A DNA stretch of 64,000 nucleotides, taken from the NCBI RefSeq assembly GCF_001895025.1, contig NZ_BCXI01000015.1, positions 124,001 to 188,000 on the forward strand, written 5' to 3'. This stretch comes from Rhodococcus zopfii NBRC 100606 = JCM 9919. Lineage in GTDB: Bacteria; Actinomycetota; Actinomycetes; Mycobacteriales; Mycobacteriaceae. The translations under genes and the position numbers were made by a program. Below the pieces are notes generated by a model, which worked only from the letters and a program-made list of their open reading frames with translations, had not been told where the DNA came from and searched no databases. Shown here one piece after another: positions 1 through 64,000 of this stretch. Each line of letters starts with the position of its first letter. Position 1 is the stretch's first letter.

Positions 1-429
1 GAATCCGAATACGACGTCTTGCTCGCGCTGGGCCTGCTCGAAGACCCGGGCGACGACCCCGAACCGCGTTCCGCGGCCACCACGGTTCACGACCGTCCGG
101 CGACCACCGAGATCGTCGATCTCGTCGCAGCGACACTCACCGACGAGATCGCGCCGGCCCTGGGTGACGATCACGAGCGGCAGCGGTATCTGCTGCGGAT
201 CTGCGTGAACCTCCTCCGCATCGCCGGCCGGGAAATCTCCGCCGGAGACGACGCCGCGAATACGGTGCACGACCGGCTCCGCGAACTGGGATGCGATACC
301 GAGGCGGACCTCGCCACCCGGATCCGCTCGGGCGCTGTGGATTATGACGACGTCGCCGTCCGCGTGGCCGTCTCGGACGCTGTCCTCGCCAGGCTGCAAG
401 TCGCGAACCCGCGGCATCTGATTCCGTGA
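1..429 (+). CDS. C-terminal part of a DUF6285-domain protein (5' end outside window)
   Basis: The reading frame is open from the first base and stops at 427-429, so the start lies upstream. The visible 142 residues contain a region resembling DUF6285: an RPATTEIVDLVAA helix, a central NLLRIAGREI segment and an end reading VANPRHLIP. This family is usually encoded beside aminoglycoside-phosphotransferase-like kinases and acyl-CoA dehydrogenases, and its biochemical role is unknown. I cannot tell whether the upstream residues belong to a fused kinase or to a separate small protein. The family call is from remembered pattern similarity. Confidence 0.6.
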   Translation, partial: ESEYDVLLALGLLEDPGDDPEPRSAATTVHDRPATTEIVDLVAATLTDEIAPALGDDHERQRYLLRICVNLLRIAGREISAGDDAANTVHDRLRELGCDTEADLATRIRSGAVDYDDVAVRVAVSDAVLARLQVANPRHLIP

Positions 430-569
430 AATCCGAAAGACATCTACCCAGGATCCGTCCCGGCCGGGGGACCGGTCGGGGCGCAGCTGCATGGGCAAGC
501 GCACCGCACGGCCCTGCCCTCGGTCGCCGGGCCGGCGACGGCGTTCGGGCAGGGCCGTACGCGGTGTGG

Positions 570-1265
570 TCAGTCCGTTGTCAGCAGCGCGGCGACCATC
601 CGGGTCATCACCGCCGTCGCCTCCGGAATCGACAGTCGCATCACGTCACGCAGCGACACCCAGGTCGGCCAGGTGACGGTGATCCCCAGCGCCTGCAGCA
701 CCTCTCGGCGATCGGCGACGTCGAGTCCGGTGAGTTCCCCGGCGAACAACGCCTCGATTTCCGACCTCACGCCGTGGAGGTAGCGCACGCGGTTGCGTTG
801 CAGTTCACGGGAGAACGGTGCCCGGATCTCCGACGATCGCGCGAACGGTGCGATGAATTCGAGGATCCGGGCACGCTGCCGGCAGTACTCCTCGAGCCGT
901 TCGTCCAGCGGCAGGTCCGCGTCGATCGAGGCGATCATCGTGTCCTGACGACGCATCACCTCCGCACCCGTCGCCGCGAACAGGGTCTCGAGGTCGTTGA
1001 AGTTGCCCCACAACGACCGCAACGACACCCCCGCCCGGTCCGCGATCTGCGCTCCGGTCGGCGTGAGCTCGCCGGCGCTGATCAGCGAGATGTGCGCCTC
1101 GACGACCGCGCGGCGGGTCCGCTCGGCTCGTGCCACGCGACCGTCCACGACGGTCGGTCCGACTTGTTGTGCGTCGTCGTGCCTGCCGGCATCGTCGACC
1201 GTTACCTCGAGCTCGCGAGGCGGAATCACCCGCACCGCAGGCGTGCTTCCACTGACAGCCCCCAC
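570..1265 (-). CDS. TetR-family transcriptional regulator
   Basis: 231 residues from a GTG start. The helix-turn-helix is at about residues 65-95 (GAQIADRAGVSLRSLWGNF), followed by an all-helical ligand domain with no recognisable ligand motif. About 45 residues precede the HTH helices, so a start further inside is possible. The stop of the esterase at 1287 lies only 21 bp upstream on the same strand, so the two genes probably form an operon, with the regulator controlling the esterase. I see no clear palindrome in the short spacer. Confidence 0.85.
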   Translation of the reverse strand: MGAVSGSTPAVRVIPPRELEVTVDDAGRHDDAQQVGPTVVDGRVARAERTRRAVVEAHISLISAGELTPTGAQIADRAGVSLRSLWGNFNDLETLFAATGAEVMRRQDTMIASIDADLPLDERLEEYCRQRARILEFIAPFARSSEIRAPFSRELQRNRVRYLHGVRSEIEALFAGELTGLDVADRREVLQALGITVTWPTWVSLRDVMRLSIPEATAVMTRMVAALLTTD

Positions 1266-1286
1266 CGAATCCCCCCAGATCTCGTT

Positions 1287-2264
1287 CTAGTCGTTCTCCA
1301 ACACCACGGTCTTCGCGGCGGCGCGAATGATCGAATCACACAGGGAGGTGGTTGCGCGACGGGTCACGGCCGCATCCCGAACCAGCGAGAAGCCGTGGAA
1401 TGTCCCGGGCCACAGGTGCAGTTCGACGTGCACGCCGGCGTGCAGCAGCCGCTGGGCGTATTCCAGCCCTTCGTCGCGCAGCGGATCGAACTCGTTGACG
1501 GTGATGTAGGCGGCCGGCAGCCCGGTCAGATCCGGGTGCCGCGCCGGCACAGAGTTCCCGGTCGGCGGCTCCTCGCCGAGGTAGTGATGCCAGCTCAGCG
1601 CCGCCTTGGTGTTGTCCCACACCGGAGTATCGCTGCCGCCGCGCATCGAGACGGTTTGGAGACGGTCGTCGAGTTCGGGTTCGAGCAGAACCTGCAGCAT
1701 GATCGGTGGGCCGCCGAGGTCCCGGGCGCGCAACGCGACGCTGGCCGCCAGCCCCGCACCGGCCGAGTCGCCGACCAGGACGATCCGGTCCGGGTCGATG
1801 TCGAGGTGCGCTGCACTCGACGCGATCCAGCTCAGCGCGGCGTAACAGTCGTCGACCGCAGCCGGATAGGGATGTTCGGGGGCGAGCCGGTAGTCGACGG
1901 AGACGACGACGGCCCCGGTGCGCCGGGCGATCACCGTGTTCAGTCCGTCGCTCTGTGCCGCCGACCCGAGCACGAAGCCGCCGCCGTGGATTTCGAGCAC
2001 GACCGCGCGCGACCCGAAGTGGCCGTCCGGGCAGGCGTCGGGCACGAACAACCGGACCGGAATCTCCGGACCGTCCGGGGCACCGGGGACCAGCCATTCC
2101 TCGACGGTGACCCCCGAAGTGTCGGCGGGACCGAGCGCGGCCAGCATCGCGTCGAAGATGCGACGGGCCTCGTCCAGATCGTCGAGGCACAGGTCGGGTA
2201 GCTGTGCGAGGGCAGCGGCGAGATCGGGGTCGACCGCCGCCGAGAACGGCATAATCTCACTCAT
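1287..2264 (-). CDS. Alpha/beta hydrolase of the hormone-sensitive lipase (HSL) family
   Basis: 325 residues from ATG 2264 (an in-frame GTG at 2276 would add four). HSL-family signatures are complete: the oxyanion motif HGGG at residues 93-96, nucleophile elbow GDSAG with Ser167, acid Asp260 in EFDPLRDEG and His290 in GTFHGF. VDYRLAPEHPYPAA after the oxyanion loop is also typical. It should hydrolyse carboxyl esters in the cytoplasm, since no signal peptide is present. The physiological substrate is unknown. It precedes the TetR gene at 570-1265 in the direction of transcription. Confidence 0.9.
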   Translation of the reverse strand: MSEIMPFSAAVDPDLAAALAQLPDLCLDDLDEARRIFDAMLAALGPADTSGVTVEEWLVPGAPDGPEIPVRLFVPDACPDGHFGSRAVVLEIHGGGFVLGSAAQSDGLNTVIARRTGAVVVSVDYRLAPEHPYPAAVDDCYAALSWIASSAAHLDIDPDRIVLVGDSAGAGLAASVALRARDLGGPPIMLQVLLEPELDDRLQTVSMRGGSDTPVWDNTKAALSWHHYLGEEPPTGNSVPARHPDLTGLPAAYITVNEFDPLRDEGLEYAQRLLHAGVHVELHLWPGTFHGFSLVRDAAVTRRATTSLCDSIIRAAAKTVVLEND

Positions 2265-2358
2265 GCCGGATGACACTAATTGATTCGGCAGTCACAGTGC
2301 AGATTTTCCGTTCCGCCGGCCCCGGGGCGGGATGCTCGCCCCGGGGGTCGGCCGCGGA

Positions 2359-3585
2359 TCACTCGGCGAGCAAGCCCTTCGCGATATGCGTCACCTGGAT
2401 CTCGTTGCTTCCCGCGTAGATCATCAACGACTTGGCATCGCGCGCGAGCTGCTCGACGCGATACTCGGCCATGTAGCCGTTGCCGCCGAACAACTGCACC
2501 GCTTCCATCGCGACGTCTGTCGCGGCGCGCGAGGAGTAGAGCTTCATCGCCGACGCCTCCGACAGGCTCACCGGCTTACCGGCCCCGGCACGTTCGATCG
2601 CGCTGAACACCATGTTCTGCACGTTGATGCGCGCGACCTCCATCTCGGCGAGCTTGAGCTGGATGAGCTGGAACTGCGCGATCTCGCGTCCCCACAGCTT
2701 GCGGGACTTGGCGTACGCGGTGCACAGCTTCAGGCACTGCTCGATGATGCCGAGCGAGAGGTAGGCGATGCCGATCCGTTCGGCCGAGAACGATTCCTTC
2801 GCGCTGTCCTTGCCGTCGCTCTTGCCGCCCTCCTCGGTTTCGCCGAGCAGACGGTCGCGGGTGATGCGGACGTTGTCGAAGAACAGTTCGCCGGTGGGCG
2901 AGGAGTTCATGCCCATCTTCTTGAACGGTGCGCCCTGCGTCAGGCCCTCCATACCCTTGTCGAGCACGAACGCGAGCACCTTGCGGTCGCGGCGATCGAC
3001 GCTGGCATCGCCCTCGTCGAGCTTCGCGTAGACGATGATGACGTCGGCGTAGGGACCGTTGGTGATGAATGTCTTCTGGCCGTTGAGGATGTAGTCCTCG
3101 CCGTCGCGGCGCACGGTCGACTTCATGCCGCCGAACGCATCGGAGCCGGAGTCCGGTTCGGTGATCGCCCAGGCGCCGACCTTCTCCATCGTGACCAGTT
3201 CCGGCAGCCAGCGCTTCTTCTGGGCGAGGGTGCCGCGACTGCGGATGGTGCCGGCGGTCAGGCCGAGGCTCACGCCCATCGAAGCGACGAGACCGAGGCT
3301 GACGCCGGCGATCTCGATGTTGAGCAGCGCCGCCATTCCGGGGGAACCGCCCATCCCTCCGGACTTGGCAGGCGCGCTCTCCCCCGCTTCCTCGCGGGCG
3401 AGGGCCTTCGCCAGCGATTCCCGGGCCATCTCGTCGATGCCGAACGCCGCGAACATCTTGCGGATGATGTCGTAGGGCGGCAGCTCACCGCTTTCGAGCT
3501 TGTCGACGTGGGGGCGGATTTCCTTCTCGATGAAGCCGCGGAGGACGTCGCGGAACATGAGGTCGGTGTCGGACCACTCGTACAT
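2359..3585 (-). CDS. Acyl-CoA dehydrogenase
   Basis: 408 residues from ATG 3585 (MYEWSDTDLMF). It has the full three-domain acyl-CoA dehydrogenase layout: helical N-domain, beta domain with AITEPDSGSDAFG and NGQKTFITNG, and C-terminal helices with QLFGGNGYMAEY. An insert rich in Ala/Gly/Met (about residues 65-85) is unusual. The position of the medium-chain catalytic glutamate reads IYAGSNEIQ, so Ala replaces Glu. A glutamate in SAERIGIAYLS, where isovaleryl-type enzymes place theirs, could be the base. It should oxidise an acyl-CoA with FAD in the cytoplasm. Its promoter region carries a KstR-like box. Confidence 0.9.
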   Translation of the reverse strand: MYEWSDTDLMFRDVLRGFIEKEIRPHVDKLESGELPPYDIIRKMFAAFGIDEMARESLAKALAREEAGESAPAKSGGMGGSPGMAALLNIEIAGVSLGLVASMGVSLGLTAGTIRSRGTLAQKKRWLPELVTMEKVGAWAITEPDSGSDAFGGMKSTVRRDGEDYILNGQKTFITNGPYADVIIVYAKLDEGDASVDRRDRKVLAFVLDKGMEGLTQGAPFKKMGMNSSPTGELFFDNVRITRDRLLGETEEGGKSDGKDSAKESFSAERIGIAYLSLGIIEQCLKLCTAYAKSRKLWGREIAQFQLIQLKLAEMEVARINVQNMVFSAIERAGAGKPVSLSEASAMKLYSSRAATDVAMEAVQLFGGNGYMAEYRVEQLARDAKSLMIYAGSNEIQVTHIAKGLLAE

Positions 3586-3595
3586 GCTCGCAATA

Positions 3596-3612
3596 TAGAA
3601 CAGGTTCCTGTT
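3596..3612. promoter_or_regulatory. TetR-type operator candidate (KstR-like)
   Basis: TAGAACAGGTTCCT at 3596-3609 fits the KstR pattern TnnAACnnGTTnnA except for the last base, and AACAGG-TT-CCTGTT (3599-3612) is a perfect 6-bp inverted repeat. It lies 10 bp upstream of the acyl-CoA dehydrogenase start, inside the divergent promoter region shared with the small membrane protein gene. The regulator is not encoded next to it, so assignment to KstR is inference. Confidence 0.4.
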
Positions 3613-3744
3613 GGCGTACAGGAGTCGTCCCAATCATGGCATCCGGACGCGACCAGATGCAGACTGCCCGATTAGTTAGGGCACTATTTATGTGTGTACG
3701 CTCGATATCGATCGATCGTGACGACACGAGGAAGCGAGACGCAC

Positions 3745-4128
3745 ATGCGCACTCGACCCAGCCCCGTCCAGTGGACCGCATACGCATTCGGACGCCCCCT
3801 GCCCGCCTCCATGCGCGACTGGGTTCGCAACGACCTGGTCGGGGACCACGCCCTCGCCCGCCACATGATCCGCAGCCAGATCCCGTTTCTCCCGGTCTAC
3901 GCGGTGTTCCTGCTGCTGCCCGGACCGATCTGGCTCCGCCTGAGCACCGCCGGTCTCGGCCTGATGCTTTCGCTGTTCTTCTCCGTCGCGTACATGGCCC
4001 ACAACCGCGTACGCCGACTCGAAAAGAACGGACTGCCCGGCGACCTCGAAAACGAGCGGGTCACGCAGCGGCGCGCGGCGGAGCAGGCAGCCTACGAGAA
4101 GTGGCGCAGCACTCTCACGCCGCAGTAA
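3745..4128 (+). CDS. DUF5313 family small membrane protein
   Basis: 127 residues from ATG 3745, chosen because AGGAAGCGAG lies just upstream. The N-terminal part (PSPVQWTAYAFGRPLPASMRDWVRNDLVG) matches the actinobacterial DUF5313 pattern. Two hydrophobic stretches at about residues 49-64 and 68-86 should span the membrane, and the C-terminus is charged and helical. Function is unknown. It is monocistronic, divergent from the acyl-CoA dehydrogenase and convergent with the TetR gene that ends 5 bp downstream. Confidence 0.75.
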   Translation: MRTRPSPVQWTAYAFGRPLPASMRDWVRNDLVGDHALARHMIRSQIPFLPVYAVFLLLPGPIWLRLSTAGLGLMLSLFFSVAYMAHNRVRRLEKNGLPGDLENERVTQRRAAEQAAYEKWRSTLTPQ

Positions 4129-4133
4129 CGGGC

Positions 4134-4727
4134 TCAGCCGCCGATCATCTCCGCGACCATCTCGCGCCCCCGCCGTAGCGGGGCGTCGGTGCGTTCGAGT
4201 TTCGATCCGGCGAGCGCGCCGTCGTAGATCAACCGGATCCGCAGCGCGGCGACATCCGGTTCCGCGACGCCGGCCGCCGTGAGCAACTCGACGAGCGTGT
4301 CCCGCAGCCACGCCCGGTGGGCGACCACCGGCGCGAAGGATTCATCCGGGAATTCCGTTGCGGCATTGGAATATTGGCATCCACGAAAACCCTTCGACGG
4401 CGCCGACGCGAGCGCCAGGTCGAAGAAGGCGAGAATCCTGGCGATCGGATCGCGCTCACCCGCGACCGCGCCCTCCCAACGGGCGCGGTCCCGGCGGTCG
4501 AGCCGTTCCAGATAGGCGACCACCAGCGCATCCTTCGATCCGTACGTCGAGTACAGGCTCGCACGCGCGACTCCGGATTCGGCGAGGATGCGGTCGATGC
4601 CGACGGCCCGGATGCCGTGCTCCGCGAAGAGCGCCGACGCCGTCTCCAGGAGTCTCTCGGCGGGGCCGGGCCTGCCGGCGCGGCCAGTCCGGCCGGCGTT
4701 CGGCTCGTCGCGGGTGGACACTGTCAC
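4134..4727 (-). CDS. TetR-family transcriptional regulator
   Basis: 197 residues from GTG 4727 (GTG 4721 is also possible). The open frame continues further upstream, but that part is low-complexity and runs through the operator, so it is unlikely to be translated. The HTH is around ASLYSTYGSKDALVVAYLERLD, in the subgroup whose N-terminus reads RLLETASALFAEHGIRAVGIDRILAESGV. A 6-bp inverted repeat typical of this subgroup lies 29 bp upstream (4756-4771). It is divergent from the DUF4242/flavoprotein/ABC set starting at 4977, which it probably controls together with itself. Confidence 0.85.
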   Translation of the reverse strand: MTVSTRDEPNAGRTGRAGRPGPAERLLETASALFAEHGIRAVGIDRILAESGVARASLYSTYGSKDALVVAYLERLDRRDRARWEGAVAGERDPIARILAFFDLALASAPSKGFRGCQYSNAATEFPDESFAPVVAHRAWLRDTLVELLTAAGVAEPDVAALRIRLIYDGALAGSKLERTDAPLRRGREMVAEMIGG

Positions 4728-4755
4728 CCCCCGAGCGTAACGGACCACCTCGATA

Positions 4756-4771
4756 GACAGATCGGTCTGTC
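4756..4771. promoter_or_regulatory. Inverted-repeat operator for the adjacent TetR regulator
   Basis: GACAGA-TCGG-TCTGTC is a perfect 6-bp inverted repeat with a 4-bp centre. It sits between the TetR start (4727) and the divergent DUF4242 gene (4977). The sequence resembles TetR operators of the AGACNNNNNNGTCT kind. Binding by the neighbouring regulator is inference from position. Confidence 0.6.
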
Positions 4772-4976
4772 CACCTGTACCGTGTGGCTCGTGACCGACC
4801 GCCAGCTGACCCGCCGCCTGCACGTGGACCTCGTGCGCGTGGCCGGCGCCGCGTGTTGTCACATTCACCGCTGACCGGCGATACCCACGTCTCTTCTCGG
4901 GCCTGACGCCCGTCGACCGTGCCCGGGTGCCGACCCAGCGACACACCCCATCCCCGTTTCACCGGAAGGTGTCCTC

Positions 4977-5492
4977 ATGTCCCTGTACCTGTACGAACTC
5001 GTGCCCGCCGAGGGCCAGGCCGACGCCGCGATCAAGGCATTCGACGCCGAGGTCGCCGCGACCGGCGGCGACCTCATCGAATCGCAGGTCACCACCGGCG
5101 GCTCCCGGGTCTTCGCGATCGCCGAGTTCGCAGCCTGCCGCGCGGCCCAGCTCGAGGCCGCCCAGCTCGATGTCGCAGAGATCTTGGGCCCCAACGAGGT
5201 TCGCCTCGTCGGCGCGGATCTCGAGCAGATCAAGGCAGCGCGTCCCGAGGCAGGCTACCTCGTCGAGTGGGACATCCCGGACACCATCGACATGGACACC
5301 TACCTGGCCCGCAAGAAGGCCAATTCGCCGAAGTACGCGGACGTTCCCGAGGTGAGCTTCCTGCGCACCTATGTCCGAGAAGACATGAACAAGTGCCTGT
5401 GCTTCTACAACGCTCCGGACGAAGCCGCGGTCGTTCGCGCCCGCGAGGCCGTCAGCACGCCGATCGACCGCATCCACTCTCTCGAAGGATAA
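4977..5492 (+). CDS. DUF4242 domain protein
   Basis: 171 residues. The C-terminal half (about 92-168) reads as DUF4242: GYLVEWDIPDTIDMDTYL, then FLRTYVREDMNKCLCFYNAPDEAAV and a PIDRIHSLE end. Some members of this family are annotated as nickel-binding ferredoxin-like small proteins. The N-terminal half looks like a degenerate second copy of a ferredoxin-like alpha/beta module, which is my inference. It is the first gene of the flavoprotein/ABC-importer set and is separated from the next gene by 7 bp. Its function here is unknown. Confidence 0.7.
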   Translation: MSLYLYELVPAEGQADAAIKAFDAEVAATGGDLIESQVTTGGSRVFAIAEFAACRAAQLEAAQLDVAEILGPNEVRLVGADLEQIKAARPEAGYLVEWDIPDTIDMDTYLARKKANSPKYADVPEVSFLRTYVREDMNKCLCFYNAPDEAAVVRAREAVSTPIDRIHSLEG

Positions 5493-5499
5493 GGACCCG

Positions 5500-6549
5500 A
5501 TGACCGCGGCCATGGAACGGACGGACGAACAACAGCGCCGGACGATCGCAGAGTTCGTGCGCGATCGCGCAGCCGCGCTGGATCGTGGTGAAACCGACAC
5601 CCGGATCGACCTCGCCCGCATCGGCGAACTCGGCCTTCTCACCGCAGGACTCGACGGCGGCGAACTCCGGGAGATGGTCGCGGTCATCGAGGACATCGCC
5701 GCCGAATCGCTTGCGGTGGGGTTCTCGCTGTGGGCGCAGCGCATGGCGCTCGAGTACATCGATCGGGCGCCTGCGGCGCTGCGCGCGAAGTTCCGCGACG
5801 ATCTGGGGACGGGCCGGCGGGTCGGCGTCACCGCGATGGCCGCAGCCCTGAAACACCTTGCCGGCCTGGGTGATCTGTCGCTCGTTGCCGAACGCACCGA
5901 CGACGGTCTCGAAGTATCGGGCCCGATCCACTGGGCGTCCAACGTGTTCGATGATGCGCTCATCGTCTTCCCCGCGCGCGGGGAGGACGGCAGCGGTGTC
6001 GTCGCCGCGGTCCGTGCCGACACCCCCGGCATCCGCATCAATCCGCGGCCGGACCTGCTCGCCCTCGGTGCGACCGCGTCGACGTCTCTGACGTTCGATC
6101 GGGTGCACGTCCCGGACGACCAGATCGTCACCCACGACCTGCGCTCGTTCTGCGGCACCATCCGGCCCACCTTCCTCCTGCTGCAGACCTCCTTCTGCGT
6201 CGGGATCTCCCGCACGGCGCTCGACGAATCCGGTTCGCGCATCACCGGACTCGGTGCACAGTTCGCCGACGAGTATCGGGCGCTGCAGAAGCGTTACGGC
6301 AACCTGCGCGACCGCCTCCACGAGTACGCCGACGCTCCGGCATCGGTGGAGCCGGCCGATCTGTTGCGGCTGCGCCTCGACGGCTCGCTCGTCGCCGTCG
6401 ACGCGACCCGGCTCGAGTCGACGTTGCGCGGCGGTGCCGGCTACGCGTCGGCGAGCGCCACCAATCGCCGCTTCCGCGAAGCGGCCTTCCTGCCCATTCA
6501 ATCGCCGTCGGAGGGACAGCTGCGGTGGGAACTGTCGCAGTACGAATAA
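5500..6549 (+). CDS. Acyl-CoA dehydrogenase-like flavoprotein (possible DszC/SfnB-type monooxygenase)
   Basis: 349 residues from ATG 5500 (ATG 5512 also possible). It has the helical N-domain and central beta domain of the acyl-CoA dehydrogenase superfamily (PIHWASNVFDDALIVFPARG, LTFDRVHVPDDQIV) and a shortened C-terminal helical domain. No catalytic glutamate motif of true acyl-CoA dehydrogenases is visible. Proteins of this shape beside sulfonate/taurine-type ABC importers are often reduced-flavin monooxygenases attacking organosulfur or related compounds. That role is inferred from context. It overlaps the ABC ATPase gene by 25 bp. Confidence 0.7.
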   Translation: MTAAMERTDEQQRRTIAEFVRDRAAALDRGETDTRIDLARIGELGLLTAGLDGGELREMVAVIEDIAAESLAVGFSLWAQRMALEYIDRAPAALRAKFRDDLGTGRRVGVTAMAAALKHLAGLGDLSLVAERTDDGLEVSGPIHWASNVFDDALIVFPARGEDGSGVVAAVRADTPGIRINPRPDLLALGATASTSLTFDRVHVPDDQIVTHDLRSFCGTIRPTFLLLQTSFCVGISRTALDESGSRITGLGAQFADEYRALQKRYGNLRDRLHEYADAPASVEPADLLRLRLDGSLVAVDATRLESTLRGGAGYASASATNRRFREAAFLPIQSPSEGQLRWELSQYE

Positions 6550-7271
6550 CCGCGGGGTACAAGAGTTTTCCCGGCCGAAGCGAACCCGTCCTGGGTGGTG
6601 TCGACCTCGACATCGACACCGGTGAGTTTCTCGTGGTGCTCGGCAGCAGCGGTAGTGGCAAGTCCACATTGCTGCGCATCGTCGCCGGCCTCGACCGTCT
6701 CGACACGGGCGCGGTGACCTGGCCGGAGACCGACGACGCAACCCGCCCGCACACCGGCGTGGTGTTCCAGCAGCCGCATCTGATGCCGTGGCTCACCGTG
6801 CGCGAGAACATCGCGTTCGGTGGACGTTTCGCCGCCCATCGCGACCGTTTCGACGCCGCGTACGCGGACGAACTGCTCGACACGTTCGGTCTCGCGGCCC
6901 TCGGCGGCTACTACCCGGACCAGCTCTCCGGCGGTCAGGCACAGCGGGTCGCGGTGATTCGAGCGGTTGCGGTGCGGCCGCGGCTGCTGCTGCTCGACGA
7001 GCCGTTCAGCGCGCTCGACCCGGCAATCCGCGCGGACCTGCAGGACTGGCTGAGCGGGCTCGCCCGCGACCTGGGTTTCACCACGGTGCTCGTCACCCAC
7101 GACCTCGACGAGGCTCTGCGCCTGGCGGACCGCATCGCCCTGTTCGGGCCCGGCGGCCGGGTGCAACAGCAGTGGCACCTCGACCACGACGGGTTCACCG
7201 AATCCGAACGGCAGCGGCTGCGCACCGAGATCTTCGCCCGCTACCGCGATACCACGCTCGAAATCGCATGA
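6525..7271 (+). CDS. ABC transporter ATP-binding protein, SsuB/TauB/NrtD type
   Basis: 248 residues from GTG 6525. Walker A GSSGSGKST is at 40-48, the Q-loop is in VVFQQPHLMPW, the signature is LSGGQAQRVAVIRA, Walker B is LLLLDEPFSALD and the H-loop is VLVTHDLDEA. This is the family energising import of sulfonate, taurine, nitrate or related small oxyanions. It overlaps the flavoprotein gene by 25 bp and the binding-protein gene by 4 bp, so all are made from one transcript. Confidence 0.92.
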   Translation: MGTVAVRITAGYKSFPGRSEPVLGGVDLDIDTGEFLVVLGSSGSGKSTLLRIVAGLDRLDTGAVTWPETDDATRPHTGVVFQQPHLMPWLTVRENIAFGGRFAAHRDRFDAAYADELLDTFGLAALGGYYPDQLSGGQAQRVAVIRAVAVRPRLLLLDEPFSALDPAIRADLQDWLSGLARDLGFTTVLVTHDLDEALRLADRIALFGPGGRVQQQWHLDHDGFTESERQRLRTEIFARYRDTTLEIA

Positions 7272-8434
7272 GCACGAACATCCGCCGGCGGACGCTGCTG
7301 CGCGGCGCCGTGGGGCTCGCCGCAGCCGGCGGTGTCGCCGGTCTCCTGGATCTGGGCCGGGCCGCAATCACGGACCGCTCGAACACCACCGGCCGACTGC
7401 GCATCGGCTACCTGCCGATCACCGACGCCGCCCCGCTGCTCGTGGCGCATCACGCCGGGCTGTTCGCACCGGGTGTCGTGGACGACGCCCGCCCGGTGCT
7501 GTTCCGCAGCTGGGCCTCGCTCGCGGAGGCGTTCGTCACCCGGCAGGTCGACGTGGTGCACCTCCTGATGCCGATGGCGTTGCAGCTGCGCTATTCGCTG
7601 GGCAGCGCGGTGCGGATCCTGGGCTGGAACCACACCAACGGGTCCGCGCTCACCGTCGCCCCGCACATCACCGAACTCGGGCAGCTGGCGGGCCGCCAGG
7701 TCGCGATTCCGTTCTGGTGGTCCATCCACAACATCACGCTCCAGCAGTTGCTGCGCGCCCACGGGCTGCGCCCGGTGATCCGGCAGTCCGCGTCGCGCTC
7801 GGCCGGCACCGTGGAACTGGTGGTGATGAGCCCGTCCGACATGATCCCGGCGCTCGCGAACGGCTCGATCGCCGCGTTCACCGTCGCGGATCCGTTCAAC
7901 GCCGCCGCCGACCTGCGCGGCATCGGCCGCATCCATCGGTTCCTCGGTGACGTGTGGCGCGAGCACGCGTGCTGCGCCGTGCTCGTGCACGAGGACCTCA
8001 TCGAGCATAATCCCGCTGTGGTACAGCAGGTCTCGGATTCTCTCGTAGCCGCGCAGCTGCGGATCGGCACCGACCGGACGGCTGCGGCGAAGGCCCTGAC
8101 CGACGGGTATCTGCCGCAGCCGGTGCCCGCGGTGACCCGGGCGCTGACCTATCCCGAACCACCGGGGACCATCCGGCACCCGCACTGGGAACCGCAACGC
8201 ATCGGCTACCAGCCGTTCCCGTTCCCGAGCTTCACCGAAGCGCTGGCCCTGGCGATGCACGACACCGTGGTCGACGGCGACACCCGTTTCCTCTCCCGCC
8301 TCGAACCGGCGACCGTGCACGCCGACCTCGTCGACGACCGCTTCGTGCGCACGTCACTGACCCGTGTCGACGGCACCTCCGCGTTCGGCCTGCCCGCAGA
8401 TCTCACCCGCATCGAGGAGGTCGATCCTTCTTGA
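7268..8434 (+). CDS. ABC transporter substrate-binding protein, SsuA/TauA/NrtA type, Tat-like signal
   Basis: 388 residues from ATG 7268, which overlaps the ATPase stop (ATGA). The N-terminus RRRTLLRGAVGLAAAGG looks like a twin-arginine signal, with no lipobox cysteine, so export by Tat is likely. LRIGYLPITDAAPLLVAHHAGLF marks the type-II binding-protein fold used for sulfonates, nitrate and thiamine precursors. The ligand cannot be read from sequence. It is the periplasm-side partner of the adjoining ATPase and permease. Confidence 0.88.
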   Translation: MSTNIRRRTLLRGAVGLAAAGGVAGLLDLGRAAITDRSNTTGRLRIGYLPITDAAPLLVAHHAGLFAPGVVDDARPVLFRSWASLAEAFVTRQVDVVHLLMPMALQLRYSLGSAVRILGWNHTNGSALTVAPHITELGQLAGRQVAIPFWWSIHNITLQQLLRAHGLRPVIRQSASRSAGTVELVVMSPSDMIPALANGSIAAFTVADPFNAAADLRGIGRIHRFLGDVWREHACCAVLVHEDLIEHNPAVVQQVSDSLVAAQLRIGTDRTAAAKALTDGYLPQPVPAVTRALTYPEPPGTIRHPHWEPQRIGYQPFPFPSFTEALALAMHDTVVDGDTRFLSRLEPATVHADLVDDRFVRTSLTRVDGTSAFGLPADLTRIEEVDPS

Positions 8435-9255
8435 CCATCACCCCGCTCACCCCCGGCGCCACCGCTCGTCCACGCCGGGACGCGTGGTGGCCACCGTTCG
8501 CCGCGATCGCCGTCGCCGTGTTCGTGTGGTGGCTGCTCACCTCCGTCCTGGCCGGATCCGATTCTCTGGTCCGGGAATTCGCGCCGCAGCACGTCGTGCC
8601 GGCCCTCGGCGACCTGATCTCCCGCGGCGTGCTGCTGCCGGACATCGCCGCGAGCATGTGGCGTCTGCTCGTGGGACTGCTGATCGCCGCCGTGGTCGGG
8701 ATCCCGCTCGGCCTGCTCATCGGACTCAACCCGGTCGTGGAGCGCGCGTCGATGCCGGTGGTGCAGTTCCTGCGGATGATCTCTCCGCTCTCGTGGGCTC
8801 CGATCGCGGTGGCGCTGTTCGGGATCGGGCACCAGCCGGTGTTCTTCCTGATCGCCGCCGCGGCGGTGTGGCCGATCGTCATCAACACCGCCGCCGGCGT
8901 GCACGCCATCGATCCGGGACATCTGCTCGTCGCACGGTCGTTCGGCGCGACCCGGCTCGAACAGTTGACATCGGTGGTGCTGCCCGCGATCCGCGGACAG
9001 GTGCAGACCGGTCTGCGCGTCGGCCTGGGCATCGCGTGGGTGGTGCTGGTGCCGGCCGAGATGCTCGGTGTCCGATCGGGTCTGGGCTACCAGATCCTCA
9101 ACGCCCGCGACCAGCTCGCCTACGACCAGGTGATGGCGGTGATCGTCGTGATCGGCGTGCTGGGCTTCTGCTTGGACTGGGGCGCCCGTCACTTGCTGCG
9201 CGAGCGCCGACGGCCGGTGCGCGTCGAGGACAGTGACTCCGCCACGTCGCTCTGA
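8431..9255 (+). CDS. ABC transporter permease, SsuC/TauC type
   Basis: 274 residues from TTG 8431, overlapping the binding-protein stop by 4 bp. About six hydrophobic segments are visible, beginning with PPFAAIAVAVFVWWLLTSVL. The cytoplasmic EAA loop region reads ARSFGATRLEQLTSVVLPAI, as expected for docking to the ATPase. It completes the importer. A strong hairpin 16 bp after its stop ends the transcript. Confidence 0.9.
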   Translation: MTITPLTPGATARPRRDAWWPPFAAIAVAVFVWWLLTSVLAGSDSLVREFAPQHVVPALGDLISRGVLLPDIAASMWRLLVGLLIAAVVGIPLGLLIGLNPVVERASMPVVQFLRMISPLSWAPIAVALFGIGHQPVFFLIAAAAVWPIVINTAAGVHAIDPGHLLVARSFGATRLEQLTSVVLPAIRGQVQTGLRVGLGIAWVVLVPAEMLGVRSGLGYQILNARDQLAYDQVMAVIVVIGVLGFCLDWGARHLLRERRRPVRVEDSDSATSL

Positions 9256-9270
9256 CGTGCACTCCCCGCA

Positions 9271-9315
9271 TCCGCCGCACTCGGGTGATGGGAACCATCA
9301 CCCGAGTGCGGCGGA
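9271..9315. terminator. Bidirectional hairpin terminator, perfect 21-bp arms
   Basis: Arms 9271-9291 and 9295-9315 are perfectly complementary (TCCGCCGCACTCGGGTGATGG and its complement) around a GAA loop. No U-tract follows, as is common in actinobacteria. It sits between the convergent permease (ends 9255) and hydrolase (ends 9324), so it can serve both. Confidence 0.85.
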
Positions 9316-9323
9316 GCTCCGGG

Positions 9324-10199
9324 TCACCCCCGCCAGGAGGCCAGCACCGTCCGGACCGCCGCGACGACGGACAGCGGCTGGTCGATCATCGGGTGGTGGC
9401 CGGCCGCGGGCAGGACCGTCATCAGCGCGTCGGGACCGAACTGTTCCCGCAGCTGTGTGTAGAGGGCGTCGTTGACGATGCCGTGCTCGCTGCGGAAGTA
9501 GGCGACCGGGCAGAGCGGGCTCATCGATGCGAGGCTGCTGCGCGTCTCGCGGCCGATCCGCAGGGCGTCGAACTTCCAGGAGTACCCGCCGTCGACGGGC
9601 TTCAGAGATCCGCGAGCGATGTGGCCGAATACGTACGGCTCGGCGTTGTCCTGCGGCGGCACCAGGCGGAACCGCGCGACCGCAGCCTCGATCGTCGGGT
9701 ACACCTTCGGCGGGCCCGCCGAGTTCATCGCCTTGACGCGCATCTCGAGTTCCTCGGGGGTGATATCGCGGATCGGCGAGTCGAGGATGATCACCCCGGC
9801 GAGACGCTCCCCCATCCTGTGCGACGCAGCGAACGACACGATGCCGCCCATGCTGTGCCCGACCAGGACGGGCGGTCCGACGATCCCGCCGGCTTCCGCG
9901 GCGGCGAGCAGCTCGTCGGTCCAGGTGTCGAGTTCGTAATGTTCGCGTCGGTCGCTGTCGCCGTGTCCGCTCAGATCCGGCGCGACGACGCGGCGGCCCG
10001 CGGCAAGCTGCGGTCCGATGTGGTCCCACCAGCCTGAATGGGCCATACCGCCGTGGACGAGGACGATGCCGGGCTGCCCCGGGTCACCCCATGCCCGGTA
10101 GGAGATCGTCGCACCCGACACCACGCACGTACCGGTGTCGACGGGCGCGGCGAGCGCGTCGACGAACCACTGCGGAGCAGAACCGTTCTCATTGCTCAT
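9324..10199 (-). CDS. Alpha/beta-fold hydrolase
   Basis: 291 residues from ATG 10199 (a GTG directly before it would add one). Motifs are VLVHGGMAHSGWWD (oxyanion HG), APDLSGHGDSDRR, nucleophile elbow GHSMGG and a C-terminal AAGHHPMIDQP with the catalytic histidine. The acid may be Asp in ILDSPI or one near RSEHGIVND. It belongs to the broad epoxide-hydrolase/haloperoxidase/C-C hydrolase class, and the substrate is not predictable. It is transcribed alone and convergent with the ABC importer. Confidence 0.88.
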   Translation of the reverse strand: MSNENGSAPQWFVDALAAPVDTGTCVVSGATISYRAWGDPGQPGIVLVHGGMAHSGWWDHIGPQLAAGRRVVAPDLSGHGDSDRREHYELDTWTDELLAAAEAGGIVGPPVLVGHSMGGIVSFAASHRMGERLAGVIILDSPIRDITPEELEMRVKAMNSAGPPKVYPTIEAAVARFRLVPPQDNAEPYVFGHIARGSLKPVDGGYSWKFDALRIGRETRSSLASMSPLCPVAYFRSEHGIVNDALYTQLREQFGPDALMTVLPAAGHHPMIDQPLSVVAAVRTVLASWRG

Positions 10200-10255
10200 C
10201 ACTCGAACTTAAGCGAGGTGTGACGCCCACCGACAGCCGGGCCGCATTTCACACC

Positions 10256-10849
10256 TCAGGCATCACCGGGGATTGCGCGGTCGACAGCGGCCCGCACCAG
10301 ATCGGCGGCGCGCTTCTCGTCGAAGAGCCCGGGGAGTGTGAGGCGGTCGAGGATGAGCCAGTTCAGGGCGAGATACAGCAGCACGACAGCGTCCTCGCCT
10401 CCGGGCAACCCGGATTCCCGATAGTTGCCGATGTTGAAATCGAGGTCGTCTCGCACCCGGTCGGTGAGCAGAGCCTGCAGTTCGGGTCTCCGGGTTGCCT
10501 CGAGCCGGAGTTCGAGGATCGCGAGATAGCCGGTGCGGAAAGCGGAGACCCGTTCGACCACTTCGGTCATCAGCTCGACCATGGATTCGCGGGTTTGCGC
10601 CCCCCGCGCCTGCGCCACGGCTTCCTCGCCGGGAATCAATCGCTCGTAGTAGCGGTGCCCCACCTGGACGAGCAGCGCGTCGCGGTTGGGGAAGTAGTTC
10701 GAGGCGGTCCCCGCGGGCACCCGCGCCTCTTTGTCCACCGCACGGAACGTCAGCCCCCGGGCGCCGTCTCGGGCCAGTACCTCGATCGAGGCATCCAGCA
10801 GGGCCTGCCGCCGCTCGGGATTCGCGCGAACCACTTGACACCACTCCAT
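10256..10849 (-). CDS. TetR-family transcriptional regulator
   Basis: 197 residues from ATG 10849. A TTG at 10867 would lie inside the operator, and a GTG at 10834 is possible. The HTH covers LTFRAVDKEARVPAGTASNYFPNRDALL, the form seen in repressors of drug- or stress-responsive small enzymes. It is divergent from the RibD-type reductase at 10906, and two TAGTACTA palindromes lie between them. Autoregulation together with control of the reductase is the simplest reading. Confidence 0.87.
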   Translation of the reverse strand: MEWCQVVRANPERRQALLDASIEVLARDGARGLTFRAVDKEARVPAGTASNYFPNRDALLVQVGHRYYERLIPGEEAVAQARGAQTRESMVELMTEVVERVSAFRTGYLAILELRLEATRRPELQALLTDRVRDDLDFNIGNYRESGLPGGEDAVVLLYLALNWLILDRLTLPGLFDEKRAADLVRAAVDRAIPGDA

Positions 10850-10851
10850 CT

Positions 10852-10889
10852 GTAGTACTACGTTCAAACCACTTCAAGCATAGTACTAC
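10852..10889. promoter_or_regulatory. Paired TAGTACTA operators between divergent genes
   Basis: GTAGTACTAC (10852-10861, perfect palindrome) and ATAGTACTAC (10880-10889) share the core TAGTACTA with centres 28 bp apart, close to three helical turns less a few bases. They fill the gap between the TetR start and the reductase start. TTGACA at 10835-10840 could be the -35 box of the reductase promoter, in which case the first palindrome covers its -10 region. Confidence 0.65.
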
Positions 10890-10905
10890 GGAAGAGGTGG
10901 TTCTT

Positions 10906-11481
10906 GTGCGAAAGCTCGTCTACTACGTGGCGGTCTCTCTCGACGGCTACATCGCCGGGCCCCGGGGAGAATTCGACTTCTATCCGCTGTGCGACGACAT
11001 GTCGTCGTGGATCAACGAGCGGTATCCGGAATCCGTCCCGACCCCGTATCGAGAACTCGCCGGCATGCCGATCGATACACCCAATAGGACGTGGGACACC
11101 GTCGTGATGGGCCGCGGCGCCTACGAGCCCGCACTAGCCGAGGGCGTCGCCAGCCCGTACAACCACCTGAAGCAGTATGTCTTCTCGCGCACTCTCGCCC
11201 CGGTGGACGACCCCCAGCTGAAGATCGTCGACACCGATCCGGTCGAGTTGGTCCGGCGGCTGAAGGCTCAGGCGGGCCTGGACATCTGGCTGTGCGGCGG
11301 CAGCACTCTCGCCGGTCAGCTCGTCGAGGAGATCGATCAACTGATCTTCAAGAGCTACCCGGTCATCGCGGGCGACGGACTCCCCGCGCTGTCCGGGAAC
11401 TTCAGGCCGACGCAGTTCACGGTCACCGAGCGCCGGGAGTTCGGCAACGGCGCGCAGGTGACGTGGTTCGACCGCATCTGA
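10906..11481 (+). CDS. Dihydrofolate-reductase-like (RibD C-terminal domain) protein
   Basis: 191 residues from GTG 10906, chosen because GGAAGAGGTGG lies directly upstream. The RibD_C/DHFR fold is indicated by LVYYVAVSLDGYIAGP at the start, DTVVMGRGAYEPAL in the middle, and IWLCGGSTLAGQLVEEIDQL near the end. It should bind NADPH in the cytoplasm. In actinobacteria these proteins are commonly paired with TetR or SRPBCC genes and their substrate is unknown. Expression is probably under the divergent TetR. Confidence 0.88.
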   Translation: MRKLVYYVAVSLDGYIAGPRGEFDFYPLCDDMSSWINERYPESVPTPYRELAGMPIDTPNRTWDTVVMGRGAYEPALAEGVASPYNHLKQYVFSRTLAPVDDPQLKIVDTDPVELVRRLKAQAGLDIWLCGGSTLAGQLVEEIDQLIFKSYPVIAGDGLPALSGNFRPTQFTVTERREFGNGAQVTWFDRI

Positions 11482-11506
11482 TCCGCCACCCACGTGCCGG
11501 TCCGGC

Positions 11507-12160
11507 TCACAGAAGCGTTCTGCGAGTTGATGATGCGCCGGACCGGCGCGACATCTCCCCGGTCAGCGCCCGAGCAACCTGTTCGAGCCGCAGATCCTCC
11601 TGCTCGGGCTGTGGATGCACGACCGCGGACAGGGCCTCCCCGTCGAGCATGTGCACGATCGAGAACACGATCGTGGTGAACACTCCCGGATCGAAGCGGG
11701 ACGCGACCGGCAGCGCGGCAGCGAACTCCGCGATCTCGGCGTGGTAGCGGGCCGCCATCGGTTCGAGCCGTGCCCGCAGCAATGCGTCGGTGCGGGCCGC
11801 CCCGAGCAGTTCGTACCACGCCGCGTTGATCGGGGCACGGCACGCGGCCCGCACCAGGTGCAGGCTCGCGCGGACCGATTCGTAACTGCCGTCGATCACC
11901 TCGAGCCGTTCGAGTCCCGCGCGATACTCCTCGAACTGCCGCTTACGCACCTCGTCGGCGGCCGCGACCATCAGGTCCAGCCGGGTCGGGAAATGCCGGA
12001 ACACCCCGCCGGAGGACACCCCGGACCTGGTGCACACCTCGGCGATGGTGGTTGCGGTGTAACCGACCTCGCCCAGCGCGGCGACCGCCGCGTCGAGGAT
12101 GCGCCCGATCGTCGCTTCCCGGCGTCCCTGCTGGGTGCGCGGTCCGGCTGCCGTCGTCAT
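11507..12160 (-). CDS. TetR-family transcriptional regulator
   Basis: 217 residues from ATG 12160, overlapping the stop of the amidohydrolase gene by 4 bp (ATGA), so it is translated from the same mRNA. The HTH is at TIAEVCTRSGVSSGGVFRHFPTRLDLM. The remainder is helical with no ligand signature. Position suggests regulation of the D-aminoacylase-like operon. I see no obvious palindrome close to the operon start. Confidence 0.88.
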   Translation of the reverse strand: MTTAAGPRTQQGRREATIGRILDAAVAALGEVGYTATTIAEVCTRSGVSSGGVFRHFPTRLDLMVAAADEVRKRQFEEYRAGLERLEVIDGSYESVRASLHLVRAACRAPINAAWYELLGAARTDALLRARLEPMAARYHAEIAEFAAALPVASRFDPGVFTTIVFSIVHMLDGEALSAVVHPQPEQEDLRLEQVARALTGEMSRRSGASSTRRTLL

Positions 12161-13947
12161 CCGACCTCGGCACGCTCGGGGACGGGTCCACGTTCGGTGA
12201 CGCCGGCGCGCAGGAACCGTCCGGTGCCGAAGGTGGTGCCGTAGCCGGGAACGAACTCGCCGTCGCGGAAGACGACCCGTCCGCCGACGACTGTCGCGGC
12301 GACGGCGGCGTCGTTGCGGTTGACCATCCGGCGCAGCCCACCGAACTCGGGCATGGGTTCCTCGTGGTAACCCTCGGTCTCGTCGTCGAGGCCCGCGGGA
12401 TCGACGACGACGAGATCGGCGCGGTCGCCGACACGCAGGTGCCCGGCGTCGAGCCCGTAGAAGTCGCCGAGTTCGCCGGTGAGCTTGTGCACGGCGGCTT
12501 CCATGGGCATCACCGGCTTGCCGCGTTCGGCAAACTCGTGGATGCGGCGCAGCATGCGGATCCCGTAGTTGTAGAAGGCCATGTTGCGCAGGTGTGCACC
12601 GGCATCGGAGAACCCGACCGTGACGCCGGGAGTGCGGATCAGCCGGTTCAGAATCTCGGGCCGGTCGTTGGCGATCACTGTGTGCCAGCGGAATTCCCGG
12701 CCGTGTTCGACGACGAGATCGAGGAAGGTGTCGACCGGATGCAGCTTGCGTTCGCGGGCGACCTCGCCGATCGAGCGGCCCACGATCGCCGCGTCGGGGC
12801 ACGCGACGATCGTGGTGTCGTCGAAGTCGCGGTGCCAGACGCGCGGAGAGAACTTCTTCTCGAAATCCTGCCGGAACCAGCGGCGGTAGGACTCGTCGCG
12901 CAACAGTTCGTTGCGGCCCATCTCCTCTTTGAGATGCAGTGCGGCGCGGCCTGATCCGAATTCCTCGAAGACGACGAGGTCGATACCGTCGGAGTGCACC
13001 TCGAAGGTGGTGGGCAGGTGCTGCCATCGGAACGCGCCGCGCCCGAACTTGTTGGCAGCCTTCGCGATCGGACCGAAGATGCGGTGCACCCACCGTTCGG
13101 CCTTGGTGTCCGCGGCGGCGAGGACCGAGGCTTTCATGGGACGACGGCCGAGTCCGGTGCTGGCGAGCGCGAAGAACGCCACGTCGTACTTGGTGTTGAG
13201 GTTGGGCACTGCCTGCAGCACGCGACCGCGGCGGCGCAGGATACGGTGCAGCCGACGGAATTCCGACCACGACGCGTGGGTGGACGGCAGGGTGCGGGAC
13301 CGGTAGCGGTCACCGTCGATCTTGTCCCACGGATTCGTCATGGTGGAGACACCGAGGAACCCCGCATCGAGCGCTTTGCCGACGGCGGTGTCGATGGCGA
13401 CGAGTTCCTCGCGGGTGGGTTTGTTCGCCGAGTCGGTGGAGCGGCCCAGTCCCATCACGGCGGCGCGCACGTCCGAATGACCGATGAACGCGGCGACGTT
13501 CGGCCCGAGGGGCAGCGCATCGATCGCGGCGATGTACTCCTTCGGCGATGTCCAGCTCTTCCCGGTCTCGAGCGCGGCGAGCACATGGTCGCGCGGCAGC
13601 GCCTCGACGCGGCTGAACAGGTCGGCGGCGTCGACCGGCGGCACGAACACCGTCGACAGCGAGCAGTTGCCCATGAGGACCGTCGTGACACCGTGCCGCA
13701 CCGATTCGGACAGTCCGGGCGCGACGAGCACCTCGGCGTCGTAGTGGGTGTGTGCGTCGATGAATCCGGGCATCACCCAGCGGCCACGCGCGTCGACGAT
13801 CTCGGTGTCGGGTCCGGCGGGCAGCGGCTCGACACTCTCCGTCACCACGACCCCGCCACGGATGCCGAGGTCGCGCACGACGCCGGGGGCGCCGGTGCCG
13901 TCGAACCACAGGCCGCCGCGCACGATCAAGTCGAACGTTTCACTCAT
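12157..13947 (-). CDS. N-acyl-D-amino-acid deacylase-type amidohydrolase
   Basis: 596 residues, with AGGAGGGGA upstream of the ATG. The metal-binding HxH of the amidohydrolase superfamily is at 66-68 (FIDAHTHYD), with VTVGFSDAGAHLRNM near the C-terminus, as in D-aminoacylases and dihydropyrimidinase relatives. It should hydrolyse an amide or cyclic amide in the cytoplasm using zinc. The substrate is unknown. It is the first gene of a two-gene operon with the TetR regulator. The 234-bp region upstream holds the divergent promoters of this gene and cobW. Confidence 0.85.
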   Translation of the reverse strand: MSETFDLIVRGGLWFDGTGAPGVVRDLGIRGGVVVTESVEPLPAGPDTEIVDARGRWVMPGFIDAHTHYDAEVLVAPGLSESVRHGVTTVLMGNCSLSTVFVPPVDAADLFSRVEALPRDHVLAALETGKSWTSPKEYIAAIDALPLGPNVAAFIGHSDVRAAVMGLGRSTDSANKPTREELVAIDTAVGKALDAGFLGVSTMTNPWDKIDGDRYRSRTLPSTHASWSEFRRLHRILRRRGRVLQAVPNLNTKYDVAFFALASTGLGRRPMKASVLAAADTKAERWVHRIFGPIAKAANKFGRGAFRWQHLPTTFEVHSDGIDLVVFEEFGSGRAALHLKEEMGRNELLRDESYRRWFRQDFEKKFSPRVWHRDFDDTTIVACPDAAIVGRSIGEVARERKLHPVDTFLDLVVEHGREFRWHTVIANDRPEILNRLIRTPGVTVGFSDAGAHLRNMAFYNYGIRMLRRIHEFAERGKPVMPMEAAVHKLTGELGDFYGLDAGHLRVGDRADLVVVDPAGLDDETEGYHEEPMPEFGGLRRMVNRNDAAVAATVVGGRVVFRDGEFVPGYGTTFGTGRFLRAGVTERGPVPERAEVG

Positions 13948-14146
13948 GAGTCCCCTCCTGCTCGAGTTCGCTCACGATAGCCAGAAAAGAGGACGCCCAC
14001 TCTCTAAATTCCGGTAATCGGGTCCGTCGGCTCATCGCGACGGTGACGGGCAACACCGAGGCGCGACAGGGCGCCGTTCCCGAGGGGGGCAAATGCCGAC
14101 CACCTAATGGACGAGCGTTCCGGAAAGCACACGGCGGCACCCCGGC

Positions 14147-14174
14147 TCATTATCGATAATGAATGTCGTTATCA
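14147..14174. promoter_or_regulatory. Zur-like box next to a perfect palindrome, upstream of the CobW gene
   Basis: TCATTATCGATAATGA (14147-14162) is a perfect 16-bp palindrome. Overlapping it, TGAATGTCGTTATCA (14160-14174) has the TGA-N9-TCA layout of actinobacterial Zur boxes, and read on the other strand it agrees with TGAAAATGATTTTCA at 11 of 15 positions. It ends 8 bp before the CobW start, where a repressor would block transcription when zinc is plentiful. The Zur assignment is inference. Confidence 0.55.
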
Positions 14175-14181
14175 TTCAGGA

Positions 14182-15312
14182 ATGACCCCCGCGAAGTTGC
14201 CCGTCACCGTGCTGTCCGGATTCCTCGGAGCCGGGAAGACGACTCTGCTCAACCACATGCTGGCCAACCGGGACGGTCGCCGCGTGGCGGTGATCGTCAA
14301 CGACATGAGTGAGGTGAACATCGATGCGGCCCTCGTCCAAGGTCAGGGCTACTTGGACCGCACCGAGGAACGACTTGTCGAGCTCACGAACGGCTGCATC
14401 TGCTGCACGCTGCGCGAGGATCTGATCGAGTCGGTCGCCGAACTCGCCCGTGACGGGCGCTTCGACCATCTGGTCATCGAATCCACCGGGATCTCCGAAC
14501 CGATGCCGGTGGCCGCGACCTTCGACTGGGAGTTCGAGGACGGCTTCAGCCTCGGCAGCGTCGCGACGCTCGACACCATGGTGACCGTGGTGGACGCGTC
14601 CACCTTCCTCGGGGAACTGGCCAAGGGGCAGCGTCTCGACGACCGCAACCTCGAGGCGGGCGAGGGCGACGAACGCAGCATCTCCGATCTGCTGATCGAC
14701 CAGGTGGAGTTTGCGGATGTCCTCCTGCTCAACAAAACCGACCTGGTCAGCGAACAGGTAGCCGGCACCGTCGAGGCCACGCTGCGGCGGCTCAATCCGG
14801 CGGCCGAACTGATCCGGACCAGCCATGGGGTCGTCGAACTGCACGAGGTGCTCGGCACCGGGCTGTACGACCCGCAGCTGGCCGCGAACGCGCCCGGGTG
14901 GGCGGAGGAACTCGCAGGCGGACACACCCCGGAGACGGAGGAGTACGGCATTCGGAGCGTCACCTACCGGGCGGACCGGCCGTTCCACCCGTCCCGGCTC
15001 GAGATCGCCACGAGCGAACTGAAAGGTCTGTTGCGCAGCAAAGGCTTCTGCTGGATCGCCAGTCGACCGGAGACAGTCGCCATCTGGTCGCAGGCCGGGC
15101 CGAACCTGGTGATCGAACCGGCGCAGCTGTGGACCACGACCGACGAGACACCCGGGCAAGAGATCGTATTCATCGGAATCGAACTCGATGTCGAGAAGCT
15201 CGAACAGACCCTCGACCGCGCATTGCTCACCGACGTCGAGATGGCCGAGGGTCTGCACGCGTGGCGGCGCTATCGGGATCCGCTCCCGGCCTGGGAGCCC
15301 CTGCAACACTGA
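14182..15312 (+). CDS. CobW/YciC-type zinc-responsive GTPase metallochaperone
   Basis: 376 residues from ATG 14182. Walker A GAGKT is at 16-20, the metal motif GCICC is at 71-75 (Cys72, 74, 75), the guanine specificity motif is in LLLNKTDL, and a C-terminal CobW_C domain begins near [17 protein letters not shown]. This G3E GTPase family moves metal ions to client enzymes, and members behind Zur boxes work under zinc starvation. No zinc-independent ribosomal-protein paralogues lie next to it. A hairpin overlaps its stop codon. Confidence 0.88.
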
Positions 15313-15343
15313 TCACAAACAGCCGACGCAGTGTGTGATCAGT
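15308..15343 (+). terminator. Hairpin terminator after the CobW gene
   Basis: ACTGATCACA (15308-15317) pairs perfectly with TGTGATCAGT (15334-15343) across a 16-base loop. The left arm includes the stop codon of the CobW gene. The long loop makes it weaker than the other hairpins in the window. The remaining bases up to 15456 hold nothing I recognise. Confidence 0.5.
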
Positions 15344-15456
15344 TCGGACGGTCGCGCGCCGGCACAGCCCCTCATACCGGATCGTCGACGACGTGAACGG
15401 AGAGTTCCCCGAACTGCCTTCGACGGGCTCACCCCCGCGCCCCCACCGGCGGATAC

Positions 15457-15472
15457 ATGAGCAACTGTTCAT
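15457..15472. promoter_or_regulatory. ArsR-type operator candidate upstream of the nickel/cobalt importer
   Basis: ATGAGCA-AC-TGTTCAT is a near-perfect 7-2-7 inverted repeat (one mismatch) of the TGA(A/G)CA...TGTTCA kind bound by ArsR/SmtB metal sensors. It lies just before the importer operon, and TACGAT at 15482-15487 could be the -10 box. The ArsR-type gene at 34069-34431 at the other end of the hydrogenase locus is the obvious candidate to bind it. Confidence 0.5.
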
Positions 15473-15508
15473 ATGAGAAGGTACGATTCGTTGATGGATG
15501 TCGTAGCG

Positions 15509-16204
15509 ATGCACATGAGCGACGGCCTCGTCGACGCACCGACCTCGCTCCTGTTCGGCGCCGTCGCGGTCGCCGGGCTCGCCATCGCGCTGTGGCGGGC
15601 ACGGCGTGAACTCGACGAGCGCACCGCCCCCATGGCGGGGCTGGTCGCCGCGTTCGTATTCGCCCTGCAGATGGTGAATTTCCCGATTCTTCCCGGCGTC
15701 AGCGGGCACGTCCTCGGCGGCGCGCTCGCCGCGATCCTCGTCGGCCCGTACACCGGCGCACTGTGCCTCTCGATCGTGCTGATCGTCCAGGCGCTGCTGT
15801 TCGCGGACGGCGGTCTCAGCGCGCTCGGCGCCAACATCACCAACATGGCGCTGATCGGCGTCGCGACCGGTTACGCTGTCGCGCTCGCGCTGCGTCCCCT
15901 GCTCCGGGGCCGCACCCGGGGTCGGGGCCTCGCGGTCGTGTCGTTCACGGCGGCATTGTCCGCCGTGGTCGCCGCCTCGGCCGGATTCCTGCTCGAATAC
16001 GCGATCGGCGGCGCCTCGACCACCTCGCTCGGGACCGTCGCCGCCTACCTGCTCGGCACCCACGCGCTCATCGGCGCCGGGGAGGGGATCGTCACCGCGG
16101 CGACCGTGGTCACGGTCGCCAGAGCCCGGCCCGACCTGGTGTACCTCCTGCGCACCGCCCCGCGGCGCGCCGCTCCCGCGTCTGCCTCGGATGTGACCGC
16201 ATGA
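15509..16204 (+). CDS. cbiM: ECF nickel/cobalt transporter membrane component CbiM/NikM type
   Basis: 231 residues if translation starts at ATG 15509. That start gives the N-terminus Met-His-Met, and the family needs a free Met1-His2 to bind the metal. ATG codons at 15473 and 15494 are in frame and would add 12 and 5 residues. About six or seven hydrophobic segments are visible, with NFPILPGVSGHVLGGAL carrying the conserved second metal-ligand region. It is the substrate-specific S component in the cytoplasmic membrane. It overlaps the next gene by 4 bp. The hydrogenase locus opposite favours nickel over cobalt. Confidence 0.85.
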   Translation: MHMSDGLVDAPTSLLFGAVAVAGLAIALWRARRELDERTAPMAGLVAAFVFALQMVNFPILPGVSGHVLGGALAAILVGPYTGALCLSIVLIVQALLFADGGLSALGANITNMALIGVATGYAVALALRPLLRGRTRGRGLAVVSFTAALSAVVAASAGFLLEYAIGGASTTSLGTVAAYLLGTHALIGAGEGIVTAATVVTVARARPDLVYLLRTAPRRAAPASASDVTA

Positions 16205-16551
16205 GCCGCCGCCGGGTGCTGCTCGCACTCGCCGCGGTCACCCTGCTGATCGCCGGAGCACTCTCCTACCTGGCCAGTCCGAGCCCCGACGGCCTCGACT
16301 CGACGACACTACGCGGGTGCGAGGTCGTCGAGGTCGACGGCAGCGAACACGTCACCGGCGAGTGCATCGCAACCACCACCACCGATCACGCCCTGTCCGG
16401 CGGCCCCCTGGCCGGCTACGCGGTCGGCGGAAGGCAGTTCTCGACCGGACTCGCCGGCGTCGCGGGCGTCGTGGTCGTCGCGATCGCCGCAAGCGGCCTG
16501 TTCCATCTCCTCGTCCGACGCCGCGCGCACGGCGACTCCCCGAATCCGTGA
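16201..16551 (+). CDS. PDGLE-domain protein (CbiN/NikN-like)
   Basis: 116 residues from ATG 16201, overlapping cbiM (ATGA). Two membrane segments, residues 6-24 and about 80-103, flank an extracytoplasmic loop, and the family motif appears as SPDGLD after the first segment. CbiN/NikN-type small subunits help load metal into the M component. It ends by overlapping the next gene by 4 bp. Confidence 0.82.
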   Translation: MSRRRVLLALAAVTLLIAGALSYLASPSPDGLDSTTLRGCEVVEVDGSEHVTGECIATTTTDHALSGGPLAGYAVGGRQFSTGLAGVAGVVVVAIAASGLFHLLVRRRAHGDSPNP

Positions 16552-17309
16552 GCGGGACGCATGCGGCCCGGCTGCACCTGCCGGGCACATCACCGGTCCA
16601 CCGGTTGCCGGCGGAGGTGAAGATCGTTGCGGCAACGACGTTCGTGTTCGTCGTCGTCGCGACCCCGCGCGAGGCGATGTGGGCGTTCGGTGCGTACCTG
16701 GCGCTGCTCGCCTCGGTGTGGACGATCGCGGGGATCCGGCCCTCGTGGCTGGCTCCACGGATGCTCATCGAGCTTCCGTTCGTGGTGCTCGCGGTACTAC
16801 TACCGTTCGCCGAATCCGGGGAACGCGTTGTCGTGGCCGGGATTTCGCTGTCGGTGCCCGGCCTGTATGCCGCGTGGGGGATCCTCGTCAAAGGCACCCT
16901 CGGAGTCCTCGTGTCCCTGACCCTCGCGGCGACCACGGCGGTGCGGGAACTGCCGGAGGCACTTACCCGACTCCGCGTGCCGGGACTGGTCACCACCGTA
17001 GTCGTGCTGATGATCCGGTACGCGGACCTGCTCGCCGCCGAGGCCCACCGGATGCGTATCGCACGGTTGTCCCGCGGTGACGACCCCCGCACGCTGCGGC
17101 AGATCGGCGCGACCGCGCGCGGGGTCGGCGGGCTGTTCCTGCGTGCCTACGAGCGCGGAGAACGGGTGCACCTGGCGATGCTCTCGCGTGGATTCACGGG
17201 CGCGGTACCGGCTTTCGGAGCGACCGCCCGTTCCGCGGACTGGATGTCGGCGCTGGCGCCGACCACGTGCGCCCTGCTCGTGTGCGCGACGGCGTGGGTG
17301 ACGACGTGA
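16548..17309 (+). CDS. cbiQ: ECF transporter transmembrane component CbiQ
   Basis: 253 residues from GTG 16548, overlapping the preceding gene by 4 bp. It has the CbiQ/EcfT pattern: HRLPAEVKIVAATTFVFVVV at the start, four to five membrane segments, and two cytoplasmic coupling motifs, ARLSRGDD and LAMLSRGFTG, matching the Ala-Arg-Gly signatures that contact the ATPase. It is the energy-coupling membrane subunit of the nickel/cobalt importer. Confidence 0.88.
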   Translation: MSGTHAARLHLPGTSPVHRLPAEVKIVAATTFVFVVVATPREAMWAFGAYLALLASVWTIAGIRPSWLAPRMLIELPFVVLAVLLPFAESGERVVVAGISLSVPGLYAAWGILVKGTLGVLVSLTLAATTAVRELPEALTRLRVPGLVTTVVVLMIRYADLLAAEAHRMRIARLSRGDDPRTLRQIGATARGVGGLFLRAYERGERVHLAMLSRGFTGAVPAFGATARSADWMSALAPTTCALLVCATAWVTT

Positions 17310-18055
17310 CCGGCACACCCGCGGTGCACCTGTCCGGCGTCGGATACTCCTACCCCGACGGGCGGCGTGCCCTGCACGGCGTCGACCTGGCCGTCGCGGC
17401 GGGCGAGCGGGTGGCGGTGCTCGGTCCCAACGGCGCGGGCAAGACGACACTCATGTTGCATCTCAACGGTGTGCTCACCCCCACCGAGGGGTCCGTCGCG
17501 ATCGGCGGACGGCGGGTCGGTCGCGACACCGTCCGCGAAATCCGGCGCGCCGTGGGGCTCGTGTTCCAGGACCCCGACGACCAGCTGTTCATGCCCACGG
17601 TCGCCCAGGACGTCGCGTTCGGCCCGGCGAATTTCGGGGTCCGCCCACCGGAGCTCGACGAGCGGGTCCGGGAGGCCCTCACCGCTGTCGGCATGACCGA
17701 GCACGCGGAACGCGACACCACCCATCTGTCGGGCGGGCAGCGTCGTCGCGTCGCACTGGCGACCGTGTTGTCTTGCAGGCCAGAGGTTCTCGTGCTCGAC
17801 GAGCCGTCGGCGAACCTCGACCCGGTGGCCCGTCGCGAGCTTGCGGAGGTCCTCGCCCGGCTCGACGCGACGCTGCTCCTCGTCACCCACGATCTTCCGT
17901 ATGCCGCGCAACTGTGCACCCGCGCGGTGGTCCTCGACGACGGCCGGCTCGTCGCGGACGGACCGATAGACGAGATCCTGACCGACGACGCGCTGCTCGC
18001 GGCGCACCGGCTCGAACTGCCGTGGGGCTTCTCCGTGCCGCACCGGCGAAGCTGA
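17306..18055 (+). CDS. cbiO: ECF transporter ATP-binding protein CbiO
   Basis: 249 residues from GTG 17306, overlapping cbiQ by 4 bp. Walker A GPNGAGKTT is at 40-48, then VFQDPDDQLFMPTVAQDVAFGP (the ECF-type Q-helix region), signature LSGGQRRRVALA, Walker B VLVLDEPSANLD and H-loop LVTHDL. It powers the importer. The gene ends 5 bp from the end of the convergent hydrogenase operon with no hairpin between them, so the two transcripts probably overlap. Confidence 0.92.
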   Translation: MTGTPAVHLSGVGYSYPDGRRALHGVDLAVAAGERVAVLGPNGAGKTTLMLHLNGVLTPTEGSVAIGGRRVGRDTVREIRRAVGLVFQDPDDQLFMPTVAQDVAFGPANFGVRPPELDERVREALTAVGMTEHAERDTTHLSGGQRRRVALATVLSCRPEVLVLDEPSANLDPVARRELAEVLARLDATLLLVTHDLPYAAQLCTRAVVLDDGRLVADGPIDEILTDDALLAAHRLELPWGFSVPHRRS

Positions 18056-18060
18056 ACACC

Positions 18061-18816
18061 TCACCGGGTGGGGAGCCGACCGTTGGTGTGCCCGAGTTGA
18101 CGCACGGTCCACGACTCCAGCCGGCCGGCCTCCTCCGCGGTGAGTCTGTCGCACACGAAATCCCAGTGCAGCGCCACCTGTTCACCCACGCGCAGGGCGG
18201 GCACGAACACTCCGGATGCGGTGCGCCGGCCGGCACGCCGGACGGTTTCGGCGCCGAGAGCCAGCCTGGTGCCGTCGAATTCGAGCGGACGCACGCGCAC
18301 CGCGGCGTCGCCGTCGGACACCTCGAGCACGGTCCCCCATCCGATCCGGCACGAGTCGAGGATGTGGAGTGGTTGCGGCATCCCGGTTTCCAGCAGCCGC
18401 GACCACGGGTACACCCCGAACACGTGGAACGCGTGGGTCGCGGTCACCTCGGGCAGCAGCTCCGCCGTCAGATGCGACCAGTAGTGGCCGGCCCGCTCCC
18501 CGAAACGGCTCAGCAGCTCACCACCGAACCGGTCCACGTCGATGCGATCGGTGAGGAGGTTGCCGGTCCAGTAGGCGCGCACCACCCGCTCGTCGAGCGG
18601 ATCGGTGATCCCGCAGTGCTCGGCGATCAGTTGCTGATAGGGCCAGGCCCCGCTGAACTGCCGGGCCGCGGCGGCCACCGCCGCGGGATCCCCGCCCCCG
18701 CAGGCGGCCCTCTCGAGCGCGGCGGCACTCGCGGGCCCGCAGTAGCCGAGTTCGTTGGGCGCGTGCGCATAGCGCGCGAACAGCCGAGCCCCTTGGGCCG
18801 CCACGCCGTCCGCCAC
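18061..18816 (-). CDS. DUF6390 family protein (hydrogenase cluster)
   Basis: 251 residues from GTG 18816, which lies 2 bp after the hypD stop and fits the family length. The open frame extends further upstream inside hypD, but that part is not translated here in my reading. Typical segments are ARLFARYAHAPNELGYCGPA, HCGITDPLDERVVRAYWTGN and HYWSHLTAELLPEV. Remembered family knowledge places DUF6390 in actinobacterial [NiFe]-hydrogenase clusters with no assigned function. It has no cofactor motif apart from a few scattered cysteines and histidines. It is the last gene of the operon. Confidence 0.7.
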   Translation of the reverse strand: MADGVAAQGARLFARYAHAPNELGYCGPASAAALERAACGGGDPAAVAAAARQFSGAWPYQQLIAEHCGITDPLDERVVRAYWTGNLLTDRIDVDRFGGELLSRFGERAGHYWSHLTAELLPEVTATHAFHVFGVYPWSRLLETGMPQPLHILDSCRIGWGTVLEVSDGDAAVRVRPLEFDGTRLALGAETVRRAGRRTASGVFVPALRVGEQVALHWDFVCDRLTAEEAGRLESWTVRQLGHTNGRLPTR

Positions 18817-18818
18817 GG

Positions 18819-19952
18819 TCAGCCTTTCCCGCGCTGCCCCACCAGTGCCGCGGTCTCCCGATGCAGTCGACCGAAGTTGTAGTAGGCGGCACATGCTCCT
18901 TCGGGGGAAACCATGCAGGTGCCGATCGGCGTCTCGGGTGTGCATGCGGTTCCGAACACCTTGCACTCCCAGGGTTTGATCACGCCCTTGAGCACCTCAC
19001 CGCACTGGCAGGCCTTCGGATCGGCCACCCGCACACCGGGCATCGAGAAGCGTTGCTCCGCATCGAACTCGGCGTAGTCCGGGTGGATACCCAGCGCACT
19101 CTGCGAGATGAATCCCAGTCCGCGCCACTCGAAGTGGGGACGCAGCGCGAACGTCTGCGCCAGCAACGTCAGGGCCTGCCGATTGCCCTCGCTGCGCACC
19201 ACGCGGCTGTACTGGTTCTCGACCTCGCACCGCCCGTCCCGGATCTGGCGCAGCAGCATGTGCACCGACGCGAGGATATCGAGCGGCTCGAAACCCGCTA
19301 CCACGATCGGTTTCCCGTACCTCTCCGGTACGAATCGGTACGGACGCAGACCCACGACGGTCGACACGTGGCCCGGCCCGAGGAACCCGGACAGACGCAG
19401 ATCCGGCGACTCGAGGATCGCCTTGATCGGCGGCACGATCGTGACGTGATTGCAGAACACCGAGAAGTTCGTCAGGCCGAGCTGTTTCGCACGCACCAGG
19501 GTCACGGCGGTGGACGGCGCGGTGGTCTCGAACCCGACCGCGAAGAACACCACCTGCTTGTCCGGGTGGTCGACGGCGATTTTGAGCGCGTCGAGCGGCG
19601 AGTACACGAACCGCACATCGGCGCCCCGCGCCTTCGCCTCGAGAAGGTTGCCCCGGGATCCGGGCACCCGCATCATGTCCCCGAATGTCGTGAACACGAC
19701 GTCGGGCTGTTCGGCCAGCCACATCGCGTCGTCGATACGACCCATGGGGATGACGCAGACGGGGCAGCCCGGTCCGTGCACCAGCTGCACCGACGGCGGC
19801 AGCAGATGTTCGATGCCGTGCCGGTAGATGGTGTGGGTGTGCCCGCCGCACACCTCCATGAACTTGAACTCGTCCCCGGCCGCGAGGTCGGTGATCGCTG
19901 CGACCAGGGCCCGGGCCGCGGCCGGGTCCCGGAACTCGTCGACGAATTTCAT
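18819..19952 (-). CDS. hypD: Hydrogenase maturation protein HypD
   Basis: 377 residues, the usual HypD length. Conserved signatures are FMEVCGGHTHTIYRHG (Cys35), HGPGCPVCV (Cys63, Cys66), FAVGFETTAPSTA and the C-terminal cysteine-rich part with KACQCGEVLKG and VFGTACTPETPIG, which ligates the [4Fe-4S] cluster. HypD with HypC forms the scaffold on which the Fe(CN)2CO unit of the [NiFe] site is built in the cytoplasm. It lies 28 bp after hypC and 2 bp before the DUF6390 gene. Confidence 0.96.
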   Translation of the reverse strand: MKFVDEFRDPAAARALVAAITDLAAGDEFKFMEVCGGHTHTIYRHGIEHLLPPSVQLVHGPGCPVCVIPMGRIDDAMWLAEQPDVVFTTFGDMMRVPGSRGNLLEAKARGADVRFVYSPLDALKIAVDHPDKQVVFFAVGFETTAPSTAVTLVRAKQLGLTNFSVFCNHVTIVPPIKAILESPDLRLSGFLGPGHVSTVVGLRPYRFVPERYGKPIVVAGFEPLDILASVHMLLRQIRDGRCEVENQYSRVVRSEGNRQALTLLAQTFALRPHFEWRGLGFISQSALGIHPDYAEFDAEQRFSMPGVRVADPKACQCGEVLKGVIKPWECKVFGTACTPETPIGTCMVSPEGACAAYYNFGRLHRETAALVGQRGKG

Positions 19953-19980
19953 GGTGGCAACCCGCTTTCCCTCGTCGCCG

Positions 19981-20265
19981 TCATCTCGGCGTCGTGTCGA
20001 TCTCCGAATTCGTGAACGCCTCGATCTCGTTGACGTAGTCGGCGCCCATCCGGCGCACCTGATCGAGCGTCATCTGCGCCTCCGCCTCGTCGATGCGTGA
20101 CATCGCGAACCCGACGTGCACGAGCACCCAGTCACCGACCTGCAGCCCGGTGCCGGCGAGCAACCGGATGCTGATCGCCCGCTGCACCCCGTTGACGTCG
20201 ACCTTCGCGAGGTCCTGGTCGGCGTCGAGGATGTCGACGATCCTTCCCGGAATTCCCAGACACAC
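19981..20265 (-). CDS. hypC: HypC/HupF hydrogenase formation chaperone (copy 1, next to hypD)
   Basis: 94 residues from GTG 20265, chosen because AGGAGA lies 6 bp before it and because it gives the required N-terminal Met-Cys (MCLGIPGR). Cys2 is the residue that contacts the iron and the immature large subunit. The rest, including VGDWVLVHVGFAMSRID, is canonical, followed by a tail of about 25 residues. It is one of two free-standing HypCs in this operon (the other is at 25285-25539). Confidence 0.93.
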   Translation of the reverse strand: MCLGIPGRIVDILDADQDLAKVDVNGVQRAISIRLLAGTGLQVGDWVLVHVGFAMSRIDEAEAQMTLDQVRRMGADYVNEIEAFTNSEIDTTPR

Positions 20266-20282
20266 AGCAGTTCTCCTCACCG

Positions 20283-21422
20283 TCAACAGATTCGCGGCAG
20301 CGGGTCGCCGACGAGCATGTCGACGATCCGGGTACCTCCGAACGCGGTGCGCAGCGCGACGATGCCTTCCGGTTCCGCAAGGATCTCGCCGACGACCGCC
20401 GCGGCCTCACCACCGGCCTGCCCGCGCAGCGCAGCGAGCGCCGCGTCCGTCTCGTCCGCGGCGACCACCGCCACGAACTTGCCCTCGTTCGCCACATACA
20501 GCGGGTCGATGCCGAGCAGGTCGCACGCGCCGAGGACCGCAGGCCGGATCGGCAGCGCCGCCTCGTCGAGTACGACCGCGAATCCGGTGGCCTGCGCGAG
20601 TTCGTTGCACACGGTGCCGACGCCGCCGCGGGTCGCATCCCGCATCCACCGGGTCGCCGGGGCCGCCGCGAGCAGCGCCTCCACCATGCGGTGCACGGGC
20701 GCGGTGTCGGACGCGATGTCCGCCTCGAGTGCGAGTTCACCGCGCGCGAGCAGCACCGCCATACCGTGGTCACCGAGCGGACCGGACACGACGACCCGGT
20801 CGCCGGGCCGGACCAGGTCCGCGCCCAGCCGACGACCGGCGGGTACCACCCCCACACCCGCGGTGCTGATGTAGAGCCCGTCGGCGGAACCCTTGCCGAC
20901 GACCTTGGTGTCCCCGGTGACGATGGCGACCCCTGCACCGGACGCCGCGGTCGCCATGTCCGCGACGATCTCCCGCAGCCGGGCGATCTCGAATCCCTCC
21001 TCGATCACGAATGCCGCCGACAGCCAGCGCGGCCGGGCACCGGACACCGCAAGATCGTTGACGGTGCCGTGGACCGCGAGGTGCCCGATCGAACCGCCCG
21101 GGAACTGCAGGGGTTTGACGACGTACGAATCGGTCGAGAACGCCAGGCGCTCGCCCACACCGACCGCCCCGCCGGCGGCGCCCACACCGACCGCCCCACC
21201 GGCGGCGCCCGCATCGAGGACGCCGACGGCGGCGTCGCCGAGCTGTTCGAGTTCGGGGTTACGGAACGCGTCCACGAACACCGCATCCACCAGGGCCGCG
21301 GACGCCTTGCCGCCGGCCCCGTGGGAGAGGGTGACGACCGTGTCGAGCAGACGCGGACGCCGGCGCCGGAACGCCTCGATCCGGTCCAGGACCCGATCTT
21401 CGCGACCCGCGTCGGTGCTCAC
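20283..21422 (-). CDS. hypE: Hydrogenase maturation protein HypE
   Basis: 379 residues from GTG 21422, overlapping the SIS gene by 4 bp. PurM-like ATP-binding features are TLSHGAGGKAS, FSTDSYVVKPLQFPGG, AIVTGDTKVVGKG and DATRGGVGTVCNELA. The protein ends PRIC, giving the C-terminal cysteine that HypF carbamoylates and HypE dehydrates to thiocyanate, the cyanide source. A 9-residue unit AAGGAVGVG is duplicated near residues 73-90 by a 27-bp tandem repeat. Confidence 0.95.
   Translation of the reverse strand: MSTDAGREDRVLDRIEAFRRRRPRLLDTVVTLSHGAGGKASAALVDAVFVDAFRNPELEQLGDAAVGVLDAGAAGGAVGVGAAGGAVGVGERLAFSTDSYVVKPLQFPGGSIGHLAVHGTVNDLAVSGARPRWLSAAFVIEEGFEIARLREIVADMATAASGAGVAIVTGDTKVVGKGSADGLYISTAGVGVVPAGRRLGADLVRPGDRVVVSGPLGDHGMAVLLARGELALEADIASDTAPVHRMVEALLAAAPATRWMRDATRGGVGTVCNELAQATGFAVVLDEAALPIRPAVLGACDLLGIDPLYVANEGKFVAVVAADETDAALAALRGQAGGEAAAVVGEILAEPEGIVALRTAFGGTRIVDMLVGDPLPRIC
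21154..21207. repeat. 27-bp tandem duplication inside hypE
   Basis: Two adjacent 27-bp units (21154-21180 and 21181-21207) differ at one base and encode a doubled GGAVGVGA-type glycine-rich loop ahead of the FSTDSYVV strand. The unit length is a multiple of three, so the frame is kept. It is likely a recent slippage or duplication product. Confidence 0.85.
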
Positions 21423-22096
21423 GGCCGGCCTCCCGCAGTCTCGGTGTCGCGCTCGAGATGCTCCTGCGTGGCCTCCCACAAGCGGTATCCGAGCAAGGCG
21501 TGGCTCTCCTGGATGCGGTGAATGCTCTGGGAGCGGACCGTGAAGCAGAAGTCCAGGTCGTCGGTGACGGCCATCCGGCCGCCGTCGTGCCCGGCGAACC
21601 CGACGGTGAGCAGGCCGCGGAATCTCGCCTCGGCGAGGGCGGTCATGAGATCGTCCGAGTTGCCGGAGGTGGACAACGCGATCGCGACGTCGACCGGTTT
21701 CGCGTGGGCGATGATCTGCCGCGAGAAGATCAGGTCGAATCCGACGTCGTTGCCGAGGGCCGTGACCACGGCCTGGTCCGCAGCCAGGGACCACGCGGGC
21801 ACCGGACGGCCCCGTGCGGGCCTGCTGAACAGGGAGGCGAGGGTCGCGGCATCGGTGGAGCTGCCTCCGTTGCCGAACGTGTAGAGCCGGCCGCCGCGCG
21901 CGAAGACCCGGGCCATGCGCTCTCCCGCGGACTCGAGCGCCGCTCCCCATTCGTCGATCGACTCCTGTTGCAGCCGCGCACTCTCCGCTGCCTTGCTGCG
22001 GGCGGACGCGGCGAGGTCGCGCAGCAGCGGCCCGGCGTCACGCTCCTCCGCATCGATGAACGGATACAGGAAGCCGGTCTCCTCCGGTTCGCTCAC
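21419..22096 (-). CDS. SIS-domain phosphosugar isomerase-like protein (GmhA-like)
   Basis: 225 residues from GTG 22096, preceded by AGAGAGG. The SIS fold is shown by GRLYTFGNGGSSTDA (about 69-83) and DVAIALSTSGNSDDLMTAL, the sugar-phosphate loops of GmhA-type sedoheptulose-7-phosphate isomerases, with an N-terminal helix bundle. A stand-alone SIS protein between hypE and the SIS-HypC fusion suggests a role in hydrogenase assembly or its control, not in lipopolysaccharide heptose synthesis, which this type of organism lacks. It overlaps hypE by 4 bp. Confidence 0.82.
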   Translation of the reverse strand: MSEPEETGFLYPFIDAEERDAGPLLRDLAASARSKAAESARLQQESIDEWGAALESAGERMARVFARGGRLYTFGNGGSSTDAATLASLFSRPARGRPVPAWSLAADQAVVTALGNDVGFDLIFSRQIIAHAKPVDVAIALSTSGNSDDLMTALAEARFRGLLTVGFAGHDGGRMAVTDDLDFCFTVRSQSIHRIQESHALLGYRLWEATQEHLERDTETAGGRP

Positions 22097-22100
22097 GGTG

Positions 22101-22856
22101 TCACCTCTCTGCCGGATCTGCAGGAACGTCGAGCCGGGTGAGCGCGACACCGCCGTGCACGACGAGCAGATCGTGCGCGGCAACGGATTCCAGGATCGAC
22201 ACGTCGACGTGTTCCTCACCGCCCGCGGTCCGCACCAGGGCGGTCGTGGCGGCGGCGCCGGGTGAGGCGATGACCTCCGCGAGCCTGCCCTCGTCGCCGC
22301 ACGTCACGCACACCGCGTCGGGCTGGTCTTCGGCGAGCAGCCCGGGATGTTCGAAAACCACGTGGGTCAGCTCCCACAGCAGGTGGTACAGCAGCACGAA
22401 CCGGCCGGTGGCCGGCACCATCGGATCGTTCGAATCGACCCACAGCACGTGCGTGGCGGCCCCGGCGGGTGGGCGGGGCCCGGCGCCGATCCAGATGGTG
22501 TCGGTGCCCCACGCTGCGGCGCGTCGCGCGATGTCGAGGACGTCGGGTTCGTCCGCGGCGGCGACAGCGAGGACGACATCACCCGGCCGGGTCGCGACCC
22601 GGCACTGGGCGACCGGGTCCGGCTCGACCAGCGACACCGCCGGCAACGCCCGCTTACCCATGATCACCGGATGCACGAATTCCACGGCCACGTGGTGCGC
22701 GTGCGGTTCCCATTGCGGCGACACCACCCACAGGGTCGCGCCGGCGTGGAATCTCCGCGCCAAGCCCAGCGCCGCCGTCGCCAGATCCGCGGCGAGTTCC
22801 TCCCCGATCGGGTTCTCGCCGATCGGCGGATTCTGTTGCTGTGTCGTCGGTGTCAT
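22101..22856 (-). CDS. SIS-like domain fused to a HypC-like domain
   Basis: 251 residues from ATG 22856, overlapping hypF by 4 bp. Residues about 25-175 read like a SIS phosphosugar-binding domain (PHAHHVAVEFVHPVIMGKRALPAVSL, then DTIWIGAG). Residues about 181-244 fit the small beta-barrel of HypC (ALVRTAGGEEHVDVSILESV, then DLLVVHGGVALTRLD). The HypC N-terminal Cys is replaced by an internal CVTC pair (Cys183, Cys186). Related proteins are annotated as HupF-type hydrogenase assembly proteins. The exact role is unknown. I infer that it couples a phosphosugar-like ligand to hydrogenase maturation. Confidence 0.72.
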   Translation of the reverse strand: MTPTTQQQNPPIGENPIGEELAADLATAALGLARRFHAGATLWVVSPQWEPHAHHVAVEFVHPVIMGKRALPAVSLVEPDPVAQCRVATRPGDVVLAVAAADEPDVLDIARRAAAWGTDTIWIGAGPRPPAGAATHVLWVDSNDPMVPATGRFVLLYHLLWELTHVVFEHPGLLAEDQPDAVCVTCGDEGRLAEVIASPGAAATTALVRTAGGEEHVDVSILESVAAHDLLVVHGGVALTRLDVPADPAER

Positions 22857-25288
22857 CGCACACGTCCCGTCGATACCTCGTCCGCCGCCCGCTCTGCCCC
22901 CAGGTCGGCTCGCCGCCGTGGGGACGGGGCGGCTCGCCGCCGTGCGAGGGTGGCGCCGATCGCGGCCTGCCCCAACGACAGCCCACCGTCGTTCGACGGC
23001 ACCCGGCTGTGCGTCAGGACCTCGAACCCACTGTCTTGCAGCATAGTTCGCACACCGTCGGTGAGCAGGCGATTCTGGAAGACACCGCCGGTCAACCCGA
23101 TCGTGGAGATTTGCGCGGCGGTGGCGATCCGCGCCGCCAGCCGTGCGACGGCGACCGCGAGCGCACAGTGGAATCCGAGCGCCAGATCCGCGGCCGGAAC
23201 CCCCAGCCGCAGGCCCCCGACCAGGCAGCGCAGCGTCCCGGTCCAGTCCAGTTCGTCGCCGAGCACCGCCATCCGCACCGGCGCCGGTCCCGCCGCGGTC
23301 CGCGCGAGCGCCTCGAGTTCCACGGCCGCCTGCCCCTCGTACGTGATGCGATGACGCACCCCGAGCAGGGACGCCACCCCGTCGAACAACCGCCCGGCAC
23401 TCGTGGTGCGCACGCAGCCGATGCCGGACCGCAACTGGGACGCCACCAGGTCCCGCTCCGCGGCGGGGAGAGCACCGGCGCACGGCAGGTCGGCCACCTC
23501 CGGCGAGGTGGGCTCACCGATACCGGCGTCGCGCAGCAACGCCAGCGCGACCCGCGCCGGGGTCCGCACCGCGACGTCGCCGCCGGGCAGCAGGAACGAC
23601 CGCAGGTGCCCGGCCCGGTGCATGTCGAGCAGGTCCGGTCCGACGAGCAGCAGTTCCCCGCCCCACACCGTCCGGTCGCAGCCGTATCCGGTGCCGTCGA
23701 ACGCGATGCCGAGGGCCGGCGCACCGATCCTGCCGTGTTCGGTGAGCAGCGACGCGACGTGCGCGTGGTGGTGCTGCACGGTGTGCAGGGCGACGCCGTG
23801 GTCGTCGGCGTAGCTCTCGGCCCACTGCCGCGTCGCGTAGCCGGGGTGGGCGTCGGCGACGACGAGTTCCGGGGTGACCCGGTGCAGCGCGGTCAGCCGC
23901 GCCACGGACGTTTCGAACGCGCGCCGGCTCTCCAACGAGCCCATGTCCCCGAGGTGCGCCGAACAGAACGCGTACTCCTGCCGGGTGAGGCAGAAGGTGT
24001 TCTTCAGTTCCGCGCCGACCGCGAGGACCGGCGGCGACGCCTCGCCGAGCAGCACCGGCATCGGCGCGTAGCCGCGCGAGCGCCGGATCGGCGCCTCCCG
24101 GTCACCGTCCCTGGTGTGCGTCGTGTCGTTCCGCTCGTGGACGACCGCGACCACCGAATCCTCGCAGGGCACCGCGATCTGCCGATCGTGCACGAGGAAC
24201 AGGTCGGCGATGCCGCCGAGACGGGTGCGGGCCTCACCGTCGTCGGTGCACAGCGGTTCGCCGGAGGCGTTTCCGGACGTCATCACCAGCAGGCGCGGCA
24301 CCGGATTCGGATGTCCGGGCACCGGCATGAACAGTAGGTGGTGCAGCGGCGTGTATGCGAGCATCACCCCGAACTCGCCCAGACCCGGCGCCACGTCGTC
24401 GGCGACGGTGGTGGCGGTCCGCTTGTCCAGCAGCACGATCGGGCGTGCGGACCGGGTCAGGGCCGCGATCTCCCGCTCGGACACGGCGCACTCCGCCGCG
24501 ACCGTCGCCACGTCCGGTGCCATCAGCGCGAACGGCTTGTCGGGCCGCCGCTTGCGTTCGCGCAGCCGCCGGACGGCGCCGGGATCGGTCGCGTCGCACA
24601 CCAGGTGGTAGCCGCCGAGCCCCTTGACGGCCACGATCTGCCCGGCCGCGAGTGCGCGCTGAACCGCCGCCAGCACCTCGTCGTCGCCGTCGACACGGTC
24701 GGCTCCACGTTCGGCATGGATCCTCGGACCGCAGTCCGGGCAGCAGATCGGCTGGGCGTGATACCGCCGATCGACCGGGTCGGCGTATTCGCGGGCGCAG
24801 CGCGGGCACATCGGGAACGCGGCCATCGTCGTGGCGGGACGGTCGTAGGGCAGGTCGGTGATCACCGTGTAGCGAGGTCCGCAATGGGTGCAGTTGACGA
24901 ACGGATGCCGGTAGCGGCGGTCGGCCGGATCGTTCAGTTCCCGGAGACAGTCCACGCACGTGGCGACGTCGGGTGGGATCAGAGTGCGCAATCCCGGTGT
25001 ACGACGGCTGTTCACGATGCGAAAATCGCGGTCGCCCAGGGGCGTGCGCGGGACCGACGTCAGGCCGAGCACCTCGGCGAGCGGCGGGGCGTCGTCCCGC
25101 AACCGTCGCACGAACTCGTCGAGTACGGCGGTGGCTCCTTCGATTTCGACGAACACTCCGGCATCGTCGTTCCCGCACAGCCCGGCCAGGCGCAGTTCCC
25201 CGGCCAGGCCCGCAACGAAGGGCCTGAATCCGACGCCCTGCACCACCCCCCGGACGGTCACGCGGCGGCGCTCGACGGCGCTCGTCAC
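22853..25288 (-). CDS. hypF: Carbamoyltransferase HypF
   Basis: 811 residues with all HypF domains in order: acylphosphatase (about 8-95, VRGVVQGVGFRPFV), two zinc fingers (Cys111/114/133/136 and Cys161/164/183/186), YrdC-like domain (about 200-385) and Kae1-like domain (about 400-790, with QHHHAHVASLL and FDGTGYG). It uses carbamoyl phosphate and ATP to carbamoylate the C-terminal cysteine of HypE. It overlaps hypC copy 2 and the SIS-HypC gene by 4 bp each. Confidence 0.96.
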   Translation of the reverse strand: MTSAVERRRVTVRGVVQGVGFRPFVAGLAGELRLAGLCGNDDAGVFVEIEGATAVLDEFVRRLRDDAPPLAEVLGLTSVPRTPLGDRDFRIVNSRRTPGLRTLIPPDVATCVDCLRELNDPADRRYRHPFVNCTHCGPRYTVITDLPYDRPATTMAAFPMCPRCAREYADPVDRRYHAQPICCPDCGPRIHAERGADRVDGDDEVLAAVQRALAAGQIVAVKGLGGYHLVCDATDPGAVRRLRERKRRPDKPFALMAPDVATVAAECAVSEREIAALTRSARPIVLLDKRTATTVADDVAPGLGEFGVMLAYTPLHHLLFMPVPGHPNPVPRLLVMTSGNASGEPLCTDDGEARTRLGGIADLFLVHDRQIAVPCEDSVVAVVHERNDTTHTRDGDREAPIRRSRGYAPMPVLLGEASPPVLAVGAELKNTFCLTRQEYAFCSAHLGDMGSLESRRAFETSVARLTALHRVTPELVVADAHPGYATRQWAESYADDHGVALHTVQHHHAHVASLLTEHGRIGAPALGIAFDGTGYGCDRTVWGGELLLVGPDLLDMHRAGHLRSFLLPGGDVAVRTPARVALALLRDAGIGEPTSPEVADLPCAGALPAAERDLVASQLRSGIGCVRTTSAGRLFDGVASLLGVRHRITYEGQAAVELEALARTAAGPAPVRMAVLGDELDWTGTLRCLVGGLRLGVPAADLALGFHCALAVAVARLAARIATAAQISTIGLTGGVFQNRLLTDGVRTMLQDSGFEVLTHSRVPSNDGGLSLGQAAIGATLARRRAAPSPRRRADLGAERAADEVSTGRVR

Positions 25289-25539
25289 GGCTCGTCTCCC
25301 CGGTCGAGGCCGCGGCCCATCAGTTCCAGGCCGGCCAGGGCACGTTCGGCGCCGGCCTCGTCGACCCGTTCCACCGCGAAACCCATGTGGATGACGACCC
25401 AGTCGCCGGGCGCGAGGGTTCCGTCGTCGAGCAACCCGATGTTGATGCGGCGGCTCTCACCCACGACGTCGACGAGCGCCAGCTGACCGCCGTAGCCCGC
25501 GAGCAGACGGATCACCCGACCGGGAATTCCCAGGCACAC
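25285..25539 (-). CDS. hypC: HypC/HupF hydrogenase formation chaperone (copy 2, next to hypF)
   Basis: 84 residues starting MCLGIPGRVIRLL, with Cys2 in place, and a canonical GDWVVIHMGFAVERVD end. It overlaps hypF by 4 bp and follows the maturation-protease gene by 3 bp. Two HypCs in one operon may divide the work: one with HypD on iron-centre assembly, the other bound to the large subunit. Which does which cannot be read from sequence. Confidence 0.93.
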   Translation of the reverse strand: MCLGIPGRVIRLLAGYGGQLALVDVVGESRRINIGLLDDGTLAPGDWVVIHMGFAVERVDEAGAERALAGLELMGRGLDRGDEP

Positions 25540-25542
25540 GAT

Positions 25543-26046
25543 TCAACCTCCGACCCCGGACGGCGCGGCCGGATCGGTCCGCTGGAGCAACTGCACGGCG
25601 CGCCGCACCGCCCCCGCAGCCGGTTCGACCGCGGCGGCGACAGCGGGTGAGAGCCCGATGCCCTCGTCGACGCACTGCGCCTGGCAGCCCACCACGACCG
25701 TGCGGGGCCGGCTCCCGCCCAGCGCCGCGAGGGTCGCGAACACCGAGGCCGGGTCCATGCCGTGGGCATCCACCCTCACCGCGGCGGGGGCGGTGTCCCC
25801 GGCTTCGAAGACCCGCACCGCGCCGGGTTCCCCGGTGCCGGGAACGGCGTCGATCAGGACCAGCCCGTCCCACCCGTCGAGCAGGTCGTAGGCGAGGTGC
25901 ATTCCGCGAATACCGTAGTCCACCAATCGGACTCCTTCCGGTTGCGCGGTCCCGGCGAGACTGCGCACGACCTCGGGTCCGAAACCGTCGTCCCCGAGGA
26001 AGATGTTGCCGACACCCGCCACCAGAATCCGCACGCCGCTGCTCAC
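25543..26046 (-). CDS. Hydrogenase maturation endopeptidase (HybD/HycI family)
   Basis: 167 residues from GTG 26046, overlapping the small DUF6893 gene by 4 bp. The family motif GNIFLGDDGFG is at 13-23, with a conserved Glu25 after it. Asp in DGLVLIDAVPG and His in DAHGMDPASV supply the other nickel-sensing ligands. It removes the C-terminal tail of the hydrogenase large subunit after nickel insertion. The predicted target is the large subunit encoded upstream, cut after His572. Confidence 0.92.
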   Translation of the reverse strand: MSSGVRILVAGVGNIFLGDDGFGPEVVRSLAGTAQPEGVRLVDYGIRGMHLAYDLLDGWDGLVLIDAVPGTGEPGAVRVFEAGDTAPAAVRVDAHGMDPASVFATLAALGGSRPRTVVVGCQAQCVDEGIGLSPAVAAAVEPAAGAVRRAVQLLQRTDPAAPSGVGG

Positions 26047-26162
26047 ATGTTCCGGATCCGGAAGTAGCGCTTGAGATCCGGCATCGACTTCACCGCGATC
26101 AGCACCGCGCCGACCGCGAGGACGGCGGCGGTCGCCGTGGTCATAATTCCGACGATTCTCAT
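26043..26162 (-). CDS. DUF6893 family single-span membrane peptide
   Basis: 39 residues from ATG 26162 with 4-bp overlaps on both sides, so it is firmly embedded in the operon. It has one hydrophobic helix (about residues 8-24, TTATAAVLAVGAVLIAV) followed by a basic tail ending DLKRYFRIRNM. Such tiny proteins recur in actinobacterial hydrogenase clusters. It may anchor an otherwise soluble hydrogenase complex to the membrane, which is inference. Confidence 0.75.
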   Translation of the reverse strand: MRIVGIMTTATAAVLAVGAVLIAVKSMPDLKRYFRIRNM

Positions 26163-27574
26163 GACTCCTCGTTCCTCGACGGTTGCACCGGCACGCCCGG
26201 CACCGGGTCGATCTCGTCCGGCGCGAAATACAGGTAACGGCCGAACCACTCGTGCAGATCGGCGGCGGGGTCGTCGACGAGTACGACACCGACGTGGGTC
26301 TCGCCGTCCACGTCTCCGTGGACCGTCGCGACGCGCGCGAGCCGGTCTCGGAAGAACAGGTCCTGCGCGTCGGCCCGCCGGGACGGGCGCAACCGGACGA
26401 GGCTTCCCCGCGCCACCGGCACCCCCTGCACCAGCACGATGTCGCATTCCGGTCGCACACTGGTGTCCGCTTCCTCGGTCCACCAGTCGACACCGTCGGG
26501 CACGTCGGGTATCGGACCGGCGGCGCGGTCGGGGTCGCGGCCCGGGTCGCGCAGGACGCCGTGCAGCGCCCGGAACTGCTCCGGGGTCATCGCCTCGCAG
26601 CGGTCCACGATCTCCGCGGCCCGCGCGTCGGTGGCGCGGGCCTGCGCCTTCTCGTCGTCGGTGAGCGTCAACACGCGCAGCGTGAGGATCTCGTCGATCT
26701 CCGTGGCGTCGAACAGGTCTCCGCCGCTCTGCTCGGCGACGCGGGGGTGGTCGTAGAGGATGATCGGGGACACCAGCACGACGGGCGCCTCACCCGGCAC
26801 CGCGGGGTCCGGGTCACCGGCGAGAACCGGGAAACACCGCTCGTGGGTGCAGCTGCCGGCGATCGCGGCCGCGTCGGCGGGCGGTTCGAGCAACGATACG
26901 AAACGCGCGCCGGCGGCGGCGAGGATCAGATGCGCGCCGATCAGCGACCGCCCGATCGCGTCGTCTGCGTCGACCGGTGTGTCGCCGGTGTTCGCGACGG
27001 TGACGGCGACGCGGGCGAGATCACCGGCGATCGGCCCGACCTCGACCGTCACGGTCGCGCGCACGGCGCGGCGGGTGCGCAGCAGGCGCCCGGCGACCGT
27101 GCCGTCGGGTTCGGTGAGCAGTTCGCTGTCCTCGCCCGCGGGCACCGCGACCCCCGCTGCCCCGTGCGCGTTTTCGGTAGCCACCGCTACCGAAAACACG
27201 CACGAGCATTCGACGGCCTCGTCCCACCCGACCCACGAGCGTCCGGCGACGACCAGCTCGGGGACGGTCTCGAATCCGTCGTCGGTGCGACGCTGCACCG
27301 TGCGCCGCTGGAGCTGGAGAAATCGCAGGGTCACCTCGATCACCGGTTCTGCTCCCAGCATGCGCACCACGGTCTGGGTTGCCAGCGACGCCGGCTCGCC
27401 GAGCCCGGCCTCGGCGGCGCCCGGCGGTCCCAGCACCCCGAATTGCCAGCGCGACTGGTTCTTCCGGGAGCTCGCCCGGTACGGGTACAGCAGGTAGCCC
27501 TCGTACAGGACCGCGTCGGCGACCGCGCGCACCTGGTCCGTGTCGGTGAGTTGTTTCTGCCGTGGCACCGTCAC
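26159..27574 (-). CDS. Unrecognised 471-residue protein of the hydrogenase cluster
   Basis: The product has no signal peptide or membrane segment and no cofactor motif that I recognise. Notable stretches are AVADAVLYEGYLLYPYRASSRKNQ at the start, TVEVGPIAGDLARVAVTVANTGDTP (beta-rich) in the middle, and LVRLRPSRRADAQDLFFRDRLARVATV near the end. It overlaps the DUF6084 and DUF6893 genes by 4 bp each, so it is made with the hydrogenase. Similar-sized uncharacterised proteins accompany group 1h hydrogenases. An assembly or structural role is possible. A REP-like hairpin lies inside the coding sequence. Confidence 0.75.
   Translation of the reverse strand: MTVPRQKQLTDTDQVRAVADAVLYEGYLLYPYRASSRKNQSRWQFGVLGPPGAAEAGLGEPASLATQTVVRMLGAEPVIEVTLRFLQLQRRTVQRRTDDGFETVPELVVAGRSWVGWDEAVECSCVFSVAVATENAHGAAGVAVPAGEDSELLTEPDGTVAGRLLRTRRAVRATVTVEVGPIAGDLARVAVTVANTGDTPVDADDAIGRSLIGAHLILAAAGARFVSLLEPPADAAAIAGSCTHERCFPVLAGDPDPAVPGEAPVVLVSPIILYDHPRVAEQSGGDLFDATEIDEILTLRVLTLTDDEKAQARATDARAAEIVDRCEAMTPEQFRALHGVLRDPGRDPDRAAGPIPDVPDGVDWWTEEADTSVRPECDIVLVQGVPVARGSLVRLRPSRRADAQDLFFRDRLARVATVHGDVDGETHVGVVLVDDPAADLHEWFGRYLYFAPDEIDPVPGVPVQPSRNEES
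27163..27204. repeat. Intragenic REP-like inverted repeat (19-4-19)
   Basis: Arms 27163-27181 and 27186-27204 are complementary with one mismatch around a 4-base loop. The arm CGTGCGCGTTTTCGGTAGC closely resembles that of the intergenic hairpin at 52539-52580, which has the same 19-4-19 layout. Here it is translated in frame within the 471-residue protein. Confidence 0.75.
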
Positions 27575-28224
27575 GACGCCTCCACCCCCGTTCCGGCACC
27601 GGCTGCGGCGAGCAGTTCGGTGATCGCGGCGTCGAGATCGATCAGCCCCCGTTCGGCCTTGAACCGGCCCAGTGCGGCCAGCGTCGCGTGGGTGAGCCGT
27701 GCATAGCCGGTGTCGGGGAAGTGCGCCCGCATGAGGTCACGCCACACCCACACCGGAAGGTCGTATCGGGCCTCCCGGTCCCACGGCACCTGTTCGACCG
27801 CGAATCCTGCTGTACCGCGGGTGAAGACGGTGCCGCTGAACAGCGCCAGCAGCGGCACCGTTCCGTCGCCGAGCGCGTGCAGGTACCGCGCGGCGGCCAC
27901 GTCGAAGTCGTACGTGCAGGTCAGCGGCAGCGTCGCCTCGCATCCGCCGTCGAATCCCGGCACCACCGTGGACGCGTGCAGCCACGGGAAGGGCGCGAGG
28001 GTGGTGCCCCACCGGTCGCGCGTGCCGAACAGGTCGGTCAGCGCGGCTTCCTCCTCGGGACCGTAACGGCGGCGGCGCGGTTCGATGCGGAGCTGGCATC
28101 GCAACGCCAGCGCATGCACGGTCGCACCCGTGCCTTCCCGTATCCCGAGTGTGGCCAGCAGCGTCGGCGCGGCCGCGTACGGTTCGGGCGCGATGTCGGC
28201 GACGGTGAACTCGAGCGCGGTCAC
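27571..28224 (-). CDS. DUF6084 family protein (hydrogenase cluster)
   Basis: 217 residues from GTG 28224, overlapping the DUF5947 gene by 4 bp. Family-like segments are LEFTVADIAPEPYAAAPTL at the start, ALALRCQLRIEPRRRRYGP, then TYDFDVAAARYLHALGDGTVPL. The pattern of alternating strands suggests a beta-sandwich, perhaps with a protein-binding role. No catalytic motif is visible. DUF6084 genes are known from actinobacterial hydrogenase clusters without an assigned function. Confidence 0.75.
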   Translation of the reverse strand: MTALEFTVADIAPEPYAAAPTLLATLGIREGTGATVHALALRCQLRIEPRRRRYGPEEEAALTDLFGTRDRWGTTLAPFPWLHASTVVPGFDGGCEATLPLTCTYDFDVAAARYLHALGDGTVPLLALFSGTVFTRGTAGFAVEQVPWDREARYDLPVWVWRDLMRAHFPDTGYARLTHATLAALGRFKAERGLIDLDAAITELLAAAGAGTGVEAS

Positions 28225-28853
28225 GTCGGTGCCCCCGCGTCGACCGGGCGGCTCCGCCGGGTGAGCGTGTCGAAGAATCCGTCGAGTTCGGCACGGGCGT
28301 CGTGTCCGCCGTCGAAGCCGCGCCACACCCGCCGCAACCTGCCGACCAGTTCGTAGCACGCGTCGATCGGCACGAGGTGGCAGGTGGGGTCACCGCGGTC
28401 CGGGACCCGCACGAGCAGCGCCTCCACATCGGGCGTCGGTTCCGTCAGCGCCGGGTTGTCCGCGAGGACCGTGTCCCACGTACCGAGCGGCAGCTCCGAT
28501 TCCGCGGCGCCGGCGGGACCGGGGTAGAACGCGACGGTGCGACCGAGCGCCGAATTGCGGAAGAAGAACGCCAGCCCCACCGGGATCTCGAGGTCCGCCC
28601 ACCTGCCCGGCGCGAGCGTGAAGCCCGGGAACGACAGGTACCGGTCGGGAACGGCGCGAAACCGCAGGCCTGCGCCCTGACCGGTGAAGAGCAGGTAACA
28701 GGGCCGGCAGACACACATCAGGCGCCGGGAATCGAGGTCGACGACGTGCCGGTGCGCGTCGTCGACCTCGATCGCGCACATCTGGCACCGCTCGGCCGCC
28801 GCGGGCCCCGGTGTCCCCGCGATGCGGCCGAGAATCTCGGGCACGGTGGCCAT
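28221..28853 (-). CDS. DUF5947 family cysteine-motif protein (hydrogenase cluster)
   Basis: 210 residues from ATG 28853, whose first base is the last base of the previous stop (TGATG). A GTG at 28856 is an alternative start. The N-terminus carries ERCQMC (Cys23, Cys26) and CVCRPC (Cys47, 49, 52), which look like a zinc ribbon or an iron-sulfur site. The remainder resembles the DUF5947 pattern, with PALTEPTPDVEALLVR and HLVPIDACYELVGRLR. Function is unknown, but a metal site next to a NifU/Rieske-like protein suggests electron transfer or cluster handling. Confidence 0.75.
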   Translation of the reverse strand: MATVPEILGRIAGTPGPAAAERCQMCAIEVDDAHRHVVDLDSRRLMCVCRPCYLLFTGQGAGLRFRAVPDRYLSFPGFTLAPGRWADLEIPVGLAFFFRNSALGRTVAFYPGPAGAAESELPLGTWDTVLADNPALTEPTPDVEALLVRVPDRGDPTCHLVPIDACYELVGRLRRVWRGFDGGHDARAELDGFFDTLTRRSRPVDAGAPT

Positions 28854-29827
28854 CACGTCACCTCGGTGGGGCGAGCGGAGCGACGGGGTGCAGTGCTGGC
28901 GCGAGCGGAGCGACGGGGTGCAGAGCTGGGGCGAGCGGCGCGACGGGTGACGGTGTCCGGGCGCTCATCGGGCACGGCGAGCGACAACGTCCCGTCGCGC
29001 ACCAGGATCGGCAGCGGATCGAGGTGCTCGGCGGTGCCGTCGTCCAGCCGGGCGCCGGCCCGGTGTACATCGAAGTGTGCTCGGCATTCCGGACAGCGCA
29101 GCACGGCCGCGCCCGCGCCGTCTCCGGCCCGCCGGTGCAGTACCGCGCCGGCGAACGAACTGCCGCATGCGGGGCAGCGGTCGCGGTAGGCGAGGTACCG
29201 GCCGTCGAGTCGGCACGCCAGCACGGGCAGCCCGTCGATCGTGAACCCGCCGACCTCCCCCTCTGCGAGCCGCTCGAATTCCGTTGCCGCACACCACACA
29301 CCGTTGCCTACCGGCTCGATATGCGCGAACAGGGCCTCCGGGGCGATGAGTCCACGATCGTCGGGTTCGGTTTCCACGTCGAGGTCGGTGATCTCCGGGG
29401 CCGCCGCCCGCACGGCGTCGCGCACCGCCAGTTCGAGCGTGACCGCCGACGACGGGCATCCCCGGCAATTGCCGAGCAGCCGCAGGCGCACCACCGATCC
29501 GCGGATGCCGAGCAGTTCGACGTCGCCGCCGTGCGAGCCGAGGTACGGACGCACCGAGTCCAGCGCGGCACGTACCCGGGTGGTCACGTCGTGCGGGTGC
29601 AGCCCGTGGACGAGCAGCAGGCTGGCGACCAGGTCGTCGCCTGCGACCGTGTCGACGGCGCTCGGGTACGCCGCAATCGTGTCGAGGATCCGGGCCAGGC
29701 CGGCCCCGTACAAATCCAGCACTTCGCGCAGGAGGTCTTCGGCGCGGTCGCGGGCGGCCGGTCCGGCTACGGAACAGGCGTCGAGCAGCGCTTCGATACG
29801 GTCACCGGATTCTCGCCACCGTTCCAT
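28853..29827 (-). CDS. NifU-domain protein with C-terminal Rieske-like/zinc-ribbon domain
   Basis: 324 residues. A NifU C-terminal-type domain (about 82-155) carries LGNCRGCPSS (Cys121, Cys124), a [4Fe-4S] scaffold motif. Residues about 175-290 have a Rieske-type framework (RLDGRYLAYRDRCPAC, LRCPECRAHFDV), but the usual CxH...CxxH ligands are replaced by two CPxC pairs (Cys218/221, Cys245/248), as in rubredoxin or zinc ribbons. The tail is a basic repeat made by 30-bp tandem DNA units. Placed 3 bp after the large subunit, it is the best candidate for electron acceptor or cluster donor of the hydrogenase (inference). Confidence 0.8.
   Translation of the reverse strand: MERWRESGDRIEALLDACSVAGPAARDRAEDLLREVLDLYGAGLARILDTIAAYPSAVDTVAGDDLVASLLLVHGLHPHDVTTRVRAALDSVRPYLGSHGGDVELLGIRGSVVRLRLLGNCRGCPSSAVTLELAVRDAVRAAAPEITDLDVETEPDDRGLIAPEALFAHIEPVGNGVWCAATEFERLAEGEVGGFTIDGLPVLACRLDGRYLAYRDRCPACGSSFAGAVLHRRAGDGAGAAVLRCPECRAHFDVHRAGARLDDGTAEHLDPLPILVRDGTLSLAVPDERPDTVTRRAARPSSAPRRSARASTAPRRSARPTEVT
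28871..28947. repeat. 30-bp tandem repeats at the 3' end of the NifU/Rieske-like gene
   Basis: Units at 28871-28900 and 28901-28930 differ in two positions, and a partial third follows at 28931-28947. They encode a 10-residue PRRSARxSxA-type basic unit near the C-terminus. Copy-number variation would change only the length of this tail. Confidence 0.85.
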
Positions 29828-29830
29828 CCG

Positions 29831-31615
29831 TCACTCCCCGGTGACCGACTGGGTCGGCGAATGCATCTTCTCGAGGGTTTTCCCGTCGCCCAGATACATG
29901 TGCACGCCGCACGGCAGACACGGATCGAAACTGCGCACGGTCCGCATGATGTCGATGCCCTTGAAATGCTCGCGGTCGTTCTCCTCGAAGATCGGCTGGC
30001 CCTGCACCGCGTCCTCGTAGGGGCCGGGTGTCCCGTAGCTGTCGCGGGGGCTGGCGTTCCACGGCGTCGGCGGGTACGGATGGTAGTTGGCGATCTTGCC
30101 GTCCCGGATCACCAGATGGTGCGAGAGCACGCCGCGCACCGCCTCGGTGAACCCGCAGCCGATGCCCTCGTCCGGTACCTCGAACGTCTCCCACGTCTTG
30201 GTGCGGCCGGCGCGGATCTCCACGAGCGCCTTCTCGGCGAAATGCAACGCACAGGCGGCCGCGTAGGCCTGGAAGTAGGTTCGGGCGCGGTTGCGTTCGA
30301 GAGTGTTGCTGCCGTGTTGCGGGATCTTCCATTCGAGCGTCACCGGGGGTTTCAACGCGGTCTTGGGCAGGTTGATCTTCACGCTCGACCCGGTCGATTC
30401 GACGTAGCCGATGTCGACGAGCCCGGCCAGCGCGGTCGACCAGAGCCGGGCCAGCGGTCCCCCTCCGGTGTCGAGTGCCAGGTGATCGGTGCCGTCGAAC
30501 CAACGCGGCGACATCACCCAGCTGTACTTGTCCTCGAGGTCGCGCTTCTGCGGGCGCGGATTGGTGTGCTGATTCCACGGGTGCCGCCGGTCGACGGGGT
30601 TGCCGAGAGGGTCCGTCCGTACGAACGTCTCCTGGTCGGTCCAGTCCTCGTAGTAGGACGAGCCCAGCAGGATCCGCAGACCCAGGTTGATGTCCACCAG
30701 CGAGGTGGTGACCAGTTCGCCGTCGACGACCACCCCCGGGGTCACGAACATCTTCCTGCCCCAGTCCTCCATGTCCCGGTAGGAGAAGTTGCAGACCTCG
30801 GGATCTTGGAAAGCGCCCCAGCAGCCCAGCAGGGTGCGCCGCAGCCCCACCTTCTCGTAGCCCGGCAGGGCTTCGTAGAAGAAGTCGAACAGGTCGTCGT
30901 GCATCGGCACGACCTTCTTCATGAATTCCACGTAGCGCATGAGCCGGCTCAGGTAATCGGTCATCAACTGCACCGTGGCCACCGTGCCCACGCCGCCGGG
31001 GTACAGCGTCGAGGGATGCACATGGCGGCCTTCCATGAGGCAGAACATCTCTCGGGTGGACCTGCTGACGTGCAACGCCTCGCGGTAGAACTCTCCGGTG
31101 AACGGGTTCAGGGACCGCATGATGTCCGCGATGGTGCGGTAGCCGTGCTGGTCCTCGTGCGGTGCGCGGGTGTTCTCGGCTCGCGCCAGGACGGACGGGT
31201 TCGTCTCCGAGACCATCTTCTCGCAGTAGTCGACCCCGACGAGGTTCTCCTGGAAGATGTTGTGGTCGAACATGTATTCGGCCGCCTCGCCGAGATTGAC
31301 GATCCACTCGCCGAGGTGCGGTGGTTGCACGCCGTACGCCATGTTCTGCGCGTAGCACGAGCAGGTGGCGTGGTTGTCACCGCAGATGCCGCAGATGCGG
31401 CTGGTGATGAAGTGCGCGTCGCGGGGGTCCTTGCCCTTCATGAACAGCGAGTACCCCCGGAAGATCGACGAGGTGCTGTGGCATTCGGCGACAGTGTTGT
31501 TCGCGAAGTCGACCTTCGTGTAGATACCGAGGCTGCCGACGATTCGGGTGATGGGATCCCAGGCCATCTCGACGAGCGAGTCGGCGGAACGGGGATCGGG
31601 CGCGGTGGCTGTCAT
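29831..31615 (-). CDS. [NiFe]-hydrogenase large subunit, group 1h type
   Basis: 594 residues. The N-terminal nickel motif is RICGICGDNH (73-82, Cys75 and Cys78) and the C-terminal one is DPCLPCGVH (Cys566, Cys569, His572). The last 22 residues after His572 form the tail removed by the endopeptidase. Length near 590 and the SFDPCLPCGVHMYLG end fit the high-affinity actinobacterial hydrogenase (group 1h, formerly group 5), which oxidises atmospheric H2. It lies 34 bp after the small subunit gene, with AGAAGG as ribosome binding site. Group assignment is by remembered motifs. Confidence 0.95.
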   Translation of the reverse strand: MTATAPDPRSADSLVEMAWDPITRIVGSLGIYTKVDFANNTVAECHSTSSIFRGYSLFMKGKDPRDAHFITSRICGICGDNHATCSCYAQNMAYGVQPPHLGEWIVNLGEAAEYMFDHNIFQENLVGVDYCEKMVSETNPSVLARAENTRAPHEDQHGYRTIADIMRSLNPFTGEFYREALHVSRSTREMFCLMEGRHVHPSTLYPGGVGTVATVQLMTDYLSRLMRYVEFMKKVVPMHDDLFDFFYEALPGYEKVGLRRTLLGCWGAFQDPEVCNFSYRDMEDWGRKMFVTPGVVVDGELVTTSLVDINLGLRILLGSSYYEDWTDQETFVRTDPLGNPVDRRHPWNQHTNPRPQKRDLEDKYSWVMSPRWFDGTDHLALDTGGGPLARLWSTALAGLVDIGYVESTGSSVKINLPKTALKPPVTLEWKIPQHGSNTLERNRARTYFQAYAAACALHFAEKALVEIRAGRTKTWETFEVPDEGIGCGFTEAVRGVLSHHLVIRDGKIANYHPYPPTPWNASPRDSYGTPGPYEDAVQGQPIFEENDREHFKGIDIMRTVRSFDPCLPCGVHMYLGDGKTLEKMHSPTQSVTGE

Positions 31616-31649
31616 CGAGCTGCCTTCTCTCGGAACTTCGGCTGCCGAC

Positions 31650-32705
31650 CTACCAGGTGCGGGTGGCTCCGGTCGTCAATGTTGTACCGGGCCCGCGCCA
31701 CGACGGCTCGTGGTCCAGGGTCCGTCTCGTGATCTTGCGCAGGTTCCGGATGACGGAGCCGTACACGCCGACGGCGGTGCTCGACAGCAGCCCGCCCGGT
31801 GGTTCGTCCATGAACGGCATGAACTTGTCGGGGAATCCCGGCATCGTGCATCCGATGCAGATTCCGCCGACGTTCGGGCACCCGCCGATGCCGTTCATCC
31901 AACCACGTTTGGGCACATTGCATCTGACGACCGGCCCCCAGCAACCCAGCTTGACGATGCACTTCGGCGAGCCGTACTCGGTCGCGAAGTCGCCCTGTTC
32001 GTAGTAGCCGCCGCGGTCGCAGCCCTCGTGGACGGTCAGCCCGAACAACCACTGAGGACGAAGCGCCTCGTCGAGCGGAATCATCGGCGCCTGATCCGTC
32101 GCCATGTACAGCAGGTAGGTGATCGTCTCGGACAGGTTGTCCGGCTGGATCGGACACCCGGGCACGCAGACGATGGGGATGCCGGCCTTGGATTTCCAGT
32201 CCCAGCCCAGATAGTCGGGGACGCCCATCGCGCCGGTGGGATTACCCGCCATCGCGTGGATGCCACCGTATGTGGCGCAGGTTCCGGCGGCCACGATCGC
32301 CGTGGCCTTGGGTGCCAGCCGATCGAGCCATTCGCTGGTGGTGATCGGCTGTCCGGTCTCCTCGTCGTTGCCGAAACCGCACCAGTAGCCGTCGTCGTGG
32401 AGTTTCTCGTTGGGAATCGACCCCTCGACGACCAGCACGAACGGTTCGAGTTCACCCCGGTCGGCCTTGCGGAACCACTCGAGGAAGTCGTCGGCGCCAC
32501 CTTCGGGCCCGCACTCGAAGTCGATGAGCGGCCAGTGCACCGCGACCTTCGGCAAACCCGGCAGCGCCCCGAGTGCGATCTCCTCGATGGTGGGCTGCAT
32601 CGCGGCGGTGAGCGCGACGGAGTCACCGTCGCAGCTGAGGCCGGCGTTGATCCACAGCACGTGTATCAACGTGTCCTCGGCCGCCAGCGCTTGTGGTGTA
32701 GGCAT
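31650..32705 (-). CDS. [NiFe]-hydrogenase small subunit, group 1h type (CxxD proximal-cluster motif)
   Basis: 351 residues from ATG 32705. The proximal-cluster motif reads LSCDGDS: Cys25 is kept but the second cysteine is Asp28, with Cys143 and Cys184 completing a 3Cys-1Asp site, the hallmark of the O2-insensitive actinobacterial enzyme. Distal ligands are His226, Cys229, Cys249 and Cys255. The medial region has Cys262, 276, 283 and 286, so a [4Fe-4S] cluster is possible where standard enzymes have [3Fe-4S]. There is no twin-arginine signal, so the enzyme is expected to stay in the cytoplasm. Confidence 0.95.
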   Translation of the reverse strand: MPTPQALAAEDTLIHVLWINAGLSCDGDSVALTAAMQPTIEEIALGALPGLPKVAVHWPLIDFECGPEGGADDFLEWFRKADRGELEPFVLVVEGSIPNEKLHDDGYWCGFGNDEETGQPITTSEWLDRLAPKATAIVAAGTCATYGGIHAMAGNPTGAMGVPDYLGWDWKSKAGIPIVCVPGCPIQPDNLSETITYLLYMATDQAPMIPLDEALRPQWLFGLTVHEGCDRGGYYEQGDFATEYGSPKCIVKLGCWGPVVRCNVPKRGWMNGIGGCPNVGGICIGCTMPGFPDKFMPFMDEPPGGLLSSTAVGVYGSVIRNLRKITRRTLDHEPSWRGPGTTLTTGATRTW

Positions 32706-32783
32706 GCGGAGCCACCTTCCGGAGTGCCGGTTCACTCCTGCACTGTCGGAGTCGACCGTCGGCCCACTTGCACAGCGCTTCTC

Positions 32784-32815
32784 CTATTAGGGACCCGCCA
32801 GCAGCGGATTGTCAA
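32784..32815 (-). promoter_or_regulatory. Possible promoter of the hydrogenase structural genes
   Basis: On the minus strand TTGACA (32810-32815) is followed by TAATAG (32784-32789) with a spacer of about 20 bp, longer than ideal. It lies in the 122-bp gap between hypB and the small-subunit gene, the largest gap inside the operon. An internal promoter here would allow separate control of enzyme and HypAB. Confidence 0.35.
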
Positions 32816-32827
32816 CGGAGGCCCGGC

Positions 32828-33664
<837 letters not shown>

Positions 33665-33668
33665 GCGA

Positions 33669-33998
33669 TCAGCTCACTTCCATCGACACGATCGTCAACT
33701 CCCGGCCCGAGCAAACCTCGACATCCGAACTTCCGCACGGGCACAACAGGATCGGGTCCGTCAGCGCGAGATCCGCACCGCACTGCCGGCAGTGCCCGAC
33801 TCCGGCCGGCGTCTCGAGATCCAGCCGCGCACCCTCCGCGGCGGTTCCCGTCGCGGCCAGCTCGAAACAGAAGAGCATCGAGTCCGGCACCACCGCACAC
33901 AACGCTCCGACGACCATGCGCACGCTACGGACGCGCCGACCGTCGGCGCGCTCGCACACCGCCTCGACCACACTCTGCGCGATCGACAATTCGTGCAT
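33669..33998 (-). CDS. hypA: Hydrogenase nickel insertion protein HypA
   Basis: 109 residues from ATG 33998, chosen because HypA must begin MHE with His2 as nickel ligand (MHELSIAQSVVEAV). The open frame upstream adds eight residues that would block this. The zinc domain has CRQC (Cys70, Cys73), but the second half reads CPCG (Cys86, Cys88), one residue shorter than the usual CxxC. It passes nickel to the large subunit together with HypB. Confidence 0.94.
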   Translation of the reverse strand: MHELSIAQSVVEAVCERADGRRVRSVRMVVGALCAVVPDSMLFCFELAATGTAAEGARLDLETPAGVGHCRQCGADLALTDPILLCPCGSSDVEVCSGRELTIVSMEVS

Positions 33999-34068
33999 AC
34001 GGCCTCGCTCCGCCCGATTCACAGGCCGTATCCACGATAGGCCGCGGCCGTCGGCCCCGAGGGCGGAA

Positions 34069-34431
34069 TCAATCGTTCTCGTGGGAGTGCGCGGCGTGAT
34101 GGTGTGTTGCCCCGATCGAATGCAACATCTCGTGCACCGTGTCGTCGACGAGCCGGTACCGCACGGTCCGGCCGTCCCGCGTCGCCGCGACCCACCCGCG
34201 GTCGCGCAGCAGCCGCAGCGCGTGCGAGACGGCGGTGCCGGTCATGCCGAGCGCGGTCGCGAGATCGGTGACGCGGATGCCGGGCGCGTGATGCAGACAC
34301 AGCAGCATCCGCAGCCGGTTGGCATCGGAGAGCAATTCGAAGCGCTGCGCCCACCGCTCGATGTCCGGGGTCTGCAGCGCCGCCTCCGCGCGTCGCACGT
34401 CGTCGGGGTCGAACACCGGCCGGCTCTCCAC
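34069..34431 (-). CDS. ArsR/SmtB-family metal-sensor repressor, probably nickel-responsive
   Basis: 120 residues from GTG 34431. The winged-helix core is clear (FELLSDANRLRMLLCLHHAPGIRVTDLATALGMTGTAVSHALRLLRDRGWV). The C-terminal helix ends GATHHHAAHSHEND, giving several histidines and acids as in the nickel/cobalt sensors NmtR and KmtR. It heads the hypAB-hydrogenase operon, 70 bp before hypA, and is 23 bp from a divergent PLP-enzyme gene. It probably represses nickel uptake when the cell is replete. A matching operator lies before cbiM. Confidence 0.85.
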   Translation of the reverse strand: MESRPVFDPDDVRRAEAALQTPDIERWAQRFELLSDANRLRMLLCLHHAPGIRVTDLATALGMTGTAVSHALRLLRDRGWVAATRDGRTVRYRLVDDTVHEMLHSIGATHHHAAHSHEND

Positions 34432-34454
34432 GGGCCGAGTGTACGGTGCGCCCC

Positions 34455-35549
34455 ATGACCTTGTTCGACGCCGTCACCGCCACCCCGGCGCTGCTGATCG
34501 ACCGCGACGCGCTCGACCGCAACATCGAGCGGATGGCCGAATCCGCACGGGCCCGGGGTGTGGCGCTGCGTCCGCACGCGAAGACCCACAAGAGCCCCGA
34601 CCTCGCCCGGCTCCAGCTCGATGCGGGCGCGGTCGGATTGACGGTCGCGACGGTGTCCGAGGCCGAGGTGTTCGCCGAGGCCGGGTTCGACGACCTGTTC
34701 ATCGCGTACCCGCTGTGGGTCGACGCCGCGCGCGGCGCACGGCTCGCGGCGCTCGCGAACCGGGCGCGGGTCACGGTCGGAGTCGATTCGGCCGAGGGCG
34801 CGCGGGCGCTCGCGACGCACGCAGGCACCGCGATCGAGGTCCTGGTGGAGATCGACAGCGGCCACCACCGCACCGGCGTGGCACCCGGGCACGCCGGTGC
34901 GGTGGCGACCGCCGCCACCGCGGCGGGCCTGACCGTCGCGGGAGTCTTCACGTTCCCCGGTCACTCGTACGGACCGGGGCAACCCGGCGTCGCAGCGACC
35001 GGCGAATCGACGGCGCTGCGCACCGCCGCGGATTCGCTGCGCGGCGCCGGAATCGAACCGGGCGTCGTCAGCGGCGGCTCGACCCCCACCGCGTACCTGG
35101 ACACGACCGCGACCGAGCTGCGTCCCGGCGTGTACGTCTTCGGCGACGCCCAGCAGCTCGAGCTCGGGTCGATCACCGAGGCGGAGGTCGCGCTCACCGT
35201 CCTCGCGACCGTCGTCTCCACCCGCGACGGTGTCGTCGTGCTCGACGCGGGCAGCAAATCGCTCGGAGCCGATCGCGCGCCGTGGGCCACCGGGTACGGC
35301 CGTATTGCCGGGGTCCCGGATGCACGGATCACCGCGTTGTCAGAGCATCACGCGACGGTCGCGTGGCCGCCCGCGCGCGGAGCGCGCACCGGCGGTCCCG
35401 ATGTGCCGCGCCCCGGTCCCGGCGACCGGCTGCGGGTGATCCCGAATCACGTGTGCAACGCGGTGAACCTCACCGACGAACTGATCGTCACCCGTGGCTC
35501 CGATGTCGTCGATCGCTGGCCGGTCGCCGCGCGCGGCTGCATCGTCTGA
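34455..35549 (+). CDS. PLP-dependent D-threonine aldolase / D-serine dehydratase-like enzyme
   Basis: 364 residues from ATG 34455. It has an alanine-racemase-type barrel with the PLP lysine in RPHAKTHKS. The C-terminal domain has PNHVCNAVNL, carrying the His-x-Cys metal ligands of the DSD1/D-threonine aldolase family. It should act on a D-beta-hydroxy amino acid. It has no evident link to the hydrogenase operon, from which it diverges. Confidence 0.85.
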   Translation: MTLFDAVTATPALLIDRDALDRNIERMAESARARGVALRPHAKTHKSPDLARLQLDAGAVGLTVATVSEAEVFAEAGFDDLFIAYPLWVDAARGARLAALANRARVTVGVDSAEGARALATHAGTAIEVLVEIDSGHHRTGVAPGHAGAVATAATAAGLTVAGVFTFPGHSYGPGQPGVAATGESTALRTAADSLRGAGIEPGVVSGGSTPTAYLDTTATELRPGVYVFGDAQQLELGSITEAEVALTVLATVVSTRDGVVVLDAGSKSLGADRAPWATGYGRIAGVPDARITALSEHHATVAWPPARGARTGGPDVPRPGPGDRLRVIPNHVCNAVNLTDELIVTRGSDVVDRWPVAARGCIV

Positions 35550-35597
35550 CACCCGCCCTCACCGGGGCAGGGTTCCCATCATCCGGAGGGGTGGAGG

Positions 35598-36050
35598 TCA
35601 CTCGACGAGGACGGCGACCGTCTCGGCGATCAGGGCCGGCTTGTCGCCACCGTCGACCTCGACGGTGTAGGACACGATCAGGTTGGCGCCCTTGGCGGTG
35701 CGCTCGACGGACGTGACCGTGACCCCGGCCCGGATCTTCGAACCCACCGGCACCGGCGCGGGGAACCGTACCTTGTTGGACCCGTAGTTGATACGCATCT
35801 TCAGCCCCTCGACGGTGAAGATCTGCGAGCCGAGGACCGGCAGCAGCGACAGTGTGAGGTAGCCGTGGGCGATCGTGGTGCCGTAGGGACCCGACGCGGC
35901 ACGCTCGGGATCGACGTGGATCCACTGGTGGTCACCGGTGGCATCGGCGAACGTGTTCACGCGCTCCTGCGTGATCTCGAGCCACTCGCTGTAACCGAGG
36001 TGTTGGCCGACGGCAGCTTCGATCTCGGCGATGCCCTGGAAAACGCGCAT
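35598..36050 (-). CDS. MaoC-family (R)-specific enoyl-CoA hydratase
   Basis: 150 residues with a single hotdog domain and the hydratase-2 motif ADATGDHQWIHVDPERA, including the catalytic Asp and His, then FPAPVPVGSKIRAGVTV. It resembles the mycobacterial HtdZ/Rv0130 group. It hydrates a trans-2-enoyl-CoA. It follows the GntR regulator by 35 bp on the same strand. Confidence 0.9.
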   Translation of the reverse strand: MRVFQGIAEIEAAVGQHLGYSEWLEITQERVNTFADATGDHQWIHVDPERAASGPYGTTIAHGYLTLSLLPVLGSQIFTVEGLKMRINYGSNKVRFPAPVPVGSKIRAGVTVTSVERTAKGANLIVSYTVEVDGGDKPALIAETVAVLVE

Positions 36051-36085
36051 GTTCTGGACTCCTGTGGTGGTGAGGGCCTGGGTTG

Positions 36086-36829
36086 TCAGTGCCCGGCTCG
36101 TCTGAGGGTGACGCGATAGGTGTAGTGCTCCGGCAGAAAGTAACTCACCGACAGTTCGGTGAGCGCGCCCTCCGAATCGGAGTAGAGGCGATCCACCCGC
36201 AGCATCGGGTGGCCCACCTCGCAGCCCAGCTCTGCAGCGACCTCGGCGGTCGCCGGGGCGACGGTGATCGACTGCGCGGCCTGGACGATCGGGTGCGGCA
36301 GGTGCGGCTCGAGCAGACCGATGAGCGTGGCCTTGCTCGACGCGCCCGCCGCCAGCTCCGGCGCGTCCTGCACGTGCGCCGCGATCGGGTCCGGCAGCCA
36401 GATGGTGGTGTGTACGAACGGCACGCCGTCGTGCAGGCGGCGCAGCACCACCGAGTGCAGCAGGTCGGTATCGAGCCGCAGCCTGCTGGCGGCCTCGATG
36501 TCCACGCCGCGGCGCAGCGGCGAGACGATCTCCATGGTCGTGTCGGCGGACAGCGCGAGCAGATCCTCGATCGAACCGTGCGGCCGTCGGTAACGCCCGG
36601 GTTCGTTCGCGAACGTACCGCGCCCGGGAACCCGGTACACGACGCCGTCGGCCACGAGGTCCTGGAAGGCCCGGCGCACGGTCTGCCGGCTCACGCCGTG
36701 CTGCTGCGCGAGTTCGGCCTCCGTGGGCAGGCGGGCGCCGTCCCGGTATGCCCCGGACTCGACGGCCTCGCGCAACTGCCGTGACAGCTGCGCGTACGCC
36801 GGCTCCGACTCTCGTTCCTTACCGCTCAT
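36086..36829 (-). CDS. GntR-family regulator with UTRA domain (HutC subfamily)
   Basis: 247 residues. The winged HTH has LPTEAELAQQHGVSRQTVRRAFQDLVADGVVYRVPGRGTF, and a UTRA ligand domain fills the C-terminal part (LHSVVLRRLHDGVPFVHTTIWLPD). It lies between the MaoC gene and the acyl-CoA dehydrogenase gene. It is the closest candidate for binding the four AATGGCCGTACA sites at 38 and 51 kb, which is inference. Confidence 0.9.
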   Translation of the reverse strand: MSGKERESEPAYAQLSRQLREAVESGAYRDGARLPTEAELAQQHGVSRQTVRRAFQDLVADGVVYRVPGRGTFANEPGRYRRPHGSIEDLLALSADTTMEIVSPLRRGVDIEAASRLRLDTDLLHSVVLRRLHDGVPFVHTTIWLPDPIAAHVQDAPELAAGASSKATLIGLLEPHLPHPIVQAAQSITVAPATAEVAAELGCEVGHPMLRVDRLYSDSEGALTELSVSYFLPEHYTYRVTLRRAGH

Positions 36830-36858
36830 GACGCGGAGATCTTACTGATCCGGGTCGG

Positions 36859-38013
36859 TCACAGTCCGCCGCGGGCCACGAGCTGGCTGGCGATGACGTT
36901 GCGCTGGATCTCGTTGGTGCCTTCGCCGACGATCATCAGCGGCGCGTCCCGGAAGTAGCGTTCGACGTCGTACTCGGTGGAGTACCCGTAGCCGCCGTGG
37001 ATGCGCACCGCGTTCAGGGCGATCTCCATGGCGACCTCCGAGCAGTACAGCTTCGCCATGCCCGCTTCCATGTCGCAACGCTCGCCGCTGTCGTACTTTT
37101 CCGCGGCATAGCGGGCCAGCTGCCGCGCGGCGGTCAGCTTGGTGGCCATCTCGGCGAGGTAGTTGCCGATGGACTGGTGCTTCCAGATGGGCTGGCCGAA
37201 GCTCTCGCGTTGCTGTGCGTAGGCGAGGGAATCCTCGAGCGCCGCGGTGGCGACACCGAGGGCACGCGACGCGACCTGCAGGCGACCGGTCTCGAGACCC
37301 TTCATCATGTGCCCGAAGCCCTTGCCGGGTTCCCCGCCGAGGATCGCGTCGGCGGAGATGCGGTAGTTGTCGAAGCTCAGCTCGCAGCTCTCGACGCCCT
37401 TGTAGCCGAGCTTCGGCAGGTCACGCGAGACGGTCAGGCCCGGTCCGTGCTGGACGAGCACCACCGAGATGCCCTTGTGGCGCGGCGTCGCCGACGGATC
37501 GGTCTTGCACAGCAGCGCGATCAGGCCGGATCGGCGGGCGTTGGTGATCCAGGTCTTCGCACCGTTGATGACCAGGTCGTCGCCGTCGCACCTGGCGGTG
37601 GTGGTCATCGCCTGCAGGTCGGAGCCGCCGCCGGGTTCGGTCAGGGCCATCGTCGCGCGGATCTCACCGGTGGCCAGCTTGGGCAGGTACTTGCGCTTCT
37701 GCTCCTCGGTGCCGAACAGGGTCAGGAGCTTCGCGACGACGGTGTGCCCGCCCATGGCGCCCGACAGGGACATCCAGCCGCGCGCGAGTTCTTCGGTGAC
37801 CTGCACGTAGCAGGGCATCGACACCGGGGAGCCGCCGAACTCCTCGGGGACCGCCAGACCGTAGATCCCGATCTGCTTCATCTGCTCGATCCACTTCTCG
37901 GGGTACTCGTTGGCGTGCTCGACCTCCTGCACCGACGGCTTGACCTCGCGGTCGATGAAGTCGCGGACGGTCTTGACCAGGAAGGCTTCTTCGTCGTTCA
38001 GGTTGTAGCTCAC
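36859..38013 (-). CDS. Acyl-CoA dehydrogenase
   Basis: 384 residues from GTG 38013 (VSYNLNDEEAFLV). It is complete, with LTEPGGGSDLQAM, NGAKTWITNA, IHGGYGYSTEYDVERYFRD and IVGEGTNEIQ, where the catalytic Glu of the medium-chain type is present. It should oxidise a short or medium acyl-CoA. It diverges from the CoA-ester lyase / double-hotdog pair across a 213-bp region holding sites A and B. The upstream 19 residues of open frame overlap site A and are probably not translated. Confidence 0.92.
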   Translation of the reverse strand: MSYNLNDEEAFLVKTVRDFIDREVKPSVQEVEHANEYPEKWIEQMKQIGIYGLAVPEEFGGSPVSMPCYVQVTEELARGWMSLSGAMGGHTVVAKLLTLFGTEEQKRKYLPKLATGEIRATMALTEPGGGSDLQAMTTTARCDGDDLVINGAKTWITNARRSGLIALLCKTDPSATPRHKGISVVLVQHGPGLTVSRDLPKLGYKGVESCELSFDNYRISADAILGGEPGKGFGHMMKGLETGRLQVASRALGVATAALEDSLAYAQQRESFGQPIWKHQSIGNYLAEMATKLTAARQLARYAAEKYDSGERCDMEAGMAKLYCSEVAMEIALNAVRIHGGYGYSTEYDVERYFRDAPLMIVGEGTNEIQRNVIASQLVARGGL

Positions 38014-38057
38014 GCAGGTGACCCTTCGGCTCGAGCGGGCCGCGCGGACCCGAAAAC

Positions 38058-38073
38058 TTTGTACGGCCATTTT
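38058..38073. promoter_or_regulatory. Shared operator motif, site A
   Basis: TTTGTACGGCCATTTT, on the other strand AAAATGGCCGTACAAA, lies 45-60 bp upstream of the acyl-CoA dehydrogenase start. Its core AATGGCCGTACA recurs at sites B, C and D. Confidence 0.6.
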
Positions 38074-38186
38074 GTGGAGGATGCACCGGCATTGTCAATG
38101 CGGGTTTCGATGCCCAACCCGGTCTTTCAAGAGGTTTCGACGATAGGACCAGCTGCATCATCCTATGAAGTGGCGGGACCCGCCAC

Positions 38187-38200
38187 AATGGCCGTACATT
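38187..38200. promoter_or_regulatory. Shared operator motif, site B
   Basis: AATGGCCGTACATT lies 27-40 bp upstream of the CoA-ester lyase start, in opposite orientation to site A and 130 bp from it. The nucleotides between A and B otherwise contain only the two divergent promoters. Confidence 0.6.
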
Positions 38201-38226
38201 TAGCGCCGATACTGCCGGCCCGACCC

Positions 38227-39087
38227 ATGAGGTTCTCCGTGACTTTCGAGCAACACGTCCGTCGGCGAGCGGTGCTCGTCGCACCCGGCTCCGACGAACG
38301 CAAAGCGTCCAAAGCCCTCGCCTCCGCCGCCGACGAAGTCGTCCTCGACCTCGAGGACGCCGTCACACCCGCGCAGAAGGACGCCGCACGCGACCTGATC
38401 GCTCCCCTGGTGCGCGAGCACGGCGGCCGGCGCACGGTGTCGGTACGCATCAACGGACGCGGCACCGCCTGGTTCGAGGACGACCTGCGGGCGTGCGCCG
38501 AACTCGGCGACGCCCTCGCCTCGATCGTGATCCCCAAGGTGGAGAGCACGGCGGATCTCGCCGAGGCCGATCGCGTACTCGGCCCGTCCCACGCCGTCGT
38601 CCAGGCCCTGATCGAGACACCCGCGGGCGTGCAGCGCATCGACGAGATCGTCGACGGGCCCCGTGTCACGGGTGTCATCATCGGCTACGCCGATCTCGGT
38701 GCGGCACTGGGCCGTTCCCGTACCACCGCCCCCGAGCACTGGATCTACGTGCAGGATCGCGTGCTGCACGCCGCCCGCGCCGCCGGTGTGCAAGCCGTCG
38801 ACGGGCCCTTCCTCGGAATCGCCGACGACGACGCCTTCCGCCATTCGGCACACTGGGTCGCCGATCTCGGTTTCGACGGCAAGTGGGTGATCCACCCGGC
38901 CCAGATCGATTCCGCTGCCGCAGCATTCACCCCCACCGGCGAGCAGGTCGAGGCCGCACGGAAGGTCCTTGCCGCCCTCGACGAGGCCGAGGCCCGCGGC
39001 GCCGGGGCCGCCCAGCTCGACGGACAGATGCTCGACGAAGCCGTCGCCGTCGCCGCCCGCCGCACCCTGACGAAGATCGGAGCCTGA
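38227..39087 (+). CDS. HpcH/HpaI-CitE-type CoA-ester lyase
   Basis: 286 residues from ATG 38227 (GTG 38239 is an alternative). Citrate-lyase-beta features are RRAVLVAPGSDERKASKAL, VVLDLEDAVTPAQKDAAR with the metal-binding acids, IPKVESTADL and FDGKWVIHPAQI. It should cleave or form a malyl-CoA, methylmalyl-CoA or citramalyl-CoA type bond with Mg2+. It is followed after 1 bp by a double-hotdog hydratase, the same pairing as beta-methylmalyl-CoA lyase with mesaconyl-CoA hydratase. Confidence 0.88.
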   Translation: MRFSVTFEQHVRRRAVLVAPGSDERKASKALASAADEVVLDLEDAVTPAQKDAARDLIAPLVREHGGRRTVSVRINGRGTAWFEDDLRACAELGDALASIVIPKVESTADLAEADRVLGPSHAVVQALIETPAGVQRIDEIVDGPRVTGVIIGYADLGAALGRSRTTAPEHWIYVQDRVLHAARAAGVQAVDGPFLGIADDDAFRHSAHWVADLGFDGKWVIHPAQIDSAAAAFTPTGEQVEAARKVLAALDEAEARGAGAAQLDGQMLDEAVAVAARRTLTKIGA

Positions 39088-39088
39088 G

Positions 39089-40123
39089 ATGACCACTCCC
39101 GCAACCGATGCCACCCACGTCGGCGGACCCTACTTCGACGATCTCACGGTCGGCCAGGTCTTCGACACCGCCCCCGCGGTGACCCTCACCGACGGCCTCG
39201 CCGCGACCCATCAGGCCATCCTCGGCGACCGCCTGCGCCTGGCGCTCGACACACACCTGTCCACCGCGGTCGCGGCCGGACCGATCGCGCACGCCGGCCT
39301 GGTCACCGACCTCGCGATCGGCCAGTCCACGCTCGCCACCCACCACGTCAAGGCCAACCTGTTCTACCGCGGCCTGCGCTTCCACCGGTTCCCGCGTATC
39401 GGCGACACCCTGTACACGACGACCGAGGTCGTCGGCCTCAAGAGCAACTCCGTCAAACCGGGACGCGCCGCGACCGGGCTGGCGGCGCTGCGAATGAACA
39501 CGGTCGACCAGCAGGGCCGCACCGTCCTCGACTTCTACCGGTGCGCGATGCTGCCGCTCAGCCCGGCGACCGACCCGGCGACCGCGACCCGCACCGACGA
39601 CCTGTCGTCGATCGGCCCGCAGGACGAACCCGAGTGGGCCGCCCCGGCCGACTGGAACCTCGCCGAGTACCGCAATCGTGTTCCCGGAACGCATTTCGAC
39701 CCATCTCTCGCCGGCGCGGTGCTTCGGTCGAGCGGCGACGTCGTCTCCAGCGCACCGGAACTCGCGCGGCTGACGCTCAACATCGCCGCAACCCACCACG
39801 ACGAGCGGGTCGGCGCCGCGGGCCGCCTCGTGTACGGCGGGCACACGATCGGTCTCGCGTTGTCGCAGGCCACCCGCGCGCTGCCGAATCTCGTGACGGT
39901 GCTCGGCTGGCAGTCCTGCGACCACACCGGCCCCGTGCACGAGGGCGACACCCTCACCAGCGACCTGCACGTCGAGTCCGCGACCGCCCTGCCCGACGGT
40001 GGTGGTGTGCTGAAGCTGCGCTCCCTGGTGTTCGTACACCGCGGCGGTGCCGCGAATGTGAGCAGCGGCGAGACCGACCCGGCACCGGTGCTGGACTGGA
40101 AGTTCACCGCCCTCATGGCCTGA
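39089..40123 (+). CDS. Double-hotdog MaoC-type dehydratase (mesaconyl-CoA hydratase-like)
   Basis: 344 residues with two consecutive hotdog domains (about 12-165 and 200-340). The first has GPIAHAGLVTDLAIGQSTLAT, the second VYGGHTIGLALSQATRALPN, matching the two-domain layout of mesaconyl-CoA hydratases. With the adjacent CoA-ester lyase it could process C4-C5 branched dicarboxylyl-CoA esters. The substrate is inference. After it 96 bp show no gene before the convergent crotonase. Confidence 0.8.
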   Translation: MTTPATDATHVGGPYFDDLTVGQVFDTAPAVTLTDGLAATHQAILGDRLRLALDTHLSTAVAAGPIAHAGLVTDLAIGQSTLATHHVKANLFYRGLRFHRFPRIGDTLYTTTEVVGLKSNSVKPGRAATGLAALRMNTVDQQGRTVLDFYRCAMLPLSPATDPATATRTDDLSSIGPQDEPEWAAPADWNLAEYRNRVPGTHFDPSLAGAVLRSSGDVVSSAPELARLTLNIAATHHDERVGAAGRLVYGGHTIGLALSQATRALPNLVTVLGWQSCDHTGPVHEGDTLTSDLHVESATALPDGGGVLKLRSLVFVHRGGAANVSSGETDPAPVLDWKFTALMA

Positions 40124-40219
40124 CAGCCCCGCTCGGATCCGCTCGGCCACCAGTTATCAGCGGCGACAATCGCGTCGGCGGATCACTGGGGACCGAGCGG
40201 ATGCGAGGTGCTCACGTCG

Positions 40220-41308
40220 CTACGCGCCGGGTATCTCGTCGATCAAACCCCAGGACAACGCCTGCTCGGCACCGATCTCGACGGCGGTGACGAACAGGTG
40301 CAGGGCGCGCCACCGGCCGATCCGCCGCGGCACGCTCACCGTCCCGCCCGCCCCGGGGACCAGGCCCATCGACACCTCGGGCAGCCGGAACACCGTGTCG
40401 GGTGCGGCGACGACGCGCCCGGCGAACGCCGGGATCTCGATGCCTGCGCCGACGCAGTGACCGTGCACCCGCACCTCGATCCGGTCCCGGAGCCGCGCGA
40501 CCAGGCGACCCGCTCCGCCGCGCGTGCGGATCAGGTGCGCGACGGCGGTGTCCGGGGTACGGCCGAATTCGTCGAGGTCACCCCCGGCGCAGAACGACGG
40601 ACCGGCACCGTCGAGGACGACCCGGCCGATGCTGTCGTCGAGCAGAGCAACGCCCAGCGCCTCGACGAGCGCGTCCCGCAACTGGGTGCCGTAGGCGTTG
40701 CGGCGCTCGGGCCGGTTCAGGGTGATGTGCAGCGTGTCGCCGTCGCGGGCGATCAGGACCGGTTCCTGCGGGGCCGCCGGCGGCAGCGGACGCGGACCGC
40801 GCTCGTCGAGCCACCGATGGAACTCGGGACCACCCTGCAGCGTCGAATAGCCGAGCGATTCGACGTCGATCGCCGCGGGCACCGGCAGTGTCTCCGCAGC
40901 ACGCAGCACCTGACCGGCGGTCAGTGCGGCATACGGATTCCGGGTGACGGCCGCAACGAATCCGGCGATTGCGGCGTCGAGTTCGTCTGCACCCACTACC
41001 GTTCGCTCCCGCGGGTCGGGGCCCGCGACGTACGTGAGGTCGAGCGCGTCGAGCAGCAGCCCCAATTCGGGCGCGTCCTCGACGTCTCCCCCTGCATACC
41101 GTCCGACGAGCAGACGATCGCAGTCGCGGGCGCGGTCCGCGGCGACGGCCACCAGGCCTTCGGGCGCATCGTCCAGGTCGACGACCAGCACGGGTGCGTC
41201 GACCACGCCGCCGTCTGCGAGCAGCGGTGTGTGGGCCGCGCCGGCGGCCAGGTCCGCGACGCCGATCGTCCGTATCGCAGCGTCACCGTTCATCGTCACC
41301 GCACCCAT
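40220..41308 (-). CDS. Crotonase-family enoyl-CoA hydratase/isomerase with a long N-terminal extension
   Basis: 362 residues. The crotonase domain occupies about 183-360, with LNRPERRNAYGTQLRDALVEAL, FCAGGDLDEFG (oxyanion region) and HCVGAGIEIPAFAGRVV. About 180 residues precede it, containing VLVVDLDDAPEGLVAVAADRARDCDRLLVG, which looks like a second degenerate crotonase-like half. The substrate is unknown. It is divergent from the CoA-transferase gene at 41366. Confidence 0.85.
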   Translation of the reverse strand: MGAVTMNGDAAIRTIGVADLAAGAAHTPLLADGGVVDAPVLVVDLDDAPEGLVAVAADRARDCDRLLVGRYAGGDVEDAPELGLLLDALDLTYVAGPDPRERTVVGADELDAAIAGFVAAVTRNPYAALTAGQVLRAAETLPVPAAIDVESLGYSTLQGGPEFHRWLDERGPRPLPPAAPQEPVLIARDGDTLHITLNRPERRNAYGTQLRDALVEALGVALLDDSIGRVVLDGAGPSFCAGGDLDEFGRTPDTAVAHLIRTRGGAGRLVARLRDRIEVRVHGHCVGAGIEIPAFAGRVVAAPDTVFRLPEVSMGLVPGAGGTVSVPRRIGRWRALHLFVTAVEIGAEQALSWGLIDEIPGA

Positions 41309-41365
41309 TCACTCACCTCGAGGTCGTTTCCGGCCCCCACCCTGGGGCAATGTAACATCGGCCGG

Positions 41366-42580
41366 GTGTCGACCGGTCCGAACCCCGATCCCGTCGAGGA
41401 CTGGGCCGCGAGCGGAATCGCCGCTCTGACCGGTTTTCTCGACGGTCCCCCACTCATCCCACCCGGGCGTGCTGCGACCCGGGCACGGGAGTTGTCCGCC
41501 TTCGTCGCGACCGCGTCCTCCGGGGCGGTACGGCTCGACGGCGCCCGGTTGCTGTCCGAGCGGGCCGCTTTCACCGGTCACCGCAGGTCCGGCTCCGTGT
41601 CCGCGGGCGGATCGTGCCGGCTGCTGCCGACCGCCGACGGGTGGGCGGCGGTCTCGTGCGCCCGGCCCGACGACCCGTTGCTCCTCGGCGCGCTCGTGTC
41701 CGCCGAGATCGACGACGATCCGTGGCCGGCGGTCGGCCGCTGGTTGCGGGAGCATACCGGCGCCGACCTGGCCGAACGCGCCGCGCTGCTCGGTGTCGCT
41801 GCCGGCCCCGTCGCCCCGCCGGCCGCGGCGCCTCCGGTGCCGGCTGCGCCGCGATCCGTCGACGGTCTGCTCGTCGTCGACTTCAGTGCGCTGTGGGCCG
41901 GACCGCTGTGCGCGCACCTGCTGGGACGTGCCGGCGCCCGGGTGGTGAAGGTGGAGACGCCGTGGCGGCCGGACGGCGCGCGGCGCGGCAATCCCGAGTT
42001 CTATCGGCTGCTGCACGCGGGCCACGAGTCGGTGGTGCTCGACCCGAACGTCCCGGGCGAGCGCGCTGCGCTGCGTGATCTGGTCGCGGCGGCGGACGTC
42101 GTGATCGAAGCGTCCCGGCCGCGCGCGCTCGCCGGGTTCGGGCTCGACGCGGATACGTTCGCCGCCGGGGGCACAACCTGGATATCGATCACAGCACACG
42201 GAAGGGACAGCGCCCGAGTCGGTTTCGGCGACGATGTCGCCGCGTCGGCGGGACTCGTCGCACACGACCGGGGCACGCCGGTGTTCGTCGGCGACGCGAT
42301 CGCCGACCCCCTCACCGGCCTGACTGCGGCGGCACTGGCAATGTCGGAACCGAGCGGGCATCTGTGGGACCTATCGATGTCTGCGGTGGTCGCCGCGACC
42401 CTCGATCACACCGATCATCTTGTGCCGCAATCGTACAGGTCCGAGGGTTGCTGGTGGGTGGACACTGCGGCCGGCGCCGTCGCGATCGCCGAACCGGCAC
42501 TGCGCGCACCGTCGGGGTCCGCGCCGGAATCGGGGCAGGACACCGATACGGTGCTGTCCGAATTGGGAATCCGGCGATGA
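41366..42580 (+). CDS. CoA-transferase family III (CaiB/BaiF-like)
   Basis: 404 residues from GTG 41366. The C-terminal two thirds fit CaiB: VDFSALWAGPLCAHLLGRAGARVVKVE, and the catalytic aspartate region GDAIADPLTGLTAAAL. The N-terminal 160 residues are weakly conserved, resembling a degenerate half of the two-domain family. The protein is shorter at the C-terminus than typical CaiB. It overlaps the amidohydrolase gene by 4 bp. Confidence 0.82.
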   Translation: MSTGPNPDPVEDWAASGIAALTGFLDGPPLIPPGRAATRARELSAFVATASSGAVRLDGARLLSERAAFTGHRRSGSVSAGGSCRLLPTADGWAAVSCARPDDPLLLGALVSAEIDDDPWPAVGRWLREHTGADLAERAALLGVAAGPVAPPAAAPPVPAAPRSVDGLLVVDFSALWAGPLCAHLLGRAGARVVKVETPWRPDGARRGNPEFYRLLHAGHESVVLDPNVPGERAALRDLVAAADVVIEASRPRALAGFGLDADTFAAGGTTWISITAHGRDSARVGFGDDVAASAGLVAHDRGTPVFVGDAIADPLTGLTAAALAMSEPSGHLWDLSMSAVVAATLDHTDHLVPQSYRSEGCWWVDTAAGAVAIAEPALRAPSGSAPESGQDTDTVLSELGIRR

Positions 42581-43971
42581 AGACGTTGTTGATACACGAC
42601 GTCGAGGTCGCGGGGCAGCGCGGCGTGGATGTGCTGATCCGGGACGGGGTGATTGTCGCGATCGGTTCCGGGCTCGTCGTACCCGGCACGGCCGACGTGC
42701 TGGACGGGCACGGCGGTGCCGTGATTCCGGGCCTGCACGATCACCATCTGCACCTGCATGCCGCTGCGGCACAGCGGATGTCGGTGCAGTGTGGCCCGCC
42801 GCACGTGCGCTCTCGCGACGACCTCGCCGAGGCGCTCGCCGGCGCGGCAGGAGACGGCTGGATCCGCGGCGTCGGCTACATCGAGTCGGTGGCCGGTCTG
42901 CTGGACTCGACGACCCTGGATCGGATGCACGCGCGTAGGCCGGTACGGATCCAGCACCGCAGCGGGGCCATGTGGGTTCTGAATTCCACTGCCGCCGAAC
43001 TGGTCCGGCTCGATGTCGCGGACCATCCGGGGGTGGAACGCGACGAACGGGGGCGGCCCACCGGCCGGGTGTGGCGCGCCGACGACTGGCTGCGCGATCG
43101 ACTGCCCGCGACCGCACCACCGCCCTTGGACGCCGTCGGCGCCAACCTGACGAGGTTCGGGATCACCGGGATCACCGACGCCACCCCGGACCTGTCGGTG
43201 AGCTCGGTGGACGCGTTGGTCGACGCCCACGTCCGCGGGACCGTGCCGCAACGGATGCGGCTGCTCGGTGTGCCTCTCGGCCGCGAATTGCCCACATGCG
43301 CAGGCACTCTGGATGCCGGGCCCTACAAGATCGTGCTCGCGGATTCGGGTCTTCCCGATCTCGACGAGCTCGTCGCGACGATCCGCGCCGCGCACACGGG
43401 CGGTCGCGCGGTCGCCGCGCACTGCGTCACCCGCGAGGCTCTGCTGATCCTGCTCGTCGCGCTCGACGAGGCCGGCACCGCCCCCGGTGACCGCATCGAA
43501 CACGGCGCGTTGATCCCCGCCGAGACGATCGAGCGGGTGCGGCGGCGCGGCCTGACCGTCGTCACCCAGCCGGGTTTCCTCGCACACCGCGGCGACGACT
43601 ATCTCCGCGACGTCGACCCGCGCGACCTGCCGGACCTGTACCGGTGCCGGAGTCTGCTCGACGGGCACGTCCCGGTGGCGCTGTCCAGCGACGCCCCGTA
43701 CGGTCCGCTCGACCCGTGGGCGGTGATCGCCGCCGCAACCACCCGGCGCTGCCCGACCGGTGAGATCGTCGGTCCCGCAGAGCGTATCGCGCCCAGCGAG
43801 GCGCTCGACCGGTATCTGGCACCGCTCGACGACCCCGGTGGTCCGGCGCGGACAGTATGTGTCGGGGCCGATGCCGATCTCGTACTGCTCGATCGTCCCC
43901 TCACCGACGCGATGACGTCGCCGCACGCGGACCTGGTGCGGACGACCCTGATCCGCGGCGAAGTGCGCTGA
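42577..43971 (+). CDS. Amidohydrolase family protein (YtcJ-like)
   Basis: 464 residues from ATG 42577. The metal-binding HxH is in HDHHLHLHAA near residue 50, VAAHCVTREALL supplies another histidine, and LSSDAPYGPLDPW the conserved aspartate of the amidohydrolase_3/YtcJ group. The substrate is unknown. Coupling to a CoA-transferase suggests ring opening or amide hydrolysis before CoA activation. A strong hairpin follows 7 bp after the stop. Confidence 0.85.
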   Translation: MKTLLIHDVEVAGQRGVDVLIRDGVIVAIGSGLVVPGTADVLDGHGGAVIPGLHDHHLHLHAAAAQRMSVQCGPPHVRSRDDLAEALAGAAGDGWIRGVGYIESVAGLLDSTTLDRMHARRPVRIQHRSGAMWVLNSTAAELVRLDVADHPGVERDERGRPTGRVWRADDWLRDRLPATAPPPLDAVGANLTRFGITGITDATPDLSVSSVDALVDAHVRGTVPQRMRLLGVPLGRELPTCAGTLDAGPYKIVLADSGLPDLDELVATIRAAHTGGRAVAAHCVTREALLILLVALDEAGTAPGDRIEHGALIPAETIERVRRRGLTVVTQPGFLAHRGDDYLRDVDPRDLPDLYRCRSLLDGHVPVALSSDAPYGPLDPWAVIAAATTRRCPTGEIVGPAERIAPSEALDRYLAPLDDPGGPARTVCVGADADLVLLDRPLTDAMTSPHADLVRTTLIRGEVR

Positions 43972-43978
43972 CGCGCCG

Positions 43979-44018
43979 GTGCGTCTTTGTGGCCTCCCCA
44001 GGGGCCACAAAGACGCAC
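43979..44018. terminator. Bidirectional hairpin terminator, perfect 16-bp arms
   Basis: GTGCGTCTTTGTGGCC (43979-43994) pairs perfectly with 44003-44018 around an 8-base loop. It separates the convergent amidohydrolase (ends 43971) and korB (ends 44026). Confidence 0.85.
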
Positions 44019-44025
44019 GGCTCGG

Positions 44026-45083
44026 CTACACCGACCAGGTGTTGGAACCGTTGAGCAGCGCCTGCAGATCCGCGGGCTTCTCGCGTCGTGCCTCCGCGAT
44101 CTGTGCGCGCACCCCGTCGTCGTACGTGTCCCTGGCGACGGCGCGCAGAACCCCGGTGACCGTGTAGGTGAGGTCGTGCGTCGACAGCCGCGACAGCGCG
44201 TAGGCATATTCGGGGTCGTCGGTGTACGCGTCGTGGACGACGATGTCCTCGGCGGCGGTGTCCGCGGTCGCTGCCACCCGCAGGCCGAATCCGCTGCGCA
44301 CCACACACCATTGGTCGTCGACGCCGAAGACGATGGGATTGCCGTGCGTGACGTGGACGAGCCGGTCCTCCGCGCCGTCCTTGCGCAGCGCGTCGAACGA
44401 GCCGTCGTTGAAGATCGGGCAGTCCTGGAGGATCTGGACGAACGCGGTGCCGCGGTGCCGCGCCGCGGCGAGCAGCACCTCGGTCAAGCCGGCCCGGTCG
44501 GAGTCGACGGCGCGGCCGACGAAGGTGGCTTCCGCGCCGACCGCGAGCGACAGCGGATTGAACGGGGCGTCGAGCGATCCCATCGGCGTCGACTTGGTGA
44601 CCTTCCCCGACTCGGAGGTCGGCGAGTACTGCCCCTTGGTGAGACCGTATATCCTGTTGTCGAACATCAGGATTCGCATGTTCACGTTGCGACGCAGCGC
44701 GTGGATGAGATGGTTCCCGCCGATCGAGAGGCTGTCGCCGTCGCCGGTAACGACCCACACAGACAGATCCGGCCGGCTCACCGCCAGGCCGGTCGCGAGG
44801 GTCGGGGCGCGTCCGTGGATCGAGTGCACCCCGTACGTTTCGAGGTAGTACGGGAAGCGGGACGAGCAGCCGATTCCCGACACGAACACGACGTTCTCCC
44901 GTTTGATGCCCAGTTGCGGCAGCACCGACCGGACGGTCGCCAGAATGACGTAGTCACCGCAGCCCGGGCACCAGCGCACCTCCTGCGACGACGTGTAGTC
45001 CTTGGGCTTCTGCGGTTCGTCGGTGTGCGGCACGTGGGTGTGCGCGGTCAACCCGAGGTCGGTACCGACTCGAATACCACCGG

Positions 45084-45087
<4 letters not shown>
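44026..45087 (-). CDS. korB: 2-oxoacid:ferredoxin oxidoreductase beta subunit (KorB)
   Basis: 353 residues. It binds thiamine diphosphate: RWCPGCGDYVILATV, GIGCSSRFPYYLETYG, then the TPP motif VTGDGDSLSIGGNHLIHALRRNVNM and FDNRIYGLTKGQYSPTSE. With KorA it decarboxylates 2-oxoglutarate or a related 2-oxoacid to the acyl-CoA, reducing ferredoxin, and supports CO2-dependent growth or the TCA cycle in mycobacteria. It overlaps korA by 4 bp. Confidence 0.93.
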
Positions 45088-47036
<1,949 letters not shown>

Positions 47037-47096
47037 CGGCGCGTCTCGCTTCCCGGTATGACCGAACTCTGCTGTGCGCACGCTCCATCGTCGTCC

Positions 47097-47843
47097 TCAG
47101 CCGGAGGGACGCAACCCACCACGGGTGTCGCCGGCTCTGACGGTCGCGGCCGCGAATGCGAGCACCTGCGGCCAGGACACGGCATACGCTGCGGCGTTGA
47201 CCGGGTTCGTGTGGCGGACGCGGGTGCTGAAACCGTGTTCGGCACCCGGATAGCGGTGTACGACGGTCGCGCCCGACTCCCGGTTCTGCAGCGTCGACTG
47301 CAACCGGCCGAACGTGGCCGGCGACATGACCGTGTCGGCGCCCGCGTGCAGCACCATCACCGGCGCGGCGATCCGTGCGGCACTGTCGACGGCGTCGACG
47401 GTGTGGTTCGGCGGCGTCCGGTCGTGGATCGACGGGTGGTAGGCGACGACGTTCGCGAGCCGGTCGTCGCGGCTGCCGAGGATCAAGGCGTAACGTCCGC
47501 CGAGGCACCAGCCGATCACGCCGACCGCTTCGAGTTCCAGTTCGCCGAACATGTGGTCGAGCAGGGTCCGCATTTCGGCGAGGCACGCTTCGTCGTCGAG
47601 TCCGTTCATCAGTTCGGCCAGCCGTTCGCGCGGCGCGTCGTCGTCGCTGACCCCGTCGAACGGGTCCCACACGAGCGCGGTCAACCCGGCCCCGGCGATG
47701 TCCTCCGCGTATTCGCGGACCTGCGCCCCGATGCCGGTGATCATGGGCAGCAGCAACATTCCGCCGCGGCTGCGCCCGAGCGGACGCGCGAAGAACGCGG
47801 ACAATCCGCCGACCGTGATGCGCTCGGCCTCGATGTCGTTCAT
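47097..47843 (-). CDS. Dienelactone hydrolase family protein
   Basis: 248 residues from ATG 47843. The nucleophile is cysteine in GWCLGGRYAL (Cys113), typical of dienelactone hydrolases. LHAGADTVMSP carries the acid and YPGAEHGFSTR the histidine. It may act on lactone or ester intermediates of aromatic degradation, with the substrate uncertain. It lies 60 bp upstream of korA on the same strand. Confidence 0.88.
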   Translation of the reverse strand: MNDIEAERITVGGLSAFFARPLGRSRGGMLLLPMITGIGAQVREYAEDIAGAGLTALVWDPFDGVSDDDAPRERLAELMNGLDDEACLAEMRTLLDHMFGELELEAVGVIGWCLGGRYALILGSRDDRLANVVAYHPSIHDRTPPNHTVDAVDSAARIAAPVMVLHAGADTVMSPATFGRLQSTLQNRESGATVVHRYPGAEHGFSTRVRHTNPVNAAAYAVSWPQVLAFAAATVRAGDTRGGLRPSG

Positions 47844-47969
47844 GAGCACGAACGTACGGCAACCACGAGGCCCTGTGAGCGGATGTCGAGGCATCGACGG
47901 GACGCCGCACCGCTCACCTGCCGGAACCCGCCGCACCACCGCGAGTTGCCATACCCTAATCTGCCCACT

Positions 47970-48662
47970 ATGACACGCACCACACTCATCACCGGTGGCA
48001 CCGGCGGCCTGGGCTCCGCCGTGAGCGCGCATCTGCTGGCCGCGGGCTGGCGGGTCGTCGTGCCGTGGCTCGTCGAAGACGAACTCGACCGGCTCGCCGA
48101 GCACCCGAACCTGCACCTCGTCGAGGCCGATCTGTCCGACGAGGCGCAACTCGAAGCAGCGGTCGACGTCGCCGCCGCCGATCCGGATGCCCCGTTGTTC
48201 GGTGTGGTGAACCTGGTCGGCGGGTTCGTGTCCGGACAGCGTGTCCACGAAGCCCCGGTCGAACTGCTCGACTCCCAGATCGACCTCAATCTGCGAACCA
48301 CCTACGCGGTGACGCAGGCGGCGCTGCCGCACCTGATCCGCGGCGGCGGCGGATCGGTGGTGTGCATCTCGGCGGCCGCAACCGACAATCCGTTCACCGG
48401 CGCCGCCGCATACATCGCGTCGAAGGCGGCGGTCGCCTCGCTGGTGCAGTCGCTCGCCGTCGAATACCGGCCCGACCGCATCCGCGTCAATGCGCTGCTG
48501 CCCGGGGTCATCGACACCCCCGGCAACCGGGCCGCGATGCCCGACGCGGACACGACGCACTGGTCGAAGCCGAAGGACATCGCGAAGGTGATCTCGTTCC
48601 TGCTGTCCGACGAGAGTTCGGCGATCACACGCGGCCTGATCCCGGTGAGCACCCTCGGCTGA
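47970..48662 (+). CDS. Short-chain dehydrogenase/reductase
   Basis: 230 residues. The cofactor loop TGGTGGLG is at 8-15 and the catalytic set is Ser134, Tyr148 and Lys152 (AAYIASKAA). It is a classical SDR, and lack of Asp at the end of strand 2 (RVVVPWL) suggests NADP(H). The ATG lies about 12 bp after a CCTAAT element, so the mRNA may be nearly leaderless. It is convergent with the IclR gene 3 bp away. Confidence 0.9.
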   Translation: MTRTTLITGGTGGLGSAVSAHLLAAGWRVVVPWLVEDELDRLAEHPNLHLVEADLSDEAQLEAAVDVAAADPDAPLFGVVNLVGGFVSGQRVHEAPVELLDSQIDLNLRTTYAVTQAALPHLIRGGGGSVVCISAAATDNPFTGAAAYIASKAAVASLVQSLAVEYRPDRIRVNALLPGVIDTPGNRAAMPDADTTHWSKPKDIAKVISFLLSDESSAITRGLIPVSTLG

Positions 48663-48665
48663 CTG

Positions 48666-49454
48666 TCAGCGGGGCTGATCGGACAGGTGCGCGCGCCGCG
48701 CGAGGGTCGCGCCGATACCGGCGGCTGCCGCCCGCACCGACGCCGCGTGCTGCTGCGGCCGGAACCCGGGTGCCGGACCGGTGACGCTGATCGCCGCGAC
48801 CACGCGGCCCTCCGACTCGAAGATGGGGGCGCCGACGCACACGATGCCCGGCGCGGATTCCTCGAACTCGTAGGAGACCCCGTCCGCGATCACCCGGTCG
48901 AGTTGCTGCCGCAGCATGCCGGGGGTCGCGACGGTGCGCGGCGTGCGGCGCGGCAGCGGGCCCGTCAGCACCCGCGTCACCACCTCGGGTTCCGCCCACG
49001 CCAGCAACGCACGCCCGATCGCGGTGCAGTACAACGGCATCCGGCCGCCGACCCGAGACGGTGCGGCAGCCTGCCGATGGCCGCCGATCTTGGTGAGATA
49101 GATGACCTCCAGGCCGTCACGGATCCCGAAATGCACCGTTTCGTGGGTGCGCTCGTACAGGTCCTCCATGAACGGGATCGCGACTTCGACGAGGCTGCGC
49201 TCCACCGACGCCCGCATCCCCAATTCGAAGAGATGACGGCCGAGCCGGTACCCGGCCGGGGTGCGTTCGAGCAGCCGCACCCCGACGAGGTCGGTGGCGA
49301 TGCGGTGCAGCGACGCCTTCGGGATATCGGTGCGGCGGGCGAGTTCGGCCAGGCTCACGCCGTGATCGTCGATCGTGAACGCGTGCAGCACGATCATGAC
49401 CTTGCCGAGCACTGTGTTCCGGTCGAGGGCCGCATGCTTGTCGATCTCACCCAC
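48666..49454 (-). CDS. IclR-family transcriptional regulator
   Basis: 262 residues from GTG 49454. The N-terminal winged HTH reads SLAELARRTDIPKASLHRIATDLVGVRLLERT, and the IclR effector domain follows (HETVHFGIRDGLEVIYLTKIGG, YCTAIGRALLAW). Its upstream region holds an 18-bp tandem repeat and a long inverted repeat, probably its own operator. The regulated genes are not evident. The convergent SDR is one candidate. Confidence 0.92.
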   Translation of the reverse strand: MGEIDKHAALDRNTVLGKVMIVLHAFTIDDHGVSLAELARRTDIPKASLHRIATDLVGVRLLERTPAGYRLGRHLFELGMRASVERSLVEVAIPFMEDLYERTHETVHFGIRDGLEVIYLTKIGGHRQAAAPSRVGGRMPLYCTAIGRALLAWAEPEVVTRVLTGPLPRRTPRTVATPGMLRQQLDRVIADGVSYEFEESAPGIVCVGAPIFESEGRVVAAISVTGPAPGFRPQQHAASVRAAAAGIGATLARRAHLSDQPR

Positions 49455-49509
49455 CCGTGCGCCCTCTCTCAGTGCCCACTCGCGCCCTATCCGAGAGCCG
49501 TCCGTCCTA

Positions 49510-49593
49510 TCCGCTTCCGTATTTGAGTCCGCTTCCGTATTTGAGCGAATGTACCGTTCGATCGATTGAAGGAGACGAGCGGTACATTCGCTC
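49510..49593. promoter_or_regulatory. IclR promoter region: 18-bp tandem repeat plus 14-bp inverted repeat
   Basis: TCCGCTTCCGTATTTGAG is present twice in tandem (49510-49527, 49528-49545). GAGCGAATGTACCG (49543-49556) is repeated in perfect inverted form at 49580-49593 across 23 bp. Together they occupy the gap between IclR and WhiB. IclR proteins bind extended sites of this kind, so autoregulation is likely. Confidence 0.6.
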
Positions 49594-49609
49594 CGAAAGA
49601 CCGGACGGT

Positions 49610-49876
49610 TCACGCGGACAGTACGCGCCCCAGCTTCCGCGCGCGGGCGAATGCGCGGCGTTCCGCGTATGTCATGCCACCCCAGATGCCGTGCGTCTCC
49701 CCCGCCTGCAACGCCGTGTCGCGGCATTCGGCGACGACCGGGCACGAGCGGCAGATCGATTTGGCCGCGGCCTCGGCGCGCGCGGCGGCGAACCGGCCGT
49801 CTTCCTTCTGCGGGAAGAAAGTCGTGGTGTCCATTCCCCGGCAACGTGCCCACAGTGTCCAGCCGCGATCCGTCAT
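49610..49876 (-). CDS. WhiB-family iron-sulfur regulator
   Basis: 88 residues from ATG 49876. The four [4Fe-4S] ligands are Cys12, Cys42, Cys45 and Cys51 (CRSCPVVAEC), the turn GIWGG is at 63-67 and a basic C-terminal DNA-binding tail RRAFARARKLGR follows. WhiB proteins are found only in actinobacteria and phages and sense redox or NO. The gene lies 8 bp after the thiolase and is probably co-transcribed with it, so its paralogue class is unclear. Confidence 0.93.
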   Translation of the reverse strand: MTDRGWTLWARCRGMDTTTFFPQKEDGRFAAARAEAAAKSICRSCPVVAECRDTALQAGETHGIWGGMTYAERRAFARARKLGRVLSA

Positions 49877-49884
49877 CACATGTC

Positions 49885-51081
49885 CTATGCGGTCGTGATC
49901 GAGGCAGCCATCCCCTGGCCGCCGCCGATGCACATGGTGACCAACGCTCGGCCGCCGCCGCGGCGCTGCAGTTCGTGCAGTGCGGTCGTTGCCATGCGCA
50001 CGCCGGTCGCGCCGATCGGGTGCCCCAGCGAAATTCCGGATCCGTTGACGTTGAGCCGGTCCCGGTCGTCCCAACCCCATTCCTTCAGGACGCCGAGGAC
50101 CTGGCAGGCGAACGCCTCGTTGAGTTCGATGAGGTCGAAGTCGTCGAATCCGAGTCCGGTGCGGTCGAACAGCTTCCGGGTGGCCGCGACGGGACCGAGG
50201 CCCATGGTCGCCGGGTCGCAGCCGACGGCGGTCCAGCCCTCGAGGAAGCCGATCGGCTCGAGGCCGTACTCGTCGAGCTTGTCCTCGGCGACGACCAGAA
50301 CTGCTGCGGCAGCGTCGTTCTGCTGGCTCGCATTGCCGGCAGTGACGACGCCGTGCGGGGTGACGGTGCGCAGCTTGCCGAGCGATTCGGCGGTGCTGTC
50401 GGGTCGGACGCCCTCGTCGCGGGAGACGACGGTGGTGTTCCCCTTGCGGTCGACGATCTCGACAGGCACGACCTCGTCGTCGAAACGCCCAGCCTCCCAG
50501 GCTTCGTGGGCACGGCGGTGGCTTTCCGCCGCGAGGGCGTCGGAGTCCTCACGCGTGATTCCGCACCGGGTGGCGACGTTCTCGGCCGTCTCGATCATTC
50601 CGCTGATCCTGCCGAAACGCCATTCCGGCTGCGAGCGCTCGCGACCGCGGTCGAGGCGGTCGTAGAGGTTCAGGCCGCCGGCGCGGGTGCCCCAGCGGGC
50701 ACCGGTCGTGTAGTGCTCGATGTTGCTCATCGACTCGACGCCGCCGGCGACGACGACGTTCGCGACACCGGTCTGCACCATCATCGCGGCGGTGACCAGG
50801 GCCTGGAGGCCGGTGCCGCAGCGACGGTCGGTCTGGATTCCGGCCACCGAGATCGGCAGGCCCGCGTCGAGAGCAGCCCAGCGGCCGATGCACGGCGCCT
50901 CGGAACTCGCGTAGGACTGACCGAGCGCGACCTCTTCGATCAGGTCCGGGTCGATGCCGGAACGCGCGACGGCCTCCTTGACGACGGTGGTTGCGAGCGA
51001 GACCGCGGACACGTCGCGGAGTGCACCACCGAAACGACCGACGGGCGTGCGGACGGGGGCGACGAGAGCCGCTCGGGTCAT
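49885..51081 (-). CDS. Acetyl-CoA acetyltransferase (thiolase)
   Basis: 398 residues from ATG 51081. The acyl-carrying Cys88 is in RRCGTGLQAL, NEAFACQVLG and GHPIGATGVR carry the catalytic histidines, and the C-terminal proton-shuttling Cys384 is in CIGGGQG. It should cleave a 3-ketoacyl-CoA in beta-oxidation. Sites C and D of the shared operator lie in the 160 bp upstream. Confidence 0.94.
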   Translation of the reverse strand: MTRAALVAPVRTPVGRFGGALRDVSAVSLATTVVKEAVARSGIDPDLIEEVALGQSYASSEAPCIGRWAALDAGLPISVAGIQTDRRCGTGLQALVTAAMMVQTGVANVVVAGGVESMSNIEHYTTGARWGTRAGGLNLYDRLDRGRERSQPEWRFGRISGMIETAENVATRCGITREDSDALAAESHRRAHEAWEAGRFDDEVVPVEIVDRKGNTTVVSRDEGVRPDSTAESLGKLRTVTPHGVVTAGNASQQNDAAAAVLVVAEDKLDEYGLEPIGFLEGWTAVGCDPATMGLGPVAATRKLFDRTGLGFDDFDLIELNEAFACQVLGVLKEWGWDDRDRLNVNGSGISLGHPIGATGVRMATTALHELQRRGGGRALVTMCIGGGQGMAASITTA

Positions 51082-51106
51082 GGGCCTACTCCTCAGCAGG
51101 AACGGA

Positions 51107-51125
51107 ATTTGTACGGCCATTTTTC
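51107..51125. promoter_or_regulatory. Shared operator motif, site C
   Basis: AATTTGTACGGCCATTTTT, on the other strand core AATGGCCGTACAAATT, lies 26-44 bp upstream of the thiolase start, the same offset and orientation to its gene as site A has to the acyl-CoA dehydrogenase. Confidence 0.6.
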
Positions 51126-51225
51126 GATATACCGACGCTCGCGTCAACCGCACACCTCGAAGATCTCCCGAAATACCAGATCGGGGCGGGATTCGACGTC
51201 GAGGCACGGCGCGAATCCGGCCCCG

Positions 51226-51241
51226 ATTGGCCGTACATTAT
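51226..51241. promoter_or_regulatory. Shared operator motif, site D
   Basis: ATTGGCCGTACATTAT differs from the AATGGCCGTACA core at one position and is in opposite orientation to site C, about 118 bp away. It directly abuts the stop codon of the CoA-transferase gene. Confidence 0.5.
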
Positions 51242-52456
51242 CTAGCCGACGATGCCGGCGGCCCGCAGACCCGCGACCTGCTCGGCGGTCAGGCCGAGCT
51301 CCGCCAGCAGCACGTCGGTCTGCGCGCCGAGCGCGGGCACCGCACCCATCGGGAGTTCGACGTCGCGGAAGTTCATCGGCGGACGAACCGCCCGGATCGG
51401 ACCGGCCGGGGTCTCCACCTCGCGCCACCGGTCGCGGGTGGCGAGCTGCGGGTGTTCGATGAGCCCGCGCACATCACGCAACCGTGCGGCGGGCACACCG
51501 GCGGCTGCGAGCTTGTCGTCGAGCACGTCGCTGGCGAACTGCTTCGTGGCCTCCCCGACGAGCGCGTCGACCTCGTCGCGGCGCCGCACCCGCTCGACGT
51601 TCGTCGCGTAGCGCGGATCCTCGGCCAGTTCGGGTAACCCCAGCACGTCGGCGGTCAGGATGCGCCAGCCGCGATCGTTCTGGACGCCGATGAGGATCTC
51701 GCCGTCGGCCGTCGGATACTTGTCGTACGGCGCAATCGACGTGTGCGCCAACCCCATTCGCGGCACCTGCCGGTCCTGGTACATCTGCAGGTACATCGGG
51801 TAGCCTAGCCATTCGGCAGTCGCGTCGAACATCGAGACGTCGATCGTCGCGCCCACGCCGGTGCGGTGACGACGCAACAGCGCGGCCTGGATAGAGGTCA
51901 GCGCGTACATGCCGGCGGCGATGTCCGCGGTCGGGATGCCGGTCTTCACGGCCGTCTCGGGAGTTCCGGTGATCGAGCACAGCCCGGTCTCCGACTGCAC
52001 CAGCAGGTCGTACGCCTTCCGGTCGCGCATCGGCCCGTCGGTGCCGTAGCCGGACATGTTGACCACGACCAGTTCACGGTGGTCGGCGCGCAGTTCGTCG
52101 GCGCCGAGCCCCAGCCGTTCGGCCGCGCCGGGCGCCAGGTTCTGCAGGAACACATCGGAACCGGCGATCAGCGATTTCACGGCGGCGATCCCGTCGTCGG
52201 CCTTGAGGTCCACCGCGAACGACTCCTTGCCGCGGTTGAGCCACACGAAGTGGGCGGCCTGCCCCAGCACGGCACTGTCGTAGGCGCGGGCGAAATCGCC
52301 GTCGCCGACCCGCTCGACCTTGATCACCCGGGCACCGAGGTCCGCGAGGTGCCGGGTCGCGAGCGGCGCTGCGACCGCCTGCTCGAGGCTCACCACGGTG
52401 AAACCGGCCAAGGGCAGGTCCGACGACCCGCTGTCGTTCGCGCTGCGTTCGGTCAT
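51242..52456 (-). CDS. CoA-transferase family III (CaiB/BaiF)
   Basis: 404 residues from ATG 52456. It is full length, with LAGFTVVSLEQAVAAPLATRHLADLGARVIKVE at the start, the catalytic Asp in GIPTADIAAGMYAL and the C-terminal LGAQTDVLLAELGLT. It moves CoA between carboxylic acids. It belongs to the minus-strand catabolic region but has a hairpin upstream and the shared operator downstream, so it may be its own unit. Confidence 0.92.
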   Translation of the reverse strand: MTERSANDSGSSDLPLAGFTVVSLEQAVAAPLATRHLADLGARVIKVERVGDGDFARAYDSAVLGQAAHFVWLNRGKESFAVDLKADDGIAAVKSLIAGSDVFLQNLAPGAAERLGLGADELRADHRELVVVNMSGYGTDGPMRDRKAYDLLVQSETGLCSITGTPETAVKTGIPTADIAAGMYALTSIQAALLRRHRTGVGATIDVSMFDATAEWLGYPMYLQMYQDRQVPRMGLAHTSIAPYDKYPTADGEILIGVQNDRGWRILTADVLGLPELAEDPRYATNVERVRRRDEVDALVGEATKQFASDVLDDKLAAAGVPAARLRDVRGLIEHPQLATRDRWREVETPAGPIRAVRPPMNFRDVELPMGAVPALGAQTDVLLAELGLTAEQVAGLRAAGIVG

Positions 52457-52538
52457 GGCTTCAGCTGTACCAGACGCGTCGTTGCCGCCGACCACTGCGC
52501 TACCGGTGCCGCCCGGGATCGCCCCACCTCCCGCCCCT

Positions 52539-52580
52539 CGTGCGCGGTTTCGGTAGTTCCCACTACCAAAACCGCGCACG
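52539..52580. terminator. REP-like hairpin terminator (19-4-19)
   Basis: CGTGCGCGGTTTCGGTAGT (52539-52557) pairs with 52562-52580 with one mismatch across a 4-base loop. It begins 3 bp after the AhpD-like gene ends and should stop transcription before the CoA-transferase gene. Its arms match the intragenic repeat at 27163-27204. Confidence 0.75.
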
Positions 52581-52582
52581 GG

Positions 52583-53020
52583 TCACGGGGCCACGGAATA
52601 GTGGCTGCGGACCGCGATGCGGTTCCACGCGTTCATGACAATCGCGAGCCAGCTGATCGCGGAGACCTGCTCGTCGCTGAGCGAACCGTTGTCCCACTCG
52701 TGCCGCCCGGGCTCCGCGAGGTGCGTGACCTCCTCCGCGAGGGCGAGCGCGGCCCGCTCCTGACCGGTGAAGTACTGCGACTCCCACCACGCCGCGAGGA
52801 CCGCGAGACGGTCGGTGGATTCGCCCTTGTCGAGCGCATCCCGGGTGTGCATGCGCAGGCAGAACGCGCATCCGTTGAGCTGCGAGACCCGGATCTTCAC
52901 CAGTTCGGCCAGCTTCGGATCGAGCCCGGCCTGCGCGACGGACTCTTCGACCTCCTTGTTCAGGGCCAGCACGCTCTTGTACGCGGCCGGATGCTGCTTG
53001 CCGAGATTCACGGGCGCCAT
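52583..53020 (-). CDS. AhpD-like carboxymuconolactone decarboxylase family protein
   Basis: 145 residues from ATG 53020. The redox motif CAFCLRMH (Cys51, Cys54, His58) marks the AhpD/alkylhydroperoxidase group. LSDEQVSAISWLAIVMNAWNRIAV is the usual C-terminal helix. It may reduce peroxides formed by the flavoenzymes encoded beside it. It lies 89 bp after the acyl-CoA dehydrogenase gene. Confidence 0.9.
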   Translation of the reverse strand: MAPVNLGKQHPAAYKSVLALNKEVEESVAQAGLDPKLAELVKIRVSQLNGCAFCLRMHTRDALDKGESTDRLAVLAAWWESQYFTGQERAALALAEEVTHLAEPGRHEWDNGSLSDEQVSAISWLAIVMNAWNRIAVRSHYSVAP

Positions 53021-53109
53021 CGTCGAGGTCCTTCCACCGGTGTGCGACACCGGTCCCGGATGCGACCGGCCGTTCCATTCTGCCAGTCGCATCCGGGCCG
53101 GAGAGTCCG

Positions 53110-54132
53110 CTACGCGGATCCTGCGGTGAGCAGCGCCCACACGTCGCCGGACGCGACCGCGGCCTCGAGCAGCTCCGCGTCCCAGGACGCGACGGAACCG
53201 AATTCGCTGCGCCACGACAGGATCCGGTTCGCGTGCCGGTGCAGTTCGTGTTCCATCGTGAACCCGATCGCACCGAGAGCCTGGTGCGCGTTGCGCGCGA
53301 CCTTCCCGGCGGCATGACCCGCACACGACACGGCTGCCGCGATCTCGAATCGCGTTGCCGCATCGTCGAATCCACGCTCAGCGACGGCATCGACCGCGGC
53401 ATCGGCGGCGGCACGCGCGAGCGCCGCTTCGGCTGCCAGGTCCGACACCAGCGCCTGGACGGCCTGGAACTTGCCCAGGGCGCGACCGAACTGCACGCGG
53501 GTGGTCGTGTGTTCGACGACCAGTTCGAGGATGCGGTCCATCGCCCCGGCAGACATCAGCGCCCGGGTCAGCGCGCCGCGGTACCGGAACTGTTCGGCGA
53601 CAGTCTCGGGCACCGCAATTCCCGACAGCGTGGACAGCTCGATCCGCACGTGGTCGCGGGGCTCGGCGGCCAGATTCACCGCTTCGGTCAGCTCGAGACG
53701 GTCACGGGGCACATCGGCCACCGACCATCCGTCGGCGCCGCGCCACAGCACGACGACGGCATCCGCGTCGCGCGCCCACGGCACATAGCGGGCGTGTCCG
53801 TCGATGTCGAGAACCGCCGCGGTACGGACCCCGTCCTCGACGGGAACCCCGGCCTGTTCGAGCAGCCACCCGGCGAGCAGGTCGTGTTCGGCGAGGGGGA
53901 CGGCCGCGGCGGCGCGACCGGCCGCGGTGAGCAGCAGCGCGGCCTCGGTCCAGCCGGCGCCACTGCCACCGGTGGCCTCGTCACCGGTGAGCCGGGTCAG
54001 GCCGAGCTCTGCGAGCGTGGTCCACAGCGAGCGGTCGAGCTCGACGACCTCCCCGATCCGGTGGTCGTCGCCTGCGGTGAGCACCTCGGCGAGCATCCGT
54101 TCGAAGTCCTGCAATTCGGTCGACTGCGTCAT
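53110..54132 (-). CDS. Acyl-CoA dehydrogenase family protein, short partner subunit type
   Basis: 340 residues, shorter than a full acyl-CoA dehydrogenase. C-terminal helices VQFGRALGKFQAVQALVSDLAAEAALARAA and HQALGAIGFTMEHELHRHANRIL are recognisable, but the central beta domain lacks the FAD-contacting TEP and WITN motifs and no catalytic glutamate is visible. In actinobacterial steroid and side-chain degradation such proteins pair with a full FadE to form alpha2beta2 enzymes. Its probable partner is at 55442-56587, beyond the inserted TnpB element. Confidence 0.85.
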   Translation of the reverse strand: MTQSTELQDFERMLAEVLTAGDDHRIGEVVELDRSLWTTLAELGLTRLTGDEATGGSGAGWTEAALLLTAAGRAAAAVPLAEHDLLAGWLLEQAGVPVEDGVRTAAVLDIDGHARYVPWARDADAVVVLWRGADGWSVADVPRDRLELTEAVNLAAEPRDHVRIELSTLSGIAVPETVAEQFRYRGALTRALMSAGAMDRILELVVEHTTTRVQFGRALGKFQAVQALVSDLAAEAALARAAADAAVDAVAERGFDDAATRFEIAAAVSCAGHAAGKVARNAHQALGAIGFTMEHELHRHANRILSWRSEFGSVASWDAELLEAAVASGDVWALLTAGSA

Positions 54133-55441
54133 CTGATGTTCGGCGCGGATACTCCCCCGTTCACGGGGGAGAGGAAGCGCCGACCTCCTCTCCTGAGATG
54201 TAGTGGTGTCGAACGAACGTGTCGGTGGGTGCGGTTAGCGTGCCGGGCATGGGGACCGAGGTGGTGCGCTACAACTACCGACTGCGGCCGGGCGTGATCG
54301 CCGAACGCGCCCTGATCGCGGAGTGGCATCGCTGCCGGTTCCTGTGGAACGAAGCAGTACACCAGCAGAAGACCGGCGGGAAACCGACGTTCGCGAAACT
54401 GAGCAAACAGTTGACCGACACCCGGGCCCGCTCGACGTGGCTGAGGGACGGCTCCCAGGTCGCCCAGCAGCAGATGCTGCGCACCTACGCTCACGCGTTG
54501 GACGCCTCGTTCACGGTCAAAGGCCGCGGACGCCCGCGCTACAAATCCCGTAGGAAGACGTTTCCGTCGCTCGAATACACCCGCCGCGGTTTCCGGATCC
54601 GCGACGGACGCCTGGTGCTGCCCAAAGGAGTGAGTATCCCGGTGGTGTGGTCGCGGGCACTGCCGTCGGAACCGACGAGTGTGCGCATCACGTGTGATTC
54701 GTTGGGGCACTGGTACGCCTCGTTCGTGGTGACCCGCGATGCCGAGCCGTTCCCCGCAGCCGATCTGGACAGTGGTGTGGGGATCGATTGGGGTGTGGCC
54801 CGGACCGCGACGGCCACCGACACCCGGTTCGATCTGCCGCATGCCGGGCATCGGAAGCGGTGTGCGGCGGAGTTGGCGAAATCCCAGCGCCGGATGGCCC
54901 GGCGCAGGCGTGGGAGGGGACATCCGCCGTCGAAGGGCTACCAGCGTGCCCGCAAGACAGCGGCGAAGGTGCACAAGAAGGCGGCCCGGCAGAACCGGCA
55001 CGACGGCCGGATCTGGGCGAAAACCGTCGTCGCCGAACATCAGTTGCTCGCGGTGGAGGACTTCAAACCCAAATTCCTGGCGAAATCCAACATGGCGCGC
55101 AAGGCCGCGGATGCCGCGGTCGGGGCGATCAAGCGGGAGTTGATCGAGCAGGGCAGGCGGGCCGGCCGGAAGGTGGTGGTGCGGCCCGCGTATACGACGA
55201 TGACGTGTTCGAGGTGTTTCGCGAGAGCCAAGCAACCCCTCGAACTCGCGGAACGAATATTTCGGTGCTGGCCGGGCGGGCATACCGCGTGCCGGGATCG
55301 GAACGCTGCCAGAGTGATTCTGGCTGTGGCGGAGCGCGGCCACACCGGTGTCGACGACGTGAGTCAGGCGGATCACCTCCTTCGGGGTGGTGCGGTTGCG
55401 ATCTGAGCCGGGAATCTCCTGCCCTTCAAGCGGGAGAGACG
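54133..55441 (+). mobile_element. Solitary TnpB element (IS200/IS605-superfamily relic) between two fadE genes
   Basis: The interval holds one tnpB gene, a hairpin at its left (CTCCCCCGT-TC-ACGGGGGAG, 54152-54171) and another at its right (CTCCTGC...GCGGGAG near 55415-55437). No transposase TnpA gene is present, so movement would need one in trans. Exact ends are uncertain. They are bounded by the start codon of one fadE (54132) and the stop codon of the next (55442), which touches GTTAAC at the right end. Confidence 0.65.
54249..55406 (+). CDS. tnpB: TnpB-type RNA-guided nuclease homologue with degraded zinc finger
   Basis: 385 residues from ATG 54249 (upstream in-frame starts exist). RuvC residues appear as Asp180 in GIDWGV, Glu270 in VEDFKPKFL and Asp350 in RDRNAA. 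The zinc finger has Cys320 and Cys323 but the second pair is broken: Cys340 is kept while position 343 is Gly and position 348, normally Asp, is Cys. TnpB proteins use an RNA from the 3' end of their element to cut DNA. Whether this copy is active is doubtful. Confidence 0.85.
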   Translation: MGTEVVRYNYRLRPGVIAERALIAEWHRCRFLWNEAVHQQKTGGKPTFAKLSKQLTDTRARSTWLRDGSQVAQQQMLRTYAHALDASFTVKGRGRPRYKSRRKTFPSLEYTRRGFRIRDGRLVLPKGVSIPVVWSRALPSEPTSVRITCDSLGHWYASFVVTRDAEPFPAADLDSGVGIDWGVARTATATDTRFDLPHAGHRKRCAAELAKSQRRMARRRRGRGHPPSKGYQRARKTAAKVHKKAARQNRHDGRIWAKTVVAEHQLLAVEDFKPKFLAKSNMARKAADAAVGAIKRELIEQGRRAGRKVVVRPAYTTMTCSRCFARAKQPLELAERIFRCWPGGHTACRDRNAARVILAVAERGHTGVDDVSQADHLLRGGAVAI

Positions 55442-56587
55442 TTAACGCAACCCCAATCCTCGTGCGATGACCCCGCGCAGGATCTCGCTCGTGCCACCGC
55501 GCAGCGTGAAACCGGGTCGCTGCATCACGCCCGCACGGACCAGCTGCGCGAGCTGATCGTCGCCGGCGCCGTACCCGACGAGTTCGTCGGCGAGTTCGGC
55601 GATGTCGCCTTCGAGCCCGGTCCCGAGCACCTTGACGACCGACGCCGACAGGGCCGCATCCTCACCGCGCTGCAACGACTCCGAGACGGCACGCGACATG
55701 CGGCGCAGCCCGGCGATCCGGCCGATCGCCGCGCCGAGGCGCAGATCCGGGTCGACGCTGCCGGCGCCCGCGCCGCGCACGAGTTCGTCGAGCAGACCGA
55801 ACGTGGACAGGAATCGTTCCGGCCCGCTGCGCTCGAATCCGAGTTCGCTGGTCACCTGTTCCCACCCGGAGCCGACGGTACCGAGCACCAGATCGTCCGG
55901 CACGAACACGTCGTCGAGCAACACCTCGTTGAAGTGGTGTTCCCCGGACATCGACAGGATGGGGCGGATGGTCACGCCGGGCGAGTCCAGCAGGACGATG
56001 AACTGGCTGAGGCCGTCGTGCCGGTGCGCCGGGTCCAGCGGCGCGGACCGCGCCAGCCCGAAGAACGCATCGGCGTGATGCGCACCGGAGGTCCACAGCT
56101 TGGTGCCGCTGATTCGCCAGCCCCCGTCCACCTGCGTCGCGCGGGTCTTCACGCTCGCGAGGTCGGAACCGGAGTCGGGCTCGGACATGCCGATCGCCCA
56201 GCAGATTTCACCGGCAGCGATGCCCGGGAGGAATCGCCGCTTCTGCTCCTCGGTGCCGTATTTCAGCAGCGACGGCGCAGCCTGCCGGTCCGCGACCCAC
56301 TGGGCCGCGACCGGGGCACCGACTGCGAGCAGTTCCTCGGTGACGACGAACCGTTCCATGAACGTGCGCCCGTGCCCGCCGTACTCGGTTGGGATCGTCA
56401 TGCCGATCCAGCCCTTCGCGGCGAGCGCCCGGGTGAAATCGGGATTCCACTGCGTCAGCCACGTGTCGATGCCGGGGGTGAACACCCCGCTCTCGATCTG
56501 CTCGTGCAGGAACCGCCGCACCTCGCTCCGCAATTGCGCGAGCGCAGGATCGGGGGCACCGGCCGGCGGCACCAGTTTCGTACTCAT
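55442..56587 (-). CDS. Acyl-CoA dehydrogenase
   Basis: 381 residues. The full domain order is visible, with GMTIPTEYGGHGRTFMERFVV, MSEPDSGSDLASVKT, ISGTKLWTSGAHHADAFFG and the C-terminal LRGGTSEILRGVIARGLGLR. Gly occupies the medium-chain catalytic Glu position, and a glutamate in FERSGPERFLS may act instead, as in several actinobacterial FadEs. It follows the TetR gene by 3 bp. Its stop codon adjoins the right end of the TnpB element. Confidence 0.9.
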   Translation of the reverse strand: MSTKLVPPAGAPDPALAQLRSEVRRFLHEQIESGVFTPGIDTWLTQWNPDFTRALAAKGWIGMTIPTEYGGHGRTFMERFVVTEELLAVGAPVAAQWVADRQAAPSLLKYGTEEQKRRFLPGIAAGEICWAIGMSEPDSGSDLASVKTRATQVDGGWRISGTKLWTSGAHHADAFFGLARSAPLDPAHRHDGLSQFIVLLDSPGVTIRPILSMSGEHHFNEVLLDDVFVPDDLVLGTVGSGWEQVTSELGFERSGPERFLSTFGLLDELVRGAGAGSVDPDLRLGAAIGRIAGLRRMSRAVSESLQRGEDAALSASVVKVLGTGLEGDIAELADELVGYGAGDDQLAQLVRAGVMQRPGFTLRGGTSEILRGVIARGLGLR

Positions 56588-56590
56588 GTC

Positions 56591-57202
56591 CTAACCTTTC
56601 TTCCCGGCCGACGATCCGGGTATTTCACCGGGGCACAAGAGGTTCAATGCCATCTCCGCGTACCTTTCGCCGAGCTCGGCGGGAGTGTCGGGTCCGTTCG
56701 GGTCGTACCAGTTCGCGATCGCGGCCGTCATCGCGAGAATCGATTTGCGGCAGTCGTCCGGGTACTTCGTCGTGAAGACCCCCGCCGCGACGCCGTCGTC
56801 GATGATCGTGCGGATCCGCTGCCGCCCGGTCCGTCGCCGTTCGTCGTAGAGCCGTGCGCCCTCGGGTTCGAGGTTGCGGATTTCGGTGGCGATCATGCGC
56901 CCGTGTTCGGGGAACTGCGTTCGGAATTCGACGTTTGCACGGACGAATGCGCGCAATTGCTCGACGGGGTCGTCGCCGACGGCCCGCAAGGCCTGTTCCC
57001 ACAGCGAATCGTAGGTGTCCACCCCGTCCATGAGGATCGCGAGCAGCAGGTCCTGTTTGTTCTTGTAGTGGTAGTACAGCGCGGACAGGCTCACGCCCGC
57101 CTCCTGCGCGATGGTGCGGATGGACGAGGAGCCGTATCCGTTGCGGACGAACTCCTTTCGCCCCACCTCCACGAACATCCGCTGCCGCGGTGACAGCGTC
57201 AT
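56591..57202 (-). CDS. TetR-family transcriptional regulator
   Basis: 203 residues from ATG 57202, sharing a base with the stop of the ligase gene (TGATG). The HTH is SSSIRTIAQEAGVSLSALYYHYKNKQDLLLAILMDG, and the C-terminal domain resembles fatty-acid/CoA-responsive members (FadR-like TetR_C). Lying inside the fad operon, it probably controls it through the AACGATCGTT palindrome upstream of the first gene. Confidence 0.9.
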   Translation of the reverse strand: MTLSPRQRMFVEVGRKEFVRNGYGSSSIRTIAQEAGVSLSALYYHYKNKQDLLLAILMDGVDTYDSLWEQALRAVGDDPVEQLRAFVRANVEFRTQFPEHGRMIATEIRNLEPEGARLYDERRRTGRQRIRTIIDDGVAAGVFTTKYPDDCRKSILAMTAAIANWYDPNGPDTPAELGERYAEMALNLLCPGEIPGSSAGKKG

Positions 57203-58767
57203 CAGCGTGCCTCGGCATCCGCGTACGTATCGATCAGCTCCCGCAACGTGCCCTTGACCATCTTGCCGGTGGGCGTGCGCGGCAGGTCGCCGACGAACCG
57301 CACCCGGCGCGGGCACTTGAACGACGACAACCGGTCGCGGCAGTAGTCGATGATGTCGCGTTCGGTGTCGTCGCCGGGGGCCACACCGGGGACGAGTTGG
57401 ACGAATGCCTCCACCCGTTCGCCGCGGTCGCGGTCCGGCACCCCCACGACCGCAACGTCGGCGACGGCCGGATGCAGTGCGAGCAGGTTCTCGATCTCCT
57501 GCGGGTAGATGTTGACGCCGCCCGAGATGATCGTGAAGTTGTCGCGTCCGGTCAGGAACAGGAAGCCGTCGGCGTCGAGGTACCCGAGGTCGCCGGTCGT
57601 CATCCAGGTCTCGTGGACCGGATGCCGGGTGCGCGCGGTCTTCTCGGGGTCGTTGTGGTATTCGAGGCGGTAGTCCGTCCGCTCGAAGTACAGGACACCT
57701 GTCTCCCCCGAGGGAAGTTCGTTCCCCGCTTCGTCACAGATGTGTGCGATGCCGAGTGTGCCCGGCCCGCCCGTCCTGCCGACGCTGCCCGGTTTGCGGA
57801 GCCAGTCCTGCGGGGTGATCACTGTGCTGCCGATGGCCTCGGTGGACGAGAAGTACTCGTACACGATCTCACCCCACCAGCGGATGAGCGCCCGCTTGAC
57901 GTCGACGGGGCACGGCGCCGCCGAGTGTAGCGCGTACTTCATCGACGACAGGTCGTATCGTTCCCGCACCTCGTCCGGAAGCCTCAGCATCCGGACGAAA
58001 TGCGTGGGCACCCACTGGCTGTGGGTGACGCGGTACCGCTCGATGTACTCCAGGCAGCGCTCGGGATCGAACCGGTCCGTGAGCACGACCGTCCCGCCGA
58101 GCGCCTGGGTCGATGCGCCGTAGCGCAGCGGCGCGGCATGGTAGATCGGTGCCGGTGACAGGTAGACGGTGTTCTCGTCGAATCCGAAGCCCCGCACCGT
58201 GTTGAGCAGCGAAGGACCCGGCTCGTCACCGACCTGGGCGCCGCTGAGCGGCGGCCGGATGCCCTTCGGGCGCCCGGTGGTTCCGGACGAGTACAGCATG
58301 TCGCTGCCTCGGGGCTGATCGTCGGGCGGGACCGTCGACAGCTCCGCGACCTCGTCCTCGTAGACGAGGTGACCGGGCATCGGACCACCGAACGCCAGGC
58401 GGTGCACCACCTTCGGCGTGAGCGGCACGATGTCACCGGCGAGCTGCGCCAGGGGTGCGGACACGACGAGAACCTTCGCGTCGCAGTCATCGACGATGTA
58501 CGCCGCCTCCGCGGGCGCGAGGTGCGTGTTGACCAGGGTGATATACACACCCGATCGCACCGCGCCCCAGTACAGTTCGAACACCGTGGCGTCGTTGACG
58601 GTGAGGACCGCGATGTGGTCGCCGACCCCCACGCCGTGCTCGCGCAGCCAGTGCGCGAACCGGACCGAGGCGTCCTCGAGCCGACGGTAGGTGATCACCC
58701 GTCCGGTCGCGACCTCGTGCACCGCCGGACGGTCCGGAGCGGTGGCGGCGTAGCGACCCGGATACAT
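57202..58767 (-). CDS. Acyl-CoA synthetase (FadD-type, AMP-forming)
   Basis: 521 residues from ATG 58767. The AMP-binding P-loop reads LYSSGTTGRPKGI, with YFSSTEAIGS, TGDLGYLDADGFLFLTGRDN and the C-terminal lysine in PRTPTGKMVKGTLREL. It activates a carboxylic acid to its CoA ester with ATP. It is shorter than long-chain FadDs at the N-terminus (starts MYPGRYAATAPDRPAV), like steroid side-chain FadDs. It lies 2 bp after the FadE gene. Confidence 0.93.
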   Translation of the reverse strand: MYPGRYAATAPDRPAVHEVATGRVITYRRLEDASVRFAHWLREHGVGVGDHIAVLTVNDATVFELYWGAVRSGVYITLVNTHLAPAEAAYIVDDCDAKVLVVSAPLAQLAGDIVPLTPKVVHRLAFGGPMPGHLVYEDEVAELSTVPPDDQPRGSDMLYSSGTTGRPKGIRPPLSGAQVGDEPGPSLLNTVRGFGFDENTVYLSPAPIYHAAPLRYGASTQALGGTVVLTDRFDPERCLEYIERYRVTHSQWVPTHFVRMLRLPDEVRERYDLSSMKYALHSAAPCPVDVKRALIRWWGEIVYEYFSSTEAIGSTVITPQDWLRKPGSVGRTGGPGTLGIAHICDEAGNELPSGETGVLYFERTDYRLEYHNDPEKTARTRHPVHETWMTTGDLGYLDADGFLFLTGRDNFTIISGGVNIYPQEIENLLALHPAVADVAVVGVPDRDRGERVEAFVQLVPGVAPGDDTERDIIDYCRDRLSSFKCPRRVRFVGDLPRTPTGKMVKGTLRELIDTYADAEAR

Positions 58768-58769
58768 CT

Positions 58770-59927
58770 CTAGAGCCCCAGGTCCTTGGAGATGATCGTC
58801 TTCATGACCTCGCTGGTGCCGCCGTAGATGCGGGTGACGCGGGTGTCCGCGTAGAGGCGGGCGATGGGGTATTCGGTGATGTAGCCGTAGCCGCCGTGCA
58901 GCTGCAGGCACTTGTCGATGACGCGGCCGGCGATCTCGGTGCACACGAGCTTGGCGCGCGCCGCGTCGGCGACCGTCAGTTCCTTGCGGTCGAGCAGTTC
59001 GAGGCAGTGATCGACGTAGACGCGGGCCATCTGGGTCTCGGCGGAGCATTCGGCGAGCACGAACTTGGTGTTCTGGAACGCGGCGACCGGCTTGCCGAAC
59101 ACCTTGCGATCCGAGGTGTAGGCGATCGCGTGCGCGATCGCGGCCTCGGCGAACCCGACCTGGTTCAGGGCGATGCTCAGGCGTTCCTGCGGCAGGTTGT
59201 GCGTCAGATACGAGAAGCCCTCGCCCTCCTCGCCGAGGAGGTTCTCGACGGGAACCCTGACGTCGCTGTAGGACAGCTCGGCGGTGTCCTGCTGGTGCAG
59301 CCCGATCTTGTTGAGCTTGCGGCCGACCGAGAACCCTTCGGTCGCAGTGGGAACCGCGATGATCGACAGTCCGCCGCGCCGGGTCTCGGGATCGAACGGC
59401 GAGGTGCGGCACACGGTGAGGATCAGGTCGGCGGTGGCCCCGCCGGTAATGAACGTCTTGGCGCCGTTGATGACGTAGTGGCTGCCGTCGTCGGACAGCT
59501 TCGCGGTGGTCGCGATGTTCGCCAGGTCCGAACCGGTGCCGGGTTCGGTCATCGCGATGGCGGTCATGATCGAGCCGTCCGAGAAGCCGGGCAGCCAACG
59601 CTTCTTCTGTTCCTCGGTGGCGTACTCGAGCAGGTACGGCAGGATCAGGCACGCGTGAACGGTGTAGCCGCCGAACGAGACTCCCGCCCGCGCAACCTCC
59701 TCGAACACGATGGTGTTGTAGATGAAGCTGGATTCGCCTCCGCCACCGAATTCTTCGGGCACCTGGATGCCGAGGATGCCGAGTTCGCCGAGCCGATGGA
59801 AGAACTCGCGGGGCGGGTGGCCGGCCTCGTCCCATTCCTCACGATGCGGTGCGACTTCGCGTTCGATGAAGTCGCGCACCATCTTCCGGAACTGTTCGTG
59901 CTCCTCGGTGAGAATTGTGCGTTTCAT
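58770..59927 (-). CDS. Acyl-CoA dehydrogenase
   Basis: 385 residues. It has GIQVPEEFGGGGESSFIYNTIVFEE, MTEPGTGSDLANIATTAK, NGAKTFITGGATADL and the C-terminal HGGYGYITEYPIARLYADTRVTRIYGGTSEVM. Gly replaces the medium-chain catalytic Glu, while LPQERLSIALNQVG contains the glutamate at the isovaleryl/long-chain position. It should oxidise the CoA ester made by the adjacent synthetase. Confidence 0.93.
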   Translation of the reverse strand: MKRTILTEEHEQFRKMVRDFIEREVAPHREEWDEAGHPPREFFHRLGELGILGIQVPEEFGGGGESSFIYNTIVFEEVARAGVSFGGYTVHACLILPYLLEYATEEQKKRWLPGFSDGSIMTAIAMTEPGTGSDLANIATTAKLSDDGSHYVINGAKTFITGGATADLILTVCRTSPFDPETRRGGLSIIAVPTATEGFSVGRKLNKIGLHQQDTAELSYSDVRVPVENLLGEEGEGFSYLTHNLPQERLSIALNQVGFAEAAIAHAIAYTSDRKVFGKPVAAFQNTKFVLAECSAETQMARVYVDHCLELLDRKELTVADAARAKLVCTEIAGRVIDKCLQLHGGYGYITEYPIARLYADTRVTRIYGGTSEVMKTIISKDLGL

Positions 59928-59967
59928 GTGCTGGTCCTTATCGAGAATGGGAGTGGGAGCCGCGGGA

Positions 59968-60777
59968 TCACTCGCCGGTGAAGTTCCCGGTGCGGCGTTC
60001 GAGGAAGGCGGAGAGAGCCTCGCGGTGGTCGGCGCTGTGGTGCGACAGCGCCTGCAGCGAGGCGGAGAGTTCGAGGAGGGTGTCGAGGTCGACGCGCTGG
60101 CCTTCGCGCAGAAGCTTCTTGGTCATGCGCAGCGCGTTCGGTGGGTTGACGGCGACGCGCGCGGCGAGCTCGTGTGCGGCGTCGAGCAGGTTCTCCGGTT
60201 CGACGACCCGCGAGACCATTCCCCAGTCGAGGGCGGTGGCCGCGTCGACACGGTCGCCGGTGAACGCCATCTCGGCGGCACGGGCGGCACCGATCGCGCG
60301 GGGCAGGAGCCACGCGCCACCGTCGCCGGGGATGATGCCGAGCTTGACGAAGCTCTCCGCGAAGAACGCGGTGTTCGACGCGATCCGCATGTCACACATC
60401 ATCGCCAGGTCGCAGCCGGCTCCGACGGCGGGGCCGTTGACGGCGGCGATGATCGGGACCTCGCAGTGGTAGATCGCCTTCGGGAGACGCTGGATGCCGC
60501 GCCGGTAGCCGTCGCGCAGCGCGTGCGGCGCGCCGGCGAACATGCCGGCGCGGTCGGCCATGTCCTTGACGTTGCCGCCGGCGGAGAACGCGCTACCGGC
60601 GCCGGTGAGGATCACGACCCGGGTCTCGACGTCGCCGTTCGCCTCGTCGACGAGTTCGACGAGGCGCTCGACGACGTCGTCGCCGGAGATGGGGTTGCGC
60701 AGATCCGGGAGGTTGATCGTCCAGGTGACGACGTGGCCGTCGCGGGTGCTGAGTACGACGTCGTTCGCAGTGCTCAT
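59968..60777 (-). CDS. Enoyl-CoA hydratase (crotonase family)
   Basis: 269 residues. The oxyanion segment is AFSAGGNVKDMADRAGMF and the second motif PAVGAGCDLAMMCDMRIA, with a Glu in the FFAESFVKLGIIPGDGG region supplying the catalytic acid. It hydrates the enoyl-CoA produced by the FadE gene 40 bp downstream. It is the first gene of the operon, with the TetR-type palindrome upstream. Confidence 0.92.
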   Translation of the reverse strand: MSTANDVVLSTRDGHVVTWTINLPDLRNPISGDDVVERLVELVDEANGDVETRVVILTGAGSAFSAGGNVKDMADRAGMFAGAPHALRDGYRRGIQRLPKAIYHCEVPIIAAVNGPAVGAGCDLAMMCDMRIASNTAFFAESFVKLGIIPGDGGAWLLPRAIGAARAAEMAFTGDRVDAATALDWGMVSRVVEPENLLDAAHELAARVAVNPPNALRMTKKLLREGQRVDLDTLLELSASLQALSHHSADHREALSAFLERRTGNFTGE

Positions 60778-60810
60778 GGCGAGGAGATCCCTTCCCGAAA
60801 GTTTGAGTCG

Positions 60811-60820
60811 AACGATCGTT
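60811..60820. promoter_or_regulatory. TetR-type operator candidate upstream of the echA-fadE-fadD operon
   Basis: AACGATCGTT is a perfect 10-bp palindrome within GTCGAACGATCGTTAAAAT, 34-43 bp before the hydratase start. AAC-N4-GTT spacing distinguishes it from the KstR box AAC-N2-GTT. The TetR regulator encoded in the operon is the likely ligand. Confidence 0.45.
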
Positions 60821-60869
60821 AAAATTAGAAGAGAGCGCGCGAACTGTAAAGAGCTGGGAGCCTCGTCGA

Positions 60870-62288
60870 TCAGTCGGGCAGGCTAACGCCCGATTCGGCC
60901 GTGCCTATCGCGATGTCCTCCGGGAAGACGTTGCGGAACAGGTACAGGTCCTGGCCGAGCACCCACCCCGGCGCCAGTGCCCGCGCATAGCGCTCGAAAT
61001 AGCCGAGCTGCTTGCCGAACAGCACCATTTCCTCCGGGCTCGCCACACCCCAGCGTTTGCCGAGCCGGATCAGCGCCATGATCAGGTCGCTCAACCGCAG
61101 TTCCCCGAGCTCGCGTCCCAGCAGCGGCGCAAGGGCCTCGGCCACCTCGACACCCAGCGACTCGTCGTCGAGATCCGTCCCGTTCCCGTACCCGAGCTCG
61201 CGAATCCCGCGGGCAACGCTGGTGAAGTCGCCGTCGACGGCGGTGGCGTGGAACAGGTCCCGCAGGATCGCCCGCCAGTGTTCCGGCAACTCACCGACGA
61301 TGCCGAAATCGAGGAGCGCGAGCCGGCCGTCGTCGAGGAGCCACAGGTTCCCGGCGTGGACGTCGCCGTGGAACGGCCCGTGCAGCACGACCGATTCGAT
61401 CCACACCTTGACTCCGCGGCGAATCAGCAGGCGCGTGTCGATGTCGCTGTCCGGATCGGCGGTGACGCGGTCCATCGGAATCCCGTACAGGCGCTCCATG
61501 CAGATCACCCTCGGGCCGCAATAGTCCCAGTACACCTCGGGGGTGGTGACGTCCTTGTTGTCGCCGAACGCGCCGATCCGGTCCCGGAACCGCGACTGCC
61601 GGTCCGCCTCGACGGCACTGTTCAGTTCGGTCATGGTCGCCGCGTACAGGTCGCGGATGATCGCCGGGGCGTTCGCGATCCGGAAGAATTCGAACGCCTG
61701 CAGCAGCCGTGCGCCCGCATACGCGGCGCGCAGATCGACGAGCATGCGGTGACGGATACCGGGTCGCTGGATCTTCACGACCGCGTGGCGTCCGTCGTGC
61801 AACACGCACGCGTGCACCTGCGCGACCGAGGCCGCGGCGAGCGGGGTGTCGTCGAACTGTGCGAACAACTCGTCGACGCGGTGCCCGAGATCCTCCTCGA
61901 GCACCGCCCGGGCCTTCGCGGCCGGCACGGGCGGTACGTCGTCCAGGCAGCGCAGACACGCGTCGGCGAGGGGCTTCGGGAACAGACCCGACGACGCGAC
62001 GAGCTGACCGACCTTCACGAACGTCGGCCCGAGGATCTCGAACGCGTCGACGACACCCTCGGCGGCCGCCTCGACGATCCCGCGACCGTCCGGGCGCAGC
62101 GGCCAGGCCAGCACCTTCATCAGCACGGCAAATACGATGACGACCGCGACGACGACCGCGCGGCCGAGTTCGGCCGGACCGAACCTGTCGAGCGGTGGCA
62201 TGTCCACCTGTAAGGCCTCGGGCGGAGGCCCGCCCGCATACGGACCGACGGCGCGCGGCCCGTCACCCACCTGTGCTGCAACGTGCAC
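60870..62288 (-). CDS. ABC1/UbiB/AarF-family atypical kinase
   Basis: 472 residues from GTG 62288, chosen because GAGGGG lies 5 bp upstream. The open frame continues to 62402. One membrane segment near residues 40-57 (AVVVAVVIVFAVLMKVLAW) precedes the kinase-like domain. It has the KxGQ motif (VKVGQLVASS), the alanine-rich loop PLAAASVAQVH, the catalytic-loop HGDVHAGNL and the metal motif LLDFGIVG. The family supports isoprenoid-quinone or lipid metabolism. The actual substrate in actinobacteria is unknown. Confidence 0.85.
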   Translation of the reverse strand: MHVAAQVGDGPRAVGPYAGGPPPEALQVDMPPLDRFGPAELGRAVVVAVVIVFAVLMKVLAWPLRPDGRGIVEAAAEGVVDAFEILGPTFVKVGQLVASSGLFPKPLADACLRCLDDVPPVPAAKARAVLEEDLGHRVDELFAQFDDTPLAAASVAQVHACVLHDGRHAVVKIQRPGIRHRMLVDLRAAYAGARLLQAFEFFRIANAPAIIRDLYAATMTELNSAVEADRQSRFRDRIGAFGDNKDVTTPEVYWDYCGPRVICMERLYGIPMDRVTADPDSDIDTRLLIRRGVKVWIESVVLHGPFHGDVHAGNLWLLDDGRLALLDFGIVGELPEHWRAILRDLFHATAVDGDFTSVARGIRELGYGNGTDLDDESLGVEVAEALAPLLGRELGELRLSDLIMALIRLGKRWGVASPEEMVLFGKQLGYFERYARALAPGWVLGQDLYLFRNVFPEDIAIGTAESGVSLPD

Positions 62289-62394
62289 GACATCCCCTCG
62301 TGTCCGGCGCCGGCGTCTCCGTCGTCCTGCGCAGTGTTGGACGGTACCCGGCATGCACAGATACTTCGAGGGGCTACTAACTGCTCGACATCCT

Positions 62395-62424
62395 GTGAAC
62401 AAACGTGAACAAGCATGAACGTAT
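62395..62424. repeat. Three 10-bp direct repeats at the left end of the IS607 element
   Basis: GTGAACAAAC, GTGAACAAGC and ATGAACGTAT follow one another without a gap, sharing the core TGAAC in 10-bp phase, so that the shared face would lie on one side of the helix. The third repeat contains the start codon of the recombinase remnant. The bases between 62289 and 62394 hold nothing else I recognise. Confidence 0.5.
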
Positions 62425-62822
62425 GTATTTCACAAGGCGTGAAGCAGCCCGAGCGAGCGCGTACCCGGGGCATGCAGCCGCAGACCGCCTACCGCTGGTT
62501 CCCGCAGGACCCCGATGCCGATGCCTGCTCGGCGGGCACACCGAACACCCATCCGGATCGAGGTGGCCGAGCCTCGACCTGACGACCCGGTGGCGTACGC
62601 GCGGATTTTGTGTCGGACCCCTCTGCAAACATGATCATCGTGGAGTACCGCGACCGTCCGGCCGGTTCGGCAGTCGAGCATCCGAAGGCAGCCCTGTCGA
62701 CGCAGGGCCGCCGGATCGTGGTGGCCGACGACGATGCGGTGCGGGGCATGATCGAGGTTCCGACTTCGATGCGGGCGGTCACCGCCACCACACCGGATGT
62801 ACCCGAGCCGGAGGTTGTGTGA
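62415..62822 (+). pseudogene. tnpA: Decayed IS607-family serine recombinase (tnpA remnant)
   Basis: From ATG 62415 the frame gives a MerR-like HTH fragment (GMQPQTAYRWF), then unrelated residues and a TGA stop at 62580. The same frame resumes with SDPSANMIIVEYRDRPAGSAVEHPKAAL and STQGRRIVVADDDAVRGMIEV, the C-terminal part of IS607 recombinases. About 100 residues of the catalytic domain, including the active serine, are missing. The element therefore cannot move by itself. Confidence 0.8.
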
Positions 62823-64000
62823 TGGCCCGGTTTCAGGTTCCGGACGGCTCGACGGCGCAGGCATACAAGTTCGCCCTCGACCCCACACCCGCGCAGGTAC
62901 GGACGTTTCGCTCGCACGCCGGCGCCGCCCGCAAGGCACACAACACGATGCTCGCCGCCGTGAAAGCGGCGCTGGACCAGCGGCATGCCGAACGCACCTA
63001 CGGTCTCGCCGAGGACGAGTTGACGCCCGCGTTGAACTGGTCACTCGCGGGGCTGCGCAAGGCGTGGAACAGCCGCAAACACGTGGTGGCGCCGTGGTGG
63101 GCGGAGAACTCGAAGGAGGCCTACAACACCGGATTGGATGCGCTGGCCCGGGGATTGGAGGCGTGGTCGAAGTCCCGCAAAGGTCAGCGGGCCGGGAAGG
63201 CGGTCGGGTTCCCCCGATACAAGACGGCCCGGTCGCGGCGGTCGGTGCGGTTCACCACCGGGACGATCCGGGTCGAGACCGACCGGCACCACGTCACCCT
63301 CCCGAGGCTGGGGCGGATCAGGACGCACGAGTCCACCCGGAAACTGGCCCGCCGGATCGAGAACGGCACCGCCCGGATCCTGTCCGCCACCGTCTCTGAG
63401 GATTCGTCCGGTCGATGGCACGTGGCCTTCCAGGTGCTGGTCCAGCGCACGGTGGAGGTACCGGGGCATGTGGGACTCGGTGAGCCGGTGGTCGGTGTCG
63501 ACGTCGGCGTGAAAGCGGATTCGCTGATCGTGGTCGCGACCCCGGATGGACGCGAGGTCGACCGGATTTCGGCCCCGAAGTCCTTGTCTGCCGCTCAGGC
63601 TCGGTTGCGGGCGCTGCAGCGCAGGGCCGCCCGGCAGCGTGGTCCGTACGACCCGGCGACGAAGACGAAGCAGACACCGTCAAATCGGTGGCGGAAAACC
63701 CAGCGGCGGATCGGCCGGGCTCACGCCCATGCTGCGGCGGTCCGCCTCGATGTGCTGCACAAGGCCACCACCGCGCTGGCGCGACGCCATCGGGTGATCG
63801 TGGTGGAGACGTTGAACGCGTCGGGGATGCGTTCGGCGGGCGGGGCCTACAAACGGGGTCTGAACCGGGCGTTGGCGGACGCGGCGTTGGCGCAGATCCG
63901 GCGGATGCTGTCCTACAAGACCCGCTGGTACGGCTCGACGGTGGTCGAAGCCGACCGTTTTTTTCCGTCGAGTAAGACGTGTTCGGGATGTGGCAGGCGA
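62822..64000 (+). CDS. tnpB: TnpB of the IS607-family element (3' end outside window)
   Basis: 393 residues are visible from ATG 62822, the A of which is also the last base of the tnpA stop. There is no frame break. RuvC Asp227 (GVDVGVK), Glu329 (VVETLNASGM) and the first zinc-finger pair Cys387/Cys390 (CSGCG) are intact. The second cysteine pair and the third catalytic Asp lie beyond 64000. It belongs to a different lineage from the TnpB at 54249. It is predicted to be an RNA-guided DNA endonuclease. Confidence 0.88.
   Translation, partial: MARFQVPDGSTAQAYKFALDPTPAQVRTFRSHAGAARKAHNTMLAAVKAALDQRHAERTYGLAEDELTPALNWSLAGLRKAWNSRKHVVAPWWAENSKEAYNTGLDALARGLEAWSKSRKGQRAGKAVGFPRYKTARSRRSVRFTTGTIRVETDRHHVTLPRLGRIRTHESTRKLARRIENGTARILSATVSEDSSGRWHVAFQVLVQRTVEVPGHVGLGEPVVGVDVGVKADSLIVVATPDGREVDRISAPKSLSAAQARLRALQRRAARQRGPYDPATKTKQTPSNRWRKTQRRIGRAHAHAAAVRLDVLHKATTALARRHRVIVVETLNASGMRSAGGAYKRGLNRALADAALAQIRRMLSYKTRWYGSTVVEADRFFPSSKTCSGCGRR

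Follow-up and report, generated by a model that had tools for sequence, protein, structure and literature searches.

Among the described systems closest to the locus presented here, GmhA combines the SIS fold with GNGGS and STSG phosphate loops, an H/E/Q/H metal set and an active site formed at a subunit interface. In the Neisseria gonorrhoeae enzyme, as described in PMC5387315, zinc is held by H61, E65 and H183 of one chain and by Q175 of its neighbour; for the modelled tetramer of M. tuberculosis GmhA, PMC7705670 reports substrate contacts through N53, G55, S121–S126 and Q173 together with Glu66 of another chain. Two-SIS isomerases, such as the isomerase domain of GlmS/GFAT and tagatose-6-phosphate ketose/aldose isomerase, carry two SIS domains in each chain. 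With regard to the maturation of [NiFe]-hydrogenases, chaperones of the HypC/HybG/HupF family bear an N-terminal Met-Cys, and HypX, a formyl-THF decarbonylase, synthesises the CO ligand in the presence of O2. It is the one aerobic route to this ligand named in the cited part of PMC12134894.

A GmhA-like gene in hydrogenase operons has already been published: PMC5900883 labels a gene in group 1h loci of acidobacteria 'gmhA', and a 'SIS domain' cluster, number 37, lies close to hydrogenases (PMC12727194). Both annotations apparently concern the same genes as the SIS pair analysed here, and the parts of the two papers that carry them propose no function, split site or pairing. A split active site was not found in the literature searched. 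In the locus described below the GmhA set differs from the known one in being spread over two degenerate paralogous domains encoded in hydrogenase operons.

Organization of the locus

The window, i.e. the whole 64,000-nucleotide stretch of Rhodococcus zopfii DNA that was analysed, contains a hydrogenase operon with its maturation genes (Table 1). The first-pass annotation had placed between hypF and hypE a gene for a SIS-like domain fused to a HypC-like domain and a second gene for a stand-alone GmhA-like SIS protein; this observation stands, with corrections, and both genes are present at these positions, on the minus strand, the plus strand of 22101–22856 being interrupted by an internal stop. 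The two genes had been described as overlapping but are separated by a gap of 4 nt between the fusion stop (22103–22101) and the GTG start of the second gene (22096). It is with their outer neighbours that they overlap, the fusion ATG with the hypF stop (ATGA, 22856–22853) and the stop of the second gene with the GTG of hypE (GTGA, 21422–21419). The SIS domain of the fusion is hereafter called SISa, its C-terminal domain HypC*, and the stand-alone protein SISb. We take the large subunit of Cupriavidus necator pHG1, which is of the same operon type as that of the window, to be group 1h.

Table 1. Positions of the SIS pair, the hyp genes and the hydrogenase genes in the window
Feature	Position	Strand	Remarks
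SISa domain of fusion, residues 1–178	22323..22856	-	metal-site residues kept, phosphate loops lost
HypC* domain of fusion, residues 179–251 including stop	22101..22322	-	CVTC, His234, predicted five-stranded barrel
SISb, stand-alone GmhA-like, 225 aa, GTG start	21419..22096	-	phosphate-pocket motifs kept
hypF (carbamoyltransferase)	22853..25288	-	4-nt overlap with fusion start
hypE, GTG start	20283..21422	-	4-nt overlap with SISb stop
canonical hypC copy 1 (MCLGIPG...)	25285..25539	-	
canonical hypC copy 2 (MCLGIPG..., GTG start)	19981..20265	-	
hypD	18819..19952	-	
hydrogenase large subunit	29831..31615	-	77% identity to C. necator pHG1 large subunit, same operon type
hydrogenase small subunit	31650..32735	-	

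Two SIS domains with complementary active-site residues

The assignment of SISb to the SIS_2/GmhA-like proteins is borne out by a Pfam match (5.8e-14) and by a match to GmhA in the PDB (2.4e-27). SISb retains G75NGGS79, S142TSG145, S147 and Q196, and the positions of GmhA H61, E65 and H183 are occupied by T85, L89 and Y204. The SIS-like domain proposed for the fusion finds support in its predicted model, which matches GmhA (Foldseek E 3.5e-7; Z 13.2 over 167 residues with an rmsd of 4.1 against 2x3y_C), but Pfam finds no SIS match anywhere in the fusion protein, and the SIS part of the AlphaFold2 model is of low to moderate confidence, with blocks of pLDDT 44–75. A search of PDB sequences with the fusion protein as query gave no match. 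The model was built from alignment A7, in which three SISa rows are partly misplaced, and the match points, at modest confidence, to the GmhA topology for SISa. Comparison of residues reveals that SISa retains H55, E59 and H158, equivalent to H61, E65 and H183 of GmhA, that both the GNGGS and STSG loops are gone, and that the Q175 equivalent is T150. Thus, the full set of H61, E65, Q175, H183 and phosphate loops is found in neither protein of the window alone.

The same division holds almost throughout the family. Hydrogenase loci gave 255 distinct SIS domains once 10 duplicate sequences had been removed, and 252 of these hold exactly one half of the site, 128 the metal half and 124 the pocket half; of the three others, that of C. 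necator holds both halves, that of locus L009 neither, and one is cut by a contig end. The 128 SISa domains were defined by H61 and E65, and H183, which was not part of this definition, is retained in 125 of them. C. necator has a single undivided SIS gene (H16_RS31885 in strain H16), with the complete set in one chain. Where SISa and SISb are fused to each other, SISa additionally retains the Q and SISb retains H183, so that full division is limited to lineages near that of the window. The model of one such fused homologue (pLDDT 88) matches the GmhA entry 1tk9 with Z 29.6 over 187 residues and two-SIS isomerases with Z of about 28 over 315–350 residues, along the whole chain; in the structural alignments, identity is 9–15% to the two-SIS isomerases and, for the SISb half, 29–36% to GmhA and DiaA entries.

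Descent and distribution of the pair

In the phylogenetic tree, support is 100 for the SISa clade, 85 for SISb and 100 for the group of SISa, SISb and the C. necator protein. As judged from the sequences, SISa and SISb derive from one duplication. Independently of hydrogenases, the family clearly exemplifies how, after a duplication, each copy can lose the half of an interface active site that the other retains.

The pair occurs in hydrogenase operons of named genomes spanning about a dozen phyla; these hosts are mostly known as aerobes, and for many of them oxidation of trace H2 is established or assumed. In 78 of 80 named loci a single ORF encodes both SISa and SISb; contig ends truncate the other two. 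An annotated gene lies upstream in 67 loci, and in 65 of these the nearest one is hypE. An exclusive tie to group 1h does not hold: the pair also accompanies other types of large subunit, one of them 29% identical to that of the window, and SISa is found in genomes whose only large-subunit matches are 38–44% identical. Among 149 acidobacterial genomes eight have the large subunit, two of which had been picked beforehand for having SIS; in the other six, SISa is strong in three (G371, G438, G504), absent in two and, in G431, just misses the threshold (1.1e-20) on the same contig as the large subunit.

The HypC* domain

HypC* shares with HypC/HybG/HupF chaperones a predicted barrel and the conserved histidine, H234 in the window, and differs from them by an internal CxxC pair and, in the window, by its fusion to SIS. 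On residues 200–243 of the fusion, Pfam HupF_HypC scores 23.8 bits (E 5.2e-5), below the gathering score of 28.5, which is exceeded by the Mycobacterium intracellulare orthologue (L013, 44.9 bits) and by three stand-alone relatives (38.3–47 bits). The HypC-like barrel that had been proposed is supported by five strands predicted by AlphaFold2 within residues 191–242, with a mean pLDDT of 90–94 for 191–240. In both structure searches with the fusion, the 50 best matches are SIS entries and include no HypC entry, and the barrel therefore rests on sequence and predicted strands. The CVTC pair (C183, C186) is real, but the N-terminal Cys that it was said to replace is better described as moved inward and doubled. 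The window protein and all 27 HypC* examined have an internal CxxCxD instead of the N-terminal Met-Cys2. The conserved His follows 48–52 residues past the first Cys in 26 of the 27 (in the 27th, L024, the script matched an earlier stretch); the commonest spacing is 49 (13 of 26), as between Cys2 and His51 of the operon's canonical hypC (25539–25285), and that of the window HypC* is 51. HypC* was recognised in just 15 of the 80 named loci, hence its link with the SIS pair is not universal. Some other lineages have a separate HypC* gene instead of the SIS fusion. In G025 (L009/L149), HypC* bears a SIS part without the H and E, and SISb is absent.

Co-occurrence with HypD and HypX

SISa was counted as present at E < 1e-20 with profile A4, weaker matches, many of them GmhA-like or SISb, being left uncounted. 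In the class of the window it was found in 25 of 393 genomes, all of which have HypD, and in none of the 292 HypD-negative genomes. HypX occurs in two of these 25 genomes. Neither SISa nor HypX is present in 51 of the 101 HypD-positive genomes, so maturation does not in general require a SIS enzyme. Strict mutual exclusion of SISa and HypX was rejected on the same count and on three genomes with both (G143, G597, G766). The anti-correlation is statistically weak: Fisher's one-sided p is 0.011 over the 101 genomes with HypD; over the 27 genomes in which the large subunit is 1h-like it is 0.008, or 0.004 if G088, where SISb is present and SISa not detected, is counted with SIS. Since 24 of the 25 HypX-only genomes are from one genus (g45), few events may underlie it.

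The anti-correlation may also reflect two Hyp lineages. Among the stretches compared, HypD of the seven clusters with an intact SIS pair scores 596–743 bits against that of the window, and HypD of eight SIS-free clusters 387–430 bits (G860 by the Thermus reference). The first type of HypD also occurs without an intact pair in the stretch, in G577 (597), G616 and G521 (590, 591) and G025 (626). In four SISa-free genomes (G083, G342, G352, G183) HypX is the neighbour of hyp genes or of 1h structural genes. HypX was searched in the genomes of 22 of the 80 named loci, picked for spread. It was found in none of the six acidobacterial large-subunit genomes, in a search without a positive of its own whose query matched in other genome searches.

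Proposed function and alternatives

We consider it about an even chance that SISa-HypC* and SISb each contribute one half of a single metal-dependent enzyme of the sugar-phosphate type, derived from GmhA, dedicated to [NiFe]-cofactor assembly and docked via HypC*. We infer a heteromer. In it, the His/Glu/His metal triad of SISa would reach over the subunit interface to a phosphate pocket and a catalytic Gln that come from SISb, the division of labour seen between the identical chains of GmhA. HypC*, as a fused domain or from a separate gene, would probably tether the enzyme to the HypC/HypD scaffold, the site of Fe(CN)2CO assembly. As SISb keeps the pocket motifs, the pair of the window probably binds a phosphorylated ligand. 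We would guess the substrate in aerobic cofactor assembly to be a small phosphorylated carbonyl compound, and, as the leading guess, its product to be either the CO ligand itself or a precursor of it. It is possible, and proposed here tentatively, that the heteromer is a second, HypX-independent CO-ligand enzyme of aerobic [NiFe]-hydrogenases; the phosphorylated carbonyl compound would then be opened in the composite metal site and a one-carbon unit passed to the iron on HypC*/HypD. That the SIS proteins supply such a precursor had been suggested in the first-pass annotation, and that few SISa genomes have HypX favours it, if only indirectly. HypX is, like the SIS pair, encoded by an accessory gene of aerobic maturation; C. 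necator HypX has formyltransferase and enoyl-CoA-hydratase domains, whereas the window proteins have no such Pfam matches.

The first-pass annotation had also suggested that the SIS domains bind a sugar phosphate and gate maturation. Of the ideas in that annotation, a sugar-phosphate fold tied to the Hyp machinery and the probable binding of a phosphorylated ligand are supported. A pure sensor or gate, switching cofactor assembly with carbon status and without catalysis, would leave unexplained that the metal residues and the pocket of an enzyme all persist over the two chains. A sensor needs the pocket, not the metal triad, yet H183 persists in nearly all SISa domains, and neither protein in the window has a DNA-binding or other regulator domain attached. 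We regard such a sensor as rather unlikely, even though SIS domains can sense ligands, the fold matches include RpiR- and GKRP-type entries, and Hhy-type hydrogenases are starvation enzymes. It is also favoured by a microarray table for M. smegmatis in PMC5445863, which lists MSMEG_2706 'gmhA' with its hyp neighbours, among them hypE (MSMEG_2705) next to it and hypF (MSMEG_2711), under 'Oxygen Limitation'. A SIS heteromer serving as a structural platform on which HypC* is offered to HypD, or as an oxygen shield for the Fe intermediate, would suit the HypC* fusion in the family of the window and some relatives, the degenerate SIS part of HypC* in G025 and hosts mostly known as aerobes. A role as structural platform or in Fe protection has been proposed for HupF-HupK/HoxL-HoxV (PMC12134894). 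This explanation is unlikely in our view, as it leaves unaccounted for both the division of catalytic motifs such that each pair has one full set and the intact single SIS gene of C. necator.

The position of the genes between hypF and hypE would fit the handling of a very small acyl phosphate instead of a sugar phosphate, for example formyl phosphate or, for use by HypF, carbamoyl phosphate. We hold this to be decidedly improbable, since HypF functions elsewhere without such a SIS pair and sugar-phosphate isomerases are what both fold and motifs point to; in its favour, the review PMC12134894 mentions that formyl-CoA might be reached via formyl phosphate. It is barely conceivable that these are plain gmhA genes, or other SIS genes with a housekeeping role, that stand in the operon by chance. 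The NCBIfam and PDB matches of SISb are indeed to GmhA, but its score of 103.5 bits lies below the cut-off of 209.45 of the gmhA equivalog, catalytic residues are missing from each chain, the pair forms its own clade, and in the 393 genomes SISa was not found without HypD; the identification as GmhA was rejected on the family cut-off and the residues.

The SIS pair, present in hydrogenase operons of many phyla, tied to HypD, rarely found with HypX where checked and carrying a seemingly complete enzyme active site over two proteins, is a candidate enzyme for a step of iron-carbonyl cofactor assembly that has none assigned to it, and it offers defined residues, as well as laboratory systems such as M. 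smegmatis mc2 155 and C. necator H16, for probing this missing step of maturation. Should it prove to make the CO ligand, it would give a CO source in many atmospheric-H2 oxidisers without HypX.

Genetic organization of the hydrogenase operon

A group-1h-like hydrogenase operon lies on the minus strand of the window. The first-pass annotation had described two overlapping genes between hypF and hypE; their location is correct, but the two do not overlap each other, being separated by a gap of 4 nt. The stop of hypF overlaps the start of the fusion gene (ATGA), and the stop of the stand-alone SIS gene overlaps the start of hypE (GTGA). Both genes are thus tightly packed with the Hyp genes and probably translationally coupled to them.

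Features of the hydrogenase operon (window positions)
Feature	Position	Strand
Hydrogenase small subunit	32735-31650	minus
Hydrogenase large subunit	31615-29831	minus
Accessory genes	between large subunit and first hypC	minus
hypC, first copy	25539-25285	minus
hypF	25288-22853	minus
Fusion gene (SISa-HypC*)	22856-22101	minus
Stand-alone SIS gene (SISb)	22096-21419	minus
hypE	21422-20283	minus
hypC, second copy	20265-19981	minus
hypD	19952-18819	minus

Two repeats were also observed on the minus strand. Within hypE (21153-21206) a 27-nt unit occurs twice in tandem, the copies differing at one position and encoding AAGGAVGVG twice (residues 73-90), and HypB carries close to its start a long His-Glu/His-Gly repeat (about 33520-33612), perhaps with a role in nickel storage.

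Fold and family of the two proteins

SISb (225 aa) matches Pfam SIS_2 (5.8e-14) and, in the PDB, GmhA (2.4e-27), and its sequence identifies it as GmhA-like, with a GmhA equivalog score (103.5 bits) far below the cut-off of 209.45. For the fusion protein (251 aa) Pfam gives no SIS match, and its HypC part, at 23.8 bits, stays below the cut-off of 28.5; a plasmid-borne orthologue in Mycobacterium intracellulare scores 44.9 bits for the same part, and three stand-alone HypC* relatives from other phyla score 38.3-47 bits. For the HypC-like barrel proposed in the first-pass annotation, AlphaFold2 predicts five strands between residues 191 and 242, with block means of 90-94 for 191-240, within a model of mean pLDDT 66.5. 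Residues 3-175 of the model superpose on GmhA 2x3y_C (Z 13.2, 167 residues, rmsd 4.1), with block mean pLDDT of only 44-75 in this region.

A GmhA-like active site divided between two proteins

In Neisseria gonorrhoeae GmhA, the zinc ligands H61, E65 and H183 come from one monomer and Q175 from its neighbour (PMC5387315). In a modelled tetramer of M. tuberculosis GmhA, the sugar phosphate contacts are N53, G55, S121, T122, S123, S126 and Q173, with Glu66 supplied by another monomer (PMC7705670). Of the GmhA set, SISa of the window retains H55, E59 and H158; it no longer has the Gln or either phosphate loop. GNGGS, STSG and Q196 are present in SISb, in which T85, L89 and Y204 occupy the positions of GmhA H61, E65 and H183. 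GmhA divides its site between chains at the same cut.

This division is conserved. Among 255 distinct SIS domains of the fetched loci (10 duplicates dropped), 128 are metal-only and 124 pocket-only; one is complete (C. necator pHG1), one has neither half (locus L009), and one, at a contig end (L072), has no letters at the scored columns. H183 is kept in 125 of the 128 metal-only domains and Q175 in 122 of the 124 pocket-only ones. The SISb substitutes for H61/E65 vary by lineage (D/D, T/L, E/S, D/L, G/L and others). In proteins fusing both domains in one frame (SISab), SISa retains the Q and SISb retains H183, and the D/D pair at the lost H61/E65 is invariant in all 46 rows of the fused SISb alignment (A6); a second, different metal site in fused SISb is therefore possible. 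What the lineages have in common is the single complete composite site.

At L149 (genome G025, from about 10044), and also at L009, a fusion gene encodes a SIS part that no longer has the metal residues, beside an intact HypC* CxTC and His. SISb is absent from the surrounding hyp cluster, and both SIS halves seem to decay together.

Distribution and the HypC* domain

A scan of named genomes with the SISa alignment gave at least 592 stretches, at least 510 of them relatives. The best 80 loci were analyzed, a ranking biased toward kin of the Thermus sequence placed first, and many of them are metagenome-assembled genomes. By record titles they belong to Acidobacteriota, Deinococcota, Thermomicrobia and other Chloroflexota, Bacillota, Rhodothermales, Gemmatimonadota, Verrucomicrobiota, Armatimonadota, Planctomycetota, Eremiobacterota, Actinomycetota and Pseudomonadota. 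Among these 80, SISa and SISb form one open frame in 78, the remaining two being cut by contig ends, and at least one hyp gene lies in the stretch in 78 (exceptions L079 and L084). Of the 67 loci with an annotated upstream gene, 65 have hypE as the closest one, and 61 of the 80 loci (L016-L095) have a glutaredoxin-like gene as the first annotated gene downstream; its product might serve the same step as an electron or thiol partner. A small gene of this kind ('Uxx-star' in the Thermus record) likewise comes next in the annotation after the fused SIS gene at L014:10043-10303. On a Sulfobacillus acidophilus plasmid (L015:8815-10049) the SISab coding region is split between two frames and carries no gene annotation.

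HypC* was recognised in only 15 of the 80 best loci. All 27 copies examined contain CxxCxD. The first Cys of this motif and the barrel His are most commonly 49 residues apart (13 of 26, range 48-52), equal to the Cys2-His51 spacing of the operon's canonical HypC; in the window's copy they are 51 apart. From this motif and spacing we infer that HypC* could hold iron or contact HypD as HypC does, with an extra thiol.

Association with HypD and the large subunit

The class of the window was taken as Actinomycetes, its closest named orthologue being mycobacterial. In 393 genomes of this class, SISa (E < 1e-20) is present in 25 and HypD in 101, including all 25 with SISa. A large-subunit match (E <= 1e-100) was found in 40 of 296 genomes of the phylum. 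At 65% identity or more (27 genomes) SISa is present in 18, sharing a contig with the large subunit at a distance of up to 11 kb in 10 and lying on another contig of a fragmented assembly in 8; at only 38-44% identity (13 genomes) it is present in 11. Among 20 genomes without a large-subunit match, one (G203) has SISa, its pair lying within a hyp cluster. Of 28 acidobacterial genomes, eight have a large subunit, two of them chosen beforehand; SISa matches strongly in five of these eight and in none of the other 20. The SIS pair accompanies a particular HypD type. At L143 (G088, 10113-11282) SISb adjoins 1h-like structural genes in a genome where SISa was not detected.

HypX forms the CO ligand from formyl-THF under oxygen, the source of CO being otherwise open according to PMC12134894. 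HypX was sought with C. necator P0004, which is annotated 'hydrogenase maturation protein', lies after hypE and has formyltransferase and enoyl-CoA-hydratase domains as in HypX. Within the class, HypX occurs in 2 of the 25 genomes with SISa and in 25 of the 76 other HypD genomes, leaving 51 with neither. Where the large subunit is 1h-like (27 genomes), the distribution is SISa only (17), HypX only (5), both (1) and neither (4, including G088 with SISb alone); hypX adjoins 1h structural or hyp genes in four of the five HypX-only genomes. No HypX was found in two searched sets of named SISab genomes (0/10 and 0/12). These counts are compatible with SIS proteins standing in place of HypX. Three findings count against replacement: the linkage to HypD type; six genomes whose 1h-like large subunit is accompanied by neither SISa nor HypX (G098, G068, G232, G577, G584, G818); and, in the class sample, the membership of one genus by 24 of the 25 genomes with HypX and no SISa. 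HypX relatives also occur in four genomes without a HypD match (G109, G273, G701, G780), which may point to functions of HypX-like proteins beyond hydrogenases.

Origin of the pair

In a maximum likelihood tree (69 domains; LG+G4 with ultrafast bootstrap; one GmhA as root), support is 100 for the SISa clade, 85 for SISb, 88 for SISb with the C. necator protein and 100 for all three; the 11 GmhA-like proteins surrounding this hydrogenase-linked group are not themselves a clade. This topology indicates that a single hydrogenase-linked GmhA-like gene was duplicated and its halves then lost reciprocally; the order of duplication relative to the C. necator gene is only moderately supported.

Prior record and proposed function

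Such genes near hydrogenases are already in print. In acidobacterial 1h loci a gene like gmhA and one for a glutaredoxin have been marked (PMC5900883), 'gmhA' MSMEG_2706 is tabulated among M. smegmatis hyp genes (PMC5445863), and a SIS cluster of 68 genes is listed near hydrogenases (PMC12727194). In an industrial, erythromycin over-producing Saccharopolyspora erythraea, frameshifts are reported in both operon 'gmhA' genes (SACE_3069, SACE_3071) and a nonsense mutation in hypD (SACE_3073) (PMC3359211); disruption of all three in one strain fits a shared function. A literature search covering few subscription journals found, in the text covered, no proposed function or divided site for these genes.

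The composite site is divided, conserved and tied to HypD. We propose that SISa and SISb would form a heteromer with a composite metal site, tied by HypC* to the HypC/HypD scaffold, beside which it would act on a phosphorylated carbonyl compound. Catalysis by this heteromer is inferred from the site, and that its product may be the CO ligand or a precursor of it is our guess.
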